64,000 nucleotides of DNA from Cytophagaceae bacterium (lineage in GTDB: Bacteria; Bacteroidota; Bacteroidia; Flavobacteriales; Flavobacteriaceae): assembly GCA_002710685.1 (NCBI GenBank), contig PALD01000037.1, forward strand, positions 124,001 through 188,000, given 5' to 3'. The position numbers and the translations under genes are program-made. Of the stretch, positions 1 through 64,000 are shown piece by piece. Under the pieces are notes generated by a model. That model saw only the letters and a program-made list of their open reading frames with translations. It searched no databases and was not told the DNA's origin. How positions within the stretch are numbered: the first letter of the stretch is position 1; each line of letters starts with the position of its first letter.

Positions 1-216
1 CTCTAGCCGTTCAACGGGCAAGATTTGCCAAAAATTATCACGGTAGGTATCTACAAGTGCCCGTCGCCCCTCATCTAGGGCCATCTCACCGTTGTACAAA
101 GTGTTGTACTCTGAGGTGACGGCATGGTAGTTACGGCTTAGCCAATTGTCCTTCTTACGGGAACATCCCATAAAAAGAAGTGCAGAAAGAAAAAGTATGA
201 GTATCCTTTTTAGCAA
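1..216 (-). CDS. sprE: SprE/PorW-like gliding and type IX secretion lipoprotein (N-terminal part only)
   Basis: The gene runs off the left edge of the window; only its first 72 codons are present. An in-frame TAA lies just upstream (229-231) and no ATG is available before the hydrophobic stretch, so TTG at 216 is the probable start. The product begins with a short basic then hydrophobic signal ending in FMGCS, a lipobox, so it should be an exported lipoprotein. The mature part reads NYHAVTSEYNTLYNG and then FWQILPVERLE, a pattern I recognise from SprE of Flavobacterium and PorW of Porphyromonas, TPR-rich lipoproteins needed for type IX secretion and gliding. The TPR region lies outside the window. 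The family assignment rests on recalled sequence similarity of a fragment. Confidence 0.7.
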   Translation of the reverse strand, partial: MLKRILILFLSALLFMGCSRKKDNWLSRNYHAVTSEYNTLYNGEMALDEGRRALVDTYRDNFWQILPVERLE

Positions 217-328
217 ACCATCTTTGTATTATACCACTACAACTTTAAAGCCTTTAAAATAGTATTGAAAGCTCGTAAAAATACATTTTCTTTTTAGGAT
301 TGCTAAAAATTAGGCGGTAAAGGCTGTG

Positions 329-1051
329 TTAAGCCTCTGTTTCAAGGGAGATATTTTCGCCACTAAAGTAATCTTCAAGCTCTTTAAGGGTAGCAGGTGA
401 GGTAATGATATCCTTGACCAGCTTGCCTTTTTCAAGCACAACGATACGCTTGCAGACTTCGGTGACATGGATAAGGTCATGACTTGAGACAAGCACGGTG
501 ATATCTGGATCTGCGGCAAGTTCCTTGATGATTCCCTTGAGCCTGATCTGCGTTGTGGGGTCCAGGTTTGCAAATGGCTCATCAAGCACGATCACATCTG
601 GGTTGCCTATCAGGGTTGCCACAATCCCTGCTTTCTTTTGATTTCCCTTTGAGAGGTCGCGCAGGTATTTTTTCTTGCCTATGATCTCATCATTGAAGAA
701 ATCCTCAAAACCGGCCAGGAGCTTGTCAACGTCTGCCTTGTTCTGGCCGCGCAGTTCCCCGATGAAATAAAAATATTCCTCGGGCGTGAGGTAGCCTATC
801 AAGAAAGAATCATCGATAAAGGATGAGGTTTGTGATTTCCAGGCCTCACTCTCATTGACCTTTACGCCACCATTCTCAATATAGCCGGTCGTGGGTTGAA
901 TCAAATCCAGCAAACAGCTAAAAAGCGTGGTTTTACCAGCACCATTATTTCCCACAAGGCCAAAGGATTGCCCGCGGGGAACCTCCAGTTCTTCAATATC
1001 AAGAACGGTTACGCCATTATATTTCTTTGAAAGTGAATGTACTTTTATCAT
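329..1051 (-). CDS. ABC transporter ATP-binding protein
   Basis: A 240-residue nucleotide-binding subunit. Walker A is GNNGAGKT (residues 34-41), the signature is LSKGNQKK (133-140), Walker B is VIVLDEP (153-159) and the switch histidine is H191. The signature departs from LSGGQ, as is common in CcmA/DrrA-type exporter ATPases. It lies 4 bp downstream of a multi-span DUF5687 membrane protein on the same strand, so the two probably form one exporter whose substrate is unknown. No solute-binding protein is present, which favours export over import. Confidence 0.9.
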   Translation of the reverse strand: MIKVHSLSKKYNGVTVLDIEELEVPRGQSFGLVGNNGAGKTTLFSCLLDLIQPTTGYIENGGVKVNESEAWKSQTSSFIDDSFLIGYLTPEEYFYFIGELRGQNKADVDKLLAGFEDFFNDEIIGKKKYLRDLSKGNQKKAGIVATLIGNPDVIVLDEPFANLDPTTQIRLKGIIKELAADPDITVLVSSHDLIHVTEVCKRIVVLEKGKLVKDIITSPATLKELEDYFSGENISLETEA

Positions 1052-1055
1052 GATG

Positions 1056-2525
1056 CTAGTTTTTTTGTTTATAAGCGGCCACGGTCTTGTATTTCTCGGC
1101 CTTGTAGATATTTTCTATTTTCTTGAACATAAAGTCCCGCAGGGCAAAGCCGCACACCCCTGTAATCGCGATAAGGATGTACCCAAAGGCAGGCCCCAGT
1201 GTAAAGTGCCCTATTGCGTACAGTATGATGGGGAGCAAGAGTTTTGGCACCGTGATCAACAGCGTTTTTACATTAAATGCCGAAGTATCGCCAAAGGCCT
1301 TCTTATTGCTCGACAAATCAATGGGGGTCTTGATGAACGCCCCGCCCAGGAGGACAAGATGTCCATTAACACCCATGTTATAGATGCCACAGACAAGCAC
1401 TGCCGCATAGGCCTCCCACCCAAAATATAGATAGAAAACGGCAATAACCGTAGATGCAGCCGTGGCAAGCACCACCAGGAGCCATTTTGAAAAAAGGTAC
1501 TCGCGGTAGCGTATGTTTTGCGTCATCATCAAGGGATAATAAGAACTGTCCCAACTGGGCACAAATTGACCAAAACTGAACAAAAACCCACCAGAGACAA
1601 AAATCCCCGCAAAGATCTTCATGAACGGATTGTCATAAGATTCTATGGCCCCGGTAAAGAAAAGCATGCCATAAAAAAGGAAGACAACACTCATGATCAC
1701 CGTGGTACGGCTTCGCTTGTTGCGTTTTATGAGCTTGATGTCATTTTTAAGAAAGGTTGACATCTTGCCAAAACGGTCCAGCCATTCCAGGTTTTCTGTT
1801 TTTGCGATTTTAGCTTTCGCCGAAAGGCCAGCATCAAGGTACAACCGTGCATTAAAATAATTGAAGGCCAGGTAGGTCATCACCACCAGAACCCCCAGCG
1901 GGATCACAAACCACCAGTGTACCTCATAGAAATTCTGGAAAAAGGGTTGTGTAAAATCAGTGATGTCAAAGTAGGCATAATATTGTAGGACGCCCAGGGT
2001 GGCCACGACAGCAATGGCAATACTTACCAGCAGCATCTTGTTGTTGAAGAAAACATTGATGAAATTGTTGACATATACCATGAAGATGAGCCCCAGGTTC
2101 CAGCACAGCACGCTCATGGCATCATAACCATTGGCAATAAGTACTATACTGAAAGGGATGAAGAAAAAAGCATGAATGATATTGAAGAAGGAGATGGCGG
2201 TCTTGCCCAGGGCATAGCTTACGATCTTGCTTTTTTTAAAGGGCAGTAACAGCAATGGCTGTATGTTGATCACGGGCATCTTTTGAAAAAAGTAGCGCAT
2301 CAGTAGATCAACAACAAAATAGTAGATAAGGAACTTATTGACCATTCCCAAAGGCTCATAGCCTGCTTTTTCAAGCCCAAAATATGCCCCTATGGCCATC
2401 GCCACAAACATGGCCATGAAGTAGAGGGCCCCAAACACCATAAAGATTTTAAGGACAAGGTTGGTTTGAAACGATGCGGCCCTAAAAAAGCTTTTCCATT
2501 CAAGTTTTATAAAATGCTTGAGCAT
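1056..2525 (-). CDS. DUF5687 family ABC transporter membrane protein
   Basis: A 489-residue polytopic membrane protein. Its N-terminus (MLKHFIKLEWKSFFRAASF) and its series of hydrophobic segments across the whole length match the DUF5687 family found in Bacteroidota. These proteins usually sit next to a single ABC ATPase, as here (4 bp gap), so it is inferred to be the permease of a two-component exporter. It contains a cytoplasmic stretch around residues 245-275 between the two membrane halves. The substrate cannot be told from sequence. It is transcribed divergently from the reductase gene at 2638. Confidence 0.8.
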   Translation of the reverse strand: MLKHFIKLEWKSFFRAASFQTNLVLKIFMVFGALYFMAMFVAMAIGAYFGLEKAGYEPLGMVNKFLIYYFVVDLLMRYFFQKMPVINIQPLLLLPFKKSKIVSYALGKTAISFFNIIHAFFFIPFSIVLIANGYDAMSVLCWNLGLIFMVYVNNFINVFFNNKMLLVSIAIAVVATLGVLQYYAYFDITDFTQPFFQNFYEVHWWFVIPLGVLVVMTYLAFNYFNARLYLDAGLSAKAKIAKTENLEWLDRFGKMSTFLKNDIKLIKRNKRSRTTVIMSVVFLFYGMLFFTGAIESYDNPFMKIFAGIFVSGGFLFSFGQFVPSWDSSYYPLMMTQNIRYREYLFSKWLLVVLATAASTVIAVFYLYFGWEAYAAVLVCGIYNMGVNGHLVLLGGAFIKTPIDLSSNKKAFGDTSAFNVKTLLITVPKLLLPIILYAIGHFTLGPAFGYILIAITGVCGFALRDFMFKKIENIYKAEKYKTVAAYKQKN

Positions 2526-2613
2526 AGGCTGGTTTTTATGTTTTTTGAGATGATGTGCGATACATGAGTGTTGAAATTTATGAAATTGTTACGCTCAACG
2601 ATGATTCAGGTTG

Positions 2614-2621
2614 TAATTTTG
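2614..2621 (+). promoter_or_regulatory. Candidate -7 box (TAATTTTG) upstream of the PaaE-like gene
   Basis: TAATTTTG fits the flavobacterial TAnnTTTG box and lies 16 bp before the ATG at 2638. The nearest upstream TTG (2586-2588) is 25 bp away, longer than the 19 bp seen at the best promoters here, so support is moderate. Confidence 0.4.
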
Positions 2622-2637
2622 CAACAAATTTTTATCG

Positions 2638-3684
2638 ATGAGCGACTTTCATTCTTTAACGATACAGGATATAAACAGGGAAACCACAGGTGCCGTGAGC
2701 ATTACCTTTGGCGTGCCACAGGCCTTGAGGAACAATTATAATTTCAAGGCGGGACAATACATCACGCTTAAAACACACATTGACGGCAAAGAGGTGCGCC
2801 GCGCCTATTCACTGTGCAGCACCCCGGCCAGCGGCCTCCTCAAGGTAGCCGTTAAAGAAGTAGAGAAAGGTACTTTCTCAGTACTGGCAAACAACACGCT
2901 CACGGTGGGGCAATCCATAGAAGTACACCCTCCAGAGGGACGCTTTGTCTTTGAGCCTTCCGGCGAAAAGAACGACTATGCGGCATTTGCTGCGGGAAGT
3001 GGAATCACGCCCGTGATGTCTATTCTCAAGACCGTTATTGAAGAAGAACCCCTCAGCCGTTTCCTACTCGTGTATGGCAATAAGACCGTGGAGGACACCA
3101 TTTTTCACAAAGAACTTTTAGAACTGCAACTGCAGCACCCTGACAGGTTGTTCATCGAGTTTGTGTACAGCCGCAGGCAAGAAGAAGGTTCTCATTTTGG
3201 GCGTATTGAAAGGTCCACCGTAAATTATGTGGTCAAAAATAAATTCAAGGACCACGATTTTAAGAAATTCTACCTCTGTGGCCCAGAACCCATGGTGGAG
3301 AGCATCACTGAAACCCTTGCCGATGCCGGTATAGATTCAGACAGGATTCTTTTTGAACTTTTTAATACCGAGGATGATGGTGAAGTGGATGCTGCCCTCG
3401 ATGGCATGACCCAGGTCAAGGTCATCCTGGATGATGAAGAGTTTGAGTTCACAATGCCCCAGGACAGTATCGTGCTAGATGCGGCACTGGACCTTGATAT
3501 TGATGCACCCCATTCTTGCCAGGGAGGCATCTGTAGCAGTTGTGTGGCAAAACTGACCAGCGGCACGGTTAAAATGCGCAAGAACATGATACTTACCGAT
3601 GATGAACTTGAAGATGGATTGATACTGACCTGTCAATCCCATCCCACTTCGCCCAGTATCACGGTAAACTATGATGAGGTCTAG
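2638..3684 (+). CDS. PaaE-like ferredoxin reductase with C-terminal 2Fe-2S domain
   Basis: A 348-residue electron-transfer flavoprotein. The N-terminal FAD domain has RAYS (55-58), the NAD(P)-binding domain has GSGITP (120-125) and CGPEPM (214-219), and the C-terminal plant-type ferredoxin domain has cysteines 294, 299, 302 and 332 in the CxxxxCxxC...C pattern. This three-part order is that of PaaE, the reductase of phenylacetyl-CoA epoxidase, and of related oxygenase reductases. No paaABCD genes are nearby, so the electron acceptor is unknown; in flavobacteria such a stand-alone copy is common. Its 3' end overlaps the convergent GT9 gene by 4 bp. Confidence 0.85.
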   Translation: MSDFHSLTIQDINRETTGAVSITFGVPQALRNNYNFKAGQYITLKTHIDGKEVRRAYSLCSTPASGLLKVAVKEVEKGTFSVLANNTLTVGQSIEVHPPEGRFVFEPSGEKNDYAAFAAGSGITPVMSILKTVIEEEPLSRFLLVYGNKTVEDTIFHKELLELQLQHPDRLFIEFVYSRRQEEGSHFGRIERSTVNYVVKNKFKDHDFKKFYLCGPEPMVESITETLADAGIDSDRILFELFNTEDDGEVDAALDGMTQVKVILDDEEFEFTMPQDSIVLDAALDLDIDAPHSCQGGICSSCVAKLTSGTVKMRKNMILTDDELEDGLILTCQSHPTSPSITVNYDEV

Positions 3685-4724
3685 CCCAGTATCTCAAGTA
3701 CTCTTTTAACGATGGTTTTTGGGGTTATGGTGCGTATGGCACCTTCATACCCCCGTGGTAAAGCATTGCCATAGATAGATGTGGGTACGAGCGGAAATTT
3801 TTTGCGATCAGCGAGCAAAAGGTTTTCTTCTGGTTGAGCGTATGGAGCAAAGCCTGCAAACGGGTGCGTCACCCCCCAGAGGGTCACCACGGGAATCCCA
3901 AACATCGCCGCAAGGTGTCCATTGCCGCTATCCATGGAGAGCATGCAGTCCAGCTGTGATATGATGGCGAGTTCTTCGGTAAAATCAAACCTTCCCGCAA
4001 CGCACAGCACCTGCTCGTTTTTTGCCGCGATATCTTCAAGGAGCTTTGTCTCGGTTTTACCACCTCCAAAAAGCAAGATGCGGCAGCCATTATCTTTATA
4101 AACTTGGTCAATTACCTCCTGCATGAGTTCCAGGGGATATTGCTTGCCTTCATGAGCTGCAAAGGGCGCGATCCCCAGCCATTTATGAGAAGAATTACCC
4201 AGCATCTCCCGTGCCCCGTATGTCAGGTTCCTTTTTTTGAGAAATTCATTTTCTTGAAGCGTGATGGGGTAGCCCAGTCGTGAAAATACGTCAGCATACC
4301 GCTGGTGCGTGGTTTTCAACTGCCTGAATTTTTTATCTGTATCGCGGGTGAGTTCTTTTTTTTCACTTCGGCCCTTGTCAATGGCAACGGTTTTTATGCC
4401 GCTCAGTTTAAAAAACTGGTCTATGATTTTAGACCGCAATACATTGTGAAGGTCTGCCACTTCATTTATTTTGGCTGTGGCCAAAACCTTATAGAGCTTA
4501 TATAGCCCAGGGATTCCCTTATGTTCATCCTTAACCTTTGCAGCATAAAAAGTAAGATTGGGGATGCCCTCAAAAATGGGTTCAAAAAATGGTTTGCTCA
4601 CCACATGTAAATTCAGCTTGGGATACTTTCGCGTAAGCGCAATGAGCACGGGCACCGTCATGGCAACATCTCCCATGGCAGATAGCCGTATGACGAGAAG
4701 ATTGTTGCCCTTTTCCTGCTTCAT
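3681..4724 (-). CDS. Glycosyltransferase family 9 (heptosyltransferase-like)
   Basis: A 347-residue GT-B enzyme of the ADP-heptose:LPS heptosyltransferase family. The N-terminus NLLVIRLSAMGDVAMTVPVL is the typical family opening, and the C-terminal half carries the nucleotide-sugar binding stretch around MDSGNGHLAAMFGIPVVTLWG. It probably transfers a sugar to the lipid A core on the cytoplasmic face of the inner membrane. The upstream DUF4254 gene ends directly at its start, so the two are co-transcribed. Flavobacterial lipid A cores may not contain heptose, so the donor is not certain. Confidence 0.85.
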   Translation of the reverse strand: MKQEKGNNLLVIRLSAMGDVAMTVPVLIALTRKYPKLNLHVVSKPFFEPIFEGIPNLTFYAAKVKDEHKGIPGLYKLYKVLATAKINEVADLHNVLRSKIIDQFFKLSGIKTVAIDKGRSEKKELTRDTDKKFRQLKTTHQRYADVFSRLGYPITLQENEFLKKRNLTYGAREMLGNSSHKWLGIAPFAAHEGKQYPLELMQEVIDQVYKDNGCRILLFGGGKTETKLLEDIAAKNEQVLCVAGRFDFTEELAIISQLDCMLSMDSGNGHLAAMFGIPVVTLWGVTHPFAGFAPYAQPEENLLLADRKKFPLVPTSIYGNALPRGYEGAIRTITPKTIVKRVLEILG

Positions 4725-5336
4725 TTATTTCTTCTGGCTGCGTAAGACGGGGTTGAGCTCATCATCATTGTACATCTTCATCTGTTTATAGACCTTCATA
4801 TATTTGTGACCGGTCTCTATGTCCTTGAGCAGGGAGTCTATGGCAAAGCTTAGGTCTTCACGTTGTTCAAGCAGGACGTCCAGTTTTTTTTGACATGCAT
4901 CCTTGTGGGCCTCTGAGGCGTCCTCACGGGCAACCTCTTCGCGCATGTGGTAGATTTTGAGCGCCAGGATGGAGAGCCGGTCAATGGCCCATGCGGGGCT
5001 CTCTGTATTGATCGTGGCATCGTCCTGTGGTTTCACCCCACGGTATCTATCCAGAAAATAGGAGTCGATGTACTCCACCATGTCCGTACGGTCCTGGTTT
5101 GAGGCATCTATCTTGCGCTTGAGGTCAAGTGCGGCCACCGGCTCTATGGCCGGGTCCCTGATGATGTCTTCATAATGCCACTGCACGGTATCTATCCAGC
5201 ATTTTCTGTAGAGTAGGTGTTCAATAAAATCAACATCCTTGTCATACGGGTTTGAAAAATCCTGGTAAACATCATCCTTTACGTGGTAATCATCTATTGC
5301 GGTCTTGAAAACGCGGTTTGCCTTGTGTGTGAACAT
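4725..5336 (-). CDS. DUF4254 family protein
   Basis: A 203-residue, strongly charged and mostly helical soluble protein without signal peptide or membrane segment. The N-terminal half (conserved W and H around CWIDTVQWHYEDIIRDP) is characteristic of DUF4254, a Bacteroidota family of unknown function. It is immediately upstream of the GT9 gene with no spacer, and the family is often beside glycosyltransferases, so a role linked to LPS core synthesis is possible but only by association. Confidence 0.8.
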   Translation of the reverse strand: MFTHKANRVFKTAIDDYHVKDDVYQDFSNPYDKDVDFIEHLLYRKCWIDTVQWHYEDIIRDPAIEPVAALDLKRKIDASNQDRTDMVEYIDSYFLDRYRGVKPQDDATINTESPAWAIDRLSILALKIYHMREEVAREDASEAHKDACQKKLDVLLEQREDLSFAIDSLLKDIETGHKYMKVYKQMKMYNDDELNPVLRSQKK

Positions 5337-5354
5337 GTGCTGTATTGTGGATTA

Positions 5355-5370
5355 TTTCGCCATAGCGAAA
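5355..5370. repeat. Dispersed palindrome, TTTCGC form
   Basis: TTTCGC-CATA-GCGAAA in the gap between the DUF6427 and DUF4254 genes, just upstream of the DUF4254 start. One of two exact copies of this form in the window; the other is at 59880-59895. Confidence 0.6.
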
Positions 5371-5412
5371 ATACTAATTGTGCAAAGGTATCGCATTTTA
5401 GACTTTCACAGG

Positions 5413-6339
5413 TCATAAAAACAGGCTGGCGATGGGGAGCAGGATGATGAGCCAAAGCATCATTTCCTTAAACCACTGGCTCTTGCTCTTCTCAATGTAC
5501 CTGGAGATGAGGATGGCCAGGAAGGGGATGAGCAGGTAAAGCTCTGCACCATTGCGTATGGGCGAGAGCACCGCCGCGATAAAAAGGGCAATGACCGCCG
5601 TGATCAATATCATAAAATACAGGGGCTTCATCTTGCGCTGGGCCTTGCCCATGAGGATGAGGTACCTTGACGCACACCAAATAAAAAGTGTGAGTATTAT
5701 TGAAAATGGCAGGATGAGCCCAGGTGATGAATATGCGGTAAAGTTGTACGAAGGCCATTCTACATAACCTTCAAGAAAGGATCTTAAATCATCAAGGTAA
5801 AGACCATAAACCAATGCAAAAAGGGCGAGACAGGCCAGGGCAGTTAGGGGAATCATCCAGTTTTTATAATCCTTGAAGGCATAGGTGGTAATCGCGATGA
5901 ACAGGGGAACGATAAAGAGTATGGCCCAGAAATAAAAAAGGGAAGCTACCCCCAACCATAGGGAAGCATCAAAAATCTTTTTCTTGATTTCCCGCTGCGA
6001 CCTGATACTTATGATGCGCCTAAAGGCAAGCAGCACAAACAACATGGCGAGTATGATTCTACCCGACAGAAAAACATTGGGCAGCGCAAGGCACAGAAAG
6101 ACAAAGGCAAGGGGCACATAGGTGCCCTGTTTTGTAAGGCCATTGCGCTTTACAATAAAATTGAGCACGGCCATTGAAAATAAGAAAACCAAAAATGATA
6201 GCATGGGATACAAGAAGCCCAGCTGGCTTGCCCCGGGATGTGGGACCACTAACATTTTAAAAATAAAAAGTAAAATCGCCACGCCCACCATCAATACGTG
6301 GTGAATGGGTTTTGAAGTGCTAAAAAAGCTTGTGAGCAT
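5413..6339 (-). CDS. DUF6427 family membrane protein
   Basis: A polytopic inner-membrane protein of 308 residues with about eight hydrophobic segments and few charged loops. The start MLTSFFSTSKPIHH is typical of the DUF6427 family of Bacteroidota. A longer reading from TTG at 6384 is possible, but that TTG lies upstream of the transcription start predicted from the promoter at 6386-6415, so ATG at 6339 is preferred. The protein is of unknown function; hydrophobic pattern resembles polymerase or glycosyltransferase-C membrane proteins, but no catalytic motif is visible. It precedes DUF4254 and GT9 on the same strand. Confidence 0.75.
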   Translation of the reverse strand: MLTSFFSTSKPIHHVLMVGVAILLFIFKMLVVPHPGASQLGFLYPMLSFLVFLFSMAVLNFIVKRNGLTKQGTYVPLAFVFLCLALPNVFLSGRIILAMLFVLLAFRRIISIRSQREIKKKIFDASLWLGVASLFYFWAILFIVPLFIAITTYAFKDYKNWMIPLTALACLALFALVYGLYLDDLRSFLEGYVEWPSYNFTAYSSPGLILPFSIILTLFIWCASRYLILMGKAQRKMKPLYFMILITAVIALFIAAVLSPIRNGAELYLLIPFLAILISRYIEKSKSQWFKEMMLWLIILLPIASLFL

Positions 6340-6385
6340 TATTGTTTTTGCTATTTTTGCATGGTGCTTGCCAAAGTTAGGCAAG

Positions 6386-6415
6386 CAAAAGTAATGGACT
6401 ACTAATAATACTCAA
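6386..6415 (-). promoter_or_regulatory. Flavobacterial promoter for the DUF6427 gene
   Basis: On the minus strand a TTG (6415-6413), a 19-bp spacer and TACTTTTG (6393-6386) match the Bacteroidota -33/-7 pattern. Predicted transcription start is near 6379, giving a 5' leader of about 40 bases to the ATG at 6339. Confidence 0.65.
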
Positions 6416-6417
6416 TA

Positions 6418-6672
6418 ATGGAGTTAAAGGATTTTTTTTACGGAATAGCAGATTTGTTTGTCAATGTTCTCTTTGCACCCATGGATTTGCTCAGGGAATG
6501 GCAGCTGGACACCTGGTGGGGGGCAAATATCTTTAACTGGATCTTTATCCTCATAGGTTTTGTTGCCCTTGCATACTGGCTCAACCAGCTCAAGATATTC
6601 AATGACGGTGATGACCACACGTTTGTAACCCACTCTGATGCTGACCAGGAATATGAATCTCACGCGCACTAA
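6418..6672 (+). CDS. DUF6341 family small membrane protein
   Basis: An 84-residue protein with one clear membrane segment (about residues 38-57, FNWIFILIGFVALAYWL) and an acidic, histidine-containing tail. The opening MELKDFFYGIADLFVN is typical of DUF6341. This family is frequently mislabelled uracil phosphoribosyltransferase because it neighbours upp in many flavobacteria, but it has no phosphoribosyltransferase motif. Here upp is absent: only 78 bp separate it from the DUF6427 start. Function unknown. Confidence 0.75.
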   Translation: MELKDFFYGIADLFVNVLFAPMDLLREWQLDTWWGANIFNWIFILIGFVALAYWLNQLKIFNDGDDHTFVTHSDADQEYESHAH

Positions 6673-6690
6673 GCGTAATGATATATAATC

Positions 6691-6722
6691 GAAAACCCGC
6701 TCATTGAGCGGGTTTTTTATTT
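6691..6722. terminator. Bidirectional intrinsic terminator between DUF6341 and purD
   Basis: Arms AAAACCCGCTCA and TGAGCGGGTTTT are perfectly complementary and followed by T-rich sequence on the plus strand. It lies between convergent genes and can serve both. Confidence 0.85.
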
Positions 6723-6740
6723 TTTAAAAGGTTTTTGAAC

Positions 6741-8012
6741 CTAAAGATCAAAACCAATATCCTTACGGTAGTTCATTTTATCAAACGTGATTTTCTCAAT
6801 ATTGCCGTAAGAGGTTTCAAGGGCCTTTTTAAAATCATCAGCAAGCGAGGTAACCGCCATCACGCGACCTCCTGAAGTCACAACGTTGTCACCATCAACA
6901 GTAGTTCCTGCATGAAAAACCGTTGAACCCCTTACTTCCCCAAGACCGGTAACCACCTTGCCTTTTTCATAACTTTCTGGGTAACCCCCAGAAACAAGCA
7001 TCACCGTCGCGGCAGCTTGCGTATCGACGTCTAGTTGCGTATCCTCAAGTTTTTCAGCACTTACTTTTTCAAAAAGTTCTACAAGGTCATTTTTGATGCG
7101 CGGCAGCACAACCTCGGTTTCTGGATCTCCCATACGCACGTTATATTCTATCACATACGGATCATCACCTACTTTTATGAGACCGATAAAGATGAAACCT
7201 TTATACTCGATTTCTTCTTTCCTGATGCCGTCAACCGTAGGGATCACGATGCGTTCTTCAATTTTTTTCATGAACTCTGCATCTGCAAAGGGTACAGGAG
7301 AAACCGCACCCATTCCACCAGTATTTAATCCTTTGTCACCTTCGCCAATGCGCTTGTAATCTTTCGCCGTAGGTAAAGTAACGTGTGATTTTCCATCGGT
7401 GAGCACAAAAACACTCAACTCGATCCCGTCAAGGAACTCCTCAATTACCACGGTCTCACTGGCGGCACCAAATTTCTGATTGGTCAACATGTCCTCGAGC
7501 TCGTTTTTGGCTGTAGCCAAATCATCTAGGATCAAGACACCCTTGCCCGCTGCAAGTCCGTCAGCCTTTAGTACATAAGGTGCCGTTAGCGTCTCCAGGA
7601 ATTTCTTGCCCGCCTCCAGGCTTTTTGCCGTGAAGGCCTCGTACGCCGCCGTTGGGATGTTGTGCATCGCCATGAATTCCTTGGCGCGCTCCTTGCTTCC
7701 TTCGAGCAGGGCGCCGCGTTTTGAAGGGCCGATGACTTTTACATTTTTTAGTGCCCCGTCAGCCTTGAAGAAATCAAAAACGCCTTCTACAAGTGGAGCT
7801 TCTGGACCCACGACAACCATGTCAATATCCTCATCGAGCACTAACTTTTTAATCGCGTCAAAATCAGTCACGCCAATATTCACATTGGTGGCAATGGTGT
7901 GCGTACCGGCGTTTCCCGGGGCCACAAAAAGGGTGTCGCAATGTTTGCTCTGTACGATTTTGTGCGCAAAAGTGTGTTCGCGGCCGCCATTACCTAGGAT
8001 AAGGATATTCAT
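6741..8012 (-). CDS. purD: Phosphoribosylamine-glycine ligase
   Basis: GAR synthetase, second step of purine biosynthesis: joins glycine to 5-phosphoribosylamine using ATP. The start MNILILGNGGREHTFAHKI is the classic PurD N-terminus, so ATG at 8012 (423 residues) is preferred over an upstream in-frame ATG at 8039. ATP-grasp features include APYVLKADGLAAGKGV and the metal-binding region EYNVRMGDPETEVVLPR. Length is normal for the family. It is a single gene transcribed away from the CapK-like gene; a -7 box (8037-8044) lies just upstream. Confidence 0.95.
   Translation of the reverse strand: MNILILGNGGREHTFAHKIVQSKHCDTLFVAPGNAGTHTIATNVNIGVTDFDAIKKLVLDEDIDMVVVGPEAPLVEGVFDFFKADGALKNVKVIGPSKRGALLEGSKERAKEFMAMHNIPTAAYEAFTAKSLEAGKKFLETLTAPYVLKADGLAAGKGVLILDDLATAKNELEDMLTNQKFGAASETVVIEEFLDGIELSVFVLTDGKSHVTLPTAKDYKRIGEGDKGLNTGGMGAVSPVPFADAEFMKKIEERIVIPTVDGIRKEEIEYKGFIFIGLIKVGDDPYVIEYNVRMGDPETEVVLPRIKNDLVELFEKVSAEKLEDTQLDVDTQAAATVMLVSGGYPESYEKGKVVTGLGEVRGSTVFHAGTTVDGDNVVTSGGRVMAVTSLADDFKKALETSYGNIEKITFDKMNYRKDIGFDL
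7506..7521. repeat. Dispersed palindrome TTTGGCnnnnGCCAAA inside purD
   Basis: TTTGGC-TGTA-GCCAAA. Read on the purD strand it encodes part of DDLATAKN, the same peptide context as the copy in the CapK-like gene at 9239. Confidence 0.6.
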
Positions 8013-8036
8013 GTTTATGGTGTTTAATTGAGCCTT

Positions 8037-8044
8037 CAAAATTA
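8037..8044 (-). promoter_or_regulatory. Candidate -7 box (TAATTTTG) for purD
   Basis: TAATTTTG on the minus strand, 24 bp before the ATG at 8012. No clean TTG is seen 19 bp upstream, so only the -7 box is supported. Confidence 0.4.
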
Positions 8045-8078
8045 ATTGTTTGTAAATTGAACGGCTAATATTTATCTC

Positions 8079-9371
8079 TTGAATTTATTTGATCTTAGCT
8101 TACGCATCAAAGGTTTTGATATCGACGCCGCCCGTGAGAAACTCGCCGAAATCAAATCGCAAGATCCTGCCATATTTCAGGCACAGCAAAAGCTAGAGAT
8201 TGTCAAATTTCATCTAGAGAACAATACTTTTTATCATAAACTTGCCGCAAACGCTGACCCTGAAGATTGGGAAAATTTGCCCATCCTCACTAAAGCAGAT
8301 TTACAGCAACCGCTTGCAAACAAACTTTCTTCTGGCTTTGCGCCAAAAAATACGCACGTTCACAAAACCTCGGGTTCATCTGGACATCCATTTATTTTTG
8401 CCAAGGATAAATTTTGCCATGCGCTCTCGTGGGCATCTGCTTTTGCGATGTATGCTGAGGTAGGACTGGATTTAAAAAATTCGCTTGAAGCCCGATTTTA
8501 TGGCATTCCCGCCACTGGAATTGCAAATAAAAAAGAACGGTTAAAAGACACTTTAAGCAACCGCTGGCGCTTTCCTATTTTTGATCTTTCTGATAAAAAC
8601 CTTGCGGGATTTGTAGCTGCCTTTCGGCGAAAAAAATACGGACACATCAACGGCTACACGAGCAGCATCGTAGCTTTTGCAAAATACCTAAAACAACAAA
8701 ATCTCATCCTGAAAGAAATCTGCCCAACACTGACACATTGCATTGTTACGGCTGAGGTGCTTTTTGAGGATGACCGGGCGTTGCTTGAGAAACAATTAGG
8801 CATTCCTGTTTATAATGAATATGGAGCCAGCGAACTGAATATTATCGCAATGGCAAGTGCAGGAAAGCCTTTGAAGATTGATAGGCCGCTGCTTTTTGTT
8901 GAGGTGCTTGATGAAGAAAATAAACCTGTTGAGGAAGGCAAAATTGGAAAAATTGTGGTGACTTCGTTATTCAATAAAGCGCATCCTTTTATCCGTTATG
9001 AGATAGGCGATTTAGGAAGTGTGATCACAAAAAACGGAGCACAATACATCACAAAACTAGAAGGAAGAACCAGTGATTTTGCCGTTTTGCCAAGCGGTAA
9101 AAAAATCCCTGGACTTGCTTTTTACTATCTCACCAAAGAAGTGATAAATGATTCGGGTTTAGTCAAAGAGTTTGTCATCACTCAGACGGGGGTTGATACG
9201 TTTAAAATAGAATACGTTGCTGATGCAGACTTTGATGATTTGGCTACAGCCAAAATCTCTAATGCGCTTGAAAAATATGCCGAGAGCGGTCTGCAACTTG
9301 TTTTTAAAAGAAAGGAAAATCTTGACCGTTCAAAACGCGGAAAATTGAAACAGTTTACTTCGTTGCTATAG
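8079..9371 (+). CDS. CapK/PaaK-like adenylate-forming enzyme (phenylacetate-CoA ligase family)
   Basis: A 430-residue protein of the AMP-forming ligase superfamily. The phosphate-binding loop KTSGSSGHP, the motif NEYGASELNI (adenine/acid site) and YEIGDLG near the C-terminus are the usual A3, A5 and A7-like elements. It starts with TTG at 8079; no ATG fits. CapK-type members are found in capsule and O-antigen clusters, where they are thought to activate an acyl group for transfer to a sugar, but substrates are mostly unknown. It is the only plus-strand gene of the polysaccharide cluster and overlaps the convergent GT2 gene by 17 bp. Confidence 0.8.
   Translation: MNLFDLSLRIKGFDIDAAREKLAEIKSQDPAIFQAQQKLEIVKFHLENNTFYHKLAANADPEDWENLPILTKADLQQPLANKLSSGFAPKNTHVHKTSGSSGHPFIFAKDKFCHALSWASAFAMYAEVGLDLKNSLEARFYGIPATGIANKKERLKDTLSNRWRFPIFDLSDKNLAGFVAAFRRKKYGHINGYTSSIVAFAKYLKQQNLILKEICPTLTHCIVTAEVLFEDDRALLEKQLGIPVYNEYGASELNIIAMASAGKPLKIDRPLLFVEVLDEENKPVEEGKIGKIVVTSLFNKAHPFIRYEIGDLGSVITKNGAQYITKLEGRTSDFAVLPSGKKIPGLAFYYLTKEVINDSGLVKEFVITQTGVDTFKIEYVADADFDDLATAKISNALEKYAESGLQLVFKRKENLDRSKRGKLKQFTSLL
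9239..9254. repeat. Dispersed palindrome TTTGGCnnnnGCCAAA inside the CapK-like gene
   Basis: TTTGGC-TACA-GCCAAA, encoding part of DDLATAKIS. Nearly the same peptide is encoded by the purD copy. Confidence 0.6.
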
Positions 9372-10125
9372 TTTGCCGCGGCTTGACGAAAAAATGCTCG
9401 TAGAGAAAGCGTGACATCAATAGGGCACTTTTGGTTTTGGAAAATCCCAAATGTTGATGATAAACAGCAAAGTTGTATTTGAGCATTTTGACCTTGTTTG
9501 AGGAAATTGAGTTTTTCCTGACGCGGTAGTCTGCGAGAACTTCTGGAATACCCTGTGCTATTCCTGCTTTTTTTACCAGCGTTAACCAGAATGCCCAGTC
9601 TTGTCTTTTTCTTAAGGTAGGCATGAATACTTCCCCAAAAAACTGAGCGTCATACATCGCCGTGAGATTCCCGATGTAGTTGGAACGAAGCATCTTTTTA
9701 AAATCTACTTCAGGAAGCGCTTCAATGTTTTGATGCAATGAGGTTCCATTTTCATCTATTAAATGGTAGGATGAGAATGAGATTTTAGCTCCAGAATTTT
9801 CCATAAACCGGATTTGTGTTTCCAGTTTTTCCGGCTTCCACAAATCATCTGCATCGAGGAAGGTGATGTATTTTGCTTTTGCGTTTTTTATGCCCAGGTT
9901 CCTGGCAGCACCGGCTCCTGAATTCTTTTCTAATCGGTATGGTTTTATGCGCGGTTCATTTTTGGCGAAAGCCAGAACTTTATCATATCCAGCATCTGTA
10001 GAAGCGTCGTCAATAATGAGCATTTCCCAATCTTTAAAGGTCTGGGCCAGCACGGATTTTATGGTTTGCTCAATAAAGGCAGCGGAGTTGAAAAGCGGGG
10101 TGATTATGGAGGCTTTGGGCTGCAT
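9355..10125 (-). CDS. Glycosyltransferase family 2
   Basis: A 256-residue GT-A glycosyltransferase. The N-terminus ASIITPLFNSAAFIEQTIKS, the nucleotide site LIIDDASTD (37-45) and the metal-binding DADD (91-94) within ITFLDADDLWKPEKL identify family GT2. It probably adds a sugar to the lipid-linked intermediate in the cytoplasm. It starts exactly where the upstream initiating transferase stops, so the two are translated from one transcript. Similar enzymes (WfgS/EpsE-like) add the second sugar, which fits its position next to the priming enzyme; the acceptor is not determined. Confidence 0.85.
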   Translation of the reverse strand: MQPKASIITPLFNSAAFIEQTIKSVLAQTFKDWEMLIIDDASTDAGYDKVLAFAKNEPRIKPYRLEKNSGAGAARNLGIKNAKAKYITFLDADDLWKPEKLETQIRFMENSGAKISFSSYHLIDENGTSLHQNIEALPEVDFKKMLRSNYIGNLTAMYDAQFFGEVFMPTLRKRQDWAFWLTLVKKAGIAQGIPEVLADYRVRKNSISSNKVKMLKYNFAVYHQHLGFSKTKSALLMSRFLYEHFFVKPRQTIATK

Positions 10126-11484
10126 TTAATAGGCTTTTGGGTCGCCTTTTATGATCTGGACGATGGTCTTTGCAATAATGCGTATGTCCATGAGCAGGGA
10201 CCAGTTTTCCATATAAAAGATGTCGTAGCGCACCCGGTTGATGATGTCGCTGTCTTTCTCAACTTCACCACGATAACCGCTTATTTGGGCGAGGCCGGTG
10301 ATGCCGGGTTTTATAAGGTGACGTACCATGAAGCGCTCTACCCGGGCCATGTAGTTTTCATTATATTTTGGCATGTGCGGGCGAGGCCCTACCACAGACA
10401 TCTCACCCAGTAATACGTTGTAAAATTGTGGGAGTTCGTCAAGGCTGGTCCGTCTTAGAAATCTACCTATTCTTGTTACTCGACTGTCATTTTTAGAGAC
10501 TTGATTAATGTCTTTAAAATCACGCCATTTCATAGATCTAAATTTATAGCAATTAAATGGCCTGTAGCCTAATCCATTTCGAGAATGTTTATAAAATACA
10601 GGGCCTTTTGACTCTAGTTTGATAAGTAATGCGAGTAACGGTGTTAACCATGACAAAACGACGATGAAAATCAATATGGAAAGAACTACATCAAAGCTTC
10701 TTTTAAAGAATTTATTTGTAAAGTCATCTAGCGCAATCTCTTTGAACGATAGTATAGGAGTAATCCCATAATATTGATACTGCAACTTTCGCTTAAATAC
10801 TAAGTTAAAATCGGGAATGAATTTTATGATTAAAAAGTTATCGTGCGCAAATTTTGTTAGAGAAGTAAGATTATCATTTGATAATTCTTTCAGGGAAATA
10901 TAAATTTCATTTAAATTCCTTTTAGAGGATAATTTACAAAGTTCATCAATCAATAAGTTTTGATTACCATTGGGAAATCTGGAAAGAACATTATAACCAT
11001 ATGCTGGATTGTTGTTGAAAAAATCCTGCAATAATTTAGTGTTCTTGCTTTCACCTATTAAGACAACATTTCTTTTATTACCTCCTAGGTGAATTCTTAA
11101 ATATTTCAGCAAATTGAAAATCCCTATTTTGACAAAGGCTATAGACGGAATTGAAATAAGCAAAAATCTACCTATTTCAAGAGGTGTGAACACAAAATAG
11201 TTTAAAGCGCCAATTAAGGCAAAAATCATCAATGCAAACAACCCCCCTTGTTTTAATAACAAGAAAACAATCTTTATTAGGGGGGTAAATCTGTAGACTG
11301 AATAAAATTTTGTTAAAAGAGCAGATGAACTCCAAAGAAAAAACAGGAAAATATAAATATCGAGAATTGAGTAGTTAGCTTGATTTAAGGTGTAATGGGC
11401 TGATGTATAAACAATGCCGGTATCAATTAAAAAAATTGCAGGCCTTAAATATTTTGAGAATCTTGTTCTTGATTTTTGGGACAT
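10126..11484 (-). CDS. Undecaprenyl-phosphate sugar phosphotransferase (WcaJ/WbaP-type initiating enzyme)
   Basis: A 452-residue membrane protein with four or five N-terminal hydrophobic segments, a central Rossmann-like region (about 130-240, NVVLIGESKN) and a C-terminal bacterial sugar transferase domain. That domain shows KRSFDVVLS, the phosphoryl-site stretch YKFRSMKWRD, TSLDELPQFYNVLLGEMSVV and GPRPHMP. It transfers a sugar-1-phosphate from a UDP-sugar to undecaprenyl phosphate, starting synthesis of a surface polysaccharide repeat. The three-part form matches the exopolysaccharide glycosylphosphotransferase family (WcaJ). The sugar cannot be told. The downstream GT2 gene abuts it. Confidence 0.9.
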   Translation of the reverse strand: MSQKSRTRFSKYLRPAIFLIDTGIVYTSAHYTLNQANYSILDIYIFLFFLWSSSALLTKFYSVYRFTPLIKIVFLLLKQGGLFALMIFALIGALNYFVFTPLEIGRFLLISIPSIAFVKIGIFNLLKYLRIHLGGNKRNVVLIGESKNTKLLQDFFNNNPAYGYNVLSRFPNGNQNLLIDELCKLSSKRNLNEIYISLKELSNDNLTSLTKFAHDNFLIIKFIPDFNLVFKRKLQYQYYGITPILSFKEIALDDFTNKFFKRSFDVVLSILIFIVVLSWLTPLLALLIKLESKGPVFYKHSRNGLGYRPFNCYKFRSMKWRDFKDINQVSKNDSRVTRIGRFLRRTSLDELPQFYNVLLGEMSVVGPRPHMPKYNENYMARVERFMVRHLIKPGITGLAQISGYRGEVEKDSDIINRVRYDIFYMENWSLLMDIRIIAKTIVQIIKGDPKAY

Positions 11485-11512
11485 CGCTGTTGCATCAATC
11501 GAAAAGCCTTAT

Positions 11513-12307
11513 CTAGACGGATATGTTTTTAAATTTAACATTCTGGTTCATAAGATTCTCAATACTTCCCTTTTTAAAAACTTGGAGTTTGCCCTCCACA
11601 GTATAGTCAGTTACAGGAATTTTATGATTGTCACAATAATCTTTGACAAGGTTATAGAGCCTTTCGCTGTGGTCGAGATTGGGCAATGCCCAAAATTGGT
11701 CTTTAAAATAATCAGGGCTAAAATGATTGGGGTCGGGCGTATCCATCTTTTGTATATCGTGTTCCTTGCCCTTAAAGCTGAAATTATGATCTACTCCTAC
11801 AATATTTATAGATTTGGCTTTGAGATGGGTAGCGATTTGCATTGCATAAAAAGTTACAGTACATCCAGCTGAAATTTCTTTACTAATATCATCATGCAGT
11901 TTTTCATCATTTGAAAGGTTCACGAAAATAATATTCTTTCTTTTTTTTACTCCTAAGTACCATGCTCTAACCGGCAAAATTAGAATTGTTTCTGTTTTGT
12001 TGAAAAAATCTTTATTCTGGCTCAATACAAGACCATTTACGCAGGCAATAATATCGGGTCTCCAGTCTGTTTTATCATAAATCAAGTTTATTTTATTCAT
12101 CCCTATGGATACCATATGAATCTTACTCAACGGAGTCTGATTAAGACTAGGGCCATTACCTACAACCAAAATATCTTTTTCAAAAAAAGGTTGAAGTATT
12201 GACCATTGATTTGACCTTTTAAGGAACCAGGCAAAGATTAAGTTATCTAAAACCTTGCGGGGTAGATATGTCGACTTACGTACTATATCTAAGATTTTCT
12301 CCCTCAT
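11513..12307 (-). CDS. DUF115/MptE-like protein of a polysaccharide cluster (possible glycosyltransferase)
   Basis: A 264-residue soluble protein. It has an early DILVVGNGPSLNQTPL (45-60), a later ISAGCTVTFYAMQIATHLKAKSINIVGVDHNF stretch split here by residues and an acidic loop ending in HFSPDYF. This GNGPSL ... G-x-D arrangement is that of the DUF115/MptE-like fold, which is related to GT42 sialyltransferases such as CstII and to flagellin-modifying Maf enzymes. In a cluster that also has a NeuA-like cytidylyltransferase, transfer from a CMP-sugar is an attractive but unproven guess. Its start overlaps the end of the upstream membrane protein gene by 32 bp. Confidence 0.65.
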   Translation of the reverse strand: MREKILDIVRKSTYLPRKVLDNLIFAWFLKRSNQWSILQPFFEKDILVVGNGPSLNQTPLSKIHMVSIGMNKINLIYDKTDWRPDIIACVNGLVLSQNKDFFNKTETILILPVRAWYLGVKKRKNIIFVNLSNDEKLHDDISKEISAGCTVTFYAMQIATHLKAKSINIVGVDHNFSFKGKEHDIQKMDTPDPNHFSPDYFKDQFWALPNLDHSERLYNLVKDYCDNHKIPVTDYTVEGKLQVFKKGSIENLMNQNVKFKNISV

Positions 12308-13478
12308 TTAATTTTCTTGTTGTAACAATAGCAATTATACCTATAAAAAATAATGTTGCCTCAAAGGAGTAAAATGTAGGGATAGACTCTGTGGCGCCAA
12401 ATATTATGATAGCAATAATCAAATACAGAATAATCCGGTTCTTGTATGCATAACTCCATTGAACCAACTGTTGCATGCCCAATATAAAAAAAACTAGTCC
12501 TATAACACCAAAATCTATCAAGTATTGAAAAATAAAATTATGAGAGGTTTGAAGGCTTTGATCCTTAAATTCAGTCAGTATGTTTCTTGGCAGGTTATTC
12601 TCTAACCCATTTAAACCGTATCCCGAAATAAAATGCCAGTCATGGAATATTACCTCAATCGATATTTTCCAAATCTGAATCCTATCAATGAATTTTGAAT
12701 CTGACTCCCCCGGTCTCTTTAAAAATTCAAAAATATCAGTAGAATAAAATACAATTAAAACTAGGCTCAAAGTTGAAATTACTAAAATCCAGTATCTTTT
12801 AATAAGCACTATTAAGTGATAGAAAGAAATTAATATCGATATACTGAAAATAAAAGTTATAAAAAGGACTAGGCGAGAATCAGCTAGCACTAGTAAATAG
12901 AAATGCAGGAGTCCTAGGAACCCATAGAACAGTTTTAGTTTTAAATCTTTTGAGCTTTTAATAAAATAAGCTACTAATATAGTACATAACCCTATTTGAG
13001 CTGTATTGATATTTGCACCACTTGCTAACGGAAAGTAAACCCTATATCCATAAATACCAAATGCCTTCATAATGGAATTGATGCCCAATGGAATATCAGC
13101 ATAATACATTTCATAAATTACTAGGTTTGTTACATTGTAGATAAGGAAAGAGTAGAGTAGATATCTTAAACAGTAATTTAATGACCTATTCCAGAATTTA
13201 GAGCAGGTATAAAAAAACCAAAGAAAATAAGCCGTTATAACCGCGACGTCGCGCAAATTGAGTTTACTGAGCCATACCGTGTGAATGAATAGTATAATAC
13301 TCAGTCCAAGTGCTCCCAGAACAATGTATAGGAGATATCCTATAGTCCTGCTTTTTCCTAAAAAATTTATAGTTATGGAAAATAATAAAAAACCAATCAA
13401 CAGCAAGAAAGCAAATATTTTACTCTTGCCCTCTAAGTAGGCTATTAGTCGTAAAAGTAATACATATAAATAACTCAT
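12276..13478 (-). CDS. O-antigen polymerase (Wzy)-like membrane protein
   Basis: A 400-residue protein with about eleven hydrophobic segments and a periplasmic loop late in the chain (around FHDWHFISGYGLNGLENN and SHNFIFQYLIDFGVIGL). The second stretch resembles the H-containing motif of the O-antigen ligase/polymerase (Wzy_C) superfamily. ATG at 13478 is chosen because it overlaps the flippase stop in an ATGA arrangement; an in-frame ATG at 13556 lies well inside the flippase gene. It is strongly AT-rich compared with flanking core genes. Likely polymerises lipid-linked repeat units at the periplasmic face. Confidence 0.7.
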   Translation of the reverse strand: MSYLYVLLLRLIAYLEGKSKIFAFLLLIGFLLFSITINFLGKSRTIGYLLYIVLGALGLSIILFIHTVWLSKLNLRDVAVITAYFLWFFYTCSKFWNRSLNYCLRYLLYSFLIYNVTNLVIYEMYYADIPLGINSIMKAFGIYGYRVYFPLASGANINTAQIGLCTILVAYFIKSSKDLKLKLFYGFLGLLHFYLLVLADSRLVLFITFIFSISILISFYHLIVLIKRYWILVISTLSLVLIVFYSTDIFEFLKRPGESDSKFIDRIQIWKISIEVIFHDWHFISGYGLNGLENNLPRNILTEFKDQSLQTSHNFIFQYLIDFGVIGLVFFILGMQQLVQWSYAYKNRIILYLIIAIIIFGATESIPTFYSFEATLFFIGIIAIVTTRKLNEGENLRYST

Positions 13479-14746
13479 GCTCTGGACTTTTTTAACCAAG
13501 CAAGGCAAGCAATACCCTGACAAAGCGGAAATATTATCATAATTCCAAATAACCAAATATTTTGATTCAATTTAAAGATTGGTAAAACAATTAATATCAA
13601 TAAAGAAAGATATTGTATTATTAAAAACCTGTTGATTCTAGGGAATTTATTGTTATATATAAAAATGTAAATCAAAGGTTGAAAAATTGAAAAAATGAAA
13701 CCAGTAATTGCTACCCACCAAAGCAAATGAGAAAATTCTTCAAATTTTGGGAATGTCCAACGGATTAAATCCTCATTCAAAACACCAAAAATTAAGGCTG
13801 CAACGATTATGACAGGGGAAAGTATATAGATGATGGACAAGTAAATTTTCTTCACCACCTTTTTTGTAAAATGTGTTGCCCTATGCAAAACAATCTTTGA
13901 TTGAAGCCCAGAAATTACAGCAAGAGTCAAAATTGAAAAAATGTTGAAAAATTGAATCATTACATGAGCATAGCTTACAAAGAGCACCCCAAAGAAAATT
14001 TTACCGAGATATCGTACTGCAAAATTATAAATTACCTCCCCACTGCGTAATAGAGTATATCTAAAGCCCATCTTAAAATCATCATAGCTTAAATGCGAAC
14101 GTAAAATTCTTATTTGAGAAAAAGAGACATTGAATTTTTTTTTAAACGCTAGAAGCGAAATCAAACTGGCTATAACTAATGATGAAGTTATCGCTAGGAC
14201 CACTGAATCAAATGATGAAGAGTGAAGGGTCATTGCAATAAATAGGAATAATATTATAATTAAATTCAAAATAAAATCCTCTAAAAATATTGAGAGCCTA
14301 ACACTATTATCCACTTTTGAAACTTCCGCTATAATCCTAATTATTATCAATCCCGCCGCAGAAAGCGTCAAAAGTATTGCCGTGTAAAATGAATTAAACA
14401 ATAATACCGTAGCGGGAAAGAATAAAACCGAAAAAGCAATATAAGTGATAATCGAGTTGTCAATCAGTTTTTCTGGGAGCCTAGATTCGTTAAGAATGGT
14501 CTTTCGGGCTTCTTTAAAATAGAGAATATAAAAATTGTTAGATCCAAAAAAAGTATATAGCCTTAACAGAGACCAGAATATGGCATAGTTTGCAAACCCT
14601 TCAATAGACATGTAATAAGCTAGAAGCATCTGGATAAGAAAAAATATTCCTTTTCCCAAAGATTTTCCTACGAGATTTTGAAAACCAAGGTTTTGCACCA
14701 CTCGTTGCCGTATGATAACACCCGCCTTATTTATTATTCTCGCCAT
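13475..14746 (-). CDS. Polysaccharide flippase (Wzx/MATE-type)
   Basis: A 423-residue protein with about twelve hydrophobic segments evenly spread and short loops, the usual layout of Wzx-type flippases of the MOP superfamily. It opens with a short amphipathic region and a first membrane segment (GKGIFFLIQMLLAYYMSIEG). It would move undecaprenyl-linked repeat units to the periplasmic side. The stop overlaps the start of the Wzy-like gene (ATGA), so these two steps are translationally coupled. Sequence motifs are weak in this family, so the call rests on topology, size and place. Confidence 0.75.
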   Translation of the reverse strand: MARIINKAGVIIRQRVVQNLGFQNLVGKSLGKGIFFLIQMLLAYYMSIEGFANYAIFWSLLRLYTFFGSNNFYILYFKEARKTILNESRLPEKLIDNSIITYIAFSVLFFPATVLLFNSFYTAILLTLSAAGLIIIRIIAEVSKVDNSVRLSIFLEDFILNLIIILFLFIAMTLHSSSFDSVVLAITSSLVIASLISLLAFKKKFNVSFSQIRILRSHLSYDDFKMGFRYTLLRSGEVIYNFAVRYLGKIFFGVLFVSYAHVMIQFFNIFSILTLAVISGLQSKIVLHRATHFTKKVVKKIYLSIIYILSPVIIVAALIFGVLNEDLIRWTFPKFEEFSHLLWWVAITGFIFSIFQPLIYIFIYNNKFPRINRFLIIQYLSLLILIVLPIFKLNQNIWLFGIMIIFPLCQGIACLAWLKKSRA

Positions 14747-14760
14747 CTATTTTTTAATCA

Positions 14761-16578
14761 TTAACCGGATGCATTCAAATTTTTCCAATAATATTGTTGT
14801 GAAGAGATAGTAATTATAATAATAATAGTAAACATCATCATTCCATACTGTCTTAAAAGGATATTCTCAGAAAGAAAGTTGACGGCAAAAATCAGTGTCG
14901 ATGAAATAACTAAAAATGATTTTACAAAATATCCTATATAGAACATTCTATAAAGAACTATTATGAAGAAAATTAAACAAATTATACCCCCTGAAAGCCA
15001 AATGTATAAATAGGTATTATGTGAATTGAGATTATTATCCATTGCATATTTAAGCAACTCTCCTTCACTTTGTCCGTAAGGTTTAAGTTCACCCTCCTCT
15101 AGTTGTATTCCCCATGTATAAAATTTATCATTCTCAATTCCTTTTGAGTTATAATCCAGAGGGCTAGTGGAATAACCTACAAGACATAATTCTTTTTGTT
15201 TTTTTGGAATAATGGTTAAGGAAAAACGAAACCAATCATGACCTATCTGGGTGCTGCTAATTTTCAGGATGTCCATTCCCTTATATGAAACCTTCCCATC
15301 TGATAAACAAAAATTAGCCCTGCCTGCAGCTATATTCCCTATGCGAAGTGTAAGAAAGCCAGTGTCTTTTCTTTTGGCAAAAGCCGAAAGAGTATATTTT
15401 TTTTCCTTCTCAAAATGCTGAATCTGATATATATGATGTGCACCATATGCAGTGTCAATTGCTATTGCTCTTACATGGCCTTTTAATAATGGCCCAAGGG
15501 TGCTTTCATCAAGATAAGGGTGGAGGCCAGCTTTATACCAAGAGTCAAAATTGAAATCTTCACTATAGTCAATAAGATTTACATTGTCTTTCCCTAAGGT
15601 TGATAAATCATATTTAGTTTTGTATGCTTGTTGCAGTTTGTCCTGTACGTCTCCTATACCTACCCCAAAGAATGGATTTTGCAAACCTACCCGTATTGAT
15701 GCTTCAAATGTTTCTTTTCTAGGATCATCAAGTTTTACAAGATTATCGCTCAATATTGAGGAAAAAAAATTCACACCCCTCTTAAAATCACTTCCGTTTT
15801 GAAATTTAATCCCACAGAAGAGAGAAAGAATTATAAGCGATAAGGCTGTAAGCAATCGTAGGTGAATTTGAAACTTTGAACTGAAAACGACATATATCAA
15901 TCCAAGTCCTAGCAAGATAATATTAGGTATAGAAGCCAGATACATTAAAGAGACTATGAAATATATAGAAACAATGAATAAGAGTATGTTGATAAAACGT
16001 GAAACCCCATTCATATAGGTTTGAAGAATAATTGTCAAGCAGATTAAAATATTCATAGATATATATGCCTTGTGAAGGAAGAAGGGCATAGGGTTTTGAG
16101 AAACCTCATAGTTCACATCAAATTTTAAGAAATGAAATAAAATATTAAAAAGACCTTTTGAACTTTCTGGGACAGTGTTTAAAATGTCATAAATAAGAGG
16201 TAGGGTACTTATTGTGTTAGAAAGAATAAATAATACCGAAAAGAGAAGGTAGCTCCATCTTGCTAATGAAAAATTACCTATATACATGAAAATGGGTATT
16301 ATAAAAATGGGAATGTATTTAATAGTGTCTTGAACGCCTATGGTTTTGTTTAAACTATAAAGGATGGAAACACCTATAATAAGGGGGCAAGTACAGAAGA
16401 AGAGGCTTTTTTTTAGCGTATTCCTGGAAATATTAAATCTAGAAAAGGAGGCTATGGTAAGTGCAACGATAAATGTGATTAAAAGTATAGAAGAATAATT
16501 GAACGGAAGCAAAGGAAAAATTCCTAAGGTACAAAAGAAGATTTGCGGGGATAGTCTTATGGCTCCTGATAAGTTCAA
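14761..16578 (-). CDS. O-antigen ligase/polymerase-like membrane protein with inserted beta-sandwich-like domain
   Basis: A 605-residue polytopic protein. TTG at 16578 overlaps the upstream stop codon (TTGA), which favours it over an in-frame ATG at 16623 buried in the dehydrogenase gene. The Wzy_C superfamily elements are visible: RVGLQNPFFGVGIGDVQDKL before, and LNSHNTYLYIWLSGG after, a long periplasmic segment. Between them, where the family normally has a few tens of residues, sit about 170 residues (roughly 333-505) that read like a carbohydrate-binding or tail-fibre beta-sandwich: NLIDYSEDFNFDSWYKAG, KKYTLSAFAKR, HDWFRFSLTI and FYTWGIQLEEGELKPY. Four hydrophobic segments follow. Whether it is a ligase or polymerase is open. 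Confidence 0.75.
   Translation of the reverse strand: MNLSGAIRLSPQIFFCTLGIFPLLPFNYSSILLITFIVALTIASFSRFNISRNTLKKSLFFCTCPLIIGVSILYSLNKTIGVQDTIKYIPIFIIPIFMYIGNFSLARWSYLLFSVLFILSNTISTLPLIYDILNTVPESSKGLFNILFHFLKFDVNYEVSQNPMPFFLHKAYISMNILICLTIILQTYMNGVSRFINILLFIVSIYFIVSLMYLASIPNIILLGLGLIYVVFSSKFQIHLRLLTALSLIILSLFCGIKFQNGSDFKRGVNFFSSILSDNLVKLDDPRKETFEASIRVGLQNPFFGVGIGDVQDKLQQAYKTKYDLSTLGKDNVNLIDYSEDFNFDSWYKAGLHPYLDESTLGPLLKGHVRAIAIDTAYGAHHIYQIQHFEKEKKYTLSAFAKRKDTGFLTLRIGNIAAGRANFCLSDGKVSYKGMDILKISSTQIGHDWFRFSLTIIPKKQKELCLVGYSTSPLDYNSKGIENDKFYTWGIQLEEGELKPYGQSEGELLKYAMDNNLNSHNTYLYIWLSGGIICLIFFIIVLYRMFYIGYFVKSFLVISSTLIFAVNFLSENILLRQYGMMMFTIIIIITISSQQYYWKNLNASG
15064..15582 (-). other. Region encoding the inserted carbohydrate-binding-like domain
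   Basis: Approximate limits of the extra domain inside the O-antigen ligase/polymerase homologue. The order of motifs (opening N-L-x-x-Y-S-E-D-F...W, a YTLSAFAK strand, a W-x-R-x-S strand, closing W-G-x-Q-L-E-E-G) is the one I know from jelly-roll modules in phage tail proteins and family 4/9-type carbohydrate-binding modules. Fold is inferred from pattern only. Confidence 0.55.
15373..15388. repeat. Imperfect dispersed palindrome (TTTGGC-AAAA-GCCGAA)
   Basis: Variant copy with one mismatch inside the domain insertion; it encodes SAFAK on the gene strand, the same A-x-A-K context as other copies. Confidence 0.4.
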
Positions 16579-17522
16579 GAGATGGATTCTAGTGCATTGA
16601 TAGTGTTTTCTACCGCCATACACCCTTGTTTTTCTACACTTTGAAATGTTCTTGAGCCGATGTGAGGAGTGATAAGGATTTTAGGATTACCTAGAAATGG
16701 ATGATTAGGTGCTATAGGTTCTGTATCTAATACATCGGTTATATAACCTGATATGAAATTCTCTTCTATGGCTCGTAATATATCCATATTGTTGACAAGC
16801 TTACCTCTCGAGGTGTTGATGATCAGAAGGCCTTTTTTTGAAACTCTAAAAATATCCTGATTGAATACCTCATGGGTTTCAGGGGTTAGTGGTACATGTA
16901 GTGATATAATATCAACATTGCGTACTAGATTTTCTAGGTTTTTAGCTATGGCAAAATTTAAAATTTCACTATCAGTCTTTAAAGATGTATCATAAGGGTC
17001 GCAAACCGTAACATCAAAACCTAGTTGCAAACATTTTTTTGTAAATTCCTTACCCACATTACCATAGCCAAAAACCCCTATCTTTCTTCCCAAAATCTCA
17101 TTTCCAGTAATGCGCGCCCACTTGCCATTTTGTACTTCTTGATGCAAGAGATGAATATTTCTAGAAAAACAGAGTAACAGCCCAATTACATGTTCGGCAA
17201 CGGCATTTTGATTTACTCCTGGACAATTCAGGACCTTGATATCGTTTTTTTTTGCCTCTTCAAGATTTATAGAGTCAAGACCTACACCATATTTTGATAT
17301 TACCCTTAACCTTCCATTTGCACCTTTTTTAATAACATGGTCAGTATAGGCATCATCTCCACATATTACAGCATCAAATTCATGGATGATATCAATTAAC
17401 TCATCCTCTCTTAAGGGGCCTCGCATCTTTTCAATATCCCACCCTGTTTTATGAAGTAAGGTTTGATGCTTACCAGGTGTATCTTGAAAAGATGTTGATG
17501 TTAAAAGAATTTTTCTTTTCAT
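16575..17522 (-). CDS. D-isomer-specific 2-hydroxyacid dehydrogenase
   Basis: A 315-residue NAD-dependent dehydrogenase of the phosphoglycerate/lactate dehydrogenase family. The Rossmann motif GYGNVG is at 152-157; the catalytic triad is visible as R239 (NTSRGKLV), E268 (DVLDTEP) and H287 (TPHIGS). No C-terminal ACT domain is present, so it is not a full SerA. It interconverts a 2-keto acid and a D-2-hydroxy acid. Sitting between a keto-acid aldolase/HAD/cytidylyltransferase set and a polysaccharide membrane protein, it probably works on a sugar acid or on a small keto acid used as a glycan substituent. ATGA overlap with the upstream HAD gene. Confidence 0.85.
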   Translation of the reverse strand: MKRKILLTSTSFQDTPGKHQTLLHKTGWDIEKMRGPLREDELIDIIHEFDAVICGDDAYTDHVIKKGANGRLRVISKYGVGLDSINLEEAKKNDIKVLNCPGVNQNAVAEHVIGLLLCFSRNIHLLHQEVQNGKWARITGNEILGRKIGVFGYGNVGKEFTKKCLQLGFDVTVCDPYDTSLKTDSEILNFAIAKNLENLVRNVDIISLHVPLTPETHEVFNQDIFRVSKKGLLIINTSRGKLVNNMDILRAIEENFISGYITDVLDTEPIAPNHPFLGNPKILITPHIGSRTFQSVEKQGCMAVENTINALESIS

Positions 17523-18166
17523 AAAAATAGTTCTTTCTCCAACTGATAAAAATCGGTGAATTTTAAGCCCATGTAATCCTTAAACATAATTTCATTTTCC
17601 GGGATTTGGCGTAAGCCAAAATGTAAACCTGAATGTTTAGCAGCTTCATAATCTGTAGTTGCGTCTCCTAAGAACAGCGTGGAGGATCTATCAAGACCAT
17701 GAAGGTCGATGATATATTCAGTCCAATGCTTTTTGTTTTTGGGAGATCCATATATACCCTTAAAATAGCCTTGAAGATTTCTGGCTTTGGTAATCTCAAG
17801 AATTTCATCGGTTGGTGTTCCAGTAATAATCCAAAAATCAAGTTTTTTATGGTAATTCTCGAGAAACTCAATTACTCCTTCGACTGCCTTAGAAGATATC
17901 ACCTGATCCTTGACTTTTAAGGAAAATTCTTTTGCCAGTTCATCAATCCTTTCGCGGCTACATTGTTTTCCTAGGAAAACTTCCTCGTAATATTTAAACT
18001 TTTCAAACCTTGAAATACCACCATTTTCAATGTGGTGCTGCAAGACTTTATTCATAATAGTATTGCCATATGGGCGGTACATTTCTATAAATGCGTTAGT
18101 TTTTGCCTTGACAGACTCCAAAATGACTCCGTCAAAATCAAAAAAAATATTTCTGTACTCTCCCAT
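17519..18166 (-). CDS. HAD-family phosphatase
   Basis: A 215-residue haloacid dehalogenase-type hydrolase. Motif I is DFDGVILES (nucleophile D10, acid/base D12), motif II is ITGTPTD, the motif III lysine is in KNKKHW and motif IV is GDATTDYEAA. The helical cap between motifs I and II places it with phosphoglycolate phosphatase-like enzymes (subfamily I), not with the capless KdsC type. In this cluster it could remove the phosphate left by an aldol condensation with a sugar phosphate, before CMP activation. Coupled to the dehydrogenase by a 4-bp overlap. Confidence 0.85.
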   Translation of the reverse strand: MGEYRNIFFDFDGVILESVKAKTNAFIEMYRPYGNTIMNKVLQHHIENGGISRFEKFKYYEEVFLGKQCSRERIDELAKEFSLKVKDQVISSKAVEGVIEFLENYHKKLDFWIITGTPTDEILEITKARNLQGYFKGIYGSPKNKKHWTEYIIDLHGLDRSSTLFLGDATTDYEAAKHSGLHFGLRQIPENEIMFKDYMGLKFTDFYQLEKELFL

Positions 18167-18200
18167 TAGAATGCTTCTTATCTTGAGTAGCGTAGTTTAA

Positions 18201-18253
18201 CAAATTTATTTATTATTAAAAGAAATTTGAAAACATATTTTATCTCAAATATA
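18201..18253 (-). promoter_or_regulatory. Two candidate -7 boxes upstream of the HAD gene
   Basis: Within the 104-bp AT-rich gap between aldolase and HAD genes, the minus strand has TAAATTTG (18208-18201) and TATATTTG (18253-18246). Neither has a TTG 19 bp upstream, so a promoter here is possible but weak. Confidence 0.3.
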
Positions 18254-18270
18254 TTTACGTAATGCAAATT

Positions 18271-19059
18271 CTATTTAATTCCTTTCATTAAACTTTCCAT
18301 TTCATATCGCACTTTATCACCCAAAAAAAGAAAATCAATACTATTTGCTAGAAATGTAAAGCCTTCATCTATTTTTTCCTGTAAGGCACGATGTGATGAG
18401 TCTATAACGTGAAAACCTAAAGTTTTTTTAGACTCTAAAGTCTTTGATTTTACATATTCAATAGCCTCTAGCACTTCTTTGTCATTAAAATCTCCTGGTT
18501 TTCCCATAGAAGCAGAGAGGTCATAAGGACCTATAATTATTCCGTCAACCCCATCTACCCTCAAGATATTTTCTATATCATTAACACCATCGATATGCTC
18601 TATCTGAGTGATTAAGATGCTATTCGTTTTAAGCCAATCTAAATAAGAGTTAAAACCAATACCATAATGCTGAGCCCTTGCAAGACCTACTCCTCTAATT
18701 CCCATCGATGGAAACCTTAAGTAAGAAACCGCCCTTTCTGCTTCTTCTCCAGATTTTATCATTGGCACAATAATTCCATTTGCGCCAGCATCCATTATCC
18801 TCTTGATAGTGACTTCCTCATTAGAGCTAACTCTTATTAATGCTTCCATCCCATTGCTTTGTATAAGGGCAATTAAATTTTGTGCCGTTTCTAGTCCAAT
18901 GGATGTATGTTCAATATCTATGGTCAACCATTCAAATCCAGCCGTTCCCATTACTTCTATAACAGCTTGATGAGGTATGGTGAGCCATGAGCCTATCGTT
19001 AATTTATTCTGTACTAATTTTTTTTTCAATTTACTGGGCTCATGCGGAAAACTCTTCAT
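18271..19059 (-). CDS. HpcH/HpaI family class II pyruvate aldolase
   Basis: A 262-residue TIM-barrel aldolase of the HpcH/HpaI (2-keto-3-deoxy acid aldolase) family. By comparison with HpaI the expected residues are present: H51 (DIEHTS), R76 (IRVSS), metal ligands E154 (QIEHIDG) and D180 (GPYDLSASMG). It joins pyruvate to an aldehyde, or cleaves the product. It stops 3 bp before the cytidylyltransferase region begins and is transcribed after it. In catabolic settings it would sit with dehydratases; here its neighbours are capsule genes, which points to synthesis of a 3-deoxy-2-keto sugar acid. Confidence 0.85.
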   Translation of the reverse strand: MKSFPHEPSKLKKKLVQNKLTIGSWLTIPHQAVIEVMGTAGFEWLTIDIEHTSIGLETAQNLIALIQSNGMEALIRVSSNEEVTIKRIMDAGANGIIVPMIKSGEEAERAVSYLRFPSMGIRGVGLARAQHYGIGFNSYLDWLKTNSILITQIEHIDGVNDIENILRVDGVDGIIIGPYDLSASMGKPGDFNDKEVLEAIEYVKSKTLESKKTLGFHVIDSSHRALQEKIDEGFTFLANSIDFLFLGDKVRYEMESLMKGIK

Positions 19060-19062
19060 ATC

Positions 19063-19761
19063 TCAAGTATATATATGATTAAAAACTGCTTCTGCGATTA
19101 TGAAATTCTCAAGATTGTCAATATCCATTGATTCTAACTTTCCTATTTCAAATAAATAAGGGTTTAGACCTATTCTTCTGTTGCCAGCATTGTGAAATGA
19201 TTCTCGAGTAAATACATAAAAGTTAGAATTTTCTTCAAAAATTGGATCTAGGTCCTGTGTTCGTAAGAGGTTTGAAGGATTGTGGTTCATGGCTTTACCA
19301 TCAGAGTTGTAGAATCTAGACTGAAGCCGATTAACAGAAAATACAGAGTCATATTTAGAACACCCCATAAAAAAATCCAGAGCCTCATCAATCGTTTCTT
19401 GTCTAAGGTTGGGGTTTGTACTGTGAGTTTGGATGTAAATGTCCCCATCGGAATTATTGATATCCTGCTCAATAATTTTATTCATGGAGACATAATCCCC
19501 GCATATTGATGGGAGGCGTTTTACAATCCTAATGTTTTGGTTAGAAAAATGGCAGTTCACATTTTCCGCTATTTTAGCACTATCCGTATTGATAATAACC
19601 TCATCGATAAATTTGGATTGTAGAAGCTCTGTCAAAATATGATGATAAAGCGGCTTACCACTGAAAATCTTGAGATTTTTGTTTGGAATCCGTTCAGAAT
19701 TTCCCTTCATGGGAAGTAATGCAACAACTTTAGTTTTATTTTTCATAGCAGGGATTTTCAT
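19063..19761 (-). CDS. NeuA-like CMP-sugar cytidylyltransferase
   Basis: A 232-residue nucleotidyltransferase of the acylneuraminate cytidylyltransferase family. The N-terminal CTP-binding motif LPMKGNSERIPNKN (16-29) followed by SGKPLYHHIL is diagnostic, and HSTNPNLRQETI with LLRTQDLDP follow in family order. ATG at 19761, one base after the upstream stop, is preferred; an ATG at 19746 is an alternative and a longer reading to 19827 would overlap the Wzz-like gene. It activates a 2-keto sugar acid as its CMP derivative. No neuB/neuC/neuD or kdsA is present, so the substrate is not obviously sialic acid or Kdo. Confidence 0.8.
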   Translation of the reverse strand: MKIPAMKNKTKVVALLPMKGNSERIPNKNLKIFSGKPLYHHILTELLQSKFIDEVIINTDSAKIAENVNCHFSNQNIRIVKRLPSICGDYVSMNKIIEQDINNSDGDIYIQTHSTNPNLRQETIDEALDFFMGCSKYDSVFSVNRLQSRFYNSDGKAMNHNPSNLLRTQDLDPIFEENSNFYVFTRESFHNAGNRRIGLNPYLFEIGKLESMDIDNLENFIIAEAVFNHIYT

Positions 19762-19762
19762 T

Positions 19763-20734
19763 TTAGTTGTCAGCGGAATATTTTTTTGCCTTAAGATATA
19801 GTTTTTTTGCCAACTGATATGAAACATAGCAAAACAGGATTACAAAAGGAAGTAGCAAGACTTTATGACTTAATAAAGTTGAATCTTTTACTGAATAAGG
19901 ATTATTTGTAATCTGAAAAAGATTTTGCATTCTAAGGATTTCATTAGAAGTACCTTCATTTTCCCTTAATAAATCTGTTTTCTTTTGCAGTATTCCCCCT
20001 ATGTCAATACTATTAATTAGCATTAATTGACTGCTGCTGGGGGAATTGCTTGTCAATGCTTTATTCGTATTACTTAAAAAACTATCTATCTGCTTGATTG
20101 AGTAAATATTTTCCTCTATCCTATTTTTATATCTTGTAAGTGTATTTTCATTAATAGCTTTTAGATAGTTGTTTTGTTCTAGATGATCAAGTACTTTATT
20201 AGTAGCAAGGGTTCTGTTATTTGTTCCTGTATAAATTGTTAGGTAATGATATTGATATGACAAAAGAAAGCTTTCGGCTTCAAGAAAATCATTTTTTGTA
20301 TCGATTCTTTCAATTAGGCTTAGCACCTGATTATCATCATACTCCTTATATTTTTCTAGGACATCTGAGACGTTGACAATTGGTTTTATTTCAACTTCCT
20401 TTAAACTAAAATCTCCATCAAGTTCAATGCTCTTGAGAAACAAGGTGTCATTATTTTCTATCTTTTGATTCAAGTTGGATATTGCCTCATAAAGATAAGA
20501 GGTTGTTGCATTCGTCGAACGAATAATATAAACCGTCTTATATTTTGGACTAGAAAGTAAGTCAATGACAAAACCAATTATCAATCCTACAATTAATAAC
20601 AAGGCAATTATTTTTATCCTTTGAAGAAAAAAATAAATGAGTCTATATAATAATCCAAGCACATATTTAATACCGTTGCCGATTCTATTGAAAATTACAA
20701 ATAAATCAACCTCCTGATTTTCTTTTTGCTCCAT
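19763..20734 (-). CDS. Wzz-like chain-length or polysaccharide co-polymerase protein
   Basis: A 323-residue protein with a hydrophobic segment near residues 42-62 (KIIALLLIVGLIIGFVIDLL), a long periplasmic region rich in helix-forming and charged residues (about 65-285) and a second hydrophobic segment near the C-terminus (VLLLPFVILFCYVSYQL). This two-span layout is that of Wzz/PCP proteins. No C-terminal tyrosine kinase domain is attached. ATG at 20734 follows the stop of the DUF6909 gene by one base. It is the first gene of the AT-rich minus-strand polysaccharide operon and probably controls chain length. Confidence 0.65.
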   Translation of the reverse strand: MEQKENQEVDLFVIFNRIGNGIKYVLGLLYRLIYFFLQRIKIIALLLIVGLIIGFVIDLLSSPKYKTVYIIRSTNATTSYLYEAISNLNQKIENNDTLFLKSIELDGDFSLKEVEIKPIVNVSDVLEKYKEYDDNQVLSLIERIDTKNDFLEAESFLLSYQYHYLTIYTGTNNRTLATNKVLDHLEQNNYLKAINENTLTRYKNRIEENIYSIKQIDSFLSNTNKALTSNSPSSSQLMLINSIDIGGILQKKTDLLRENEGTSNEILRMQNLFQITNNPYSVKDSTLLSHKVLLLPFVILFCYVSYQLAKKLYLKAKKYSADN

Positions 20735-20735
20735 A

Positions 20736-22433
20736 CTAAGCTTCAAATATTTGTTCTAAGATTTTCTCTGTAATCAAATATGTGGGTTTAACACCCGTGG
20801 TTCCCAGACCGCCAGAAGCTAGAGTGCTTCCGGTTTCCAGTGGGTTGTCTGAGGCATAGTACGCATACCTTACCTTTACATCACTGCTTATGCTGCCCCT
20901 TAATTTGGCGGAAGCCTGAATAGCTTTTTGATAATGCGCGCCCTCCATCTCAAGACCGATTACGTCCCACGTACTTTCATGGAAGAATTTTAAGATATCA
21001 CGGTTTTGAAGCGATGTCCCCAATACCGTTATCATGGCCCCCTCATACACCTCTATGCCATTGCCCTCAAGGTCTTTTTTTGAAAGTTCATTGTCAAAGG
21101 GGTAATTGTCAGCCGTGCCCTCAAAGAGGTGCGCCTTGGGGATCATGATATCTCCTTTGCCGCCTTCTAGAATACCCGCTTTTCCCATTATCGATATACT
21201 CTTAACATCAAGATAGAATGTTTTTCTTCCGGAAAGGTAGGGTTTTAATAATTCTTCCATGGTTTCATACGCCTGTTCCCCAAAGGCGTAATCCATCACG
21301 ATGATTACGGGTTCTTTCCCTTTTTCAAAGGTTTTTGTGCAAAAGCTGTTTTGGGATACATCCAGTTGTGCCGTGTCAAAGACCTGGACATCGATGTTTG
21401 TGCCACTTTGATCTGGTATGAAGGTCATGCCATGCTTAACGGCAATTTTCTCTACCCGCGACCTCATTTTACCGCTACTGGAGTCGCTCAACAGCTCATA
21501 TATCTCCAGGTTTGACTTTTTTTCAAGTTCTTTTTGCAGGGCCACTGGCGCATAAAGCGTGTTCATCACGCTGTGCATGTTTGCGCTTATGATGTGCAGG
21601 GGCCTTTCTAGCAGGCCGTTTTTTTTCAAAATAGACTTGATGGTATCTGCCCATACCTCACCATGTATGTGGTGCCCCAGTCTTTCCCTGAGCACGGGCG
21701 AAAACGTGACAATGCGCTTATCGTTTTCCGCGACCTCCTCAATGGCCCTTTTGCCCAGCCAGTAGATGACCTCCAGGAACCTCTTTGGGTTGTTTGCCTG
21801 TGCAAATTTGCCCAGCATCTCATTCACCTCCCGAAAGGTCCTGCCCAATATATTGGCCGTATGTGTCAATGCAATCTCACGCGCGTTCTGCGTGAGTTCT
21901 TCTTCCTGGAGTACGGCCACCTCCAGTTTTTGCCAGTCACGGGTGGTGCTGCCATCTTCATTGATGATTACCCGCCGCGAAATCTTGTGCGATTCTATGA
22001 ACAAAAAGGTAAGGTGGGTGAGGATGTCATAGATCTCGCTCCGGCCCCTGGTGATTTCTATATTCATCTGTTCATCATCAATACGGTAGCAGTTCCTCCT
22101 CCTCTTTGGTGGCACGATGGGTGTAAAATGAGAGTCCTTATATCCTTCATCGCTGGTAAGGTTAATAAACTTACACTCTTCTATACCCTGTGGTAACCTG
22201 TCTATGACATAATGTAGGCCATAAAGCTCAACTTTTTCATCAGCAATGGTGCCATAGATCTCTGGCCTAAGGATCAAGAGTGCTTCACGCAGCGTTTCTC
22301 CACTTACGCCCATGGGTTTGTAAAAACCCCGGTTAAAGAGGTGGCGCATGGTGATGTACATCCTTTCTATCGCGGCCGAACTTTCTTGCGCGCGCGTCCT
22401 TCCGGTATCTTTATTCATGCTCATATCGCCCAA
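20736..22433 (-). CDS. DUF6909 family protein
   Basis: A 565-residue soluble protein of a conserved Bacteroidota family of unknown function (I recall it as DUF6909). There is no signal peptide or membrane segment. The C-terminal part contains DVIGLEMEGAHYQKAI preceded by MITVLGTSLQNRD and followed by VRYAYYASDNP, which resembles the substrate site of nucleoside phosphorylases (MExA motif) and suggests a nucleoside- or sugar-phosphate-binding fold. It starts with M1 or M5. It is co-directional with and 12 bp after the GH3 gene. It belongs to the core chromosome and borders the polysaccharide cluster. Confidence 0.65.
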   Translation of the reverse strand: MGDMSMNKDTGRTRAQESSAAIERMYITMRHLFNRGFYKPMGVSGETLREALLILRPEIYGTIADEKVELYGLHYVIDRLPQGIEECKFINLTSDEGYKDSHFTPIVPPKRRRNCYRIDDEQMNIEITRGRSEIYDILTHLTFLFIESHKISRRVIINEDGSTTRDWQKLEVAVLQEEELTQNAREIALTHTANILGRTFREVNEMLGKFAQANNPKRFLEVIYWLGKRAIEEVAENDKRIVTFSPVLRERLGHHIHGEVWADTIKSILKKNGLLERPLHIISANMHSVMNTLYAPVALQKELEKKSNLEIYELLSDSSSGKMRSRVEKIAVKHGMTFIPDQSGTNIDVQVFDTAQLDVSQNSFCTKTFEKGKEPVIIVMDYAFGEQAYETMEELLKPYLSGRKTFYLDVKSISIMGKAGILEGGKGDIMIPKAHLFEGTADNYPFDNELSKKDLEGNGIEVYEGAMITVLGTSLQNRDILKFFHESTWDVIGLEMEGAHYQKAIQASAKLRGSISSDVKVRYAYYASDNPLETGSTLASGGLGTTGVKPTYLITEKILEQIFEA

Positions 22434-22445
22434 ATATACCCCAAT

Positions 22446-23942
22446 TTAAACATATGTCCCCGTAAGGGCATCTGCAATTTTCCTGTCGTTTGATAAGCGT
22501 GGCAACTTGTTCTGCCCCCCCAGTTTGCCCTGTGACCTCATATACTCATTGAAGCCCCCTGGAGGCACCACGGTGATCTTGAGCGGTGACAGTACCTTGC
22601 CGGTAATAAGGTCCATATAATAACTGTTTTGCTCTTGTAGTGCGCTGTCTAGCCTTTCGGCGAAAGCCATATTGTTCTCTGGCAACTGGCCGAACTCAAT
22701 GAACCATTCATGAAATGGCAGGCCACTGGTAGGGTTGATTTGTGGGGCAACTGTAAATTCATTTACCTTGGCATCACATTGTGACAGTGCGAGGGCCATG
22801 GCCTCATCTACCTCCTTGCCTATGACGTGCTCGCCAAATGCAGAGATAAAATGCTTGATCCTGCCCGTTACCACCACGCGGTAGGGTTGGGTGCAGGTAA
22901 ATTGTACGGTATCGCCCACATTGTAGGACCATAGGCCGGCATTTGTGCTCACGAGCATGACATAATTTACATTCTTGGCCACTTCACCTATCGTGTATCT
23001 TTTTGGGTCTTCATCAAAGAACTCATCAGCTTTTACAAATTCATAGAAGATCCCAGAGTTGAGCAGGAGCAACATCCCCTTTTCATGTTGCTTGTCCTGA
23101 AAGGCAAAAAAGCCCTCACTCGCCGGGTAGAGTTCAATACTGTCTATATCGTGGCCTATGAGTTTTTTAAAGGTGTTTTTATACGGTTCAAAGTTTACAC
23201 CGCCATAGATAAAGAGGTCAAAGTGCTTGAATATTTCCTTGACGGTCTTTTTACCAGTGGCCTGGAGCAGTCTTTCAAAATACATCTGTACCCATGGTGG
23301 TATACCACTTATCACGCTCATGTTTTTTGACCTTGTCTCTGCTACAATGGCATCAACCTTTTTTTCCCAGTCATCGATACAGTTTGTTTCCCAGGTGGGC
23401 ATACGGTTTTTTTGCAGATAGCCCGGCACATAATGCGCCACGATACCAGATAGCCTTCCGGTCTTTATGCCGTTTTTTTCGCTCATTTCAGGGCTTCCCT
23501 GCAAGAAGATCATCTTGCCATCCACAAACCGGGCATTGCCCGTCTCATAGATGTAGTGCAGGATGGCGTTTCTTGCTGCATTGACATGGCTGGGCATGGA
23601 ATCGCGGGTAATGGGTATGTATTTGGCACCAGATGTGGTACCAGATGTTTTTGCAAAATAAAGTGGTTTACCCGGCCAGAGGATGTCTTCTTTCCCTGCC
23701 ACGACCTTATCCACATAGGGTTTTAGGGCTTCGTAATCCCGGATGGGTACTTTTGAGGCATAGTCCGTGAAGGAGCGTATGTTTTCAAAACCATGGTCTT
23801 TTCCAAAAGCAGTATTTTTCGCGGAAGCGATTAAATCTTCAAAGACCTTTTGCTGGGTTTCCACTGGATTTTTGATCCATTTCAAGTCCCGCTTGACAAT
23901 GGAACGGGCAAAAATCTTTGCGGCAACAGACTTTAAGTACAT
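22446..23942 (-). CDS. GH3 auxin-responsive promoter family protein (acyl-adenylating)
   Basis: A 498-residue member of the GH3 family, part of the adenylate-forming superfamily. The phosphate-binding loop AKTSGTTSGAKYIP (about 110-123), the ELYPASEGFFAFQ region and the C-terminal YNVGDTVQFT match the plant GH3 acyl-amido synthetase motifs. Bacterial members are widespread in Bacteroidota with unknown substrates; conjugating an acyl acid to an amino compound is the family chemistry. It lies 6 bp downstream of the M23 peptidase gene and 12 bp before DUF6909 on the same strand. Confidence 0.85.
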   Translation of the reverse strand: MYLKSVAAKIFARSIVKRDLKWIKNPVETQQKVFEDLIASAKNTAFGKDHGFENIRSFTDYASKVPIRDYEALKPYVDKVVAGKEDILWPGKPLYFAKTSGTTSGAKYIPITRDSMPSHVNAARNAILHYIYETGNARFVDGKMIFLQGSPEMSEKNGIKTGRLSGIVAHYVPGYLQKNRMPTWETNCIDDWEKKVDAIVAETRSKNMSVISGIPPWVQMYFERLLQATGKKTVKEIFKHFDLFIYGGVNFEPYKNTFKKLIGHDIDSIELYPASEGFFAFQDKQHEKGMLLLLNSGIFYEFVKADEFFDEDPKRYTIGEVAKNVNYVMLVSTNAGLWSYNVGDTVQFTCTQPYRVVVTGRIKHFISAFGEHVIGKEVDEAMALALSQCDAKVNEFTVAPQINPTSGLPFHEWFIEFGQLPENNMAFAERLDSALQEQNSYYMDLITGKVLSPLKITVVPPGGFNEYMRSQGKLGGQNKLPRLSNDRKIADALTGTYV

Positions 23943-23948
23943 AGTTTT

Positions 23949-24815
23949 TTATTCAAAATCAATATAATTTGTGGGGTCAACGGGATAGCCTGCGCTCCAA
24001 AGTTCAAAATGGAGGTGTGGACCTGTGGTGAGTTCACCGGTATTGCCGGCCGTGGCGATAACCTCGCCAGCCTTAACAAGGTCACCCTGTGACTTGTTCA
24101 ACGAGGCGTTGTGCTTATAGACGCTTATCATGTTGTTGCCATGCTCCACGATCATGACGTAACCGGTCTCTGCCGTCCACTCTGCAAAGATGACGGTGCC
24201 ATCTGCAACGGCCTTGATGGGTGAATCTTTAGGGACGACAACGTCTATGGCATAGTGTTTTTCATCACGGTCATACCCCTGGGTGATGTTGCCCTTCACG
24301 GGTGGAAAAAGTGCTATGGATGCCGTGGGCGACGCTGCTTGAAAGACATTGTACCTGTCCTCGCGGTCCACCTGCGCCCTTAAGATTGAATCTTCGCGGG
24401 AAACGGGGATGGTCACCTCACCGGTCTCGGTGGGAAGGGTTTCCAGGATTGAATCCCTATTAAAGTCAACATCCTTGACATCTCCCGTCAATACCATGCG
24501 TATGCTGGCATAGTACTGCTCGTTGATATCCAGTTTTCGCTTAAGCGAATCTGTATCTTCTATGAGCTCCGTGGCCTGTTTTTGCAGTTTTGTAGATGAA
24601 TATCCGGGGATGTATTCCCGCAGGGGGGTGTACGCGATAAGTACCGTGGTGAGTGCTATCAGGGCTATTGCAGAAAACCCAAAGAGGATAAAGACATTCA
24701 ACCTGTTAAGCTTGAAGGATACACGTTCCTCAAAGGTATCTTCATTTAAAATTACTAGCCTGTATTTATGTAACAGCTTTTTCTTGAGCCGCTTTTTTTC
24801 TTTTGTTTTGGCCAT
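23949..24815 (-). CDS. M23 family metallopeptidase (membrane-anchored)
   Basis: A 288-residue cell-wall peptidase. A basic N-terminus is followed by one membrane segment (about 41-63), a short coiled stretch (75-105) and a C-terminal LytM/M23 domain. Zinc ligands H187 and D191 (HYAIDVV) and H269 with catalytic H267 (PHLHFELW) are present, so it should be active or at least zinc-binding. It would act on peptidoglycan cross-links or serve as an amidase activator. The family form is the flavobacterial NlpD/MepM-like type with cytoplasmic basic tail. A -7 box lies just upstream. Confidence 0.88.
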   Translation of the reverse strand: MAKTKEKKRLKKKLLHKYRLVILNEDTFEERVSFKLNRLNVFILFGFSAIALIALTTVLIAYTPLREYIPGYSSTKLQKQATELIEDTDSLKRKLDINEQYYASIRMVLTGDVKDVDFNRDSILETLPTETGEVTIPVSREDSILRAQVDREDRYNVFQAASPTASIALFPPVKGNITQGYDRDEKHYAIDVVVPKDSPIKAVADGTVIFAEWTAETGYVMIVEHGNNMISVYKHNASLNKSQGDLVKAGEVIATAGNTGELTTGPHLHFELWSAGYPVDPTNYIDFE

Positions 24816-24832
24816 AATTTTTTACTATTCAG

Positions 24833-24840
24833 CAAATATA
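24833..24840 (-). promoter_or_regulatory. Candidate -7 box (TATATTTG) for the M23 peptidase operon
   Basis: TATATTTG on the minus strand 17 bp before the ATG at 24815. No TTG at the usual distance is seen. Confidence 0.4.
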
Positions 24841-24931
24841 AAGGTAATTTGGGGTAGCTATATGCTAAAGTTTCATAAGTAACGTTATAAAAGGTATATT
24901 CTTATTATCTTTACCATCTAAAATTTATCAC

Positions 24932-25141
24932 ATGAACGCATTAGCTATATTTTTGGGAATGATCGGTCCTTGGCAAATTGCCCTTATTGTCGTGATCGTA
25001 TTATTGCTGTTTGGAGGAAGGAAAATCCCTGAACTTATGAGGGGACTGGGAAGTGGCATCAAGGAATTTAAAGATGCTTCCAAGGAAGATGATACTCCCG
25101 CCCATAAAGATGAAAAAATAGAGGAGCCTAAAAAATCTTAA
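24932..25141 (+). CDS. tatA: Twin-arginine translocase subunit TatA/E
   Basis: A 69-residue protein with an N-terminal membrane helix (PWQIALIVVIVLLLFGGRK), the FGGRKIPELMRGLG hinge and amphipathic helix, and a charged tail. This is the TatA/E form that oligomerises to allow passage of folded proteins. tatC is not nearby. The gene is monocistronic, divergent from the M23 gene and followed by a strong terminator at 25171. Confidence 0.92.
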   Translation: MNALAIFLGMIGPWQIALIVVIVLLLFGGRKIPELMRGLGSGIKEFKDASKEDDTPAHKDEKIEEPKKS

Positions 25142-25170
25142 TAAGATTAAGCAAGGCCTTAAAAATAGAT

Positions 25171-25200
25171 AGCCCGTTTCATATGAAACGGGCTTTTTTT
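25171..25200. terminator. Intrinsic terminator after tatA
   Basis: AGCCCGTTTCATATGAAACGGGCT is a perfect inverted repeat followed by seven T on the plus strand; on the minus strand it could also end the convergent DUF4837 gene less strongly. Confidence 0.9.
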
Positions 25201-25230
25201 GTTAAGTTGCCGTAAGCGGGGTAAACTTTT

Positions 25231-26205
25231 TTATTTTTTGTCCAGAAATTTTACCGACTTAAGTATGGATTCCAGCTCAAACATATTGTCCCTTTGACTT
25301 GCAGAGGGTTTAAAGATAAATCCCTCTAGTACAAGATACCTGTTATTCTTCTCGTCCTTAATGGCATAATTAATAAAGGGTCCCGCCATGAACTTGCCAC
25401 GCACTTCCCAGGTGCCCTTGGTCTCATAGGCAGGCTTGCCATCAATGGTCGTGGTGTACAGATAGGGTGCATAGGCGGCTTCGGTAGCAAAACGGGCACC
25501 TTCATCCACCGTGATGTTATCGCCACTTATCTGGTTGCGCATCCCTATAATTGCTCCTATGGTGTTTGTATCGGTTATTCGCTCTAGCGGAACTTCATAA
25601 ATCGTGATGTTCATGTCCCCATGGGGTATATCCTTGCGTATCCAGAAAAAACCATCTTCTTGCTTTGCATAGCGGTAAGCTGATGGAAACTTCAATGAAA
25701 TACCAAATGCTTTTTGAATAGGCTCATCATCTTTTAAGGAAAGGTTGATTCTCCTTATTTTTTCTTGCACATCCTCATTTTTAAAGGCGCTCACGATTTT
25801 TGCACTGTCCCGTCTTATGATATCCACGATGCTGCGGCTGGTGGGCCCTTGAATAACCACACCGGCCTGCGGGCGGGCGTAGGGGTTCTTGAGCATCTCG
25901 ATACCTGCCGTATCTGCATATTTGATTTCTAAAAAGGTGCGCTGCTTGCGCATAAACCCGGTAAATGCCTGCTGTGGCATCTGGTTGATGTCAAAGAGTG
26001 GCTCAATACGGGGCAATCCATCTACGGGACCGGCAAATTTTTCCCTTATGGTTTCTCCTATGGTATCTTGCCAGAGGTTGTTGTCCATAACCACCGTAAG
26101 GGCATTAAGGGCACCAGATGATTCCGGGACGTATTTTTGAGATGGTTTGTTGTCACATGAAATGAGTACTACTAAAAGTAATAGGGCAGTAACTAGTTTT
26201 TGCAT
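25231..26205 (-). CDS. DUF4837 family lipoprotein
   Basis: A 324-residue exported lipoprotein: the signal LLLLVVLISCDNKPS ends in a lipobox cysteine at about residue 17. The mature region, with GALNALTVVMDNNLWQDTIG and a later KTLEFKYADTAG-like part, matches DUF4837, a Bacteroidota family of unknown function. There are no further membrane segments. It lies 10 bp downstream of the lytic transglycosylase gene on the same strand, a conserved neighbour in flavobacteria, which hints at a cell-envelope role. Confidence 0.78.
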   Translation of the reverse strand: MQKLVTALLLLVVLISCDNKPSQKYVPESSGALNALTVVMDNNLWQDTIGETIREKFAGPVDGLPRIEPLFDINQMPQQAFTGFMRKQRTFLEIKYADTAGIEMLKNPYARPQAGVVIQGPTSRSIVDIIRRDSAKIVSAFKNEDVQEKIRRINLSLKDDEPIQKAFGISLKFPSAYRYAKQEDGFFWIRKDIPHGDMNITIYEVPLERITDTNTIGAIIGMRNQISGDNITVDEGARFATEAAYAPYLYTTTIDGKPAYETKGTWEVRGKFMAGPFINYAIKDEKNNRYLVLEGFIFKPSASQRDNMFELESILKSVKFLDKK

Positions 26206-26215
26206 GGTTGTGGTT

Positions 26216-27787
26216 TTATTTGGAAACTACCAGGGTCTGCCCTGGTTTTAGCGATGTCCCACTAATATCGTTCCAAACTTGTAAGTTTTTTGTGGTAACT
26301 CCAGGAAATTTTTTTGCAATCGTCCATAATGAATCGCCGCTCTGTACAACATAGGTTTTATTGCCGCTTGAACCTGCCTGATTGTTCCTTGAGCCAGAAC
26401 TTGCCGAAGCAACTGGTCTTGTGGGGTATATGACCAGTCTTTGCCCTATTTTCAGGTTGGTGCTCCTTAAGTTGTTCCAGCGTTTTAACTGTGACACGCC
26501 CACGCCATACTTACTTGCAACCTTGCCCAGGTAATCACCGTTTTTTACCCGGTATACTATGCGCTCGGGGGTTTCTACATATTGGGGCAGGGTGGCTTCT
26601 TTTCTCTTTAGCTCTTCTGAGGTGACCTGGTAAATGGCATCCTCATTGGTCACAAATTTTCCCATTGCCTGCTTGGGCAGGCGCAGGGCATATTTTTTAT
26701 CTTCTACAAAGGGGATGATATCCATTTTATATGATGGGTTGAGAAATTGAAGTTGCTCGATATCCACACCGGTATATTTTGAGACCTGTTCCAGGGTTAT
26801 CATGCTCTTAACGTGCACCGTGTCTGTCTGAAAATAATTATACTCTGGTTTTTTTGGTTTGTAGCCGTGCTCATTTGCATATTCAAAAATATAGAGTGTG
26901 GCCAGAAAGGCAGGGAGGTATCCTGCGGTTTCCCGCGGAAGGTAGCGACGCAGGTTCCAGTAGTTTTGAGAGCCGCTGCGGCGCATTGCCTTGGTCACAT
27001 TGCCCGGGCCTGAATTATAGGCAGCAAGGGCCAGGTCCCAATCTTCAAAAACATCATACAATGTCGTGAGGTAGCTCGTGGCCGCCTCCGTGGACCTCAG
27101 GGGGTCCATTCGTTCATCTACATATGAGCTTACATCCAGCCCGTAAAGCTTTGCGGTGGGAAACATGAACTGCCATATACCGGTGGCACCTACTGGTGAT
27201 TTTGCCCTGGGCCGCATCGCAGACTCCACAATGGACAGGTATTTAAGCTCCAGTGGCATGTTCTTTTTATCCAATGCCTGTTCAAATGTGGGAAAATAGA
27301 ATTCGGTAAGGCCCATAAGCCTTTCCATCGTGGGTTTATGGCGGCGCAGGGACATGTTTATCACACTCTCCAGCGAGGTGTTGTACTCAATGTTAAAAGG
27401 GGTCTTTGCATCAAGGATGGCCAGTCTCTTCTTGAGGGTGTCTGTGGGCACCATCAAGGCTTCCTTAGAATTATAATCAAGGGATTGTACCATGTTTGTG
27501 ATGGAGTCAAAGAGGTCTTCTGCCATAAGGCGAGACATCCATATACTGTCAAAACGGGCGGCGGCGGCCTCATCAAGCAGCTCATAATGTACTTTTCCCT
27601 CCTTGCCCTTAACGGCCATGCGCTGCAGGTCTGGGTCTTGATTGTCAATGGAGTCCAGCAGGATCTTAAATTGATCTGCGTCTAGGGTTTCATCTTCTGT
27701 GGACGTGGAGGATTGCCCTGATGGGGAATCTTGTGCATTTAGAAATTGAAACGTAATCAGTAAGGATAAAAATAGGTATCTGCTCAT
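26216..27787 (-). CDS. Lytic transglycosylase with two LysM domains (MltD-like)
   Basis: A 523-residue periplasmic murein hydrolase. It has a cleavable signal peptide (about residues 1-18), an SLT catalytic domain with E188 (LKYLSIVESAMRP) and GATGIWQFMFPTA, and two LysM peptidoglycan-binding domains (about 408-455 and 475-520). It cleaves glycan strands with formation of 1,6-anhydro-muramic ends. Domain order is that of MltD, but the lipobox is missing, so it may be soluble in the periplasm. Co-transcribed with DUF4837. Confidence 0.9.
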   Translation of the reverse strand: MSRYLFLSLLITFQFLNAQDSPSGQSSTSTEDETLDADQFKILLDSIDNQDPDLQRMAVKGKEGKVHYELLDEAAAARFDSIWMSRLMAEDLFDSITNMVQSLDYNSKEALMVPTDTLKKRLAILDAKTPFNIEYNTSLESVINMSLRRHKPTMERLMGLTEFYFPTFEQALDKKNMPLELKYLSIVESAMRPRAKSPVGATGIWQFMFPTAKLYGLDVSSYVDERMDPLRSTEAATSYLTTLYDVFEDWDLALAAYNSGPGNVTKAMRRSGSQNYWNLRRYLPRETAGYLPAFLATLYIFEYANEHGYKPKKPEYNYFQTDTVHVKSMITLEQVSKYTGVDIEQLQFLNPSYKMDIIPFVEDKKYALRLPKQAMGKFVTNEDAIYQVTSEELKRKEATLPQYVETPERIVYRVKNGDYLGKVASKYGVGVSQLKRWNNLRSTNLKIGQRLVIYPTRPVASASSGSRNNQAGSSGNKTYVVQSGDSLWTIAKKFPGVTTKNLQVWNDISGTSLKPGQTLVVSK

Positions 27788-27900
27788 GGTCTTAAGAACG
27801 GCGTAAATGCTAAAGTCGTATTTTTCATCCTATTTGTCAACCATCACTTGTTAAAGTAATGAACAAGCCTGTTCATAATATTGATTTTCAAGATTTTCCC

Positions 27901-27976
27901 CGGGCAGGGATAGTAGCGGAAATCCCACAGCGAGCCGCGGCGAGCGAGGAATTGCAGCGTATAGCCCGGCTGCCCG
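27901..27976. repeat. Structured intergenic element with terminal inverted repeat
   Basis: CGGGCAG (27901-27907) and CTGCCCG (27970-27976) flank a GC-rich block containing AGCGGAAATCC, GCGAGCCGCGGCGAGCGAGG and TGCAGCGTATAGCCCGG. It ends close to the stop of the ABC permease gene. I recall similar blocks between genes in other flavobacteria, which would make it a dispersed element, but only one copy is in this window. Confidence 0.45.
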
Positions 27977-27984
27977 CATAATAT

Positions 27985-29184
27985 TCATTCCAAGAGTTTG
28001 GGTTGGATCCTGCTGGAGGCAAGATAGGATGCGAGTAGCCCCAGGATGCTTATGGTGGCAAAAACGGCTATAAAGTTGACCGGCATGAATTTCATGGGGT
28101 ATGGGAGCGAGGGCGTGATCATCACCCACTCAAAGGTGATTTGCCCCGCGACGATGAGGGCTCCCAGGAGGAGTCCCAGCATGCCTCCACAAAGGGTCAT
28201 CAACCCGCCCTGCATGAAAAAGACACGCCTAATCTCAGGTATTGTGGCACCCAGGCTGTGCAGGGTCTTGATGTTGCTCTTTTTATCCAGGATTATCATG
28301 ATGATGCTGCCTATGAGGTTGAACAATGCGATGATGAGCACAAGGGTAAAGATGAGGTAAACGGCCAGGTTTTCTGCATTGAGCATCTTGTAGAGCTTGT
28401 CGTTCAACTGTATGCGGGTAAGTATCTTGGCATTCTCGCCCATGACCTCCTGTACCTTCTTCATGGTTTTTGTGAGGTCTGCGTTGCTGGTGGTCTTGAT
28501 TTCTAGCGAGCTCAGGGTGTTGTCATCATAGTTGAGCAGTTCACGGGCAAAGTCCAGGTTGACAAAGACATACTTGTTGTCCAGCTCCTCATTGACCTGA
28601 AACATGTCGCTCACCACCAGCTGTGATGAGTTGAACGCCTGTGTGGGGTCTGTGATCTGCCCTGTTCCGGGCTTGGGCACCATGACCTGCAACAGGTTCT
28701 GAAAGTTGTTGACCCCTAGTGATAGGATCCTGGAAATACCAAAGCCTATGGTCGCCACATGCTCTTGTGGTGTGATCCAGCTGCCGTAAAGCAGTGTGCT
28801 GTCTATGGGGTTTACCCTGCGATAGTTTGTGTCAACGCCCTTAATGTACGCTATGTGGTTCTTGCCGCGGTACTCAAGAAAGGCGCGTTCTTCAATAACC
28901 TTGGTGTACTGGGCGACTCCGGGGATCTCCTTGAGTTGTGATTCTTGTTTTGGCGTAAGCCTAATGGTCTTGCCACTGGCAGGTATGACCTTGACATCTG
29001 GATCAAAAATAGATGAGAAGGACAGGCTGAACTCCTTGAGGCCAGAAAAGCCTGAAAGTACGATGAACAATGCCGCGGCCCCCGCCACGATGCTTATTGC
29101 AGAGATTATGGTAATGATGTTTATTGCATTGTTTGAGCTCTTTGAAAAGAGGTAGCGCCTTGCAATAAACAGTGAAAATTTCAT
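27985..29184 (-). CDS. LolC/LolE-type ABC transporter permease
   Basis: A 399-residue membrane protein with the MacB/FtsX topology: one N-terminal membrane segment (about 19-45), a large periplasmic domain (about 50-270) and three C-terminal segments starting near VYLIFTLVLIIALFNLIGSI. The opening FSLFIARRYLFSKSSNNAINIIT split here is typical of lipoprotein-releasing permeases. In Bacteroidota this protein likely extracts lipoproteins from the inner membrane or has a related role; no ATPase is adjacent. It follows rbfA by 9 bp, a conserved flavobacterial pair. Confidence 0.85.
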   Translation of the reverse strand: MKFSLFIARRYLFSKSSNNAINIITIISAISIVAGAAALFIVLSGFSGLKEFSLSFSSIFDPDVKVIPASGKTIRLTPKQESQLKEIPGVAQYTKVIEERAFLEYRGKNHIAYIKGVDTNYRRVNPIDSTLLYGSWITPQEHVATIGFGISRILSLGVNNFQNLLQVMVPKPGTGQITDPTQAFNSSQLVVSDMFQVNEELDNKYVFVNLDFARELLNYDDNTLSSLEIKTTSNADLTKTMKKVQEVMGENAKILTRIQLNDKLYKMLNAENLAVYLIFTLVLIIALFNLIGSIIMIILDKKSNIKTLHSLGATIPEIRRVFFMQGGLMTLCGGMLGLLLGALIVAGQITFEWVMITPSLPYPMKFMPVNFIAVFATISILGLLASYLASSRIQPKLLE

Positions 29185-29193
29185 GAATGGGTC

Positions 29194-29586
29194 TTATGAT
29201 TTTTTGCGCTTGGGCAAGAGGTCACGGTTTTCGATGGGGTTTTCCTCTCCCTTGAGCGAGCGGTCTATGCCGTCGATATACTCCAGTGAATCGTCAATAA
29301 AAAAACTAAGGTCTGGCATGCGGCGCAGCTGGTTGCGCGTGCGCTGGGCAATATCATGCTTGATGAACGGCTTTACGGTATTGATCTCCTTGAGGAGCTC
29401 TGGGGCCTTGCCGTGTGGAAAAACACTTACATACACCTTTGCAATGGAGAGGTCTGTGGTCACATTTACCTTACTCACGGATACGATAAGGTCTTTTACG
29501 CCAGCCTCGCGCAATGCCTTTTGTATCACATCTACAAGATCCCGTTGCAAAACGCCGGCGACCTTCTTTTGCCTATTTGTTTCCAT
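29194..29586 (-). CDS. rbfA: Ribosome-binding factor A
   Basis: A 130-residue KH-like protein with the family opening RQKKVAGVLQRDLVDVIQKA, then DLIVSVSKVNVTTDLSIAKVYVSV and a C-terminal LRRMPDLSFFIDDSLEY. It binds the 30S subunit and assists late 16S rRNA 5' maturation and cold adaptation. Normal length. First gene of a two-gene unit with the ABC permease. Confidence 0.93.
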   Translation of the reverse strand: METNRQKKVAGVLQRDLVDVIQKALREAGVKDLIVSVSKVNVTTDLSIAKVYVSVFPHGKAPELLKEINTVKPFIKHDIAQRTRNQLRRMPDLSFFIDDSLEYIDGIDRSLKGEENPIENRDLLPKRKKS

Positions 29587-29655
29587 GGTGCAAAAGTACG
29601 TTATTCGCTAGATTCTAATTAATAAGTAAATTGCTTTTTCATATACTGGGTAATC

Positions 29656-30060
29656 ATGAAAAAAATTGAACACATAGGCATAGCGGTAAAAGACCTTGAA
29701 GCTTCTAATGCGCTTTACGCGAAATTATTATCAACGCAACACTACAAGGTGGAGGAAGTTGCCGCCGAAGGTGTCAACACCTCCTTCTTTAAGGTGGGCG
29801 AAAACAAGATAGAGCTTCTCCAGGCCACAGACCCGCAAAGTCCCATTGCCAGGTTCATTGACAAAAGGGGAGAGGGCATCCACCATATTGCCTATGCGGT
29901 CGACGATATACGCATTGAGATGAAGCGCTTAGCTGATGAAGGTTTTATATTATTGACAGAAGAGCCCAGGCGTGGTGCAGATAACAAACTTGTAGCCTTT
30001 GTTCACCCCAAAAGCGCTGGTGGCGTACTGGTGGAGCTCTGTCAAGATATTGATGTTTAG
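29656..30060 (+). CDS. mce: Methylmalonyl-CoA epimerase
   Basis: A 134-residue glyoxalase/VOC-fold protein. KIEHIGIAVKDLEASNALY at the start, KIELLQATDPQSPIARF, GEGIHHIAYAVDDI and GVLVELCQ at the end give the expected metal ligands (two His, Glu). It interconverts R- and S-methylmalonyl-CoA in propionate metabolism. It is transcribed alone, divergently from rbfA. Confidence 0.92.
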   Translation: MKKIEHIGIAVKDLEASNALYAKLLSTQHYKVEEVAAEGVNTSFFKVGENKIELLQATDPQSPIARFIDKRGEGIHHIAYAVDDIRIEMKRLADEGFILLTEEPRRGADNKLVAFVHPKSAGGVLVELCQDIDV

Positions 30061-30098
30061 GCGAGTGTGGGTTTTGCACGATACATTTTTAATTAATG

Positions 30099-30130
30099 TT
30101 TGCAGCCATTAAAAATTAATGTTATTTTTG
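30099..30130 (+). promoter_or_regulatory. Flavobacterial promoter for the tRNA gene
   Basis: TTTG (30099-30102), a 20-bp spacer and TATTTTTG (30123-30130) fit the -33/-7 pattern. The transcription start would be about 30 bases before the tRNA. Confidence 0.65.
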
Positions 30131-30165
30131 CGCCCTCTTAGTTCTGAAAAATTGAACATGGAGCG

Positions 30166-30239
30166 GGTCCTATAGCTCAGCTGGTTAGAGCACTTGACTC
30201 ATAATCAAGGGGTCCATGGTTCGAGCCCATGTGGGACCA
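30166..30239 (+). tRNA. tRNA with CAT anticodon (Met, or Ile with lysidine)
   Basis: A 74-base cloverleaf: acceptor GGTCCTA pairs with TGGGACC, D-arm GCTC/GAGC, anticodon arm CTTGA-CTCATAA-TCAAG, T-arm CATGG-TTCGAGC-CCATG. The anticodon is CAT. From sequence alone elongator tRNA-Met and tRNA-Ile (C34 modified to lysidine) cannot be separated safely; it is not an initiator type by its acceptor pairing (G1-C72 is paired). CCA is not encoded. Confidence 0.95.
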
Positions 30240-30253
30240 CAGAAACACTTTTT

Positions 30254-30296
30254 AAAGCCTCGTAAATCAATGATTTGCGAGGTTTTTTTGTTTTTT
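30254..30296 (+). terminator. Intrinsic terminator after the tRNA gene
   Basis: CCTCGTAAATC and GATTTGCGAGG form an 11-bp stem (one G-T pair) around a 3-base loop, followed by TTTTTTTG and TTTTTT. Confidence 0.9.
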
Positions 30297-30360
30297 ACTT
30301 CCGTGATGCCTTTTGATTAACAATGATCCCAAAGTCAGATTCTTGATACTTTCTACATTC

Positions 30361-30421
30361 TTTACAATCTTTGACACAAATGTGCTAGTAGGTTCATATG
30401 CCCTGGGGTAGATTTATACAG
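30361..30421 (+). promoter_or_regulatory. Upstream block A shared with the GH2 promoter region (candidate regulator binding site)
   Basis: A 61-bp segment that aligns without gaps to 38097-38157. 21 of the first 29 positions and 12 of the last 16 are identical (shared cores TTACA, TCTTTG, ACAA.TGT.CTA and TACAG), while the middle differs. It ends 43 bp before the first sulfatase ATG. It is a plausible operator for the hybrid two-component regulator encoded at 33990. Confidence 0.6.
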
Positions 30422-30464
30422 TTCAAAAAATCAAACGATTTCGGTACAATTCAATTTTTTATTC

Positions 30465-32138
30465 ATGCATATAAAAAATAGGTTTTTTTCAAGCTCATTG
30501 CTTGCATTTGCAATCACCTTGTCCTCTTGTAAGACCCTAAGCAAGGAGACAATAGCCAAGGGCGAAGATACCCCAGTCCAAAAGCCAAACATAATCCTCA
30601 TAATGTCTGACGATATGGGGTACAGTGACATAGGGGCCTATGGCGGCGAGGTAGAAACCCCTAATCTTGATAAGTTGGCAGCTGAGGGCGTGAAGTTTAC
30701 CCAGTTCTATAATACCGCGCGTTGCTGTCCCACCAGGGCATCGCTCATGACGGGGCTTTACCCCCATCAAACCGGGATAGGGCACATGACAAACCCTCCT
30801 AACTCAGACCAGCATGATATGGAGCTGCCAGCCTATAGGGGGTACTTGAACAAAAATAATGTCACCCTTGCAGAACTGTTGAGGCAGGCAGGATATCATA
30901 CCTATATGTCAGGTAAGTGGCACCTGGGCATGGAGAAAGAAGACCAGTGGCCACTACAACGTGGTTTTGAACATTTTTATGGCATTCTGCCCGGTGCGTC
31001 TAATTATTTTAGACCAGAAGCTCCCCGCGGTATAACCGTAGACAATGAGCAAGTTGTGATCACAGATGAAGATTATTACACCACGGATGCCTTTACTGAC
31101 AATGCAATAAAATTTATTGATGGGTCTCAATCCCAGCAAGATGACAAGCCCTTTTTTCTATATCTCGCCTACACGGCACCACACTGGCCATTGCAAGCCC
31201 CTAAGGAAAACATAGATAAATACAGAAAGATGTATGATGAAGGCTGGCAGGCCATACGGGAAGAACGGTATGCGCGTATGCAAAAAATGGGGATTATAGA
31301 TGAGCAGACGGTTCTTTCAGACCAAGATTCAAAAGCATGGGACAGCCTATCAGGAGAAAAGAAAAAGGAAATGTCCTTGAGACGGGCCATTTATTCTGCA
31401 CAAATAGACCGTATGGATGAGAACATAGGTAGGCTCGTGGAACATCTCAAGCAAAAAGGACTGTATGAAAACACCCTGCTTGTCTTTCTGGATGACAATG
31501 GGGCTTGCGCAGAAGGAGGTATGCTGGGCGGAGGACCCGCAAAGCAACTGGAAACCAAAGAAGGATATTTCCTGTCCTACGGACAGGCCTGGGCAAACGC
31601 CTCAAACACACCCTTTAGAAAGTACAAGCACTGGTTGCACGAAGGGGGTATCGCAACCCCCCTCATCGTTCACTGGCCAGCGGGAATCAAAGGGGACAAT
31701 AACGGAAAAACAATCAGGCAATATGGTTTTTTACCAGATATCATGGCCACGTTTGCAGATGTTTCTGGTGCTCAATACCCAGCTCAATATAACGGCAATG
31801 CAATACCGCCCATGGAGGGAGAGAGCCTTTTGCCCTTGCTTGAAGGAAGTGTGGGGCAAATCCATGATAAACCCATCTTCTGGGAGCATGAAGGCAACAA
31901 GGCCGTGCGCCTGGGCAACTATAAACTTGTTATGGAGTGGAAGGGCAAAAACAAGAACCACTGGGAACTTTATGACATTTCAAGCGACCGCAGCGAAGAA
32001 AACGACCTTTCTGCCCAAAATCCCGACAAGGTCAACGAGATGGTCGCCATGTGGGAGTCATGGGCAAAGGATAAACAGGTGGAACCCTGGGACAAGATCC
32101 AGGGGATCATGAATGCTAAGAGAAAAGAAAAAGGGTAA
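30465..32138 (+). CDS. Family S1 sulfatase (lipoprotein)
   Basis: A 557-residue formylglycine-dependent sulfatase. A signal peptide ends in the lipobox TLSSC (cysteine 22), so it is likely anchored in a membrane and may be surface-exposed. The metal site NIILIMSDDMGYSD and the sulfatase signature C87-C-P-T-R91 (within TARCCPTRASLMTGLYPHQTG split here) are intact, and VFLDDNGACAEGG carries the second metal-binding DDN. It hydrolyses a sulfate ester on a glycan. It overlaps the next sulfatase gene region so closely (stop at 32138, next ATG at 32140) that the two are one transcript. Substrate not deducible. Confidence 0.92.
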   Translation: MHIKNRFFSSSLLAFAITLSSCKTLSKETIAKGEDTPVQKPNIILIMSDDMGYSDIGAYGGEVETPNLDKLAAEGVKFTQFYNTARCCPTRASLMTGLYPHQTGIGHMTNPPNSDQHDMELPAYRGYLNKNNVTLAELLRQAGYHTYMSGKWHLGMEKEDQWPLQRGFEHFYGILPGASNYFRPEAPRGITVDNEQVVITDEDYYTTDAFTDNAIKFIDGSQSQQDDKPFFLYLAYTAPHWPLQAPKENIDKYRKMYDEGWQAIREERYARMQKMGIIDEQTVLSDQDSKAWDSLSGEKKKEMSLRRAIYSAQIDRMDENIGRLVEHLKQKGLYENTLLVFLDDNGACAEGGMLGGGPAKQLETKEGYFLSYGQAWANASNTPFRKYKHWLHEGGIATPLIVHWPAGIKGDNNGKTIRQYGFLPDIMATFADVSGAQYPAQYNGNAIPPMEGESLLPLLEGSVGQIHDKPIFWEHEGNKAVRLGNYKLVMEWKGKNKNHWELYDISSDRSEENDLSAQNPDKVNEMVAMWESWAKDKQVEPWDKIQGIMNAKRKEKG

Positions 32139-32139
32139 G

Positions 32140-33822
32140 ATGATAAAATACAAAGTCTATTTGAGATTACTGGTGCTGGTGGGTTTATCCACCTTATGTA
32201 CCGCAAGTAAGAGCCTGGATAAAAAGAACATAAAAGATAAGCCCAATATCATCTTTATCCTGGCTGATGACCTCACAAGATGGGATACCGCCACGTATGG
32301 CAGTGTCGATTCCAGGACACCCACCATAGATAGCCTGGCCGCAAGTGGCATGAAGTTCAATAGATGCTATCAGGCAGCGCCCATGTGCTCACCCACACGG
32401 CACAATCTATTGACCGGCATGTACCCCGTGCGCACAGGCGCATACCCCAACCACACCTATGCAAAAAAAGGAACAAAGTCCGTGGTGCATTACCTCGAGC
32501 CATTGGGGTACAGGGTTGCCCTTTCGGGGAAAAGGCACATACTCACTAAAGAAGTATTTCCATTTGAATATATAGACGGTGACGACCACTCGACCACAGA
32601 CCCTGATTTTGAAAAAATCGATTCATTCCTGGGGGATGTGGAAAGCAAGGACGACAACTTTGCCCTTTTTGTAAACTTTAAATCTCCCCACTCCCCATGG
32701 ACAGAAGGAGACCCCGGCCAGTTTGATAAAGACAAGGTAACCCTGCACCCCTATCTTGCAGATACCCCTAAAACACGAGAACAGTTTATAAACTACCTCG
32801 CAGAGATCAATTACCTGGACGGGCAAATAAAACAGACCATGAACTTGCTTAAAAAGCATGGCTTTGCAAAAAACACCATAGTCATGTTCTCCACAGAGCA
32901 AGGCAGCAGCATGCCCTTTGCAAAATGGACACTATATAATGCCGGGGTAGGTTCTGGGTTGATAGTCAACTGGCCAGGAAAGATCAAGCCGGGCTCAGTT
33001 AGTGAGGCACTGGTAGAATATAGCGACATTGTGCCCACCATGATTGACGCGGCAGGGGGCAAGCCTGTCAAAAACCTGGACGGCTCCTCGCTGTTACCGG
33101 TACTGCTTGACGGTAAAAAGGAGCATAAGGAGTACACCTACGCATTACAGACGACCCGCACGATTTTTAGTGGTGCGGAATATTACCCCATACGCTCAGT
33201 CTCTAACGGGAGGTACCGGTTGATCCTCAACTTAACACCAGATGCAGATTTTCAAAACACCACCGTGATGCGTGATGCCTACTATAAAGAATGGAAAAGT
33301 AGTAAGGATCCTAAAATTTTGGCTTTGGCCAAAAAATATGAGCACCGCCCGGCTATTGAGTTATATGATGATAAAAATGACCCATATGACCAGCATGACC
33401 TTGCCGGTGATCCTCAACATGCCTCACTCATAAAAGAGCTAAGGCAAAAGCTGTATGAATGGATGAGCTATTGTGGCGATAAGGGCATCAGGACAGAGCT
33501 TGAAGCAAACATCCATACCAACCACCGTGTAAATGCTACTGAAACCGTATCAATGCACCTGGATGCCCTACCCGCTCAAAAAAAAGGAAATATTGAGGTC
33601 AAAGAAGATGGGTATTACATCTTTTATCTTCCACGGGGCAAAAAATCCACCTTGATGATAGATGGTGAAGAACTTTTCTTTGGCAATCACGGGGGCAAGG
33701 AATATTCTAATTATGTAGTGGCATCGCTCCAGGCAGGAAAACACAAGATACTACAGGAGCCAGAAACCAGGTTAGAGTGGACCGGTCCAGAAATCCCAAG
33801 GACAAAATTTAAAATCAAGTAA
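32140..33822 (+). CDS. Family S1 sulfatase with C-terminal beta-domain
   Basis: A 560-residue sulfatase. ATG at 32140 (one base after the previous stop) gives a normal signal peptide (LRLLVLVGLSTLCTASKS); an ATG at 32113 would overlap the previous gene. The FGly signature is C83-S-P-T-R87 after QAAPM, and the N-terminal metal site is NIIFILADDLTRWDTA. The usual second D-x-G metal motif reads FSTEQGSSMPFAKW, as in heparan-N-sulfatase-like subgroups. About 100 extra residues at the C-terminus (IEVKEDGYYIFYLPRGKK, LMIDGEELFF) look like a PA14-type or other beta-sandwich. Cooperates with the preceding sulfatase. Confidence 0.9.
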   Translation: MIKYKVYLRLLVLVGLSTLCTASKSLDKKNIKDKPNIIFILADDLTRWDTATYGSVDSRTPTIDSLAASGMKFNRCYQAAPMCSPTRHNLLTGMYPVRTGAYPNHTYAKKGTKSVVHYLEPLGYRVALSGKRHILTKEVFPFEYIDGDDHSTTDPDFEKIDSFLGDVESKDDNFALFVNFKSPHSPWTEGDPGQFDKDKVTLHPYLADTPKTREQFINYLAEINYLDGQIKQTMNLLKKHGFAKNTIVMFSTEQGSSMPFAKWTLYNAGVGSGLIVNWPGKIKPGSVSEALVEYSDIVPTMIDAAGGKPVKNLDGSSLLPVLLDGKKEHKEYTYALQTTRTIFSGAEYYPIRSVSNGRYRLILNLTPDADFQNTTVMRDAYYKEWKSSKDPKILALAKKYEHRPAIELYDDKNDPYDQHDLAGDPQHASLIKELRQKLYEWMSYCGDKGIRTELEANIHTNHRVNATETVSMHLDALPAQKKGNIEVKEDGYYIFYLPRGKKSTLMIDGEELFFGNHGGKEYSNYVVASLQAGKHKILQEPETRLEWTGPEIPRTKFKIK

Positions 33823-33843
33823 AGAAACCGGGGGATGTGTTTA

Positions 33844-33860
33844 TTTGGGTTTAACCCAAA
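33844..33860. repeat. Perfect inverted repeat between sulfatase 2 and the regulator gene
   Basis: TTTGGGTT-T-AACCCAAA, followed by eight A on the plus strand, so on the minus strand it is a hairpin followed by T. It lies 21 bp after the sulfatase stop. Confidence 0.4.
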
Positions 33861-33989
33861 AAAAATTAAAATGGTCAGATAGGGTAAGGTAATTTTTTAG
33901 TTTTTCCAGTCTTGCCCTGTCCAGGCCTTTTTTGACCTATTTTAAAACAGAGCATTCTCAAATTTACCTATATTGAGCAAATCGTACAC

Positions 33990-36900
33990 ATGCACTTTCA
34001 ATTGAAGATTTTTTGCCTTTTTTTAATATTGACCATTTCGCTGAACGGTTTTGGGCAACAGGGGCTTATTTTCAAGAATTATTCGGTTGAAGATGGGCTG
34101 GTTTCTAATACCATCTGGGCAATAGGCCAGGACAGCAAAGGGTATATGTGGTTTGGCACGCGCAACGGCCTGAGCCGCTTTGATGGCTACGGGTTCAAGA
34201 CGTACCAGTATTCTAGCAAGATTGCTCATGCCCTGGGCAATAACTTCATACATTCCATATTTAATTATGATGACCATACCTTGTGGATAACCACAAGCAA
34301 GGGCATATATATGTTAGACCTTACCACAGAAAAATTTACCAGGTTCAAGGGGATATCTAACATAATTGTAAATGATGTCGTTGCAGATGGAAAGGGGTGC
34401 TTGTGGATTGCTGCATTTGGCGGACTTTATAAATATAATAAAGAAACGGGCGAAGTGGTATCTAACCTGAATTTGATGAGGATAAGAAAATTAACCTTGG
34501 ATGATGACGGGAACCTGTGGATAGGAACTACTGGTGGCGGTGTTGTTTTTTACAATACTCAAACCGAAGAGGTAAAGAAATATAGTGGAAAAAAAGATGG
34601 TATACATAACAACTTCACGCTTACCATCTATAAAGACAATACAGGCAGGATATGGTCTGGCAGTTTTGGGGGTGGCCTTGGTTATTATAGCCCAGAAGAA
34701 GATACATTTAAGGTATTTAATAAAGAAAACAGCAATATAAGTAGTGATATTGTTAGATCTGTATTGCAGGTAAGTGAGAATAAGGTTCTGGTGGGCACAG
34801 AAAGGGGGCTCAATATCCTAGATCTCAACACCCATGAATTTACCAATTACCAACACGACTCCACAGACCCCAATAGCTTGAGCGGCAACGCAATATATTC
34901 CCTTTTTATGGATAAGAACAACGGCATTTGGCTAGGCAGCTATTTTGGCGGATTGAGTTATTATTCATTAAAAGGCAATGGTTTTGATAGGTTTTATCCC
35001 GGTCAGGGCATCAATACCCTCTCGGGAGGTGGTGTAAGTGCCATTGTAGAAAAAGAGCCTGGTAAATTTTGGATAGGTACTGAAGATGGCGGGCTTAATC
35101 TATATGATTCAAAAAAGGGAACATTTAAAAGGTATCCTTTTGATGAAAATCAACAACCGCTTTCTTACTTCAATATACTATCCTTAGAATATGTTGATGA
35201 TGAACTGTGGATAGGCACCTTCTCTGGAGGGCTGAACATTTACAATGAAAGGACAGGGCAGGTAAAGGTGTATGACAACCGTAAGGATGCACCCTATTTT
35301 ATAGACGGCAACAACGTGCACAGCATTCATGAAGATAAAGACGGAACGGTATGGATAGGCACTTCACTGGGCGCAAGCCGTTATGATAAGGAAACAGGAA
35401 AGTTTACCAAGGTAAAAAAACTGGGGCGGCGCTTTGTGGTCGATATCCTTGAAGATGCTGCAGGCACGGTTTGGTTTGCGGTTAATGGGGGCGAACTCTT
35501 TGGCCTACGCAAAAAATCTGGTGAATGGGTACGATATTCATTTAGGGAAGATGAGGGATTTTATGGGGTTGGCCGGTTTTACATCGCTGATGATCATGAG
35601 GGGCATCTATGGCTTGCCACGCACGGTAACGGACTGGTGAGGTTTAATTTTAGGGATGAATCTTTTGAGACCTTTGGAGGTGATGATGAGATAGATGCAA
35701 ATATCATTTATGATATACTTCAACAAGACGATAGGACCTTGTGGATGTCCACAAATAACGGGATATATCATTATGATTGGCATAATGGTAAGGTAGAGCA
35801 TTATACAAAATGGGACAACCTTCAAAGCAATGAGTTTAATTACAACGCAGGTCTGATTGCCTCAAATGGCAAGATGTACTTTGGAGGGATAAACGGGTTC
35901 AATTCCTTTTATCCAGATAGTTTGAACATTCAGGACCTCAAGGGCAATATCGTGTTTAACGACCTTCAGCTCTTTAATGAGAGGGTAAGCCTTGATGACA
36001 CCCAGCAAAAGACCTTGTCAAAAACCATAGGATATACAGATCACCTAAACCTGAAGCACGATCAATCAGTCATCAGCTTTGAGTATGCCGCCCTTAATTT
36101 TGAAAGCCCACAAAAAATAAAATACGCCTATAAGATGAAGGGCTTTGATGAACGTTGGAATTATGTAGGTAACCAGCGCAAGGCCACCTACACTAACCTT
36201 CCTGCGGGCAACTATGAGTTTTATGTGCGGGCCACCTATGATGAGAAAACCTGGGACGGCCCCATCTCAAGCATTAAGCTCACCATAGCCCCGCCATTCT
36301 ACCTGCACCCCATGGCCTATGTATTTTATGCAATCCTGGCATTTTTCATGATTTTGCTTTCGCGAAAAATACTCATGGACAGGGCAGAAAGGCGCAACAA
36401 CATCAGGTTACAGCAACTCAGTGTCGCACAAGAAAGGCAATTCTATAACCAGAAGATAGAATTCTTCACCACCATGGCACACGAGATAAGGACGCCGCTC
36501 TCCTTGATCACGGCCCCGCTGGAGAAGGTCATGGAAGACAACAACTTGCCAAAAAAGGTGCTCAGGCCCCTGCGCATAATGGATGAAAATGCAAAACGGC
36601 TGATAAACCTGGTAAATCAGTTGCTTGACTTTAGGAGGATAGAGAGTGACATCTATAAAATTAGAAAAGAAGAAATGGACCTGGTAATCCTCTTAGAAGC
36701 CATCTATTCCCGCTTTTCTGCAATGAAATATCAAAAAAAAATAAACTTTACCATAAGCACAAAAGTGCCCCATCAACCCTTAATGGCAGACCCTGAAGCC
36801 CTCACCAAAATCTTCAACAACCTTCTTATCAATGCCTTTAAGTTCACCAGGTCTGAGGTTAGGATAAGCATTGAAGAATCGGTTGTTAAGGGGGGCAAGA

Positions 36901-38009
36901 AGTATGCACTGGCCACAATCAAGGATGATGGTATAGGGATACCGGAAGAGCAGCTGGACGACATATTTAAAAAATACTTCAAGGTCACCGGGGGTTCACC
37001 CTCAGCAAACCTGCTGGGTACGGGCATAGGTCTCAACCTTGCTAAATCACTCATAGAAAAGCACGGGGGTATCCTTGAAGTAGAAAGCCAGCTGGATGTC
37101 ATGACAATATTCAGGGTCTACCTGCCCGTCCTTACAATAGATACCGAGAAAAGCACCACTACGGTCTATGATGAACCACTGGAAATAACAGTAGATCAAC
37201 TTGAAGAAGAACCCACGGATGCAAAAGAACAGATCCTCGTGGTGGAGGATGATGGTTACCTCCTTGATTTTTTTGTACAAAACCTAAAACAGGAAGGCTA
37301 TACCGTTTATAGATCAGCAAACGGCAAGCAGGCCTGGGAGCTCCTGGAAAAACACGAAGTAGACCTTGTCCTCAGTGACGTCATGATGCCCGAAATTGAT
37401 GGTATTCAACTTTGCGAAATGATAAAATCAAATCCAGACCACAGTCATATACCCGTTGTGCTGGTAACGGCAAAAACGAATTCAGAGACTGAGATTTCAA
37501 GCATACACAGTGGTGCTGACGCCTATATCGCAAAACCCTTTAAATGGAAACATGTCACGGCAATCATCAAGAACCTGTTGAGGTCAAGGGCCAGGCTCAA
37601 GGATAAATTTGCCACCCAGCCCTTTTTGCAGGCAGATAGCTTGACAGAGAACCTGCATGACAAGAAAATGCTGGAGAAGATCACCGCCATCATAGAAGAG
37701 CGCATCATAGACCCGGACCTATCAGTAAAAGAACTGGGTAGGGAGCTGGGCATGAGCCGCTCAAACCTGCATAAAAAACTCAAGTCAGTGTCAGGCAAGG
37801 TGCCCAATGAGTTTATAAGGCTCATACGCTTAAAACATGGTGCAAAACTGCTCCTCACGGGAGAATATTCCATATCAGAAGTCAGTTATATGAGCGGTTT
37901 TAACAGCCATTCGTATTTTTCAAAATGCTTCTATAAACAGTTCAACATCACCCCATCAGATTTTGTGGAGAACAATATAAAAGCACCACATGATGAGAAC
38001 ATGACCTAG
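33990..38009 (+). CDS. Hybrid two-component system sensor-regulator (HTCS)
   Basis: A 1339-residue one-protein signalling system that senses an oligosaccharide in the periplasm and controls transcription. In order: signal peptide (1-23); two seven-bladed Reg_prop propellers (about 25-690, many W-x-G-T repeats); Y_Y_Y domain (about 690-768); membrane helix (about 773-795); HisKA with H831 (MAHEIRTPLS); HATPase (GTGIGLNLAKS); receiver domain with phospho-acceptor D1130 (VLSDVMMPE); and a C-terminal AraC-type helix-turn-helix (about 1235-1335). All catalytic residues are present. It sits between the sulfatase pair and GH2, so it most likely regulates both flanking units. Confidence 0.95.
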   Translation: MHFQLKIFCLFLILTISLNGFGQQGLIFKNYSVEDGLVSNTIWAIGQDSKGYMWFGTRNGLSRFDGYGFKTYQYSSKIAHALGNNFIHSIFNYDDHTLWITTSKGIYMLDLTTEKFTRFKGISNIIVNDVVADGKGCLWIAAFGGLYKYNKETGEVVSNLNLMRIRKLTLDDDGNLWIGTTGGGVVFYNTQTEEVKKYSGKKDGIHNNFTLTIYKDNTGRIWSGSFGGGLGYYSPEEDTFKVFNKENSNISSDIVRSVLQVSENKVLVGTERGLNILDLNTHEFTNYQHDSTDPNSLSGNAIYSLFMDKNNGIWLGSYFGGLSYYSLKGNGFDRFYPGQGINTLSGGGVSAIVEKEPGKFWIGTEDGGLNLYDSKKGTFKRYPFDENQQPLSYFNILSLEYVDDELWIGTFSGGLNIYNERTGQVKVYDNRKDAPYFIDGNNVHSIHEDKDGTVWIGTSLGASRYDKETGKFTKVKKLGRRFVVDILEDAAGTVWFAVNGGELFGLRKKSGEWVRYSFREDEGFYGVGRFYIADDHEGHLWLATHGNGLVRFNFRDESFETFGGDDEIDANIIYDILQQDDRTLWMSTNNGIYHYDWHNGKVEHYTKWDNLQSNEFNYNAGLIASNGKMYFGGINGFNSFYPDSLNIQDLKGNIVFNDLQLFNERVSLDDTQQKTLSKTIGYTDHLNLKHDQSVISFEYAALNFESPQKIKYAYKMKGFDERWNYVGNQRKATYTNLPAGNYEFYVRATYDEKTWDGPISSIKLTIAPPFYLHPMAYVFYAILAFFMILLSRKILMDRAERRNNIRLQQLSVAQERQFYNQKIEFFTTMAHEIRTPLSLITAPLEKVMEDNNLPKKVLRPLRIMDENAKRLINLVNQLLDFRRIESDIYKIRKEEMDLVILLEAIYSRFSAMKYQKKINFTISTKVPHQPLMADPEALTKIFNNLLINAFKFTRSEVRISIEESVVKGGKKYALATIKDDGIGIPEEQLDDIFKKYFKVTGGSPSANLLGTGIGLNLAKSLIEKHGGILEVESQLDVMTIFRVYLPVLTIDTEKSTTTVYDEPLEITVDQLEEEPTDAKEQILVVEDDGYLLDFFVQNLKQEGYTVYRSANGKQAWELLEKHEVDLVLSDVMMPEIDGIQLCEMIKSNPDHSHIPVVLVTAKTNSETEISSIHSGADAYIAKPFKWKHVTAIIKNLLRSRARLKDKFATQPFLQADSLTENLHDKKMLEKITAIIEERIIDPDLSVKELGRELGMSRSNLHKKLKSVSGKVPNEFIRLIRLKHGAKLLLTGEYSISEVSYMSGFNSHSYFSKCFYKQFNITPSDFVENNIKAPHDENMT

Positions 38010-38015
38010 AGGGCT

Positions 38016-38031
38016 TTTGGCTTTCGCCAAA
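38016..38031. repeat. Dispersed palindrome TTTGGC-TTTC-GCCAAA after the HTCS gene
   Basis: Exact copy of the 12 fixed bases, 7 bp after the HTCS stop codon; no T-run follows that would make it a strong terminator (ATATTTTC). Confidence 0.55.
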
Positions 38032-38066
38032 TATTTTCATCACCCTCATTGTCCTAATGTTCTTTC

Positions 38067-38085
38067 CTTTGGCTCTAAGCCAAAG
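38067..38085. repeat. Dispersed palindrome CTTTGGCT-CTA-AGCCAAAG
   Basis: Second copy in the HTCS-GH2 gap with 8-bp arms and a 3-base loop, 12 bp before the shared 61-bp block. Confidence 0.55.
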
Positions 38086-38096
38086 AATACTCAAAT

Positions 38097-38157
38097 GTTA
38101 CAGTCTTTGCTACAATTGTACTATTTAAAATCATCCGCTCAGGTTAAAATTGTACAG
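38097..38157 (+). promoter_or_regulatory. Upstream block B shared with the first sulfatase promoter region
   Basis: Aligns without gaps to 30361-30421. It contains the perfect palindrome TACAATTGTA (38111-38120) and ends in TTGTACAG, 24 bp before the GH2 start. Candidate HTCS operator. Confidence 0.6.
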
Positions 38158-38181
38158 AAGACGAACGCAATAACTTAAAGG

Positions 38182-40395
38182 ATGACCAAAAAGAACACAC
38201 TCATTGCCATAGGGTTAATACTGAACACATTTTTAACGTGGGCCCAAGATGTAATAAATGCTCCCATGCAGACCAGATGGGGCAAAGAAGTCACCGCTCA
38301 AAATGTATGGCAAGAATATCCCCGTCCACAACTTGAAAGAAAGGAATGGTTGAACCTCAACGGCCAGTGGGATTATGCTATAGTTAAAAAGGATCAAGAA
38401 AGCCCCGAGGGGTTTCAAGGAAAAATATTGGTCCCATTTGCTGTGGAGTCATCCCTGTCAGGGGTCACAAAAACGGTTGCCCCAGATGAAAAAGTGTGGT
38501 ACTCCAGGGTCTTTGACATCCCGCGGGAGTGGGGTGGTAAAAAAATCCTGTTGCATTTTGACGCTGTAGACTGGGAGACCAAGGTATGGCTCAATGGCAA
38601 AGAAGTGGGCAGTCACAGGGGGGGCAGTGATCCCTTTACCTTTGACATCACCTCTTATGTAAAAAACGGTGAGCAGGAGCTCAAGGTCTCGGTATGGGAT
38701 CCTTCAGATACCGGGATGCAGCCCCGGGGCAAGCAGGTACTGAAACCACACGGCATATGGTACACCCCCGTGACGGGTATATGGCAAACGGTGTGGCTGG
38801 AACCCGTGGCAAGTTCATATATCCACACGATAGAACCCGTGGCTAATATTGACAACAGCACGGTAACCATAAAGAATAGTATCACTGCCCCTGCATCAAA
38901 TACCCAAGTTGCTGTTGAGGTACTCAAGGATGGCGAGGTGATTGCCACGGGCAGTGCAAAAGCTAATCAGGACATTGAGGTCTCAATCATCAACCCACAG
39001 TTGTGGTGGCCTGAGAAACCCTTTTTGTACGACCTTAAGGTAACCCTTACAGAGGGCAGCAAGGTCATTGATGAGGTTGATTCTTATTTTGTCATGCGCA
39101 AGATCTCAAAAGCCAAGGACAAGTTGGGATTTGAAAGGATGTACCTTAACAACGAGCCCCGTTTTCAATATGGTACCCTAGATCAAGGCTGGTGGCCTGA
39201 CGGCCTGTTGACCCCGCCATCTGAAGAGGCCATGCAGTATGACATGGACATGCTCAAGAAAATGGGTTTTAACATGTTGAGAAAACATATCAAGGTAGAA
39301 CCATCAAGATATTATTATTATGCTGATAAGATAGGCCTCATGATTTGGCAGGATATGGTTTCAGGATATCAATCTGAACATAATGACACCCAGCACGTAA
39401 AGGCCACTGCGGCACAGGACTGGGACAGGCCCGCAGCATCCTCAAAACAGTTTGAGGCAGAATGGAAGGCCATCATGGACCATTTGAGGTTTTTTCCTTC
39501 CATCGTTACCTGGGTGCCCTTCAATGAAGGTTGGGGTCAATATGATACTGAGCGCATTGTCAAATGGACCCAGCAATATGATACAACACGGTTGGTAGAT
39601 GGGGTTTCAGGATGGACTGACCGCGGCGTGGGTGACATGAACGATGCCCACCACTATCCAGGGCCAGGTGCAGAACCCGCAGAGCAAAACCCGGGCAGGA
39701 TAATCGTGCTGGGTGAGTTTGGGGGGCTGGGACTACCTGTAAAAAATCATTTATGGAACCCAGATATGCGCAACTGGGGCTACAGGACATATCATACGGC
39801 CGAAGAACTGGAAAAACAGTATGCTGACCTTGTGGAAAATATGGTACCCATGGTAAACCGTGGTCTTGCTGCTGCCGTGTACACACAGACCACAGATGTG
39901 GAAGGTGAGGTCAACGGCCTCATCACCTACGACCGTGAGGTCGTAAAAATAGATGTTGCAAAACTTAAGAAGCTCAACGAGCAACTGTACCATGCCCCTG
40001 TTGCCGCAATGAGCATCCTAGCTGATTCTGAGGTCAAGCCCAGCAAGATAATGATGTATAGCGCATCTCCCCTCCAGGACAAGAACCTCAAGGGGAAAGA
40101 ATTAATGGGCACAGTACCGCTTAAGGCAAACGACCATAAATGGCTGACAAAAAAATTCACACTGTCACAAACCCCGAAAAACCTGCAATTGCGAATGTAT
40201 GGTGCAGGAGACGTCAAGGTGTTCCTGAACAACAAAAAAATTATTGATAAATTCATAAATGCAAAAAGGCATTATGATGAGGTCAATATCAGCGAATATG
40301 CTTCAGGTCTTCTTAAAGGTGAAAACACCATTACCATTGAGGTCGAGAATATTAAGAGACAAACTGATTTTGATTTTGGTCTATATGGATTTTAA
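38182..40395 (+). CDS. Glycoside hydrolase family 2 (beta-galactosidase-like)
   Basis: A 737-residue exported enzyme with signal peptide (about 1-21). The order is GH2 sugar-binding jelly roll (about 50-210), immunoglobulin-like domain (about 215-310), TIM-barrel catalytic domain (about 315-600) and a C-terminal beta domain. The acid/base is E449 (VPFNEGWGQ) and the nucleophile is probably E512 (VLGEFGG), both in the GH2 context. It should remove a beta-linked galactosyl, glucuronosyl or similar residue from an oligosaccharide. The sulfatases in the locus suggest a sulfated algal polysaccharide. Likely co-transcribed with the sulfatase at 40472. Confidence 0.9.
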   Translation: MTKKNTLIAIGLILNTFLTWAQDVINAPMQTRWGKEVTAQNVWQEYPRPQLERKEWLNLNGQWDYAIVKKDQESPEGFQGKILVPFAVESSLSGVTKTVAPDEKVWYSRVFDIPREWGGKKILLHFDAVDWETKVWLNGKEVGSHRGGSDPFTFDITSYVKNGEQELKVSVWDPSDTGMQPRGKQVLKPHGIWYTPVTGIWQTVWLEPVASSYIHTIEPVANIDNSTVTIKNSITAPASNTQVAVEVLKDGEVIATGSAKANQDIEVSIINPQLWWPEKPFLYDLKVTLTEGSKVIDEVDSYFVMRKISKAKDKLGFERMYLNNEPRFQYGTLDQGWWPDGLLTPPSEEAMQYDMDMLKKMGFNMLRKHIKVEPSRYYYYADKIGLMIWQDMVSGYQSEHNDTQHVKATAAQDWDRPAASSKQFEAEWKAIMDHLRFFPSIVTWVPFNEGWGQYDTERIVKWTQQYDTTRLVDGVSGWTDRGVGDMNDAHHYPGPGAEPAEQNPGRIIVLGEFGGLGLPVKNHLWNPDMRNWGYRTYHTAEELEKQYADLVENMVPMVNRGLAAAVYTQTTDVEGEVNGLITYDREVVKIDVAKLKKLNEQLYHAPVAAMSILADSEVKPSKIMMYSASPLQDKNLKGKELMGTVPLKANDHKWLTKKFTLSQTPKNLQLRMYGAGDVKVFLNNKKIIDKFINAKRHYDEVNISEYASGLLKGENTITIEVENIKRQTDFDFGLYGF

Positions 40396-40471
40396 TGGAT
40401 GACTTCTATTAAAACCGGGTTATATACATCCCTATCCCATGGTAAATAATTTCGCGAAAGCATAATACAGT

Positions 40472-42145
40472 ATGAAAATGAAGAATATAAGACTTAAAAC
40501 CCTATTTGTCACCCTGCTGATATTGTTGTCTTATATGGGTCAGGCCCAAAACAAAGCTGCAGCGACCCAAAAGCCCAATATCGTACTTGTGCTTACTGAC
40601 CAGTGGCGTGCAGATGCATCAAAGCTCAATGGTTTTGAACTTGACACCACCCCATTTTTAGACAGTATTGCCCAGCAAGGGACCTGGTTTGACAAGGCAT
40701 ATTGTGCCATGCCCGCTTGTGTGCCCAGCAGGACCTCAATGTTGACGGGTAGATGGCCCAGTGCAACCCGGGTAAGCAGCAACATGAACGGCAAGGACGC
40801 ATTTTTTACCCAGGATCTATTTGATGTTGTCAAGTCACAAGGGTATAGAACTGCCTTGATAGGTAAGAACCATACCTATATAAAACCTAACGAAGACCTG
40901 GATTTTTTTGAAGATTTCAATCACTTGGGTAGTGGTAAACCGCAAAGCGAGGAGGAAAGGGAATTCAATAAATTCTTGCACGGCACTAATTTTTACATGA
41001 GCAAGGAGGCAACCCCTTTTCCCATACGTGACCAGATGCCCGCAAAGATCGTGAGCAGTGCACAAGGATTTGCTGATAAATCCACTAAGGACGGGGTTCC
41101 TTTTTTCATGTGGGTTTCCATCCCGGAGCCCCACAACCCCTATCAGGCCCCTGAGCCCTATTACTCCATGTTTCCGCCAGAGACTTTGCCCACACTTGAT
41201 ACAGATGGTGATGACCTTTATAAAAAAGGGAATACATACATGGTGGAACGGGAAATCCTCAGGTTGGGTTATGGTGACTTTGAAGAACAGATACCACGTA
41301 TAAGGAGCAATTATTATGGCATGATGCGGTTGATAGATGACCAGTTAAAAGAGATGGTCGATCACCTCGAGAAAACCGGTGAACTCAAGAATACGATTTT
41401 TATTTTTGTTGCTGACCATGGGGATTATGTAGGTGAATATGGCATGATCAAAAAAGGTGCCGGCGTACCCGAAGTATTGACGCGCATACCCATGATATGG
41501 TATGGCCCCGGGATTGCAAAAAGCAATGGCGCTCATGAAGCTCATGTAAGCAATACAGACATCATGCCCACCATCTGCGATATGCTGGGGGTAGAATTGC
41601 CTGATGGCGTTCAAGGGCGCAGCCTGTGGCCCCTGCTTCAGGGCAAGGAGTATCCCCACGACGAGTTTGAAAGTATCCTGGTGCAACAGGGCTATGGTAA
41701 CCTGAGGTATGTAAACTTTGACAATTACAGCCCCTATGATGATGATGGTACGCTTGAACGCAACAGCCAGCAGGCTGATGAGCTCAACACATGGACGCAG
41801 AGCGGTAGGCTACGCGAGCTGCGCAAGGGAGACTGGAAACTGGTGTATGATATGCAGGGACATGGTAACCTTTACAACCTCTCAAAAGCCCCCGCCGGTA
41901 TCAACGACCTCTTCAACGATGAACAATATGTGGCCAAAAAGGCCGAACTACTAGAAGACCTGATTGCCTGGGAACTAAGGGCCCAGGACCCCCTGCCTTA
42001 TCCTCATCCCAATCCAGTACGCAGGTACGGGATAAAAAAAGACCCCAGAAACTACTGGGCGCCTTATAAAAACAAGGCAAATGAAAACCTTGAAAAGCTT
42101 AAGGATGAAAAAGGCCTTAAAAAAACCGGCAACAAAATAGATTAG
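40472..42145 (+). CDS. Family S1 sulfatase
   Basis: A 557-residue exported sulfatase. It has a cleavable signal peptide (about 1-25) and the FGly signature C83-V-P-S-R87 (MPACVPSRTSMLTGRWP). N-terminal metal residues are in NIVLVLTDQWRADA and the second metal site is IFVADHGDYVGEYG. It differs clearly from the two other sulfatases of the locus, so three sulfate positions or linkages may be handled. It lies 76 bp after the GH2 gene with no terminator between. The gap contains TTTCGCGAAA (40450-40459). Confidence 0.92.
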   Translation: MKMKNIRLKTLFVTLLILLSYMGQAQNKAAATQKPNIVLVLTDQWRADASKLNGFELDTTPFLDSIAQQGTWFDKAYCAMPACVPSRTSMLTGRWPSATRVSSNMNGKDAFFTQDLFDVVKSQGYRTALIGKNHTYIKPNEDLDFFEDFNHLGSGKPQSEEEREFNKFLHGTNFYMSKEATPFPIRDQMPAKIVSSAQGFADKSTKDGVPFFMWVSIPEPHNPYQAPEPYYSMFPPETLPTLDTDGDDLYKKGNTYMVEREILRLGYGDFEEQIPRIRSNYYGMMRLIDDQLKEMVDHLEKTGELKNTIFIFVADHGDYVGEYGMIKKGAGVPEVLTRIPMIWYGPGIAKSNGAHEAHVSNTDIMPTICDMLGVELPDGVQGRSLWPLLQGKEYPHDEFESILVQQGYGNLRYVNFDNYSPYDDDGTLERNSQQADELNTWTQSGRLRELRKGDWKLVYDMQGHGNLYNLSKAPAGINDLFNDEQYVAKKAELLEDLIAWELRAQDPLPYPHPNPVRRYGIKKDPRNYWAPYKNKANENLEKLKDEKGLKKTGNKID

Positions 42146-42152
42146 ACCAGGA

Positions 42153-42177
42153 TTCTTTTGGCTTAAAGCCAAAAGAA
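42153..42177. repeat. Long palindrome TTCTTTTGGCTT-A-AAGCCAAAAGAA
   Basis: Perfect 12-bp arms around one base, 7 bp after the third sulfatase stop. Its core TTTGGCTTAAAGCCAAA belongs to the dispersed palindrome family. It can fold as a hairpin but lacks a T-run. Confidence 0.65.
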
Positions 42178-42487
42178 AACATATTGTTTATAAAGGGTGT
42201 CAAAAGTTTTGCGTGCTCAAGGTACCATCCTTGACTTTTCTTCGCCGGGAAACTAATATTTGCTACTTCATTAATTAAATTCAGTCCGGTTTCTACAAAC
42301 TTTTTTAGGAATAACATTCTTCGTAATCAATAGGTCAATTCCTACAAAATTTTAATAAAAACAGATTTTAGTCTGGCCAAGTAAGGGATTAAGTGAATAT
42401 TTGTGAGATAATTAAGCACACTTCAAAGGGAAATTCACACTTAAATCCTGTAAAAATGTTAAAAAAAGTGTAATTCGTCGATAAATA

Positions 42488-42517
42488 TTGTATTTCAACT
42501 ATTTAGCGTTAATTTTG
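42488..42517 (+). promoter_or_regulatory. Flavobacterial promoter for the large surface protein gene
   Basis: TTG (42488-42490), a 19-bp spacer and TAATTTTG (42510-42517). Predicted start near 42524, leaving a leader of about 64 bases. Confidence 0.7.
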
Positions 42518-42587
42518 TCCCTCTCATAACCTTGAAATGGACTAACCCCATCCAACTTTAGACCATTTCATAAGACTAGATTGTTTT

Positions 42588-45500
42588 ATGAAACTGAAAT
42601 ATTTACTCATTTTCCTGATAGGGATATCGGGATATTCACAGGCTGTATCTGTGGATATGGCAACAGACCCCACATCGCTGGTAAGTGAACTTCTCGATGA
42701 TGCCTGTGTGCAGATTTCAAATGAATCTTTTTCTTCCCCTGAAGCGGTTTCTTCTTTTGATAACAATGGTGGCAGCTTCCCCATTAAAGAGGGTGTCGTC
42801 ATACGTAGCGGTAAGGCACAGTATACTGCTGGGGCTTATAATGGTGCAAACCTCAGTAGCCAGCTCAATGGCAACAGTGATGCAGACCTGCAGGCCCTAA
42901 ATGATTCTAACGGTCAACCCACGGCAATTACTGACGTTGCATACCTACAATTTGATTTTGTCCCATTATCCAGTAGATTTTCATTTAATTTTCTTTTTGC
43001 TTCTAATGAATATGGCGAGTGGCAATGTGTCTCCAGTGACGTGTTTGCTTTTTTGCTTACTGATATGGAAACGGGCGAAACCATGAACCTTGCGGTAATT
43101 CCCGGTACTGATACGCCCGTATCCGTAAGGAACATCAAGGATAATGCTTACAATACAAGTTGTGGATCAGATAATGCAAACCTTTTTGCAAGTTATGAGC
43201 TTCAAGATCCTGCAACATCCACTGTGAACATGCGTGGTTATACCAAGGTGATGAATGCATCGGCCAATATTACACCAGGTAAGCAATATAGGATGCGGCT
43301 GGTGATAGGCGACAGTAATGATGCTGATTATGACAGTGCCATTTTCTTGCAGGCAGGTAGTTTTCGTACTAATGTAGATCTGGGCAATGATTTTTCCATG
43401 TGTTCTGGTGATGAGAAAATGCTCAACACAAACCTGGATGCTTCTTTATATGAACATAAATGGTACCGTAATGGGCAATTGCTTCCCGGTGAAACTGGTA
43501 ATACACTCCTGGTAAACACCACGGGCACGTATAAAGTTGAAGTTTCAAGGGAAGGTAGCAGTTGTTTAGTGACTGACAGTGTCGAGGTAAATGGACTTGA
43601 GGTCGATAGTCCACAGGACCTTCTAACCTGCTACGAAGATTCAGGCGAGTATTCTTTTGACTTAAGTCAGAACAACGCATCTGCCCTGGGATTGAACCCA
43701 TCAAAATTTGAGGTTCTCTTTTATGCAAATCAAACAGATCTTGTATCGGGCAACCCCATCCCAAACAGCGAGGTCCAAAATTTTTCCGGAACCCCAGATC
43801 AGAGAATATATATAAAGGTGTACAACAAGAACACCGGCAATACATGTAGTGCCATTTATGCCTTTTCGCTCCTAGCGAATGATCAAATCATGCCCGGGAC
43901 GGCAAGTGATATTGCATATTGTGTTTCTCCCGGCGGCACCTCGGTAAGCGTTGATTTAAATTTGGCTAAAGCCGAAATAATCAATGGCCAGGACAACCTG
44001 GAAATCTCTTATTACACTTCTCAGGCAGATGCCGAGGCTGGAAGGGCGGCAATTACGGATGCTTCATCATATTCTGTAGACGCTAGCAGCCATGAAAATG
44101 TTTTCTGGGCCCGCCTTGTGGACACAGGTTTGCCTTCTTGTTATGCCGTGACCAGTTTTAGGGTGATTCTTAATCAGCCTCCCCCGGTAACCATACTTGA
44201 TGATGTGGTTGCCTGCAGCTTGTATGAACTGCCCGAGATTGAGGACGGCGTGTTTTATACAGGTTCTAATCAAGGCGGGCAGCAGTTGAACCCTGGTGAT
44301 TTTATTGAAGAAACAGGAAGGATTTACATTTTTAGTGGGCCAGATGAGAATGGGTGTACCAGTCAGTCAAGCTTTATGGTCTGGTTGATGGAAGATTTTG
44401 AACTGGCAGATTATTATTGTGACCATTTTACCATTCCCAAGTTACCTGGCGGTGGGTTTTACACCCAAGCTGGAGGGCCTGACGGTGCTGGTCAAGAGAT
44501 AAAACCTGGCACAAACCTGTATGAAACGCAAACGGTTTTCTTTTATGGTAAGATAGATGGAGAGGTATGTAGGGATGAGGGCCTGGAAGTGGTGGTAAGG
44601 GAGCTGCCACCCGTTGATGGGCCCACGGACGTCGTAACCTGTAACAGCTATACCCTTCCCCCACTGGTCAATGGTGCTTACTATGCTAAAGCTAACGGGG
44701 AGGGCAGGCAATTTCATGCAGGGGACAACATCACCCGTTCCAGGACAATGTTTATTTATAACGATGATGGTTATTGTACAAATGAATCTTCGTTCAAGAT
44801 AAATATCACGCCCGTATTTGAGGATATCGATGCATGTGGAAGCTACACACTTCCGGCAGTTAACGTGGGAGGATATTATACAGAGGCTAATGGTCAGGGA
44901 GAGCGCATAGCGCCATTGACTGAGCTTACGGCAACCACCACGGTTTATTATTTTGCAGAGACTACCTCTTTTCCTAACTGTACTTCAAACACGGGCTTCA
45001 ATGTAAACATAACCCCCATTCCACCGGTTGACACCCTTGAGGATTTAATGCTTTGTGAGGGAGAGGCCTTTGTATTGCCATTCATTGCAAACGGTCAGTA
45101 CTTTAAAAAGTCAGGCCGTAGGGGGGGCGAGCTGGCAGTGGGCACGGCAATTACAGAAACGACCACGATATACATCAACAATAAGGTAAACGGCTGTACG
45201 AACGAGACGTCGTTTACCATTGAGATCAGGGAACTGCCCCAGGTAGAGAATTTCTCTGATGTATATACCTGTTCTCCTTATGAGTTGCCAGAATTGACCT
45301 ATGGAAGGTATTTTACCAGCCCTGGAGCAACGGGAGAAGAACTTTTTGCAGGAGATATAATCGCAGAATCCATGACCATCTATATCTATAATGAATGGGA
45401 TGATTTTGACTCTTGCTATAATGAAGATTTCTTCACCATTTATTATGAAGGTGTTGATGTGGGTGCGTTTGAGGATCTGGCAGTTTGTGATTCGTACACC

Positions 45501-46655
45501 CTTCCAGCCCTTGCGGTAGGTGATTATTATACTGGAGCTAGGGGAACCGGAGATCAACTCCATCCCGGAGATGTGATGACAGAGACTCAAAAGATATTTG
45601 TTTATGCTAAAAAAGGAAGCCGCTTTTTCTGCGAGGATGAGGATTTCTTCACGGTGACGGTATCACAAACCCCGCAGTTGCCGGTCTTTGAAGACACGGA
45701 GAGCTGTGGAGAATATACCCTGGCCAATCTGTCAACCGCCGATGATGAGGTCACGTATTTCTGGACATCAAATACCGGGGAGGAGATGGTTGCAAATGAA
45801 TATACCATTAATGAGCCGGGAACGTACAATATATATGTTTTGGCTAATGCCAAAAGCAATGACGAATGTTTTGTAGATGCTGAGTTTGAACTTACCATAT
45901 ATCCGTTGCTGGAGATTGATGCAACTGCATCTGTACTTTGCCGCAATGCAGAAACCGGCGAGGTGGACTCACCTGGTTATATCTACACGGGCATCGACCC
46001 TAAGGAGTTTGAGGTAAACTGGTACTATAATGGTTCACTGGTGCACACAGGTGCAGATTATGAGGCCATGCAGGCAGGTACATATACCATCATGACCACA
46101 AAACTTTATCCTGAAGTAGGTGCAGAATGTAATTATGCGCCAGCTGAAGTAGAAGTATTGGAATCTGGTGTCCCCATCGTTGATGTAAACGTTAGCCAGC
46201 CTTTTTCAGATATTGCCAATGTAGAAGTCAACGTGGTCCAGGGTTTTGGTTCCTATGAATATAGGTTGGATGACGGGGAGTATCAATCCAGTAATGTGTT
46301 TCAGGATGTTGATTCTGGCAAGCACCTGGTCTATGTAAGGGGAGTTGGAGGAGGTTGTGGAGAAGCCGTGATGGATGTTACGGTCGTCAAGTACCCCAAA
46401 TATTTTACCCCAAATCAAGATGGGTACAACGATACCTGGAACATAACAAGCTTAAAAGAGCACACAGAAGCAGAAATACACATCTTTGACAGGTATGGAA
46501 AACTGCTCAAGAAAATCTCTCCGGCTGGCCGTGGATGGGATGGTATTTACAACAGCAACAACCTACCATCAGATGATTATTGGTTCAAGGTGAGCTATGT
46601 AGATGAACAGCAAGGACTTGTTGAATTTGCCGCACATTTCTCTCTAAAACGTTAA
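42588..46655 (+). CDS. Choice-of-anchor L, repeat-containing surface protein with type B T9SS sorting domain
   Basis: A 1355-residue secreted protein. After a signal peptide (about 1-19) comes a choice-of-anchor L domain (about 22-265, with DFVPLSSRFSFNFLFASNEYGEW). Two Ig-like segments follow (about 265-535). Then come seven repeats of about 70 residues plus one diverged copy (DNA about 44200-45690 for the seven). Each repeat has the pattern C..Y.LP.L..G.YY....G.GE.L..GD.I..T..IYIY with a later cysteine, so one disulfide per repeat is likely. The C-terminus (YPKYFTPNQDGYNDTWNI ... FHAHFSLKR-like end) is a gliding/type B sorting signal, so it is exported by the type IX system and attached at the surface. 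Likely an adhesin. Confidence 0.88.
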   Translation: MKLKYLLIFLIGISGYSQAVSVDMATDPTSLVSELLDDACVQISNESFSSPEAVSSFDNNGGSFPIKEGVVIRSGKAQYTAGAYNGANLSSQLNGNSDADLQALNDSNGQPTAITDVAYLQFDFVPLSSRFSFNFLFASNEYGEWQCVSSDVFAFLLTDMETGETMNLAVIPGTDTPVSVRNIKDNAYNTSCGSDNANLFASYELQDPATSTVNMRGYTKVMNASANITPGKQYRMRLVIGDSNDADYDSAIFLQAGSFRTNVDLGNDFSMCSGDEKMLNTNLDASLYEHKWYRNGQLLPGETGNTLLVNTTGTYKVEVSREGSSCLVTDSVEVNGLEVDSPQDLLTCYEDSGEYSFDLSQNNASALGLNPSKFEVLFYANQTDLVSGNPIPNSEVQNFSGTPDQRIYIKVYNKNTGNTCSAIYAFSLLANDQIMPGTASDIAYCVSPGGTSVSVDLNLAKAEIINGQDNLEISYYTSQADAEAGRAAITDASSYSVDASSHENVFWARLVDTGLPSCYAVTSFRVILNQPPPVTILDDVVACSLYELPEIEDGVFYTGSNQGGQQLNPGDFIEETGRIYIFSGPDENGCTSQSSFMVWLMEDFELADYYCDHFTIPKLPGGGFYTQAGGPDGAGQEIKPGTNLYETQTVFFYGKIDGEVCRDEGLEVVVRELPPVDGPTDVVTCNSYTLPPLVNGAYYAKANGEGRQFHAGDNITRSRTMFIYNDDGYCTNESSFKINITPVFEDIDACGSYTLPAVNVGGYYTEANGQGERIAPLTELTATTTVYYFAETTSFPNCTSNTGFNVNITPIPPVDTLEDLMLCEGEAFVLPFIANGQYFKKSGRRGGELAVGTAITETTTIYINNKVNGCTNETSFTIEIRELPQVENFSDVYTCSPYELPELTYGRYFTSPGATGEELFAGDIIAESMTIYIYNEWDDFDSCYNEDFFTIYYEGVDVGAFEDLAVCDSYTLPALAVGDYYTGARGTGDQLHPGDVMTETQKIFVYAKKGSRFFCEDEDFFTVTVSQTPQLPVFEDTESCGEYTLANLSTADDEVTYFWTSNTGEEMVANEYTINEPGTYNIYVLANAKSNDECFVDAEFELTIYPLLEIDATASVLCRNAETGEVDSPGYIYTGIDPKEFEVNWYYNGSLVHTGADYEAMQAGTYTIMTTKLYPEVGAECNYAPAEVEVLESGVPIVDVNVSQPFSDIANVEVNVVQGFGSYEYRLDDGEYQSSNVFQDVDSGKHLVYVRGVGGGCGEAVMDVTVVKYPKYFTPNQDGYNDTWNITSLKEHTEAEIHIFDRYGKLLKKISPAGRGWDGIYNSNNLPSDDYWFKVSYVDEQQGLVEFAAHFSLKR
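44200..45690 (+). repeat. Seven tandem protein repeats of about 70 residues
   Basis: Repeat openings can be seen at ACSLYELPEI, YYCDHFTIPKL, VTCNSYTLPPL, DACGSYTLPAV, MLCEGEAFVLPF, YTCSPYELPEL and AVCDSYTLPAL; an eighth, SCGEYTLANL, follows but diverges. DNA copies differ enough that recent duplication is not evident. Confidence 0.75.
45839..45854. repeat. Dispersed palindrome TTTGGC-TAAT-GCCAAA inside the surface protein gene
   Basis: Exact copy; encodes VLANAKS, the L-A-x-A-K context again. Confidence 0.55.
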
Positions 46656-46765
46656 AATGAGAGAATTTTACATCACGAAAATGATTGAGTAACAAATAGT
46701 TTTGTCTTATGGCCATGGAAACGTTATTTTCGCCGAAGCTAGAGAGTTTACCCCTATTAACTTAA

Positions 46766-46990
46766 ATGCTAAAAATGCGCCCCATATTGAAAATCATTAT
46801 AGGATTTGCATGCATGTTTTTATGGCATATGAATTTATCTGCCGCAGAGGGAGATAATCCTCCAGCGCCTACTAGAAGTATACCCCCACCACCAGGTCTT
46901 CCCATAGACTCAGGTATTTCCTATTTAGTCATGGCGGGTCTTTTGCTTGGGCTTGTCTTTATATATAGGACTAGGTTTTTAAAGAAGTAA
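46766..46990 (+). CDS. Small PID-CTERM-like sorting-signal protein
   Basis: A 74-residue protein made of a signal peptide (residues 1-27), a short proline-rich linker and a C-terminal tripartite signal: PPPPGLPIDSG, a membrane helix (ISYLVMAGLLLGLVFIYR) and a short basic tail (TRFLKK). This is the pattern I recall as PID-CTERM, a presumed sorting signal in Bacteroidota analogous to PEP-CTERM. Almost nothing is left between the two signals (about 15 residues), so the mature product is tiny. It follows the large type IX substrate by 110 bp and its end overlaps convergent ribE by 20 bp. Confidence 0.65.
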   Translation: MLKMRPILKIIIGFACMFLWHMNLSAAEGDNPPAPTRSIPPPPGLPIDSGISYLVMAGLLLGLVFIYRTRFLKK

Positions 46991-47561
46991 TCCTGCTCAC
47001 ATATTTTCCTATCAAATCAAACTCTAGATTGACAGTATCTCCAATTTTCAGGTTTTTAAATGTGGTGTGTTCAAAGGTATAGGGTATAATCGCAACGCTA
47101 AATCCATCTTTTTCTGAATCAACCACCGTGAGGCTTACCCCATTGATGGTAATACTTCCTTTTTCTATGGTAATATTATTAAGTACGCTGTCATACTTAA
47201 AATAAAACCGCCAGCTACCCTCCTCTTCCTTGATTTTAGTGCATATACCTGTCTGGTCCACATGGCCCTGTACGAGATGGCCATCCAGTCTGGCACCCAA
47301 GATCATTGCACGCTCCAGGTTGACAGGGTCACCTACTTTGAGATTGTCCAGGTTTGTTTTTAAAAGGGTTTCTTCAATCGCGGTAACGGTATAGCCTTGC
47401 GGCGAAAGGTCAACAACCGTCAAACAGGCACCATTGTGTGAAATGCTTTGATCTATTTTCAATTCTGTTGCGAGCCTACTTTCAATTTCAATGTGCAGAT
47501 TACTGCCCTCTGGCGTAAGCCTGGTAACTTTACCTATATCCTCAATGATTCCTGTAAACAT
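46971..47561 (-). CDS. ribE: Riboflavin synthase alpha subunit
   Basis: A 196-residue enzyme with two lumazine-binding repeats. It opens with MFTGIIEDIGKVTRL, and repeat features appear as NGACLTVVDLSPQGYTV and INGVSLTVVDSEKDGFSV. It converts two 6,7-dimethyl-8-ribityllumazine molecules to riboflavin. Normal length. Divergent from pdxA with a 58-bp gap. Confidence 0.95.
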   Translation of the reverse strand: MFTGIIEDIGKVTRLTPEGSNLHIEIESRLATELKIDQSISHNGACLTVVDLSPQGYTVTAIEETLLKTNLDNLKVGDPVNLERAMILGARLDGHLVQGHVDQTGICTKIKEEEGSWRFYFKYDSVLNNITIEKGSITINGVSLTVVDSEKDGFSVAIIPYTFEHTTFKNLKIGDTVNLEFDLIGKYVSRITSLKT

Positions 47562-47578
47562 AGTTGAATCTATTTAAG

Positions 47579-47586
47579 TACTTTTG
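47579..47586 (+). promoter_or_regulatory. Candidate -7 box (TACTTTTG) for pdxA
   Basis: TACTTTTG 33 bp before the ATG at 47620. No TTG at 19 bp; the closest is 12 bp away, so moderate support. Confidence 0.45.
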
Positions 47587-47619
47587 TTGGCAAACTTACA
47601 AAGAAAGCAATTCTGCTTT

Positions 47620-48687
47620 ATGACAAAAGATGAAAACATACGGGTAGGGATCTCCATAGGAGACATCAACGGTATAGGGGGAGAAATCATCCTCAAGACT
47701 TTTGAAGATTCCAGGATACTTGATTTTTGTACCCCGGTGATCTTTGCCTCGCCAAAACTCATATCCTTTTACACAAAGCAGCTTGACATAGACCTCAAGT
47801 TTCAAGGTGTAAAGACCGCGGACAAGGCATTGCCGGGTAAACTCAATGTCGTGAGCGTATGGAATGAGAATATTGAGGTAAAATGGGGTGAAGAAAACAA
47901 GGATGGGGGCACCTATGCGATAAAATCCTTGCGCGCAGCGGTAAAATCGCTCAAGGATGGTGAGATTGATGTGCTTGTGACGGCGCCCATCAATAAAGCA
48001 AACATCCAGGACGAAGATTTTAAGTTCCCCGGGCATACTGATTACCTCAATCAAGAACTCAAGGGTGAGAGCCTTATGTTCATGGTATCCCAGGATATCA
48101 AGATAGGGTTGTTGACAGACCATGTTCCCGTTAAGGATGCGCCGGCAAAAATCACAAAACAGCTTATCCATCAAAAGTTCAGGACCATAAAAGAATCGTT
48201 GGTCAAGGATTTTGCCATTGCAAAACCCAAAGTTGCCTTTCTGGGCATAAACCCTCATGTGGGCGACAAGGGAGTTATAGGCAGGGAAGATGAAGAAATC
48301 CTCATCCCAGCATTAAAAGAATTGCAAGACAAGGGCGAGATTGCCTATGGCCCCTATGCCGCAGACAGTTTTTTTGGGAGTGGCAACTATAAGAATTTTG
48401 ATGCCATTATTGCGGCATACCATGACCAGGGGTTGATACCGTTCAAGACGTTGGCCTTTGGCAAGGGCGTTAACTTCACGGCAGGTCTTGATAAAATCAG
48501 GACCTCGCCAGATCATGGTACGGCCTTTGAAATTGCAGGAAAGGGTGAAGCAGATGCAGGGTCGTTCAAAGAAGCGGTTTTTGCCGCAATAGAGATTTTT
48601 AAGTCCCGCAGCCTGTATGAAGAATTGACGGCAAATGCACTCAAGAAACAGGCAAGAAAGGCAAGGCCATCAAAACGGGATTTTTAA
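47620..48687 (+). CDS. pdxA: 4-hydroxythreonine-4-phosphate dehydrogenase
   Basis: A 355-residue PdxA of pyridoxal phosphate synthesis. The family opening is VGISIGDINGIGGEIILK; metal-binding histidines lie in FPGHTDYL and AAYHDQGLIPFKTL, and the C-terminus has TSPDHGTAFEIAGKG. ATG at 47620 is preferred to an in-frame TTG at 47584, which would sit on the predicted transcription start. Stand-alone gene. Confidence 0.93.
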   Translation: MTKDENIRVGISIGDINGIGGEIILKTFEDSRILDFCTPVIFASPKLISFYTKQLDIDLKFQGVKTADKALPGKLNVVSVWNENIEVKWGEENKDGGTYAIKSLRAAVKSLKDGEIDVLVTAPINKANIQDEDFKFPGHTDYLNQELKGESLMFMVSQDIKIGLLTDHVPVKDAPAKITKQLIHQKFRTIKESLVKDFAIAKPKVAFLGINPHVGDKGVIGREDEEILIPALKELQDKGEIAYGPYAADSFFGSGNYKNFDAIIAAYHDQGLIPFKTLAFGKGVNFTAGLDKIRTSPDHGTAFEIAGKGEADAGSFKEAVFAAIEIFKSRSLYEELTANALKKQARKARPSKRDF

Positions 48688-48740
48688 AAAGTTGATCTTG
48701 AGCAGCTTGATAAAAAACATTTATTGTAAAATTTAATATC

Positions 48741-48755
48741 AGGTGATTATCACCT
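48741..48755. promoter_or_regulatory. Perfect inverted repeat AGGTGAT-T-ATCACCT (candidate operator)
   Basis: A 15-bp dyad centred 21 bp upstream of the -7 box at 48769, in the place where the -33 element of the DUF177-rpmF-fabH-acc promoter would be. No regulator is encoded next to it. Confidence 0.5.
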
Positions 48756-48768
48756 AAATAAAAATTTA

Positions 48769-48776
48769 TATCTTTG
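48769..48776 (+). promoter_or_regulatory. -7 box TATCTTTG for the DUF177-rpmF operon
   Basis: Exact TAnnTTTG match; predicted start near 48783, about 60 bases before the ATG. The -33 region has no TTG and is covered by the dyad at 48741-48755. Confidence 0.6.
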
Positions 48777-48843
48777 CACCCGCCTTTTTAGGTAGGGCTT
48801 GCTCTATTTATAAGGTGGTAGTTGTCAAGGAAAGGGAAGCGAG

Positions 48844-49395
48844 ATGAAAGATTTGAAAGTATTTACCATCCAGTTTGTTGGGTTAAAGCAAGGTGAACAC
48901 AAATTTCAATATGAAGTTGACGACAGGTTCTTTCAGCATTTTGGATACGATGATTTCAATGCAATTGCAATTGATGTACAGGTAGAACTGATTAAAAAAT
49001 CCACATTGATGGAGTTTGTGATCAAGACCACCGGGCATGCAAATGTAAACTGTGACCTGACCAATGAAGCATTTGACGCCCCACTTGATGGCGAATATAT
49101 GTTTGTAGTCAAGTTTGGTGAAGAATACAATGATGAGATAGAAGACATTATTATCCTTCCTCATGGAGCGTATGAAATCAATATTGCACAACAGATCTAT
49201 GAGACAATCGTACTGTCAATGCCCAACAAGAGGGTTCACCCAGGGGTTAAGGATGGCACATTAGAGTCTGAGGTGTTGGAAAAGCTTGAAGAATACAGCC
49301 TTCATGGAGAAGGTGAGACTGATATTGATAACGAAGAAAATAAGGAAATCGACCCACGCTGGGCAGAATTAAAAAAACTTTTAACGGATAAATAA
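48844..49395 (+). CDS. DUF177 (YceD-like) protein
   Basis: A 183-residue soluble protein of the DUF177/YceD family, which in most bacteria precedes rpmF, as here (7-bp gap). In E. coli YceD affects 23S rRNA accumulation. The central CDLTNEAFDAPLDGEYMFVVKFG region and the C-terminal DPRWAELKKLLTD are typical of the Bacteroidota form. No catalytic motif is known. Confidence 0.85.
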   Translation: MKDLKVFTIQFVGLKQGEHKFQYEVDDRFFQHFGYDDFNAIAIDVQVELIKKSTLMEFVIKTTGHANVNCDLTNEAFDAPLDGEYMFVVKFGEEYNDEIEDIIILPHGAYEINIAQQIYETIVLSMPNKRVHPGVKDGTLESEVLEKLEEYSLHGEGETDIDNEENKEIDPRWAELKKLLTDK

Positions 49396-49402
49396 TTAGG
49401 AA

Positions 49403-49603
49403 ATGGCACATCCCAAGAGAAAAATCTCGAAAACAAGAAGAGATAAAAGGAGAACACATTACAAGGCTGCAATGCCCAAGATTGCCGTAGATCAAACTAC
49501 GGGCGAAGCTCACCTCTATCACAGGGCTCACTGGCACGAAGGTAAATTGTACTATCGTGGTCAAGTAGTTATCGATGCACCTGTAGACGAAGAAGTTGCT
49601 TAA
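49403..49603 (+). CDS. rpmF: 50S ribosomal protein L32
   Basis: A 66-residue L32 with the opening [20 protein letters not shown], near-universal in Bacteroidota. It lacks the CxxC pair of zinc-binding L32 forms. Immediately after DUF177; a terminator at 49627 follows. Confidence 0.96.
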
Positions 49604-49626
49604 TACGCACTAAAACATATACATAG

Positions 49627-49658
49627 AAAACTCTCTGAAAAACGAGGGTTTTTTTGTT
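49627..49658 (+). terminator. Intrinsic terminator after rpmF
   Basis: AAAACTCTC and GAGGGTTTT form a 9-bp stem (one T-G pair) around TGAAAAAC, followed by TTTTTG. It probably separates rpmF from fabH, at least partly. Confidence 0.75.
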
Positions 49659-49768
49659 TTTTAGCGAAAGCAAAAAAAGTTAATTCTTGAGCCAAAGTGG
49701 CCAAATTTTAGTACTTTTCATGCCATTTTGGAGCGAAATGATCCCATTTTCGCACAAACACCAAGTAT

Positions 49769-50767
49769 ATGAGCAAAATCACGGCAGCAATTACCGCTGT
49801 GGGAGCATACGTTCCTGAATATGTACTTTCTAACAAGGTTCTGGAAACAATGGTTGATACCACTGATGAGTGGATCACCACCAGGACAGGTATTAAGGAA
49901 CGACGCATTCTCAAAGAACCCGGCAAGGGAACTTCGTTTTTAGGTATCAAGGCAGCAGAAGATTTAATGGCAAAGGCAGACCTTGACCCGGCAGAGATAG
50001 ACCTGGTACTTTTAGCCACGGCCACCCCAGATATGCCAGTCGCATCCTCGGCAGCATATATCGCCACGCAGATAGGCGCAACCAATGCATTTTCTTACGA
50101 TTTACAAGCAGCATGTTCCAGCTTTCTATATGGCATGTCAACCGCATCGGCATATATTGAAAGCGGCCGCTATAAAAAAGTATTGCTCATAGGGGCAGAC
50201 AAGATGTCTTCCATCATAGATTATACAGACCGTACAACGTGTATCATCTTTGGTGATGGTGGTGGGGCAGTCTTATTTGAACCCAATGAAGAAGGCCTGG
50301 GGCTCCAGGACGAGATATTGCGCACTGATGCCATAGGTAGGGAGTTTCTTAAGATAGAGGCAGGCGGTTCCATACTTCCGGCATCTGCTGATACAGTGGC
50401 AAACAAGCAGCATTATGTACATCAAGATGGTAAGACCGTCTTTAAATTTGCCGTTTCCAACATGGCAGATGTAAGCGAGCAGATCATGATGCGCAATAAT
50501 CTAACGCATGATGATATCAACTTCCTTGTGGCACATCAAGCCAACAAGCGTATCATAGATGCCACCGCAAACCGTATGGGGCTTGTGGATGAAAAAAAGG
50601 TGTTGATGAACATACAGCGCTATGGCAATACAACATCAGCCACCTTACCGCTACTCCTTAGCGATTATGAAAAACAGATTAAAAAAGGAGACAATATAAT
50701 ATTCGCCGCTTTTGGCGGAGGTTTCACTTGGGGTTCCATATATTTGAAATGGGCCTATAATTCTTAG
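49769..50767 (+). CDS. fabH: Beta-ketoacyl-ACP synthase III
   Basis: A 332-residue thiolase-fold enzyme that starts fatty acid synthesis by condensing acyl-CoA with malonyl-ACP. The triad is C116 (DLQAACSSF), H256 (VAHQANKRI) and N287 (RYGNTTSA). FGDGGGAVLF is the usual family stretch. It precedes accB by 26 bp, a common grouping of initiation and carboxylation steps. Confidence 0.95.
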   Translation: MSKITAAITAVGAYVPEYVLSNKVLETMVDTTDEWITTRTGIKERRILKEPGKGTSFLGIKAAEDLMAKADLDPAEIDLVLLATATPDMPVASSAAYIATQIGATNAFSYDLQAACSSFLYGMSTASAYIESGRYKKVLLIGADKMSSIIDYTDRTTCIIFGDGGGAVLFEPNEEGLGLQDEILRTDAIGREFLKIEAGGSILPASADTVANKQHYVHQDGKTVFKFAVSNMADVSEQIMMRNNLTHDDINFLVAHQANKRIIDATANRMGLVDEKKVLMNIQRYGNTTSATLPLLLSDYEKQIKKGDNIIFAAFGGGFTWGSIYLKWAYNS

Positions 50768-50793
50768 ATTCTAACCTAGCTAACGTTTATAAT

Positions 50794-51291
50794 ATGGAAT
50801 TAAAAGAGATTCAAAACCTTATTAAGTTTGTGGCAAAATCAGGTGCCAGTGAGGTCAAGCTTGAAATGGGAGATGTAAAGATCACCATCAAGACAGGTGG
50901 TGAAGAAGCAAAGGGAGAGACCACCATCTTGCAACAAATCCCTATGGGGGCAATGCAACAGGCAGCACCCGCGCCTGCACCAGCAGCACCCCCCGCGGCA
51001 GCACCCGCACAAGAACCGGCAACTGCAGCCCCTAAAGATGAAAATTCAAACTATGTCACGGTAAAATCACCCATCATAGGTACCTTTTACAGAAAGCCAG
51101 GACCAGACAAGCCCACGTTTGTTGAAGTAGGTACAGAGGTTAAGGAAGGTGACGTACTTTGTGTGATTGAGGCCATGAAGCTTTTCAACGAGATTGAAAG
51201 TGAAATATCGGGCAAGATAGTAAAGGTATTGGTAGATGATGCTTCTCCAGTTGAGTTTGACCAACCACTTTTCCTGGTAGACCCTTCATAA
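50794..51291 (+). CDS. accB: Acetyl-CoA carboxylase biotin carboxyl carrier protein
   Basis: A 165-residue BCCP. An N-terminal helical region is followed by an Ala/Pro linker (about 57-80) and the biotinyl domain with the biotin-accepting lysine K129 in VIEAMKLFNE. It carries carboxybiotin between AccC and the carboxyltransferase. In an operon with fabH and accC. Confidence 0.95.
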   Translation: MELKEIQNLIKFVAKSGASEVKLEMGDVKITIKTGGEEAKGETTILQQIPMGAMQQAAPAPAPAAPPAAAPAQEPATAAPKDENSNYVTVKSPIIGTFYRKPGPDKPTFVEVGTEVKEGDVLCVIEAMKLFNEIESEISGKIVKVLVDDASPVEFDQPLFLVDPS

Positions 51292-51333
51292 GTACACGCT
51301 AACTTAAGTATAAGGATTGCCTTTCGGTTGAAA

Positions 51334-51353
51334 TTTTTGGCTGTAGCCAAAAA
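51334..51353. repeat. Dispersed palindrome TTTTTGGC-TGTA-GCCAAAAA between accB and accC
   Basis: Nine paired positions on each side of a GT centre. The hairpin lies in the 91-bp intercistronic gap; a T-run follows only after AAAAATCC, so it is not a standard terminator. Confidence 0.6.
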
Positions 51354-51382
51354 ATCCTTTCAACAATCAATTAAGACTTATC

Positions 51383-52735
51383 ATGTTCAAGAAAATACTT
51401 ATTGCAAATAGGGGGGAAATTGCCCTTCGTGTGATTCGCACCTGTAAAGAGATGGGTATCAAGACCGTGGCTGTTTACAGCACCGCTGATGCAGAGAGCC
51501 TTCATGTACGCTTTGCAGATGAGGCCGTGTGCATAGGGCCAGCGCCCAGTAGCGAGTCATACCTCAAGATGTCTAACATTATCGCAGCTGCCGAAATAAC
51601 GAACGCTGACGCTATTCACCCCGGGTACGGTTTCCTTTCAGAAAATGCCAAGTTCTCAAAAATCTGTGAGGAGCACGAGATAAAATTTATTGGGGCTTCC
51701 GCCGAAATGATCTCAAAAATGGGGGATAAGGCCACTGCAAAGGCCACCATGAAAGAAGCTGGTGTGCCATGCGTGCCAGGAAGTGAAGGCATCTTGTCAG
51801 ATTTTGCAGATGCTGAAAAAATTGCAAAAGAAATAGGATACCCCGTGATGCTCAAGGCTACTGCCGGTGGTGGTGGTAAGGGCATGCGCGCCGTGTGGAA
51901 GAAGGAAGACCTCAAGAAAGCATGGGATTCTGCCCGTCAGGAAGCTGGCGCCGCCTTTGGCAACGACGGCATGTACATGGAAAAACTTATTGAAGAACCC
52001 CGCCACATCGAAATCCAGGTAGTGGGAGACAGCAATGGCAAGGCATGTCACCTTTCTGAGCGTGACTGCTCGGTACAGCGCCGTCACCAGAAACTTACCG
52101 AAGAAACCCCTTCTCCGTTCATGACGGACAAGCTGCGAGAAGATATGGGTAATGCAGCCGTGCGCGCCGCAGAATATATCAGTTATGAAGGCGCCGGTAC
52201 CGTGGAATTCCTTGTGGACAAGCACCGCAATTTCTATTTCATGGAGATGAACACCCGTATCCAGGTAGAGCACCCCATCACGGAGCAAGTGGTTGATTAT
52301 GACCTGATCCGTGAGCAGATATTGGTTGCGGCAGGTGTGCCCATTTCAGGTAAAAACTACTATCCTCAATTGTGCAGCATCGAGTGCCGTATCAATGCAG
52401 AGGATCCCTATAACGACTTTAGGCCATCACCAGGGCGCATCACGAACCTGCACGCACCGGGAGGCCATGGCGTGAGGATTGACACACACGTGTACAGTGG
52501 CTACATGATACCGCCCAACTATGACTCGATGATTGCTAAGTTGATCACCACGGCCCAAACCCGTGAAGAGGCAATAAACAAGATGAAGCGTGCCCTTGAC
52601 GAGTTTGTGATAGAGGGCATCAAGACCACCATACCTTTCCATAGACAATTGATGGACCACCCAGATTATGTATCTGGCAACTATACCACAAAATTCATGG
52701 AAGACTTCAAGATGGCACCGCCAGAAGAAGAATAA
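51383..52735 (+). CDS. accC: Acetyl-CoA carboxylase biotin carboxylase subunit
   Basis: A 450-residue ATP-grasp enzyme that carboxylates biotin on BCCP. It opens with [20 protein letters not shown]; the glycine loop [12 protein letters not shown], the [13 protein letters not shown] region and [15 protein letters not shown] are all present. Normal length; strong terminator follows. Confidence 0.97.
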
Positions 52736-52743
52736 AAATCCAG

Positions 52744-52771
52744 GCCCCGCGTAATAGCGGGGCTTTTTTTT
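52744..52771 (+). terminator. Intrinsic terminator after accC
   Basis: GCCCCGC (52744-52750), loop GTAATA and GCGGGGC (52757-52763), then eight T. Confidence 0.93.
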
Positions 52772-52786
52772 GGCTTAAAGCCAAAA
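52768..52786. repeat. Dispersed palindrome TTTTGGCTT-A-AAGCCAAAA
   Basis: Perfect 9-bp arms, overlapping the T-run of the accC terminator and 34 bp before the next gene. Confidence 0.55.
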
Positions 52787-52820
52787 TATTTTCTCCACGA
52801 TTCCGCCTATATTTGAAGGT

Positions 52821-53939
52821 ATGGGACAATCTTTTTCATACTGGGAATTAAAGACGTGGTTCACCGATGTTGACCTTGCCATTGTGGGCAGTGGGATCAC
52901 GGGTCTTTCATGTGCCATAGAACTACGTAAAAAACATCCCAAAGCTAAAATACTGATTCTTGAAAAGGGAATCCTGCCCAACGGCGCCAGCACAAAGAAT
53001 GCGGGTTTTGCGTGTTTTGGCAGTCCATCTGAGATAATTGAGGATTTAAAAAGCCATAGTATGGATGAAGTCCTCGGCCTGGTTGAAAAACGTTTCAAGG
53101 GGCTCGAGATTTTACGACAGCGCTTAGGAGACAATACCATTAAATACGAGAAGAATGGCGGTTACGAGCTCTTTTTGGCCCAGGACAAGGATTTGTATAC
53201 CAAATGTTCAGAACGGCTCCCAGAGCTCAATAAAATGCTCCATGTACTATTTAAAGAAGATACTTTTGAGGCAGTTGACAATCTTTTTGGCCTTAAAAGG
53301 TTGATGCCACGACTTTTGCTGAACAAATTTGAAGGGCAGATTGATACCGGGGCGATGATGCATGCGCTGCTGGCGTATGCACAAAAGCAGGATATTCTAA
53401 TCCTCAATGGGCAACAGGTGCTAGACTTTGAGGACCAAGGGAACCGGGTGGTCATAAAGACCGGTGATTTTGAGCTTCAATCGCGCCAGTTATTCATTGC
53501 CACAAACGGTTTCGCCGAAAGGCTAAAAATAAAGCATGTTAAACCCGCGCGTGCCCAGGTATTGATCACTAAACCCATAAAGAACCTGCATATCAAAGGC
53601 ACTTTTCATCTGGACCGGGGGTATTATTATTTTAGGAATGTAGATGACCGTATCTTGCTGGGCGGCGGCCGCAACCTGGATATCGCAGGTGAAACGACGA
53701 TGACCATGGGCACCACCCCGCTTATCCAGCACAGGCTCAGGCAATTATTGCAAGAAGTGATTTTACCTGGAGTTGACTTTGAGATAGCACACTGCTGGAG
53801 CGGCATCATGGGTGTGGGCAAGCAAAAAAAGCCCATCGTGGGCAGGCTTTCGCCAAATGTTGCCTATGGCGTACGCCTGGGCGGAATGGGTGTTGCCATG
53901 GGCAGCCTGGTGGGCAGGGAACTTGCTGAGGGCCTATAA
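52821..53939 (+). CDS. FAD-dependent oxidoreductase (DadA/glycine oxidase-like)
   Basis: A 372-residue flavoprotein of the D-amino acid oxidase superfamily. The dinucleotide-binding motif is VDLAIVGSGITGLSCAIEL (about 17-35), and GVRLGGMGVAMGSLVG at the C-terminus closes the FAD site. HCWSGIMGVGKQKKPIVG is typical of the family. Probably oxidises an amine or amino acid; electron acceptor unknown. The C-terminus overlaps the convergent LuxR-type gene by 6 bp. Substrate not deducible. Confidence 0.82.
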   Translation: MGQSFSYWELKTWFTDVDLAIVGSGITGLSCAIELRKKHPKAKILILEKGILPNGASTKNAGFACFGSPSEIIEDLKSHSMDEVLGLVEKRFKGLEILRQRLGDNTIKYEKNGGYELFLAQDKDLYTKCSERLPELNKMLHVLFKEDTFEAVDNLFGLKRLMPRLLLNKFEGQIDTGAMMHALLAYAQKQDILILNGQQVLDFEDQGNRVVIKTGDFELQSRQLFIATNGFAERLKIKHVKPARAQVLITKPIKNLHIKGTFHLDRGYYYFRNVDDRILLGGGRNLDIAGETTMTMGTTPLIQHRLRQLLQEVILPGVDFEIAHCWSGIMGVGKQKKPIVGRLSPNVAYGVRLGGMGVAMGSLVGRELAEGL

Positions 53940-54677
53940 AAAGGCATTGGCATACTGTTGCCAGTCCTTTGTGCTGCGTATATTCAGTTTCTTGATGATT
54001 GTTTTCCTGTGGGTGGCAACGGTGCCTTCAGAGAGGTACAGGTCTGCGGCAATCATCTTGTTGAGCTTGCCCATGCTGATGCATTTAAAGACTTCAAGTT
54101 CACGCAGGGTGAGTTGATCAAAATGTTCTTTGTTATTCATCCTAAAATGAAACTGGGCCTTTAATTTATCAAGGTGCTTGATGGCATGTGGGAGGTTCTT
54201 ATGGTCAATCTCCAGCCTTATCTCTGTCTTGTCGTAAGATCTTTTTATTTCGTATTTCACTTCTTTAGGCTCTTCAAGTGGTTGTATTTCTTCTATTAAA
54301 AAATCCAGGGCTTGTTCCTTATCAGAAAAATATTTTGGGGGTAAAATGGAGTTTACGTTGTTAAAGGAATCTATGAGCGACAGGTGCGCTTGCTCTTCCC
54401 GGGGGACGGTAAATGCAACCTTGCGCAGGCCTATCTTGTACTGAGGTTGCAAGATGCTCTTGTCTATCCACTGGTGAAGCTCTTGGGGTATGTTGAGGTT
54501 AAAGTTTTCCTTGAGCCACAATATGCCCTGGGGCCGTACTTTTTTAAAGAACTTGATGAAGTTCTTGAGTTCAGCCTGAAACTGGTCAACGCTCAGTTGT
54601 TTTTTGCTCCATTCCTGGACCAAAATGGCATTTTGTTTTTCAATCGTGAGAAAATCTGAATGGTAAATTTGTGACAT
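53934..54677 (-). CDS. LuxR-type helix-turn-helix transcriptional regulator
   Basis: A 247-residue regulator. The last 65 residues are a GerE/LuxR domain (LTLRELEVFKCISMGKLNKM, then SEGTVATHRKTIIKKLNIRS). The first 175 or so are mostly helical with no receiver-domain aspartate pocket that I can see, so it is not a plain response regulator. It sits downstream of the LytTR gene in the same direction with a 145-bp gap holding direct repeats, so it may be under LytTR control. Confidence 0.8.
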   Translation of the reverse strand: MSQIYHSDFLTIEKQNAILVQEWSKKQLSVDQFQAELKNFIKFFKKVRPQGILWLKENFNLNIPQELHQWIDKSILQPQYKIGLRKVAFTVPREEQAHLSLIDSFNNVNSILPPKYFSDKEQALDFLIEEIQPLEEPKEVKYEIKRSYDKTEIRLEIDHKNLPHAIKHLDKLKAQFHFRMNNKEHFDQLTLRELEVFKCISMGKLNKMIAADLYLSEGTVATHRKTIIKKLNIRSTKDWQQYANAFL

Positions 54678-54754
54678 TATTGGTGGGGTGGTAAAAATTT
54701 GATACCCCTAAAGTCATAAAACCATAACTTCTAGGCCCCCTGTTTACAGGGGTT

Positions 54755-54784
54755 TGTCATGAAAGGACGGTTATCTGTCATGAA
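54755..54784. promoter_or_regulatory. Direct repeat TGTCATGAA x2, 21-bp pitch (candidate LytTR site)
   Basis: TGTCATGAA at 54755-54763 and again at 54776-54784, with the second extending to the dyad TGTCAT-GA-ATGACA. LytTR proteins typically bind two 9-bp direct repeats spaced by about 12 bp, which is exactly this layout. Located between the LytTR and LuxR genes. Confidence 0.5.
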
Positions 54785-54822
54785 TGACATGTCCTGGTCC
54801 ATATAAAAATTGAAAATCACTT

Positions 54823-56550
54823 TTAAGAAGCAAAAAGGGGATGGCGTTCTTCTCTCAACATTTGCTTATAGGTACGCGATAAGGGTATCGTCTTGCCATC
54901 ATCAAGGAGCACCTGGGCTGTATGTACGGCCTTTACCTTTTCAAGGTTTACCACAAAAGACCTGTGCACCTGGAGAAAGCCTTGCTCTTCAAGTTCTTCA
55001 AGACGTTCTTTAAGGCTGTTTCTTTCAGTCATGGGGAGCTGCTGGTTCTCCACGTAGTAATCCAGGTAATGGCCCTCACTTTTTACATAGTATAGCTTAT
55101 TGAGCTTTACGACCTGTTTGCTGTTGAGTATAATGGTTTCTTCAGTCGATTCTTTGGCCTTGAGCCCCGCTTTCAATTTGTTGAACGCGTTGAGTATTTC
55201 TTCATGGCGTTTTTCTAGATCTACCTTCTTGCGCTGGGTCTTCTTGTATTTTTTATAGACCAGGATCAAGATGGCCACAACCAGTAATGCGGTTATACCC
55301 AGGGCGATGAGATAGGTGTTTGACTTCTTGTTTTGATCAAGGGCGGCGACAAGTTCTTCTTCCTTAGCATCCAGGTCATAGGCATTTGCGGCCATAAGAA
55401 CTTTGCCCAAGTCGTTATGTTTTATAAGACTATCCTTTATTGTGGTATAGGTATTAAGTGCCTTATAGGCTTCATCCAGTTTGCCTTGCTTTTCCTTTAT
55501 TTCGGCAATTTCAAGGTAAAGGGGATATAAATACGGTGTGGAGCGATATTTTTTTATAAGGTTTGCGCTTGAGTCCACTACTCTTTCCGCAGCGTCATAA
55601 TCACCTTCTTTGTTGTGAAGTTTGAGCTCTACGGAGAGCATCATGACGGCCCGTTGACCATTATAATCTGGTAGGTTTATTGCCTTGGCCTTTTTTAAAT
55701 TTGCTTTTGCCAAATCCAGCTTATCTAGCGAGATATAAGCACTGGCAAGGTTTTGATAGATAGATGAGCGTTGTAGCGGGGAAATGGTGCGTTCGTTTTC
55801 TAAAAGTTTATTGTAATAATATACGCTGCTGTCCGGCATTTTACGTATGCCATAGTTTGCAGCAAGGTTCTTGGTGGCCATCTCGAGCAAGCGGGGTTCA
55901 TTTTTCTGTAAGGCTTCTTCATAGGCACGTTTAAACCATCTTGCTGCTTCCTCATTTTGATAGAGGCGTGCATATGTATGTGCCAGGTCAGAGTATGTGG
56001 TGATGAGATTTGGCGAGTTGAGCGAGTCAAATATTTTGGCTGCAGCCAAATGATTATCTGCAGCCTTGTTGAGGTCGCCCTGTTTCATTTGTGACCTTGC
56101 CCGGTAAGACAGGCCCATGGCATAGAGCAGTTTGTCATCTTGTGATTCTGCAAGTTCAATGATTTTATCTGCCGTTGTGCTTAACTTATCATATTTTTCC
56201 GCACGTCCAGTGGTAGAGGCCAGGGTGCGCAGTATCCTTATCTTAAGTTCCATGGGGCCTGCGGTGGAGAGTGCTTCGGCCTTTTCAAGATTTTCTATCG
56301 CAACGTCAAGCTTGTTCTTGCGCATTGCGCCAGATGCTATTGTAAAATAACCTTCTGCCTGCTTGAGCTTATCGCTGCTCCTTATGAGCTTTTCTCCCTG
56401 GGCGATCAGGCTGTCAGGATGTGGGGTGTTCTGCGGGCGATTTACTGGGGGTCCTGATTGCCCGTAAGATTGTATGGTAAGGAAAATAAAGAAAAGGCAG
56501 CTTAAGAGCAAGGGTTTGCCCGCCTGTTGTAAGGATTGTGTGGCAATCAT
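54823..56550 (-). CDS. TPR-containing LytTR family transcriptional regulator (membrane)
   Basis: A 575-residue protein with an N-terminal signal-like segment (about 14-30), a long TPR region (about 45-395), one membrane helix (about 420-440, YLIALGITALLVVAILILVYKK split here), a coiled stretch and a C-terminal LytTR DNA-binding domain (about 480-570; KLNKLYYVKSEGHYLDYYV, FLQVHRSFVVNL). The TPRs face the periplasm and the DNA-binding domain the cytoplasm, so it is a one-component membrane regulator. Signal unknown. Confidence 0.85.
   Translation of the reverse strand: MIATQSLQQAGKPLLLSCLFFIFLTIQSYGQSGPPVNRPQNTPHPDSLIAQGEKLIRSSDKLKQAEGYFTIASGAMRKNKLDVAIENLEKAEALSTAGPMELKIRILRTLASTTGRAEKYDKLSTTADKIIELAESQDDKLLYAMGLSYRARSQMKQGDLNKAADNHLAAAKIFDSLNSPNLITTYSDLAHTYARLYQNEEAARWFKRAYEEALQKNEPRLLEMATKNLAANYGIRKMPDSSVYYYNKLLENERTISPLQRSSIYQNLASAYISLDKLDLAKANLKKAKAINLPDYNGQRAVMMLSVELKLHNKEGDYDAAERVVDSSANLIKKYRSTPYLYPLYLEIAEIKEKQGKLDEAYKALNTYTTIKDSLIKHNDLGKVLMAANAYDLDAKEEELVAALDQNKKSNTYLIALGITALLVVAILILVYKKYKKTQRKKVDLEKRHEEILNAFNKLKAGLKAKESTEETIILNSKQVVKLNKLYYVKSEGHYLDYYVENQQLPMTERNSLKERLEELEEQGFLQVHRSFVVNLEKVKAVHTAQVLLDDGKTIPLSRTYKQMLREERHPLFAS
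56035..56050. repeat. Dispersed palindrome TTTGGCTGCAGCCAAA inside the LytTR gene
   Basis: A perfect 16-bp palindrome; on the gene strand it encodes HLAAAKIF. Confidence 0.6.
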
Positions 56551-56571
56551 GATTTTAGGGTCGGTTGTTAT

Positions 56572-56586
56572 AACCTTAAAAAGGTT
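56572..56586. repeat. Inverted repeat AACCTT-AAA-AAGGTT upstream of the LytTR gene
   Basis: Six-bp arms 21 bp before the ATG at 56550, followed at once by another AAGGTT. It could be a leader hairpin or an operator. Confidence 0.35.
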
Positions 56587-56653
56587 AAGGTTGCCCCGAA
56601 GATTACAAAATATTAGCTTAATGGCAAGTTTTACAGCGGTTTAATATGAATTC

Positions 56654-57583
56654 CTACAAATGGTTTTTCTTAAGAAAGACCACCTGCCCCTTGCTAACTT
56701 CTTGATTTGCAATAAAAAATAAGGGCTTTCCTTCTCTATTGGCCTTGACCAAATAATTCTCCCCCTTGTAATAACTATGTTCAACAATTGCCTTGATGCT
56801 TGTTCTTATTGAACTCGTGACCAACTGATGGGGCAGGAACACCTGTTCTTTGCCATCGATGATAAGTTTTGAAACGTCACCAAAAAAAGAAGCTACATAT
56901 TCATCCCTGGGATTGTTGAAGATAGTTTTGGGAGAACCAGATTGTATGAAAGAACCATCACGCATCAGTTTGATTTCATCACTGAAGGTCAGGGCTTCCT
57001 CACTGTCGTGGGTCGCGGTGATGCAGGTGATGTTCTGGACTTTTAGGTATGCATATAGATTTCGCCGTAAGGCATTTCTGCGAAAGTTATCAATATGTGA
57101 AAAAGGCTCATCCAGCAGCAGTAGTTCTGGTTCTTTTGCGATGGCACGGGCCAGGGCAACGCGCTGTTTTTGACCACCGCTCAATAACTTTACGTGCGTG
57201 TCGCGATACCCTGCCATATCAACAACTTTGAGCAGTTCGTCAACGCGGTCTGCACTTTCCTGCTTTAAACGGCGAGAGAGGTGTTTTGCAATGTTTTCTT
57301 CTACCGAAATAAAGGGCATCAAGTCAAAATCTTGTGCGAGGTACTTGATGAACGGCTCGCCCGGTACAAGGTTGTAGTCTGGCCCCAGCATTTTATGGTT
57401 GTCCCACTTGAGCTCGCCGTGCTCCAGGGGTAGCAAGCCATAAATCAATTTTAGCAGTGTGCTTTTACCGCAGCCGCTCTCGCCCAGTATAGATATGTGT
57501 CTTCCTTTCTCAACCTGAAAATCCAGGTTTTTGAGGATAGTGGTTTCCGCGTAAGCGAAAGAGGAAATATGGACATCAAGCAT
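56654..57583 (-). CDS. ABC transporter ATP-binding protein (PotA/CysA-like)
   Basis: A 309-residue ATPase. Walker A GESGCGKS (34-41), signature LSGGQ (134-138) and Walker B LLLLDEP (154-160) are canonical. About 90 residues follow the core (from around 220), a probable TOBE-like regulatory region, which is usual for uptake ATPases of the polyamine, iron or sulfate type. No permease or binding protein is adjacent, so it is an orphan in this window. Single gene, with a terminator of the S9 gene directly upstream. Confidence 0.88.
   Translation of the reverse strand: MLDVHISSFAYAETTILKNLDFQVEKGRHISILGESGCGKSTLLKLIYGLLPLEHGELKWDNHKMLGPDYNLVPGEPFIKYLAQDFDLMPFISVEENIAKHLSRRLKQESADRVDELLKVVDMAGYRDTHVKLLSGGQKQRVALARAIAKEPELLLLDEPFSHIDNFRRNALRRNLYAYLKVQNITCITATHDSEEALTFSDEIKLMRDGSFIQSGSPKTIFNNPRDEYVASFFGDVSKLIIDGKEQVFLPHQLVTSSIRTSIKAIVEHSYYKGENYLVKANREGKPLFFIANQEVSKGQVVFLKKNHL
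57545..57560. repeat. Imperfect dispersed palindrome TTCCGC-GTAA-GCGAAA
   Basis: TTTCGC-form variant with one mismatch inside the 5' end of the ABC gene; encodes FAYAET. Confidence 0.35.
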
Positions 57584-57596
57584 GCTGCAAATTTAA

Positions 57597-57621
57597 AAAG
57601 ACCCCGTAAAGCTGCGGGGCC
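57597..57621 (-). terminator. Terminator after the S9 peptidase gene
   Basis: On the minus strand CCCCG, an 8-base loop and CGGGG are followed by TCTTTTT. It ends the S9 peptidase transcript ahead of the ABC gene. Confidence 0.75.
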
Positions 57622-57646
57622 TTTTGATTTTTATATTGTGCCGTGG

Positions 57647-59803
57647 TTATCCTTTTAGCTTTTCGGGGAGGTTCTCATATCCCATGTTATATAGTGTAAA
57701 AGCAAACAGGTCAGCATATTGCTCGATGGTCTTGCTCACGGGAGTGCCTGCGCCGTGACCTGCATCTGTCTCAATGCGTATCAATACGGGAGCATCGCCA
57801 GCCTGTTTTTCTTGTAGTTCTGCGGCAAACTTAAAGCTATGTGCAGGCACTACACGGTCATCATGGTCACCGGTGGTCACGAGGGTTGCGGGATATTTTA
57901 CGCCGGCCTTCACGTTGTGCACGGGTGAATAATCTTTAATGTACTCAAACATCTCCTTGCTATCTTCAGACGTTCCATAGTCATAGGCCCAGCCAGCTCC
58001 TGCGGTAAAGGTGTGATAGCGCAGCATGTCCATAACGCCCACGGCGGGCAGGGCAACTTTCATGAGGTCTGGGCGCTGGGTCATCGTTGCGCCCACAAGA
58101 AGGCCGCCGTTTGACCCTCCGCGGATAGCGAGGTAGTCGCTTGAGGTGTAGTTCTCGCTGATCAAGTATTCCGCGGCAGCGATAAAATCATCAAAGACAT
58201 TTTGTTTTTGCATCTTGGTACCGGCATCGTGCCATGCTTTACCATACTCGCCACCGCCACGCAGATTGGGCACGGCATAGACGCCGCCCATTTCCATCCA
58301 GATGGCATTTGCAATGCTGAACGAGGGTGTCAGGCTAATGTCAAAACCGCCATAACCGTAAAGTATCGTAGGGTTTTTGCCATTGAGTTCAAGGCCTTTT
58401 TTATAGGTGATTATCATGGGCACTTTTGTGCCATCCTTCGAGGTGTAGAACACCTGTTTACTTTCATAATCCTCAGGATTGAAATGGATGTCTGGTTTTC
58501 TATACAGTTCAGAGGTGCCGTTTTCTATATCATATTTATAGATGCTCCCGGGTGTTTTATAGTTTGTAAAGGAGTAGTACAGCTCCTTTTCTTCTTTTTC
58601 TGCCCCAAAACCGCCAGCACTCCCCACTCCGGGCAATTCAACTTCCCTAATGAGCTTGCCGTCATAATCATATTGCTTTATTTGAGAAATTGCATCTACC
58701 ATATATTGTGTAAAAAAGTATCCACCGGCAGTTGAGGGGCTCAGGACATGCTCGGTCTCTGGGATAAAATCCACCCAGTTTTCAGGAGTGGGGCTTGAGG
58801 CATCGACCGTTACAATCTTACGGTTAGGGGCATCAAGATTAGTGACTATAAATAATTTACTTCCCACATTATCAATAATATAAGAGTCTGTATCTGTGTT
58901 GTCAAGAATTGTGATGAACTTGGCTCTGGGCTTGGTTAGATCCTTGATCAACAATTTGTTTCCTGAGGTTGAAACCCTGGGGGAAAGAATTAAATATCTA
59001 TCATCTTCAGTGACATTTCCATAGATATAACGGTGTTTTTCTTCTGGCTTACCGCCAAAAATCAGCTCATCCTCACTTTGTGGCGTCCCCAGCTTATGAT
59101 AGAATACCTTATGCTGGTCAGTCTTTGCTGAAAGTTCGCTGCCCTCAGGCTTGTCATAGCTGGAATAGTAGAACCCCTCGTTCCCCTTCCAGGACATCCC
59201 GCTGAATTTTATATCCACGAGGGTATCTTCAGTGATTTGCTTGGTCTCAGCATCAAGGACCAAAACCTTACGCCAATCGCTGCCGCCTTCTGAAATACTG
59301 TAGGCAGCGAGTTTGCCATTTTTTGAAAAGCTCATGCCGCCCAGGGAGATGGTGCCGTCTTCTGCAAAGGTGTTGGGATCCAGGAAAACCTCTGCGGTTT
59401 CTGGGTCCTGGCCGGTTTTATAGCGATAGATCACATATTGATTCTGCAAGCCATCATTTTTATAAAAATAGGTATAATCACCTTCTTTAAAGGGAGCACC
59501 TATCTTTTCATAATTCCAGATTTTTTCAAGTTTTTTCTTTATTTCTTCCCGGTAGGGTATTTTGTCCAGATACCCAAAAGTCACTTGATTTTCTTCTTTT
59601 ACCCACGCTTCGGTTTCTGGGCTACGGTCGTTCTCCAGCCACCGGTAAGGGTCTGGCACGTCAGTGCCAAAATAGGTGTCAAGGGTATCAACTTTTTTTG
59701 TCTTGGGATAGTCTACTGTCATTGCAGTATCGGTTTTTTTGGATTCATCCACACATGAAAACAGCGTGATGGCTGCAAGTGGGAGTAGAAGTGTTCTCTT
59801 CAT
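57647..59803 (-). CDS. Prolyl oligopeptidase family serine peptidase (S9), lipoprotein
   Basis: A 718-residue peptidase from ATG 59803; a longer reading to 59866 lies upstream of a good signal and is unlikely. The N-terminus [17 protein letters not shown] is a lipoprotein signal with the lipobox LFSC. The beta-propeller gate covers about 75-430 and the alpha/beta-hydrolase domain the rest. The catalytic triad is S564 (GGSNGG), Asp in DHDDRVVP and His in DAGHGAG. It cleaves short peptides after proline, outside the cytoplasm. Monocistronic. Confidence 0.93.
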
Positions 59804-59827
59804 GATGAATGGGGTTAAGTGTTTGAC

Positions 59828-59835
59828 CAAATATA
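59828..59835 (-). promoter_or_regulatory. Candidate -7 box (TATATTTG) for the S9 peptidase gene
   Basis: TATATTTG on the minus strand, 24 bp before the ATG at 59803; no TTG 19 bp upstream. Confidence 0.4.
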
Positions 59836-59879
59836 AACCAAAAAAAACCTCCCACACACGCAGCATGAGAGGCTATGTA

Positions 59880-59895
59880 TTTCGCAGCAGCGAAA
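59880..59895. repeat. Dispersed palindrome TTTCGC-AGCA-GCGAAA
   Basis: Exact copy of the TTTCGC form, 7 bp beyond the asd stop codon. Confidence 0.6.
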
Positions 59896-59902
59896 AAATT
59901 AT

Positions 59903-60892
59903 TTATACGAGTTCTTTAGCAGCCAGATACTCTGCAATCTGTACGGCATTTGTTGCTGCACCTTTTCTCAGGTTATCTGCAACCACCCACATGTTTAAAG
60001 TATTGGGCTGGGAGTCGTCTCTTCTTAATCGGCCCACAAAAACATCGTTCTTGCCCTCTGCATAAATGGGCATGGGGTAGGTGTTTGTATCTGGGTTGTC
60101 CTGCACGGTAACGCCATCAGTCCCAGAGAGCAGCTTGCGCACCTCGGCAAGGTCAAAATCATTTTCAAATTCTACATTGATGGCCTCGCTATGCCCGCCC
60201 ACCACCGGGATTCTCACCGCAGTCGCGGTCACGGCGATGGTGCTGTCACCTAAAATCTTTTGCGTTTCGCGCACAAGCTTCATCTCTTCTTTAGTATAAC
60301 CGTTTTCTTCAAAAACATCACAGGCTGGGATGGCGTTGCGGTGTATGGGGTAATGATAGGCCATCTCCCCCTGCTCGCCCACATATTCATTTTCAAGTTG
60401 GCGCACGGCCTTCACACCGGTTCCGGTAATACTTTGATAAGTAGAAACCACAAGTCTCTTGATCTTGTATTGCTTGTGCAATGGTGCTAGTGATAGCACC
60501 ATTTGTATGGTGGAGCAGTTGGGGTTTGCAATGATCTTGTCACTCTCCTCCAGTTGATCTGCATTGATTTCAGGCACGATAAGTTTCTTGGTAGGGTCCA
60601 TCCTCCAGGCTGAGGAGTTGTCAACCACGGTCGTGCCTACCTCTGCAAACTTAGGTGCATATTCAAGTGAGGTGCCACCCCCGGCAGAAAAAATAGCGAT
60701 GTCAGGCCTTGCGGCAATCGCATCGGCCATGGAGTGAATGGTATATTCCTTACCCTTGTAGGAAACCTTTTTGCCCACGGACTTCTCTGAAGCCACGGGA
60801 ATCAATTCCGTTACCGGGAAATTTCTTTCTTCAAGTACTTTTAGCATCACTTGGCCTACCATACCGGTAGCACCTACAACGGCTATTTTCAT
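59903..60892 (-). CDS. asd: Aspartate-semialdehyde dehydrogenase
   Basis: A 329-residue NADP-dependent enzyme that makes aspartate semialdehyde for lysine, threonine, methionine and diaminopimelate. MKIAVVGATGMVGQVMLKVL is the Rossmann opening, the catalytic cysteine is in NPNCSTIQM and the active-site histidine in VVGGHSEAINV. Normal length. A canonical promoter precedes it. Confidence 0.96.
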   Translation of the reverse strand: MKIAVVGATGMVGQVMLKVLEERNFPVTELIPVASEKSVGKKVSYKGKEYTIHSMADAIAARPDIAIFSAGGGTSLEYAPKFAEVGTTVVDNSSAWRMDPTKKLIVPEINADQLEESDKIIANPNCSTIQMVLSLAPLHKQYKIKRLVVSTYQSITGTGVKAVRQLENEYVGEQGEMAYHYPIHRNAIPACDVFEENGYTKEEMKLVRETQKILGDSTIAVTATAVRIPVVGGHSEAINVEFENDFDLAEVRKLLSGTDGVTVQDNPDTNTYPMPIYAEGKNDVFVGRLRRDDSQPNTLNMWVVADNLRKGAATNAVQIAEYLAAKELV

Positions 60893-60917
60893 AATCTTTA
60901 CATTAAAAATTGGACGG

Positions 60918-60947
60918 CAAAATTAGTAACTGCTTCACGTTAAGCAA
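60918..60947 (-). promoter_or_regulatory. Flavobacterial promoter for asd
   Basis: On the minus strand TTG (60947-60945), exactly 19 bp, then TAATTTTG (60925-60918). The ATG at 60892 is about 25 bases beyond. Confidence 0.75.
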
Positions 60948-60992
60948 TCATTATATCAAAAAAATACAGATTTCCTGATTTTGTTATTTTCA

Positions 60993-61024
60993 TAAAAAAA
61001 GACCCTCCCGTTTTTGGGAGGGTT
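60993..61024 (-). terminator. Intrinsic terminator after mscL
   Basis: On the minus strand CCCTCCC-AAAAAC-GGGAGGG, then TCTTTTTTT. Confidence 0.9.
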
Positions 61025-61068
61025 TAGTTAGACTACAATGGTGTAGCGGTCTTCCGCCGGTTGGCGAA

Positions 61069-61491
61069 TCAAGCTTTTTTCCTCAACTCATCGCGTATCT
61101 CGATAAGTAGTTCTTCTTGTGTGGGCCCCTTGGGAGCAGCCGGTGCAGCTTCTTCTTTTTTCTTGGTCTTTTCATAGCCTTTGAGCAGCCAGAAAATCAC
61201 AAAGCCTATGATGATAAAATCAATGATGGCCTGCAAGAAGTTACCATAGGTCAATATGGCGCCCCCGGCCTCAACGGCTTCCTCCACGGTGGCATAATCG
61301 CCCCCATCTAGTGAGAAAAAGAGGTTGCTAACGTTTTGACCGCCCATCAACATACCTACTACCGGCATGATGACGTCTTTTACAAGTGAACCTACAATCT
61401 TGTTAAAGGCTCCGCCTATGATTACGGCAGTTGCCAGGGCTATGATATCGCCCTTCATTAAAAATTTTTTAAAATCAGAAATAAAAGCCAT
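61069..61491 (-). CDS. mscL: Large-conductance mechanosensitive channel
   Basis: A 140-residue channel subunit. The N-terminal [20 protein letters not shown], first helix [20 protein letters not shown] and second helix [22 protein letters not shown] are diagnostic; a charged C-terminal helix follows. Homopentamer that opens under membrane tension on osmotic down-shock. Normal length. Confidence 0.95.
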
Positions 61492-61566
61492 GTTGGTTGG
61501 TTTTTGAAGTTATGATAAAGGCTAAGTTAAAAAAATTACCTCCGTATTTATTACAAATATTTTTAT

Positions 61567-62664
61567 TTATTCCCTGATGATCCGTAAAACCCGTTGAGAA
61601 ATTGCCGTCAACAGTTCGTATGGAATACTGCCTATCGTAGCTGATAACCTACTAGCACTGGAAAGCTTGCCAAAAACCTCAACCTCGTCCCCCTCCTGGC
61701 AATCAATCTCGGTTACATTTACCATAATCATGTCCATGCACACATTGCCCACGATTTCGGCCTTCTTACCGTTTATGTAAACATAGCCCTTGCCCTTGCC
61801 ATAAGCACGTGATAACCCATCAGCATGGCCCAGTGGGATGGTGGCTGTCCTCATTTGCCTTTCGGCAAAAAAACCCCGGTTATACCCCACGCTTTCTCCT
61901 TTTTCAATGGTGTGTATTTGAGAAATCACAGATTTTAAGGAAGCCACGGGAATGAGGTTTTTATCTTCCTCAGGATTGTTGCCATAGCCGTAAAGGCCTA
62001 TGCCTGCACGCACCATATCAAATTGCGCCTCGGGAAAATTAAGAATGGCCGAGGTATTGCTCTGGTGTAAAAAAGGTTTGTAATCCAGTTTTTCTAGCAT
62101 GTGGGAGGCAATCTCTTTAAAATCTGAAATTTGTTTTAGGGTAAAATCACGCTCGCTTAGATCTTCGCTGGCCACAAGGTGGGAGAATAGCGACCTTACC
62201 ATTATCGCATCAGTGGCTGCGAGGGTTTCAAGTATCTTAGGTTCATCTCCTTTTTTAAAGCCCAGCCGGTTGAGGCCGGTGTTAAACTTTAAATGTACGG
62301 GATAGTTTTGTTGCTGTTTTGCTTTCGCGGAAGCGATAAACCCCTGCAATACCCTAAAGCTATACAGGTTGGGCTCAAGGCAGCGTTCTATGATGGTGTC
62401 AAAGCCACTGGGCTGCGGGTGCAGCACGAGTATGGGTGCGGTAATGCCGGCGTCGCGCAGGGTGACGCCCTCTTCTACAAAGGCAACGGCAAAATAATCA
62501 ACGCCCAGGGACATGAGTTTTTGTGCCACGGCCGCAGGTTCACTGCCATAGGCATAGGCCTTTACCACCGCCATGAGTTTTACGCCGGGCGTCAACTTTG
62601 ACCTTAGATAGTCAACATTGTGCTCCAGCGCCGTAAGGTCGATTTCAAGAATGCTCTGCGGCAT
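61567..62664 (-). CDS. alr: Alanine racemase
   Basis: A 365-residue fold-type III PLP enzyme that makes D-alanine for peptidoglycan. The PLP lysine is K35 in VVKAYAYG; the C-terminal catalytic tyrosine region is GYNRGFF and the VCMDMIMVNV stretch is present. Here it is a free-standing gene, not fused to murF as in many Bacteroidota. Its ATG directly follows the tdk stop, so the two are translated together. Confidence 0.95.
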   Translation of the reverse strand: MPQSILEIDLTALEHNVDYLRSKLTPGVKLMAVVKAYAYGSEPAAVAQKLMSLGVDYFAVAFVEEGVTLRDAGITAPILVLHPQPSGFDTIIERCLEPNLYSFRVLQGFIASAKAKQQQNYPVHLKFNTGLNRLGFKKGDEPKILETLAATDAIMVRSLFSHLVASEDLSERDFTLKQISDFKEIASHMLEKLDYKPFLHQSNTSAILNFPEAQFDMVRAGIGLYGYGNNPEEDKNLIPVASLKSVISQIHTIEKGESVGYNRGFFAERQMRTATIPLGHADGLSRAYGKGKGYVYINGKKAEIVGNVCMDMIMVNVTEIDCQEGDEVEVFGKLSSASRLSATIGSIPYELLTAISQRVLRIIRE

Positions 62665-63306
62665 CTATTCCTTGGGTTTTGAGGGGTCTATTTGCTGGGC
62701 ATCCTTCACGTCCATCTGTTTTAACCTGTCGCGCAGCATGGCCTTGTAATATGCGGCCCGGCTCAAGGGTTCGTACTCTTCGGTCTCGCCCAGGAGCACA
62801 AGTTTGTCATTGGCAGATTTTCTGTAGCTGTATTGCGCGAGGTTGCCCGTGCGGGTGCACACGGCGTGTACCTTTGTCACATACTCTGCAGTGGCCATGA
62901 GCGCGGGCATGGGGCCAAAGGGATTGCCCTTGTAGTCCATATCAAGGCCAGCAACAATGACGCGCACACCGCGGTTTGCCAGGTCATTGCACACCTTTAT
63001 GATCTCATCGTCAAAAAACTGCGCTTCATCAATGCCCACCACATCACAATCATCTGCGAGGATGGGTATGTTTGCGGCTGCGGGCACTGGTGTCGACCTT
63101 ATTTCATTGGCATCATGAGAGATGACGAGTTCATCATCAAAGCGGGTGTCAATGGCAGGTTTGAAGATCTCAACCTTTTGTTTTGCAAATTTTGCACGTT
63201 TGAGCCTGCGTATAAGCTCTTCGGTCTTACCGCTAAACATGGAGCCACAAATGACTTCAATCCACCCAAACTGCTCTTTATGATTTACGGTATTTTCAAG
63301 AAACAT
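62665..63306 (-). CDS. tdk: Thymidine kinase
   Basis: A 213-residue type II thymidine kinase of the salvage pathway. P-loop [15 protein letters not shown], catalytic base region [14 protein letters not shown] and the lasso with [14 protein letters not shown] are present. The first zinc-binding CxxC of Gram-positive enzymes is missing; only one lasso cysteine is visible, so zinc binding is doubtful. First gene of the tdk-alr pair. Confidence 0.95.
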
Positions 63307-63361
63307 TTTGTACTTTTCAAAAACATAAACGGCAATAGTGCCGTTATAGGTACGTGCCGGG

Positions 63362-63369
63362 CAAATTTA
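63362..63369 (-). promoter_or_regulatory. Candidate -7 box (TAAATTTG) for tdk-alr
   Basis: TAAATTTG on the minus strand, 55 bp before the tdk ATG. No clear TTG at 19 bp. Confidence 0.4.
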
Positions 63370-63501
63370 GGAAAACAGCATCTAGGTATGAAGTTCATCG
63401 CACCTCAAATTGCAGTTTTTATTTAAGTAATAAAACCCAGGGTTTGCCCACGTCAATTTTAAATAAATAATGTTACTTCCTGCACCCCAAACTAAAAAGT
63501 T

Positions 63502-64000
63502 ATGAAGAAAGAGTTAAAAGCAGAGCTCGTGAGCATCGCCCATAAAATCCTTAAAATGGGCAACGATCCAGACTATGCCACCATGCAGGCCCAGACCAAG
63601 AAACTCTACGATACTCTCGCGGTCCTGGCTTTCGCCGAAAGGCACTTTGACGGGATACAGCCCAGTATAGGAAAACAGGAAATCATTGAGGCACTGCAAG
63701 AAAAACCGGCTGCAGAGGTACAAGAAATCATTGCCGAATCCCACATTGAAGAAAAAGTTGAGGTAGAAGCACCTGCCAGCCCGGTTGACGAACAACCCAT
63801 GGAGCAGGAACTTGAGGCCGAGCCCGAATATGAAGAGCCCACCATGCGTATCGAGACCGATGCTGAACGCGTGGCCAGGATAGCCCGTGAAAACCAGGAA
63901 CGTTTTGAGGCAAACAAGCGCCGCAAGGAAGAAGAAGAACGCCAGCGCCAACTGCGCCATGAGCAAAAGAAAAATGACGAGTTCCTTTTTGAGCCCGTGA
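63502..64000 (+). CDS. Coiled-coil protein of unknown function (C-terminus cut by window edge)
   Basis: An open reading frame from ATG 63502 to the right edge with no stop (166 codons). It begins MKKELKAELVSIAHKILKMG, continues with a small helical domain (LYDTLAVLAFAERHFDG), an acidic Glu/Pro-rich linker (about 70-110) and a strongly charged helix rich in Glu/Arg/Lys (about 114-160) likely to form a coiled coil. I do not recognise the family with certainty. It is divergent from tdk. It contains the palindrome CTTTCG-C-CGAAAG (63629-63641). Confidence 0.8.
   Translation, partial: MKKELKAELVSIAHKILKMGNDPDYATMQAQTKKLYDTLAVLAFAERHFDGIQPSIGKQEIIEALQEKPAAEVQEIIAESHIEEKVEVEAPASPVDEQPMEQELEAEPEYEEPTMRIETDAERVARIARENQERFEANKRRKEEEERQRQLRHEQKKNDEFLFEPV

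Follow-up and report, generated by a model that had tools for sequence, protein, structure and literature searches.

We found that a membrane protein of the Wzy_C type, encoded in the 64,000-nucleotide stretch of DNA analysed here (the window), carries an inserted module between two of its conserved residues, and that this module is recognizable, by family score and profile, as a known domain of phage and gene-transfer-agent particles, a step beyond an earlier sequence-only reading of the same DNA. The explanation we favor, with a probability of about 0.57, is that the module would serve as an internal glycan clamp next to the active site of a surface-polysaccharide enzyme of the Wzy_C class, which, as predicted from its homology, may be either a polymerase or a ligase. 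The gene and its parts lie at the following positions in the window:

14761..16578, minus strand: Wzy_C-type membrane protein with inserted module, 605 aa, TTG start
15718..15720, minus strand: Arg287, conserved in 43 of 43 aligned proteins
15649..15678, minus strand: NPFFGVGIGD, first hallmark motif, residues 301-310
15091..15582, minus strand: inserted module, residues 333-496, located by module profile (NF048003, beta sandwich)
14998..15024, minus strand: SHNTYLYIW, residues 519-527, including His520, conserved in 43 of 43 aligned proteins

A single frame without stops runs across enzyme and insert. The longest open reading frame (16623-14761, minus strand) has a GTG start and 620 aa; the TTG at 16578 is probably the true start, because it overlaps the stop of the upstream gene and because the 605-aa frame aligns to the starts of its relatives. 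The sequence-only reading had placed a carbohydrate-binding-like domain in this protein at 15064-15582, bounded by the two hallmark motifs, and our module profile located it very close to that and between the same motifs; the extra residues it had counted are also present, with its figure of about 170 being slightly low and about 180 fitting better. The insert is not a chance resemblance, since its match to the NCBIfam model NF048003 (E 5.1e-15) lies above the cut-off and the same insert occurs in six assemblies.

The enzyme body and the length of its loop

Searching the uncut protein with PF04932 gave a split match of 22.1 bits, below the cut-off of 31.7 (28.6 bits in a second search, also below), and among three insert-bearing relatives two passed, G090 at 33.5 and G328 at 35.4 (neighbours included in the frame), with no match at the insert-bearing place in G170. 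Because the uncut protein falls below this cut-off, we call it a homologue of Wzy_C proteins, on the basis of the homology of its body and of its conserved Arg and His. A profile of 39 insert-free relatives matched the 605-aa protein over residues 12-334 and again over 486-595, for a total of 192.6 bits, and the enzyme tree placed it among O-antigen ligase/polymerase proteins, in agreement with the earlier assignment to that group. The same profile matched the WaaL structure 7TPG (E 2e-13), with an Arg and the conserved His aligned, as well as the oligosaccharyltransferase 9rmk (5e-12), and R287 and H520 are identical in all 43 aligned rows; the conserved Arg traced here is one of two Arg named in PMC10920833. 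Folding of the whole protein produced a model of middling confidence (pLDDT 63.4, pTM 0.56) with an all-beta block at about residues 352-495, which at that confidence fixes no orientation of the module relative to the active site, and a fold search with this model returned WaaL (7tpg_B) at rank 44, with a probability of 0.99 and a TM of 0.44 by target length, at an E value reaching only 0.12.

Counted from the first Gly of the first motif, the conserved His lies 22-39 residues away in 40 of the 43 aligned proteins and 209-216 away in the three insert-bearing rows, with 216 in the 605-aa protein. This alignment comprises 39 insert-free proteins (those used for alignments and profile out of 47 insert-free frames listed), the protein of locus L172, in which the module sits elsewhere, and three of the six insert-bearing proteins. 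An earlier set of 36 frames, one of which is not a Wzy_C protein, had given 28-53 residues from motif to motif in 31 insert-free frames and 224-227 in four insert-bearing ones. Most of the family members compared lack the insert, as the sequence-only reading had supposed, and a loop of equal length is not the rule among them; judged from these alignments, the insert-bearing loop is unusual for the Wzy_C family, and the module it holds presumably lies in the periplasm.

Family and fold of the module

Family searches connected the insert to phage particle proteins, with NF048003, the "phage head spike fiber domain", scoring 56.5 bits against a cut-off of 36 (52.4 bits with the whole protein as query) and a PHROGs tail protein family matching at 1.2e-10. 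Compared with PDB sequences, a profile of the six inserts matched residues 82-256 of Rcc01080, the RcGTA head spike fibre (6tb9_F3), at 1.2e-15, with further matches to two phage baseplate proteins (1.3e-10) and a tail fibre protein (0.0021), and the match to Rcc01080 rose to 3e-41 once 21 viral relatives joined the profile. VirA chains returned by a single-sequence PDB search of the insert (E 0.16 and worse) were set aside as chance, the profile searches having given Rcc01080 instead. No Pfam family matched the insert up to E 10, and CBM_4_9 appeared at 0.0039, below its cut-off, in one clustered module relative.

AlphaFold2 modelled the isolated insert, from 27 sequences, with strands only (pLDDT 88.6, pTM 0.86) and with neither membrane helices nor disorder, so that the jelly-roll suspected from the letters is borne out as a beta sandwich of a kind frequent in glycan-binding proteins. 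Among solved structures, its nearest fold neighbours are two phage baseplate proteins, one from Pa193 (Z 19.0, 2.9 A, 175 residues) and one from E217 (Z 16.6), followed at Z 11-12 by an alginate-binding module and CBM61, CBM4 and CBM16 modules, with CBM22 entries within Z 10-12. The list also holds entries whose names do not mark them as sugar-binding modules, such as insecticidal Cry proteins, and several glycosidases (Z 10-11), and a fold shared with carbohydrate-binding modules is no proof of function. Given a CBM-like beta sandwich and no CBM match in Pfam, we describe the insert as resembling a CBM in fold, not as a member of a CBM family. Seven residues (W19, P35, S70, K74, F95, W121 and Q164) are invariant across the 27 module sequences.

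Gene neighbourhood

The insert-bearing gene stands in a cluster that looks like a repeat-unit polysaccharide cluster, listed here in cluster order with the insert-bearing gene falling between the dehydrogenase and the flippase-like gene:

19763..20746, minus strand: Wzz-like chain length determinant (20.1 bits, below the cut-off of 25.5)
19063..19827, minus strand: cytidylyltransferase (CTP_transf_3), homologues in L039 and L040, partial in L047
18271..19059, minus strand: HpcH/HpaI aldolase-like protein, homologue in L039 and L040
17519..18166, minus strand: HAD phosphatase-like protein, homologue in five other loci
16578..17522, minus strand: D-2-hydroxyacid dehydrogenase, homologue adjoining the insert-bearing gene in five other loci
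13475..14746, minus strand: multi-spanning membrane protein, flippase-like by eye, homologues in L039, L040 and L047
12276..13556, minus strand: second Wzy_C protein, without insert (PF04932, 7.3e-14), homologues in L039, L040 and L047
11513-12307: MptE-like domain protein, homologues in three other loci

A bacterial sugar transferase and a family 2 glycosyltransferase follow after the MptE-like gene, which we assume may encode a glycosyltransferase of the GNGPSL type. Homologues of the flippase-like, second Wzy_C and MptE-like proteins were present in all three of the other insert-bearing loci with enough sequence (L039, L040 and L047), and that of the aldolase in two of the three, none having been found in L047 (the available sequence of L046 and L050 stops short of this gene). 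The flippase-like protein had no Pfam match. A CMP-activated sugar is probably involved in this cluster. Across the genome, whose relatives indicate a member of the Flavobacteriaceae, there are seven PF04932 matches, five of them outside this cluster.

Distribution and history of the insert

Five further assemblies carry the same insert at the same place, making six in all:

L047: Polaribacter MAG
L048 and L049: Flaviramulus
L050 (JAUZQJ010000008.1): 5 kb contig filed under Mariprofundus
L051: Flavobacteriaceae MAG

Most of the named carriers are metagenome-assembled genomes. The L050 gene groups with Flaviramulus sequences in the enzyme tree, perhaps through a binning error or transfer. The full insert-bearing protein was found in at least 4 of the 397 genomes of the family sample, its own included, and the three matches outside its own genome are the same records as L048, L049 and L051; at most three candidates were scored per genome in the family and phylum samples, such that further carriers may be missed. 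Neither of two genomes from the same genus matched the insert-bearing protein in the family-sample search, as expected given that surface polysaccharide genes are variable. A full-length profile at E 1e-6 recovered only the protein itself as a full-length match in the phylum sample of 395 genomes (again with at most three candidates each), the order sample gave four matches outside the protein's own genome with no Wzy_C fusions by reading, and the class sample gave seven matches in six other genomes, in frames of 1454-4547 aa; these wider samples are draws from a larger group and partly overlap. Plasmids gave no match at E 1e-3. Thirty phage records gave weak matches, all of them cyanophage by name (E 3e-3 to 9e-3 among the 25 records listed), and module relatives were found on viral contigs at 45 loci.

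With the module residues cut out, a tree of 54 enzymes revealed the six insert-bearing proteins as one clade (100/98). Their inserts are 28-66% identical, and the mean pairwise identity over 15 pairs is 43.2% for the insert and 40.7% for the body, which indicates that both parts have been held to a like degree and that the insert diverges no faster, a pattern compatible with any function of the module. At the level of sequence comparison, these proteins show a single origin and long retention of the insert. Unlike their proteins in the enzyme tree, the six inserts were not recovered as one clade in the module tree, which neither supported nor refuted a phage origin of the Wzy inserts.

Other proteins carrying the module

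Matches to the module profile occurred in 44 of the 397 genomes of the family sample, and in five of these the module resides in Wzy_C-type frames, namely four insert-bearing proteins and L172:6338-8047 (genome G133). In the L172 protein the module occupies residues 145-307, ahead of a complete Wzy_C match at 367-507, and lies in an earlier loop, before the conserved HPTYYS motif; the protein falls outside the clade of six in the enzyme tree, though on long branches, and apparently represents an independent fusion into a different loop.

In 8 of the 44 module-bearing genomes, the module is encoded by a separate gene no more than 12 kb from a Wzy_C gene. Counted by frame, a PF04932 match was found within 15 kb (at 3.4-11.4 kb) for 8 of the 41 unfused frames that bear the module, vs about 1.3 expected, with a rough Poisson P of 6e-5 that ignores kinship between genomes. 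This unselected count is the one to be read, the size classes having been drawn after the matches were seen (all 8 come from 16 middling frames, with none among 15 frames of 709-791 aa or 10 giant ones). For the remaining 33 of the 41, including the 15 of 709-791 residues and the 10 giant frames, no Wzy_C match turned up at a distance of 15 kb or less. Nor are the clustered modules independent of one another: a single clade (100/99) contains seven of the eight, plus one module located away from any Wzy_C gene, and the figure of eight therefore overstates the number of separate events. Judged by eye, the eight comprise six proteins of 205-219 residues that begin like lipoproteins, an SGNH-like protein and a CotH-like protein; they are listed here with a further CotH-like one:

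L164:5177-5812, L165:4636-5283, L166:4836-5450, L167:9645-10301, L169:8382-9035, L174:6690-7340: lipoprotein-like module genes, 3-12 kb from a Wzy_C gene
L168:9375-10934: module at the C-terminus of an SGNH-like protein, less than 5 kb from a Wzy_C match
L170:9481-11331: module at the C-terminus of a CotH-like protein, less than 5 kb from a Wzy_C match
L175:6380-8212: module at the C-terminus of a second CotH-like protein, not within that distance

No Pfam family matched the SGNH-like or CotH-like proteins. We also saw a module-like domain at the C-terminus of two proteins that are OstA/LptA-like by eye (L130:1189-3204 and L131:1-1920); module frames of 709-791 residues occur in 15 family-sample genomes, and the OstA/LptA-like label comes from the two that were read. 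The labels SGNH-like, CotH-like, OstA/LptA-like, flippase-like and lipoprotein-like are our presumptive ones, given on reading the sequences.

What the module may do

Our proposal builds on the documented homology of both parts, on the position of the module between the conserved residues, on the single origin and long retention of the insert, on the second fusion and on the partial clustering of module and Wzy_C genes. The long, probably outer-face loop of the enzyme carries the conserved Arg and His, and a complete module of the phage-head-spike type is spliced between those residues, where it would grip the glycan that its own cluster makes, either as lipid-linked repeat unit or as growing chain. 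A glycan held next to the conserved Arg and His would give a higher local concentration of the right acceptor, and this holding would help to set specificity or processivity. Binding of sugar by the insert, the choice of glycan and an effect on catalysis are what the proposal predicts. Speaking against it are the modest capsule effect on binding of the RcGTA fibre, described below, the entries other than sugar-binding modules in the fold list, the Pfam score below cut-off and the 33 unfused module frames away from Wzy_C genes.

The enzyme could also be a ligase or a side-chain transferase whose module recognizes the final acceptor (lipid A-core or another glycan) and not the growing chain, which we consider possible although we would bet against it, and which is compatible with a glycan clamp, the two not being exclusive. 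With a second Wzy_C protein in the cluster (12276-13556), polymerase and transferase roles may be split between the two, and the solved relatives by sequence are the ligase WaaL and the oligosaccharyltransferase 9rmk; however, the place in a repeat-unit cluster fits a polymerase, and one of the five further PF04932 matches outside the cluster may be the usual ligase.

That the module is instead a docking domain, binding a protein partner such as the Wzz-like co-polymerase, the flippase, the second Wzy_C protein or an outer-membrane exporter, we find unlikely. Proteins can be ligands of such beta sandwiches, several neighbouring genes are conserved together with the insert-bearing one, and the invariant module residues could be structural only, but the module also occurs with unrelated partners (lipoprotein-like, SGNH-like and CotH-like proteins, Wzy_C enzymes in two loops and phage particles), for which a shared kind of sugar target is simpler than a shared protein partner. 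Distinctly improbable, in our judgement, is a passenger domain tolerated in a permissive loop with no catalytic role: loops tolerate insertions and the domain is common on viral contigs (the 45 loci above), yet it has been kept open at the same place in six assemblies, with inserts 28-66% identical and changing at a pace equal to that of the enzyme, and it was fused a second time, into a different loop, in L172. An assembly or gene-calling artefact joining two genes, for which one could cite a draft genome of 80 contigs with 8.8% estimated contamination, is practically negligible given one stop-free frame and the same layout in five other assemblies with the same dehydrogenase and HAD neighbours.

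Relation to known systems

Set against WaaL (7TPG) and the PF04932 proteins, the enzyme is alike in the profile match of its body and in the aligned Arg and His, and differs in its module of 164 residues, the corresponding stretch being short in WaaL and in 40 of the 43 aligned proteins. The arabinosyltransferase EmbC, also a membrane glycosyltransferase, contains a lectin-like sugar-binding module, but it belongs to a different enzyme family and carries the module at its C-terminus, whereas the one described here lies inside the catalytic loop. The RcGTA fibre Rcc01080, with NF048003, has the same domain as the insert by profile and family score, but there the domain serves a virus-like particle that is thought to attach to the capsule externally, while the insert sits inside a membrane enzyme. 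In the accessible part of the report on this fibre, the tagged protein bound about 1.6-fold more to one strain when that strain carried a capsule cosmid, and the same strain without the cosmid still bound it, at a level between wild type and complemented strain (PMC10218006); the capsule effect is modest, and these data are for the whole fibre, not mapped to the NF048003-type domain.

A near parallel in function is the jellyroll of Wzc at the periplasmic membrane face, which was reported in 2026 to recognize capsule repeat units for Wzy and the deletion of which nearly abolished capsule production (PMC12881504). It is likened here by function alone, and it belongs to the co-polymerase Wzc, whereas the insert is within the enzyme. 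The carbohydrate-binding module of Wzt, described in PMC9445017 and PMC11127046, is likewise a sugar-binding module on a polysaccharide assembly machine, as proposed for the insert; unlike the insert, it is on the nucleotide-binding subunit of an O-antigen ABC transporter and reads a chain-end modification. WadA, a ligase of the same class, also has an extra domain, with GT25 joined to a GT121 O-antigen ligase, but there the addition is an appended catalytic glycosyltransferase and not a binding module in a loop (PMC10920833). We found no description of a Wzy_C enzyme with a carbohydrate-binding-type module in its loop in the accessible portion of the open-licence literature; each of the two parts was already known by itself.

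Implications

At a broader level, flavobacteria may rely on one sugar-binding module, found also in phage particle proteins, as a general means of recognition that is built into their own polysaccharide clusters in various formats (Wzy_C enzymes in two loops, lipoprotein-like, SGNH-like and CotH-like proteins), such that each copy would read the glycan of its cluster, the polymerase would sense its own product, and phage and host would read the same coat; we offer this tentatively and hold it to be rather doubtful as a whole.

For the enzyme itself, to our knowledge it is still largely open how Wzy-type polymerases recognize the right acceptor and control chain length. The insert-bearing protein would offer, within one protein, a way to eliminate, exchange or mutate acceptor binding while leaving the catalytic core intact, and its insert-free relatives would be natural controls. 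If the module reads the glycan of its cluster, it would be a ready-made probe for that glycan, and it would link polysaccharide assembly in the host to phage adsorption.
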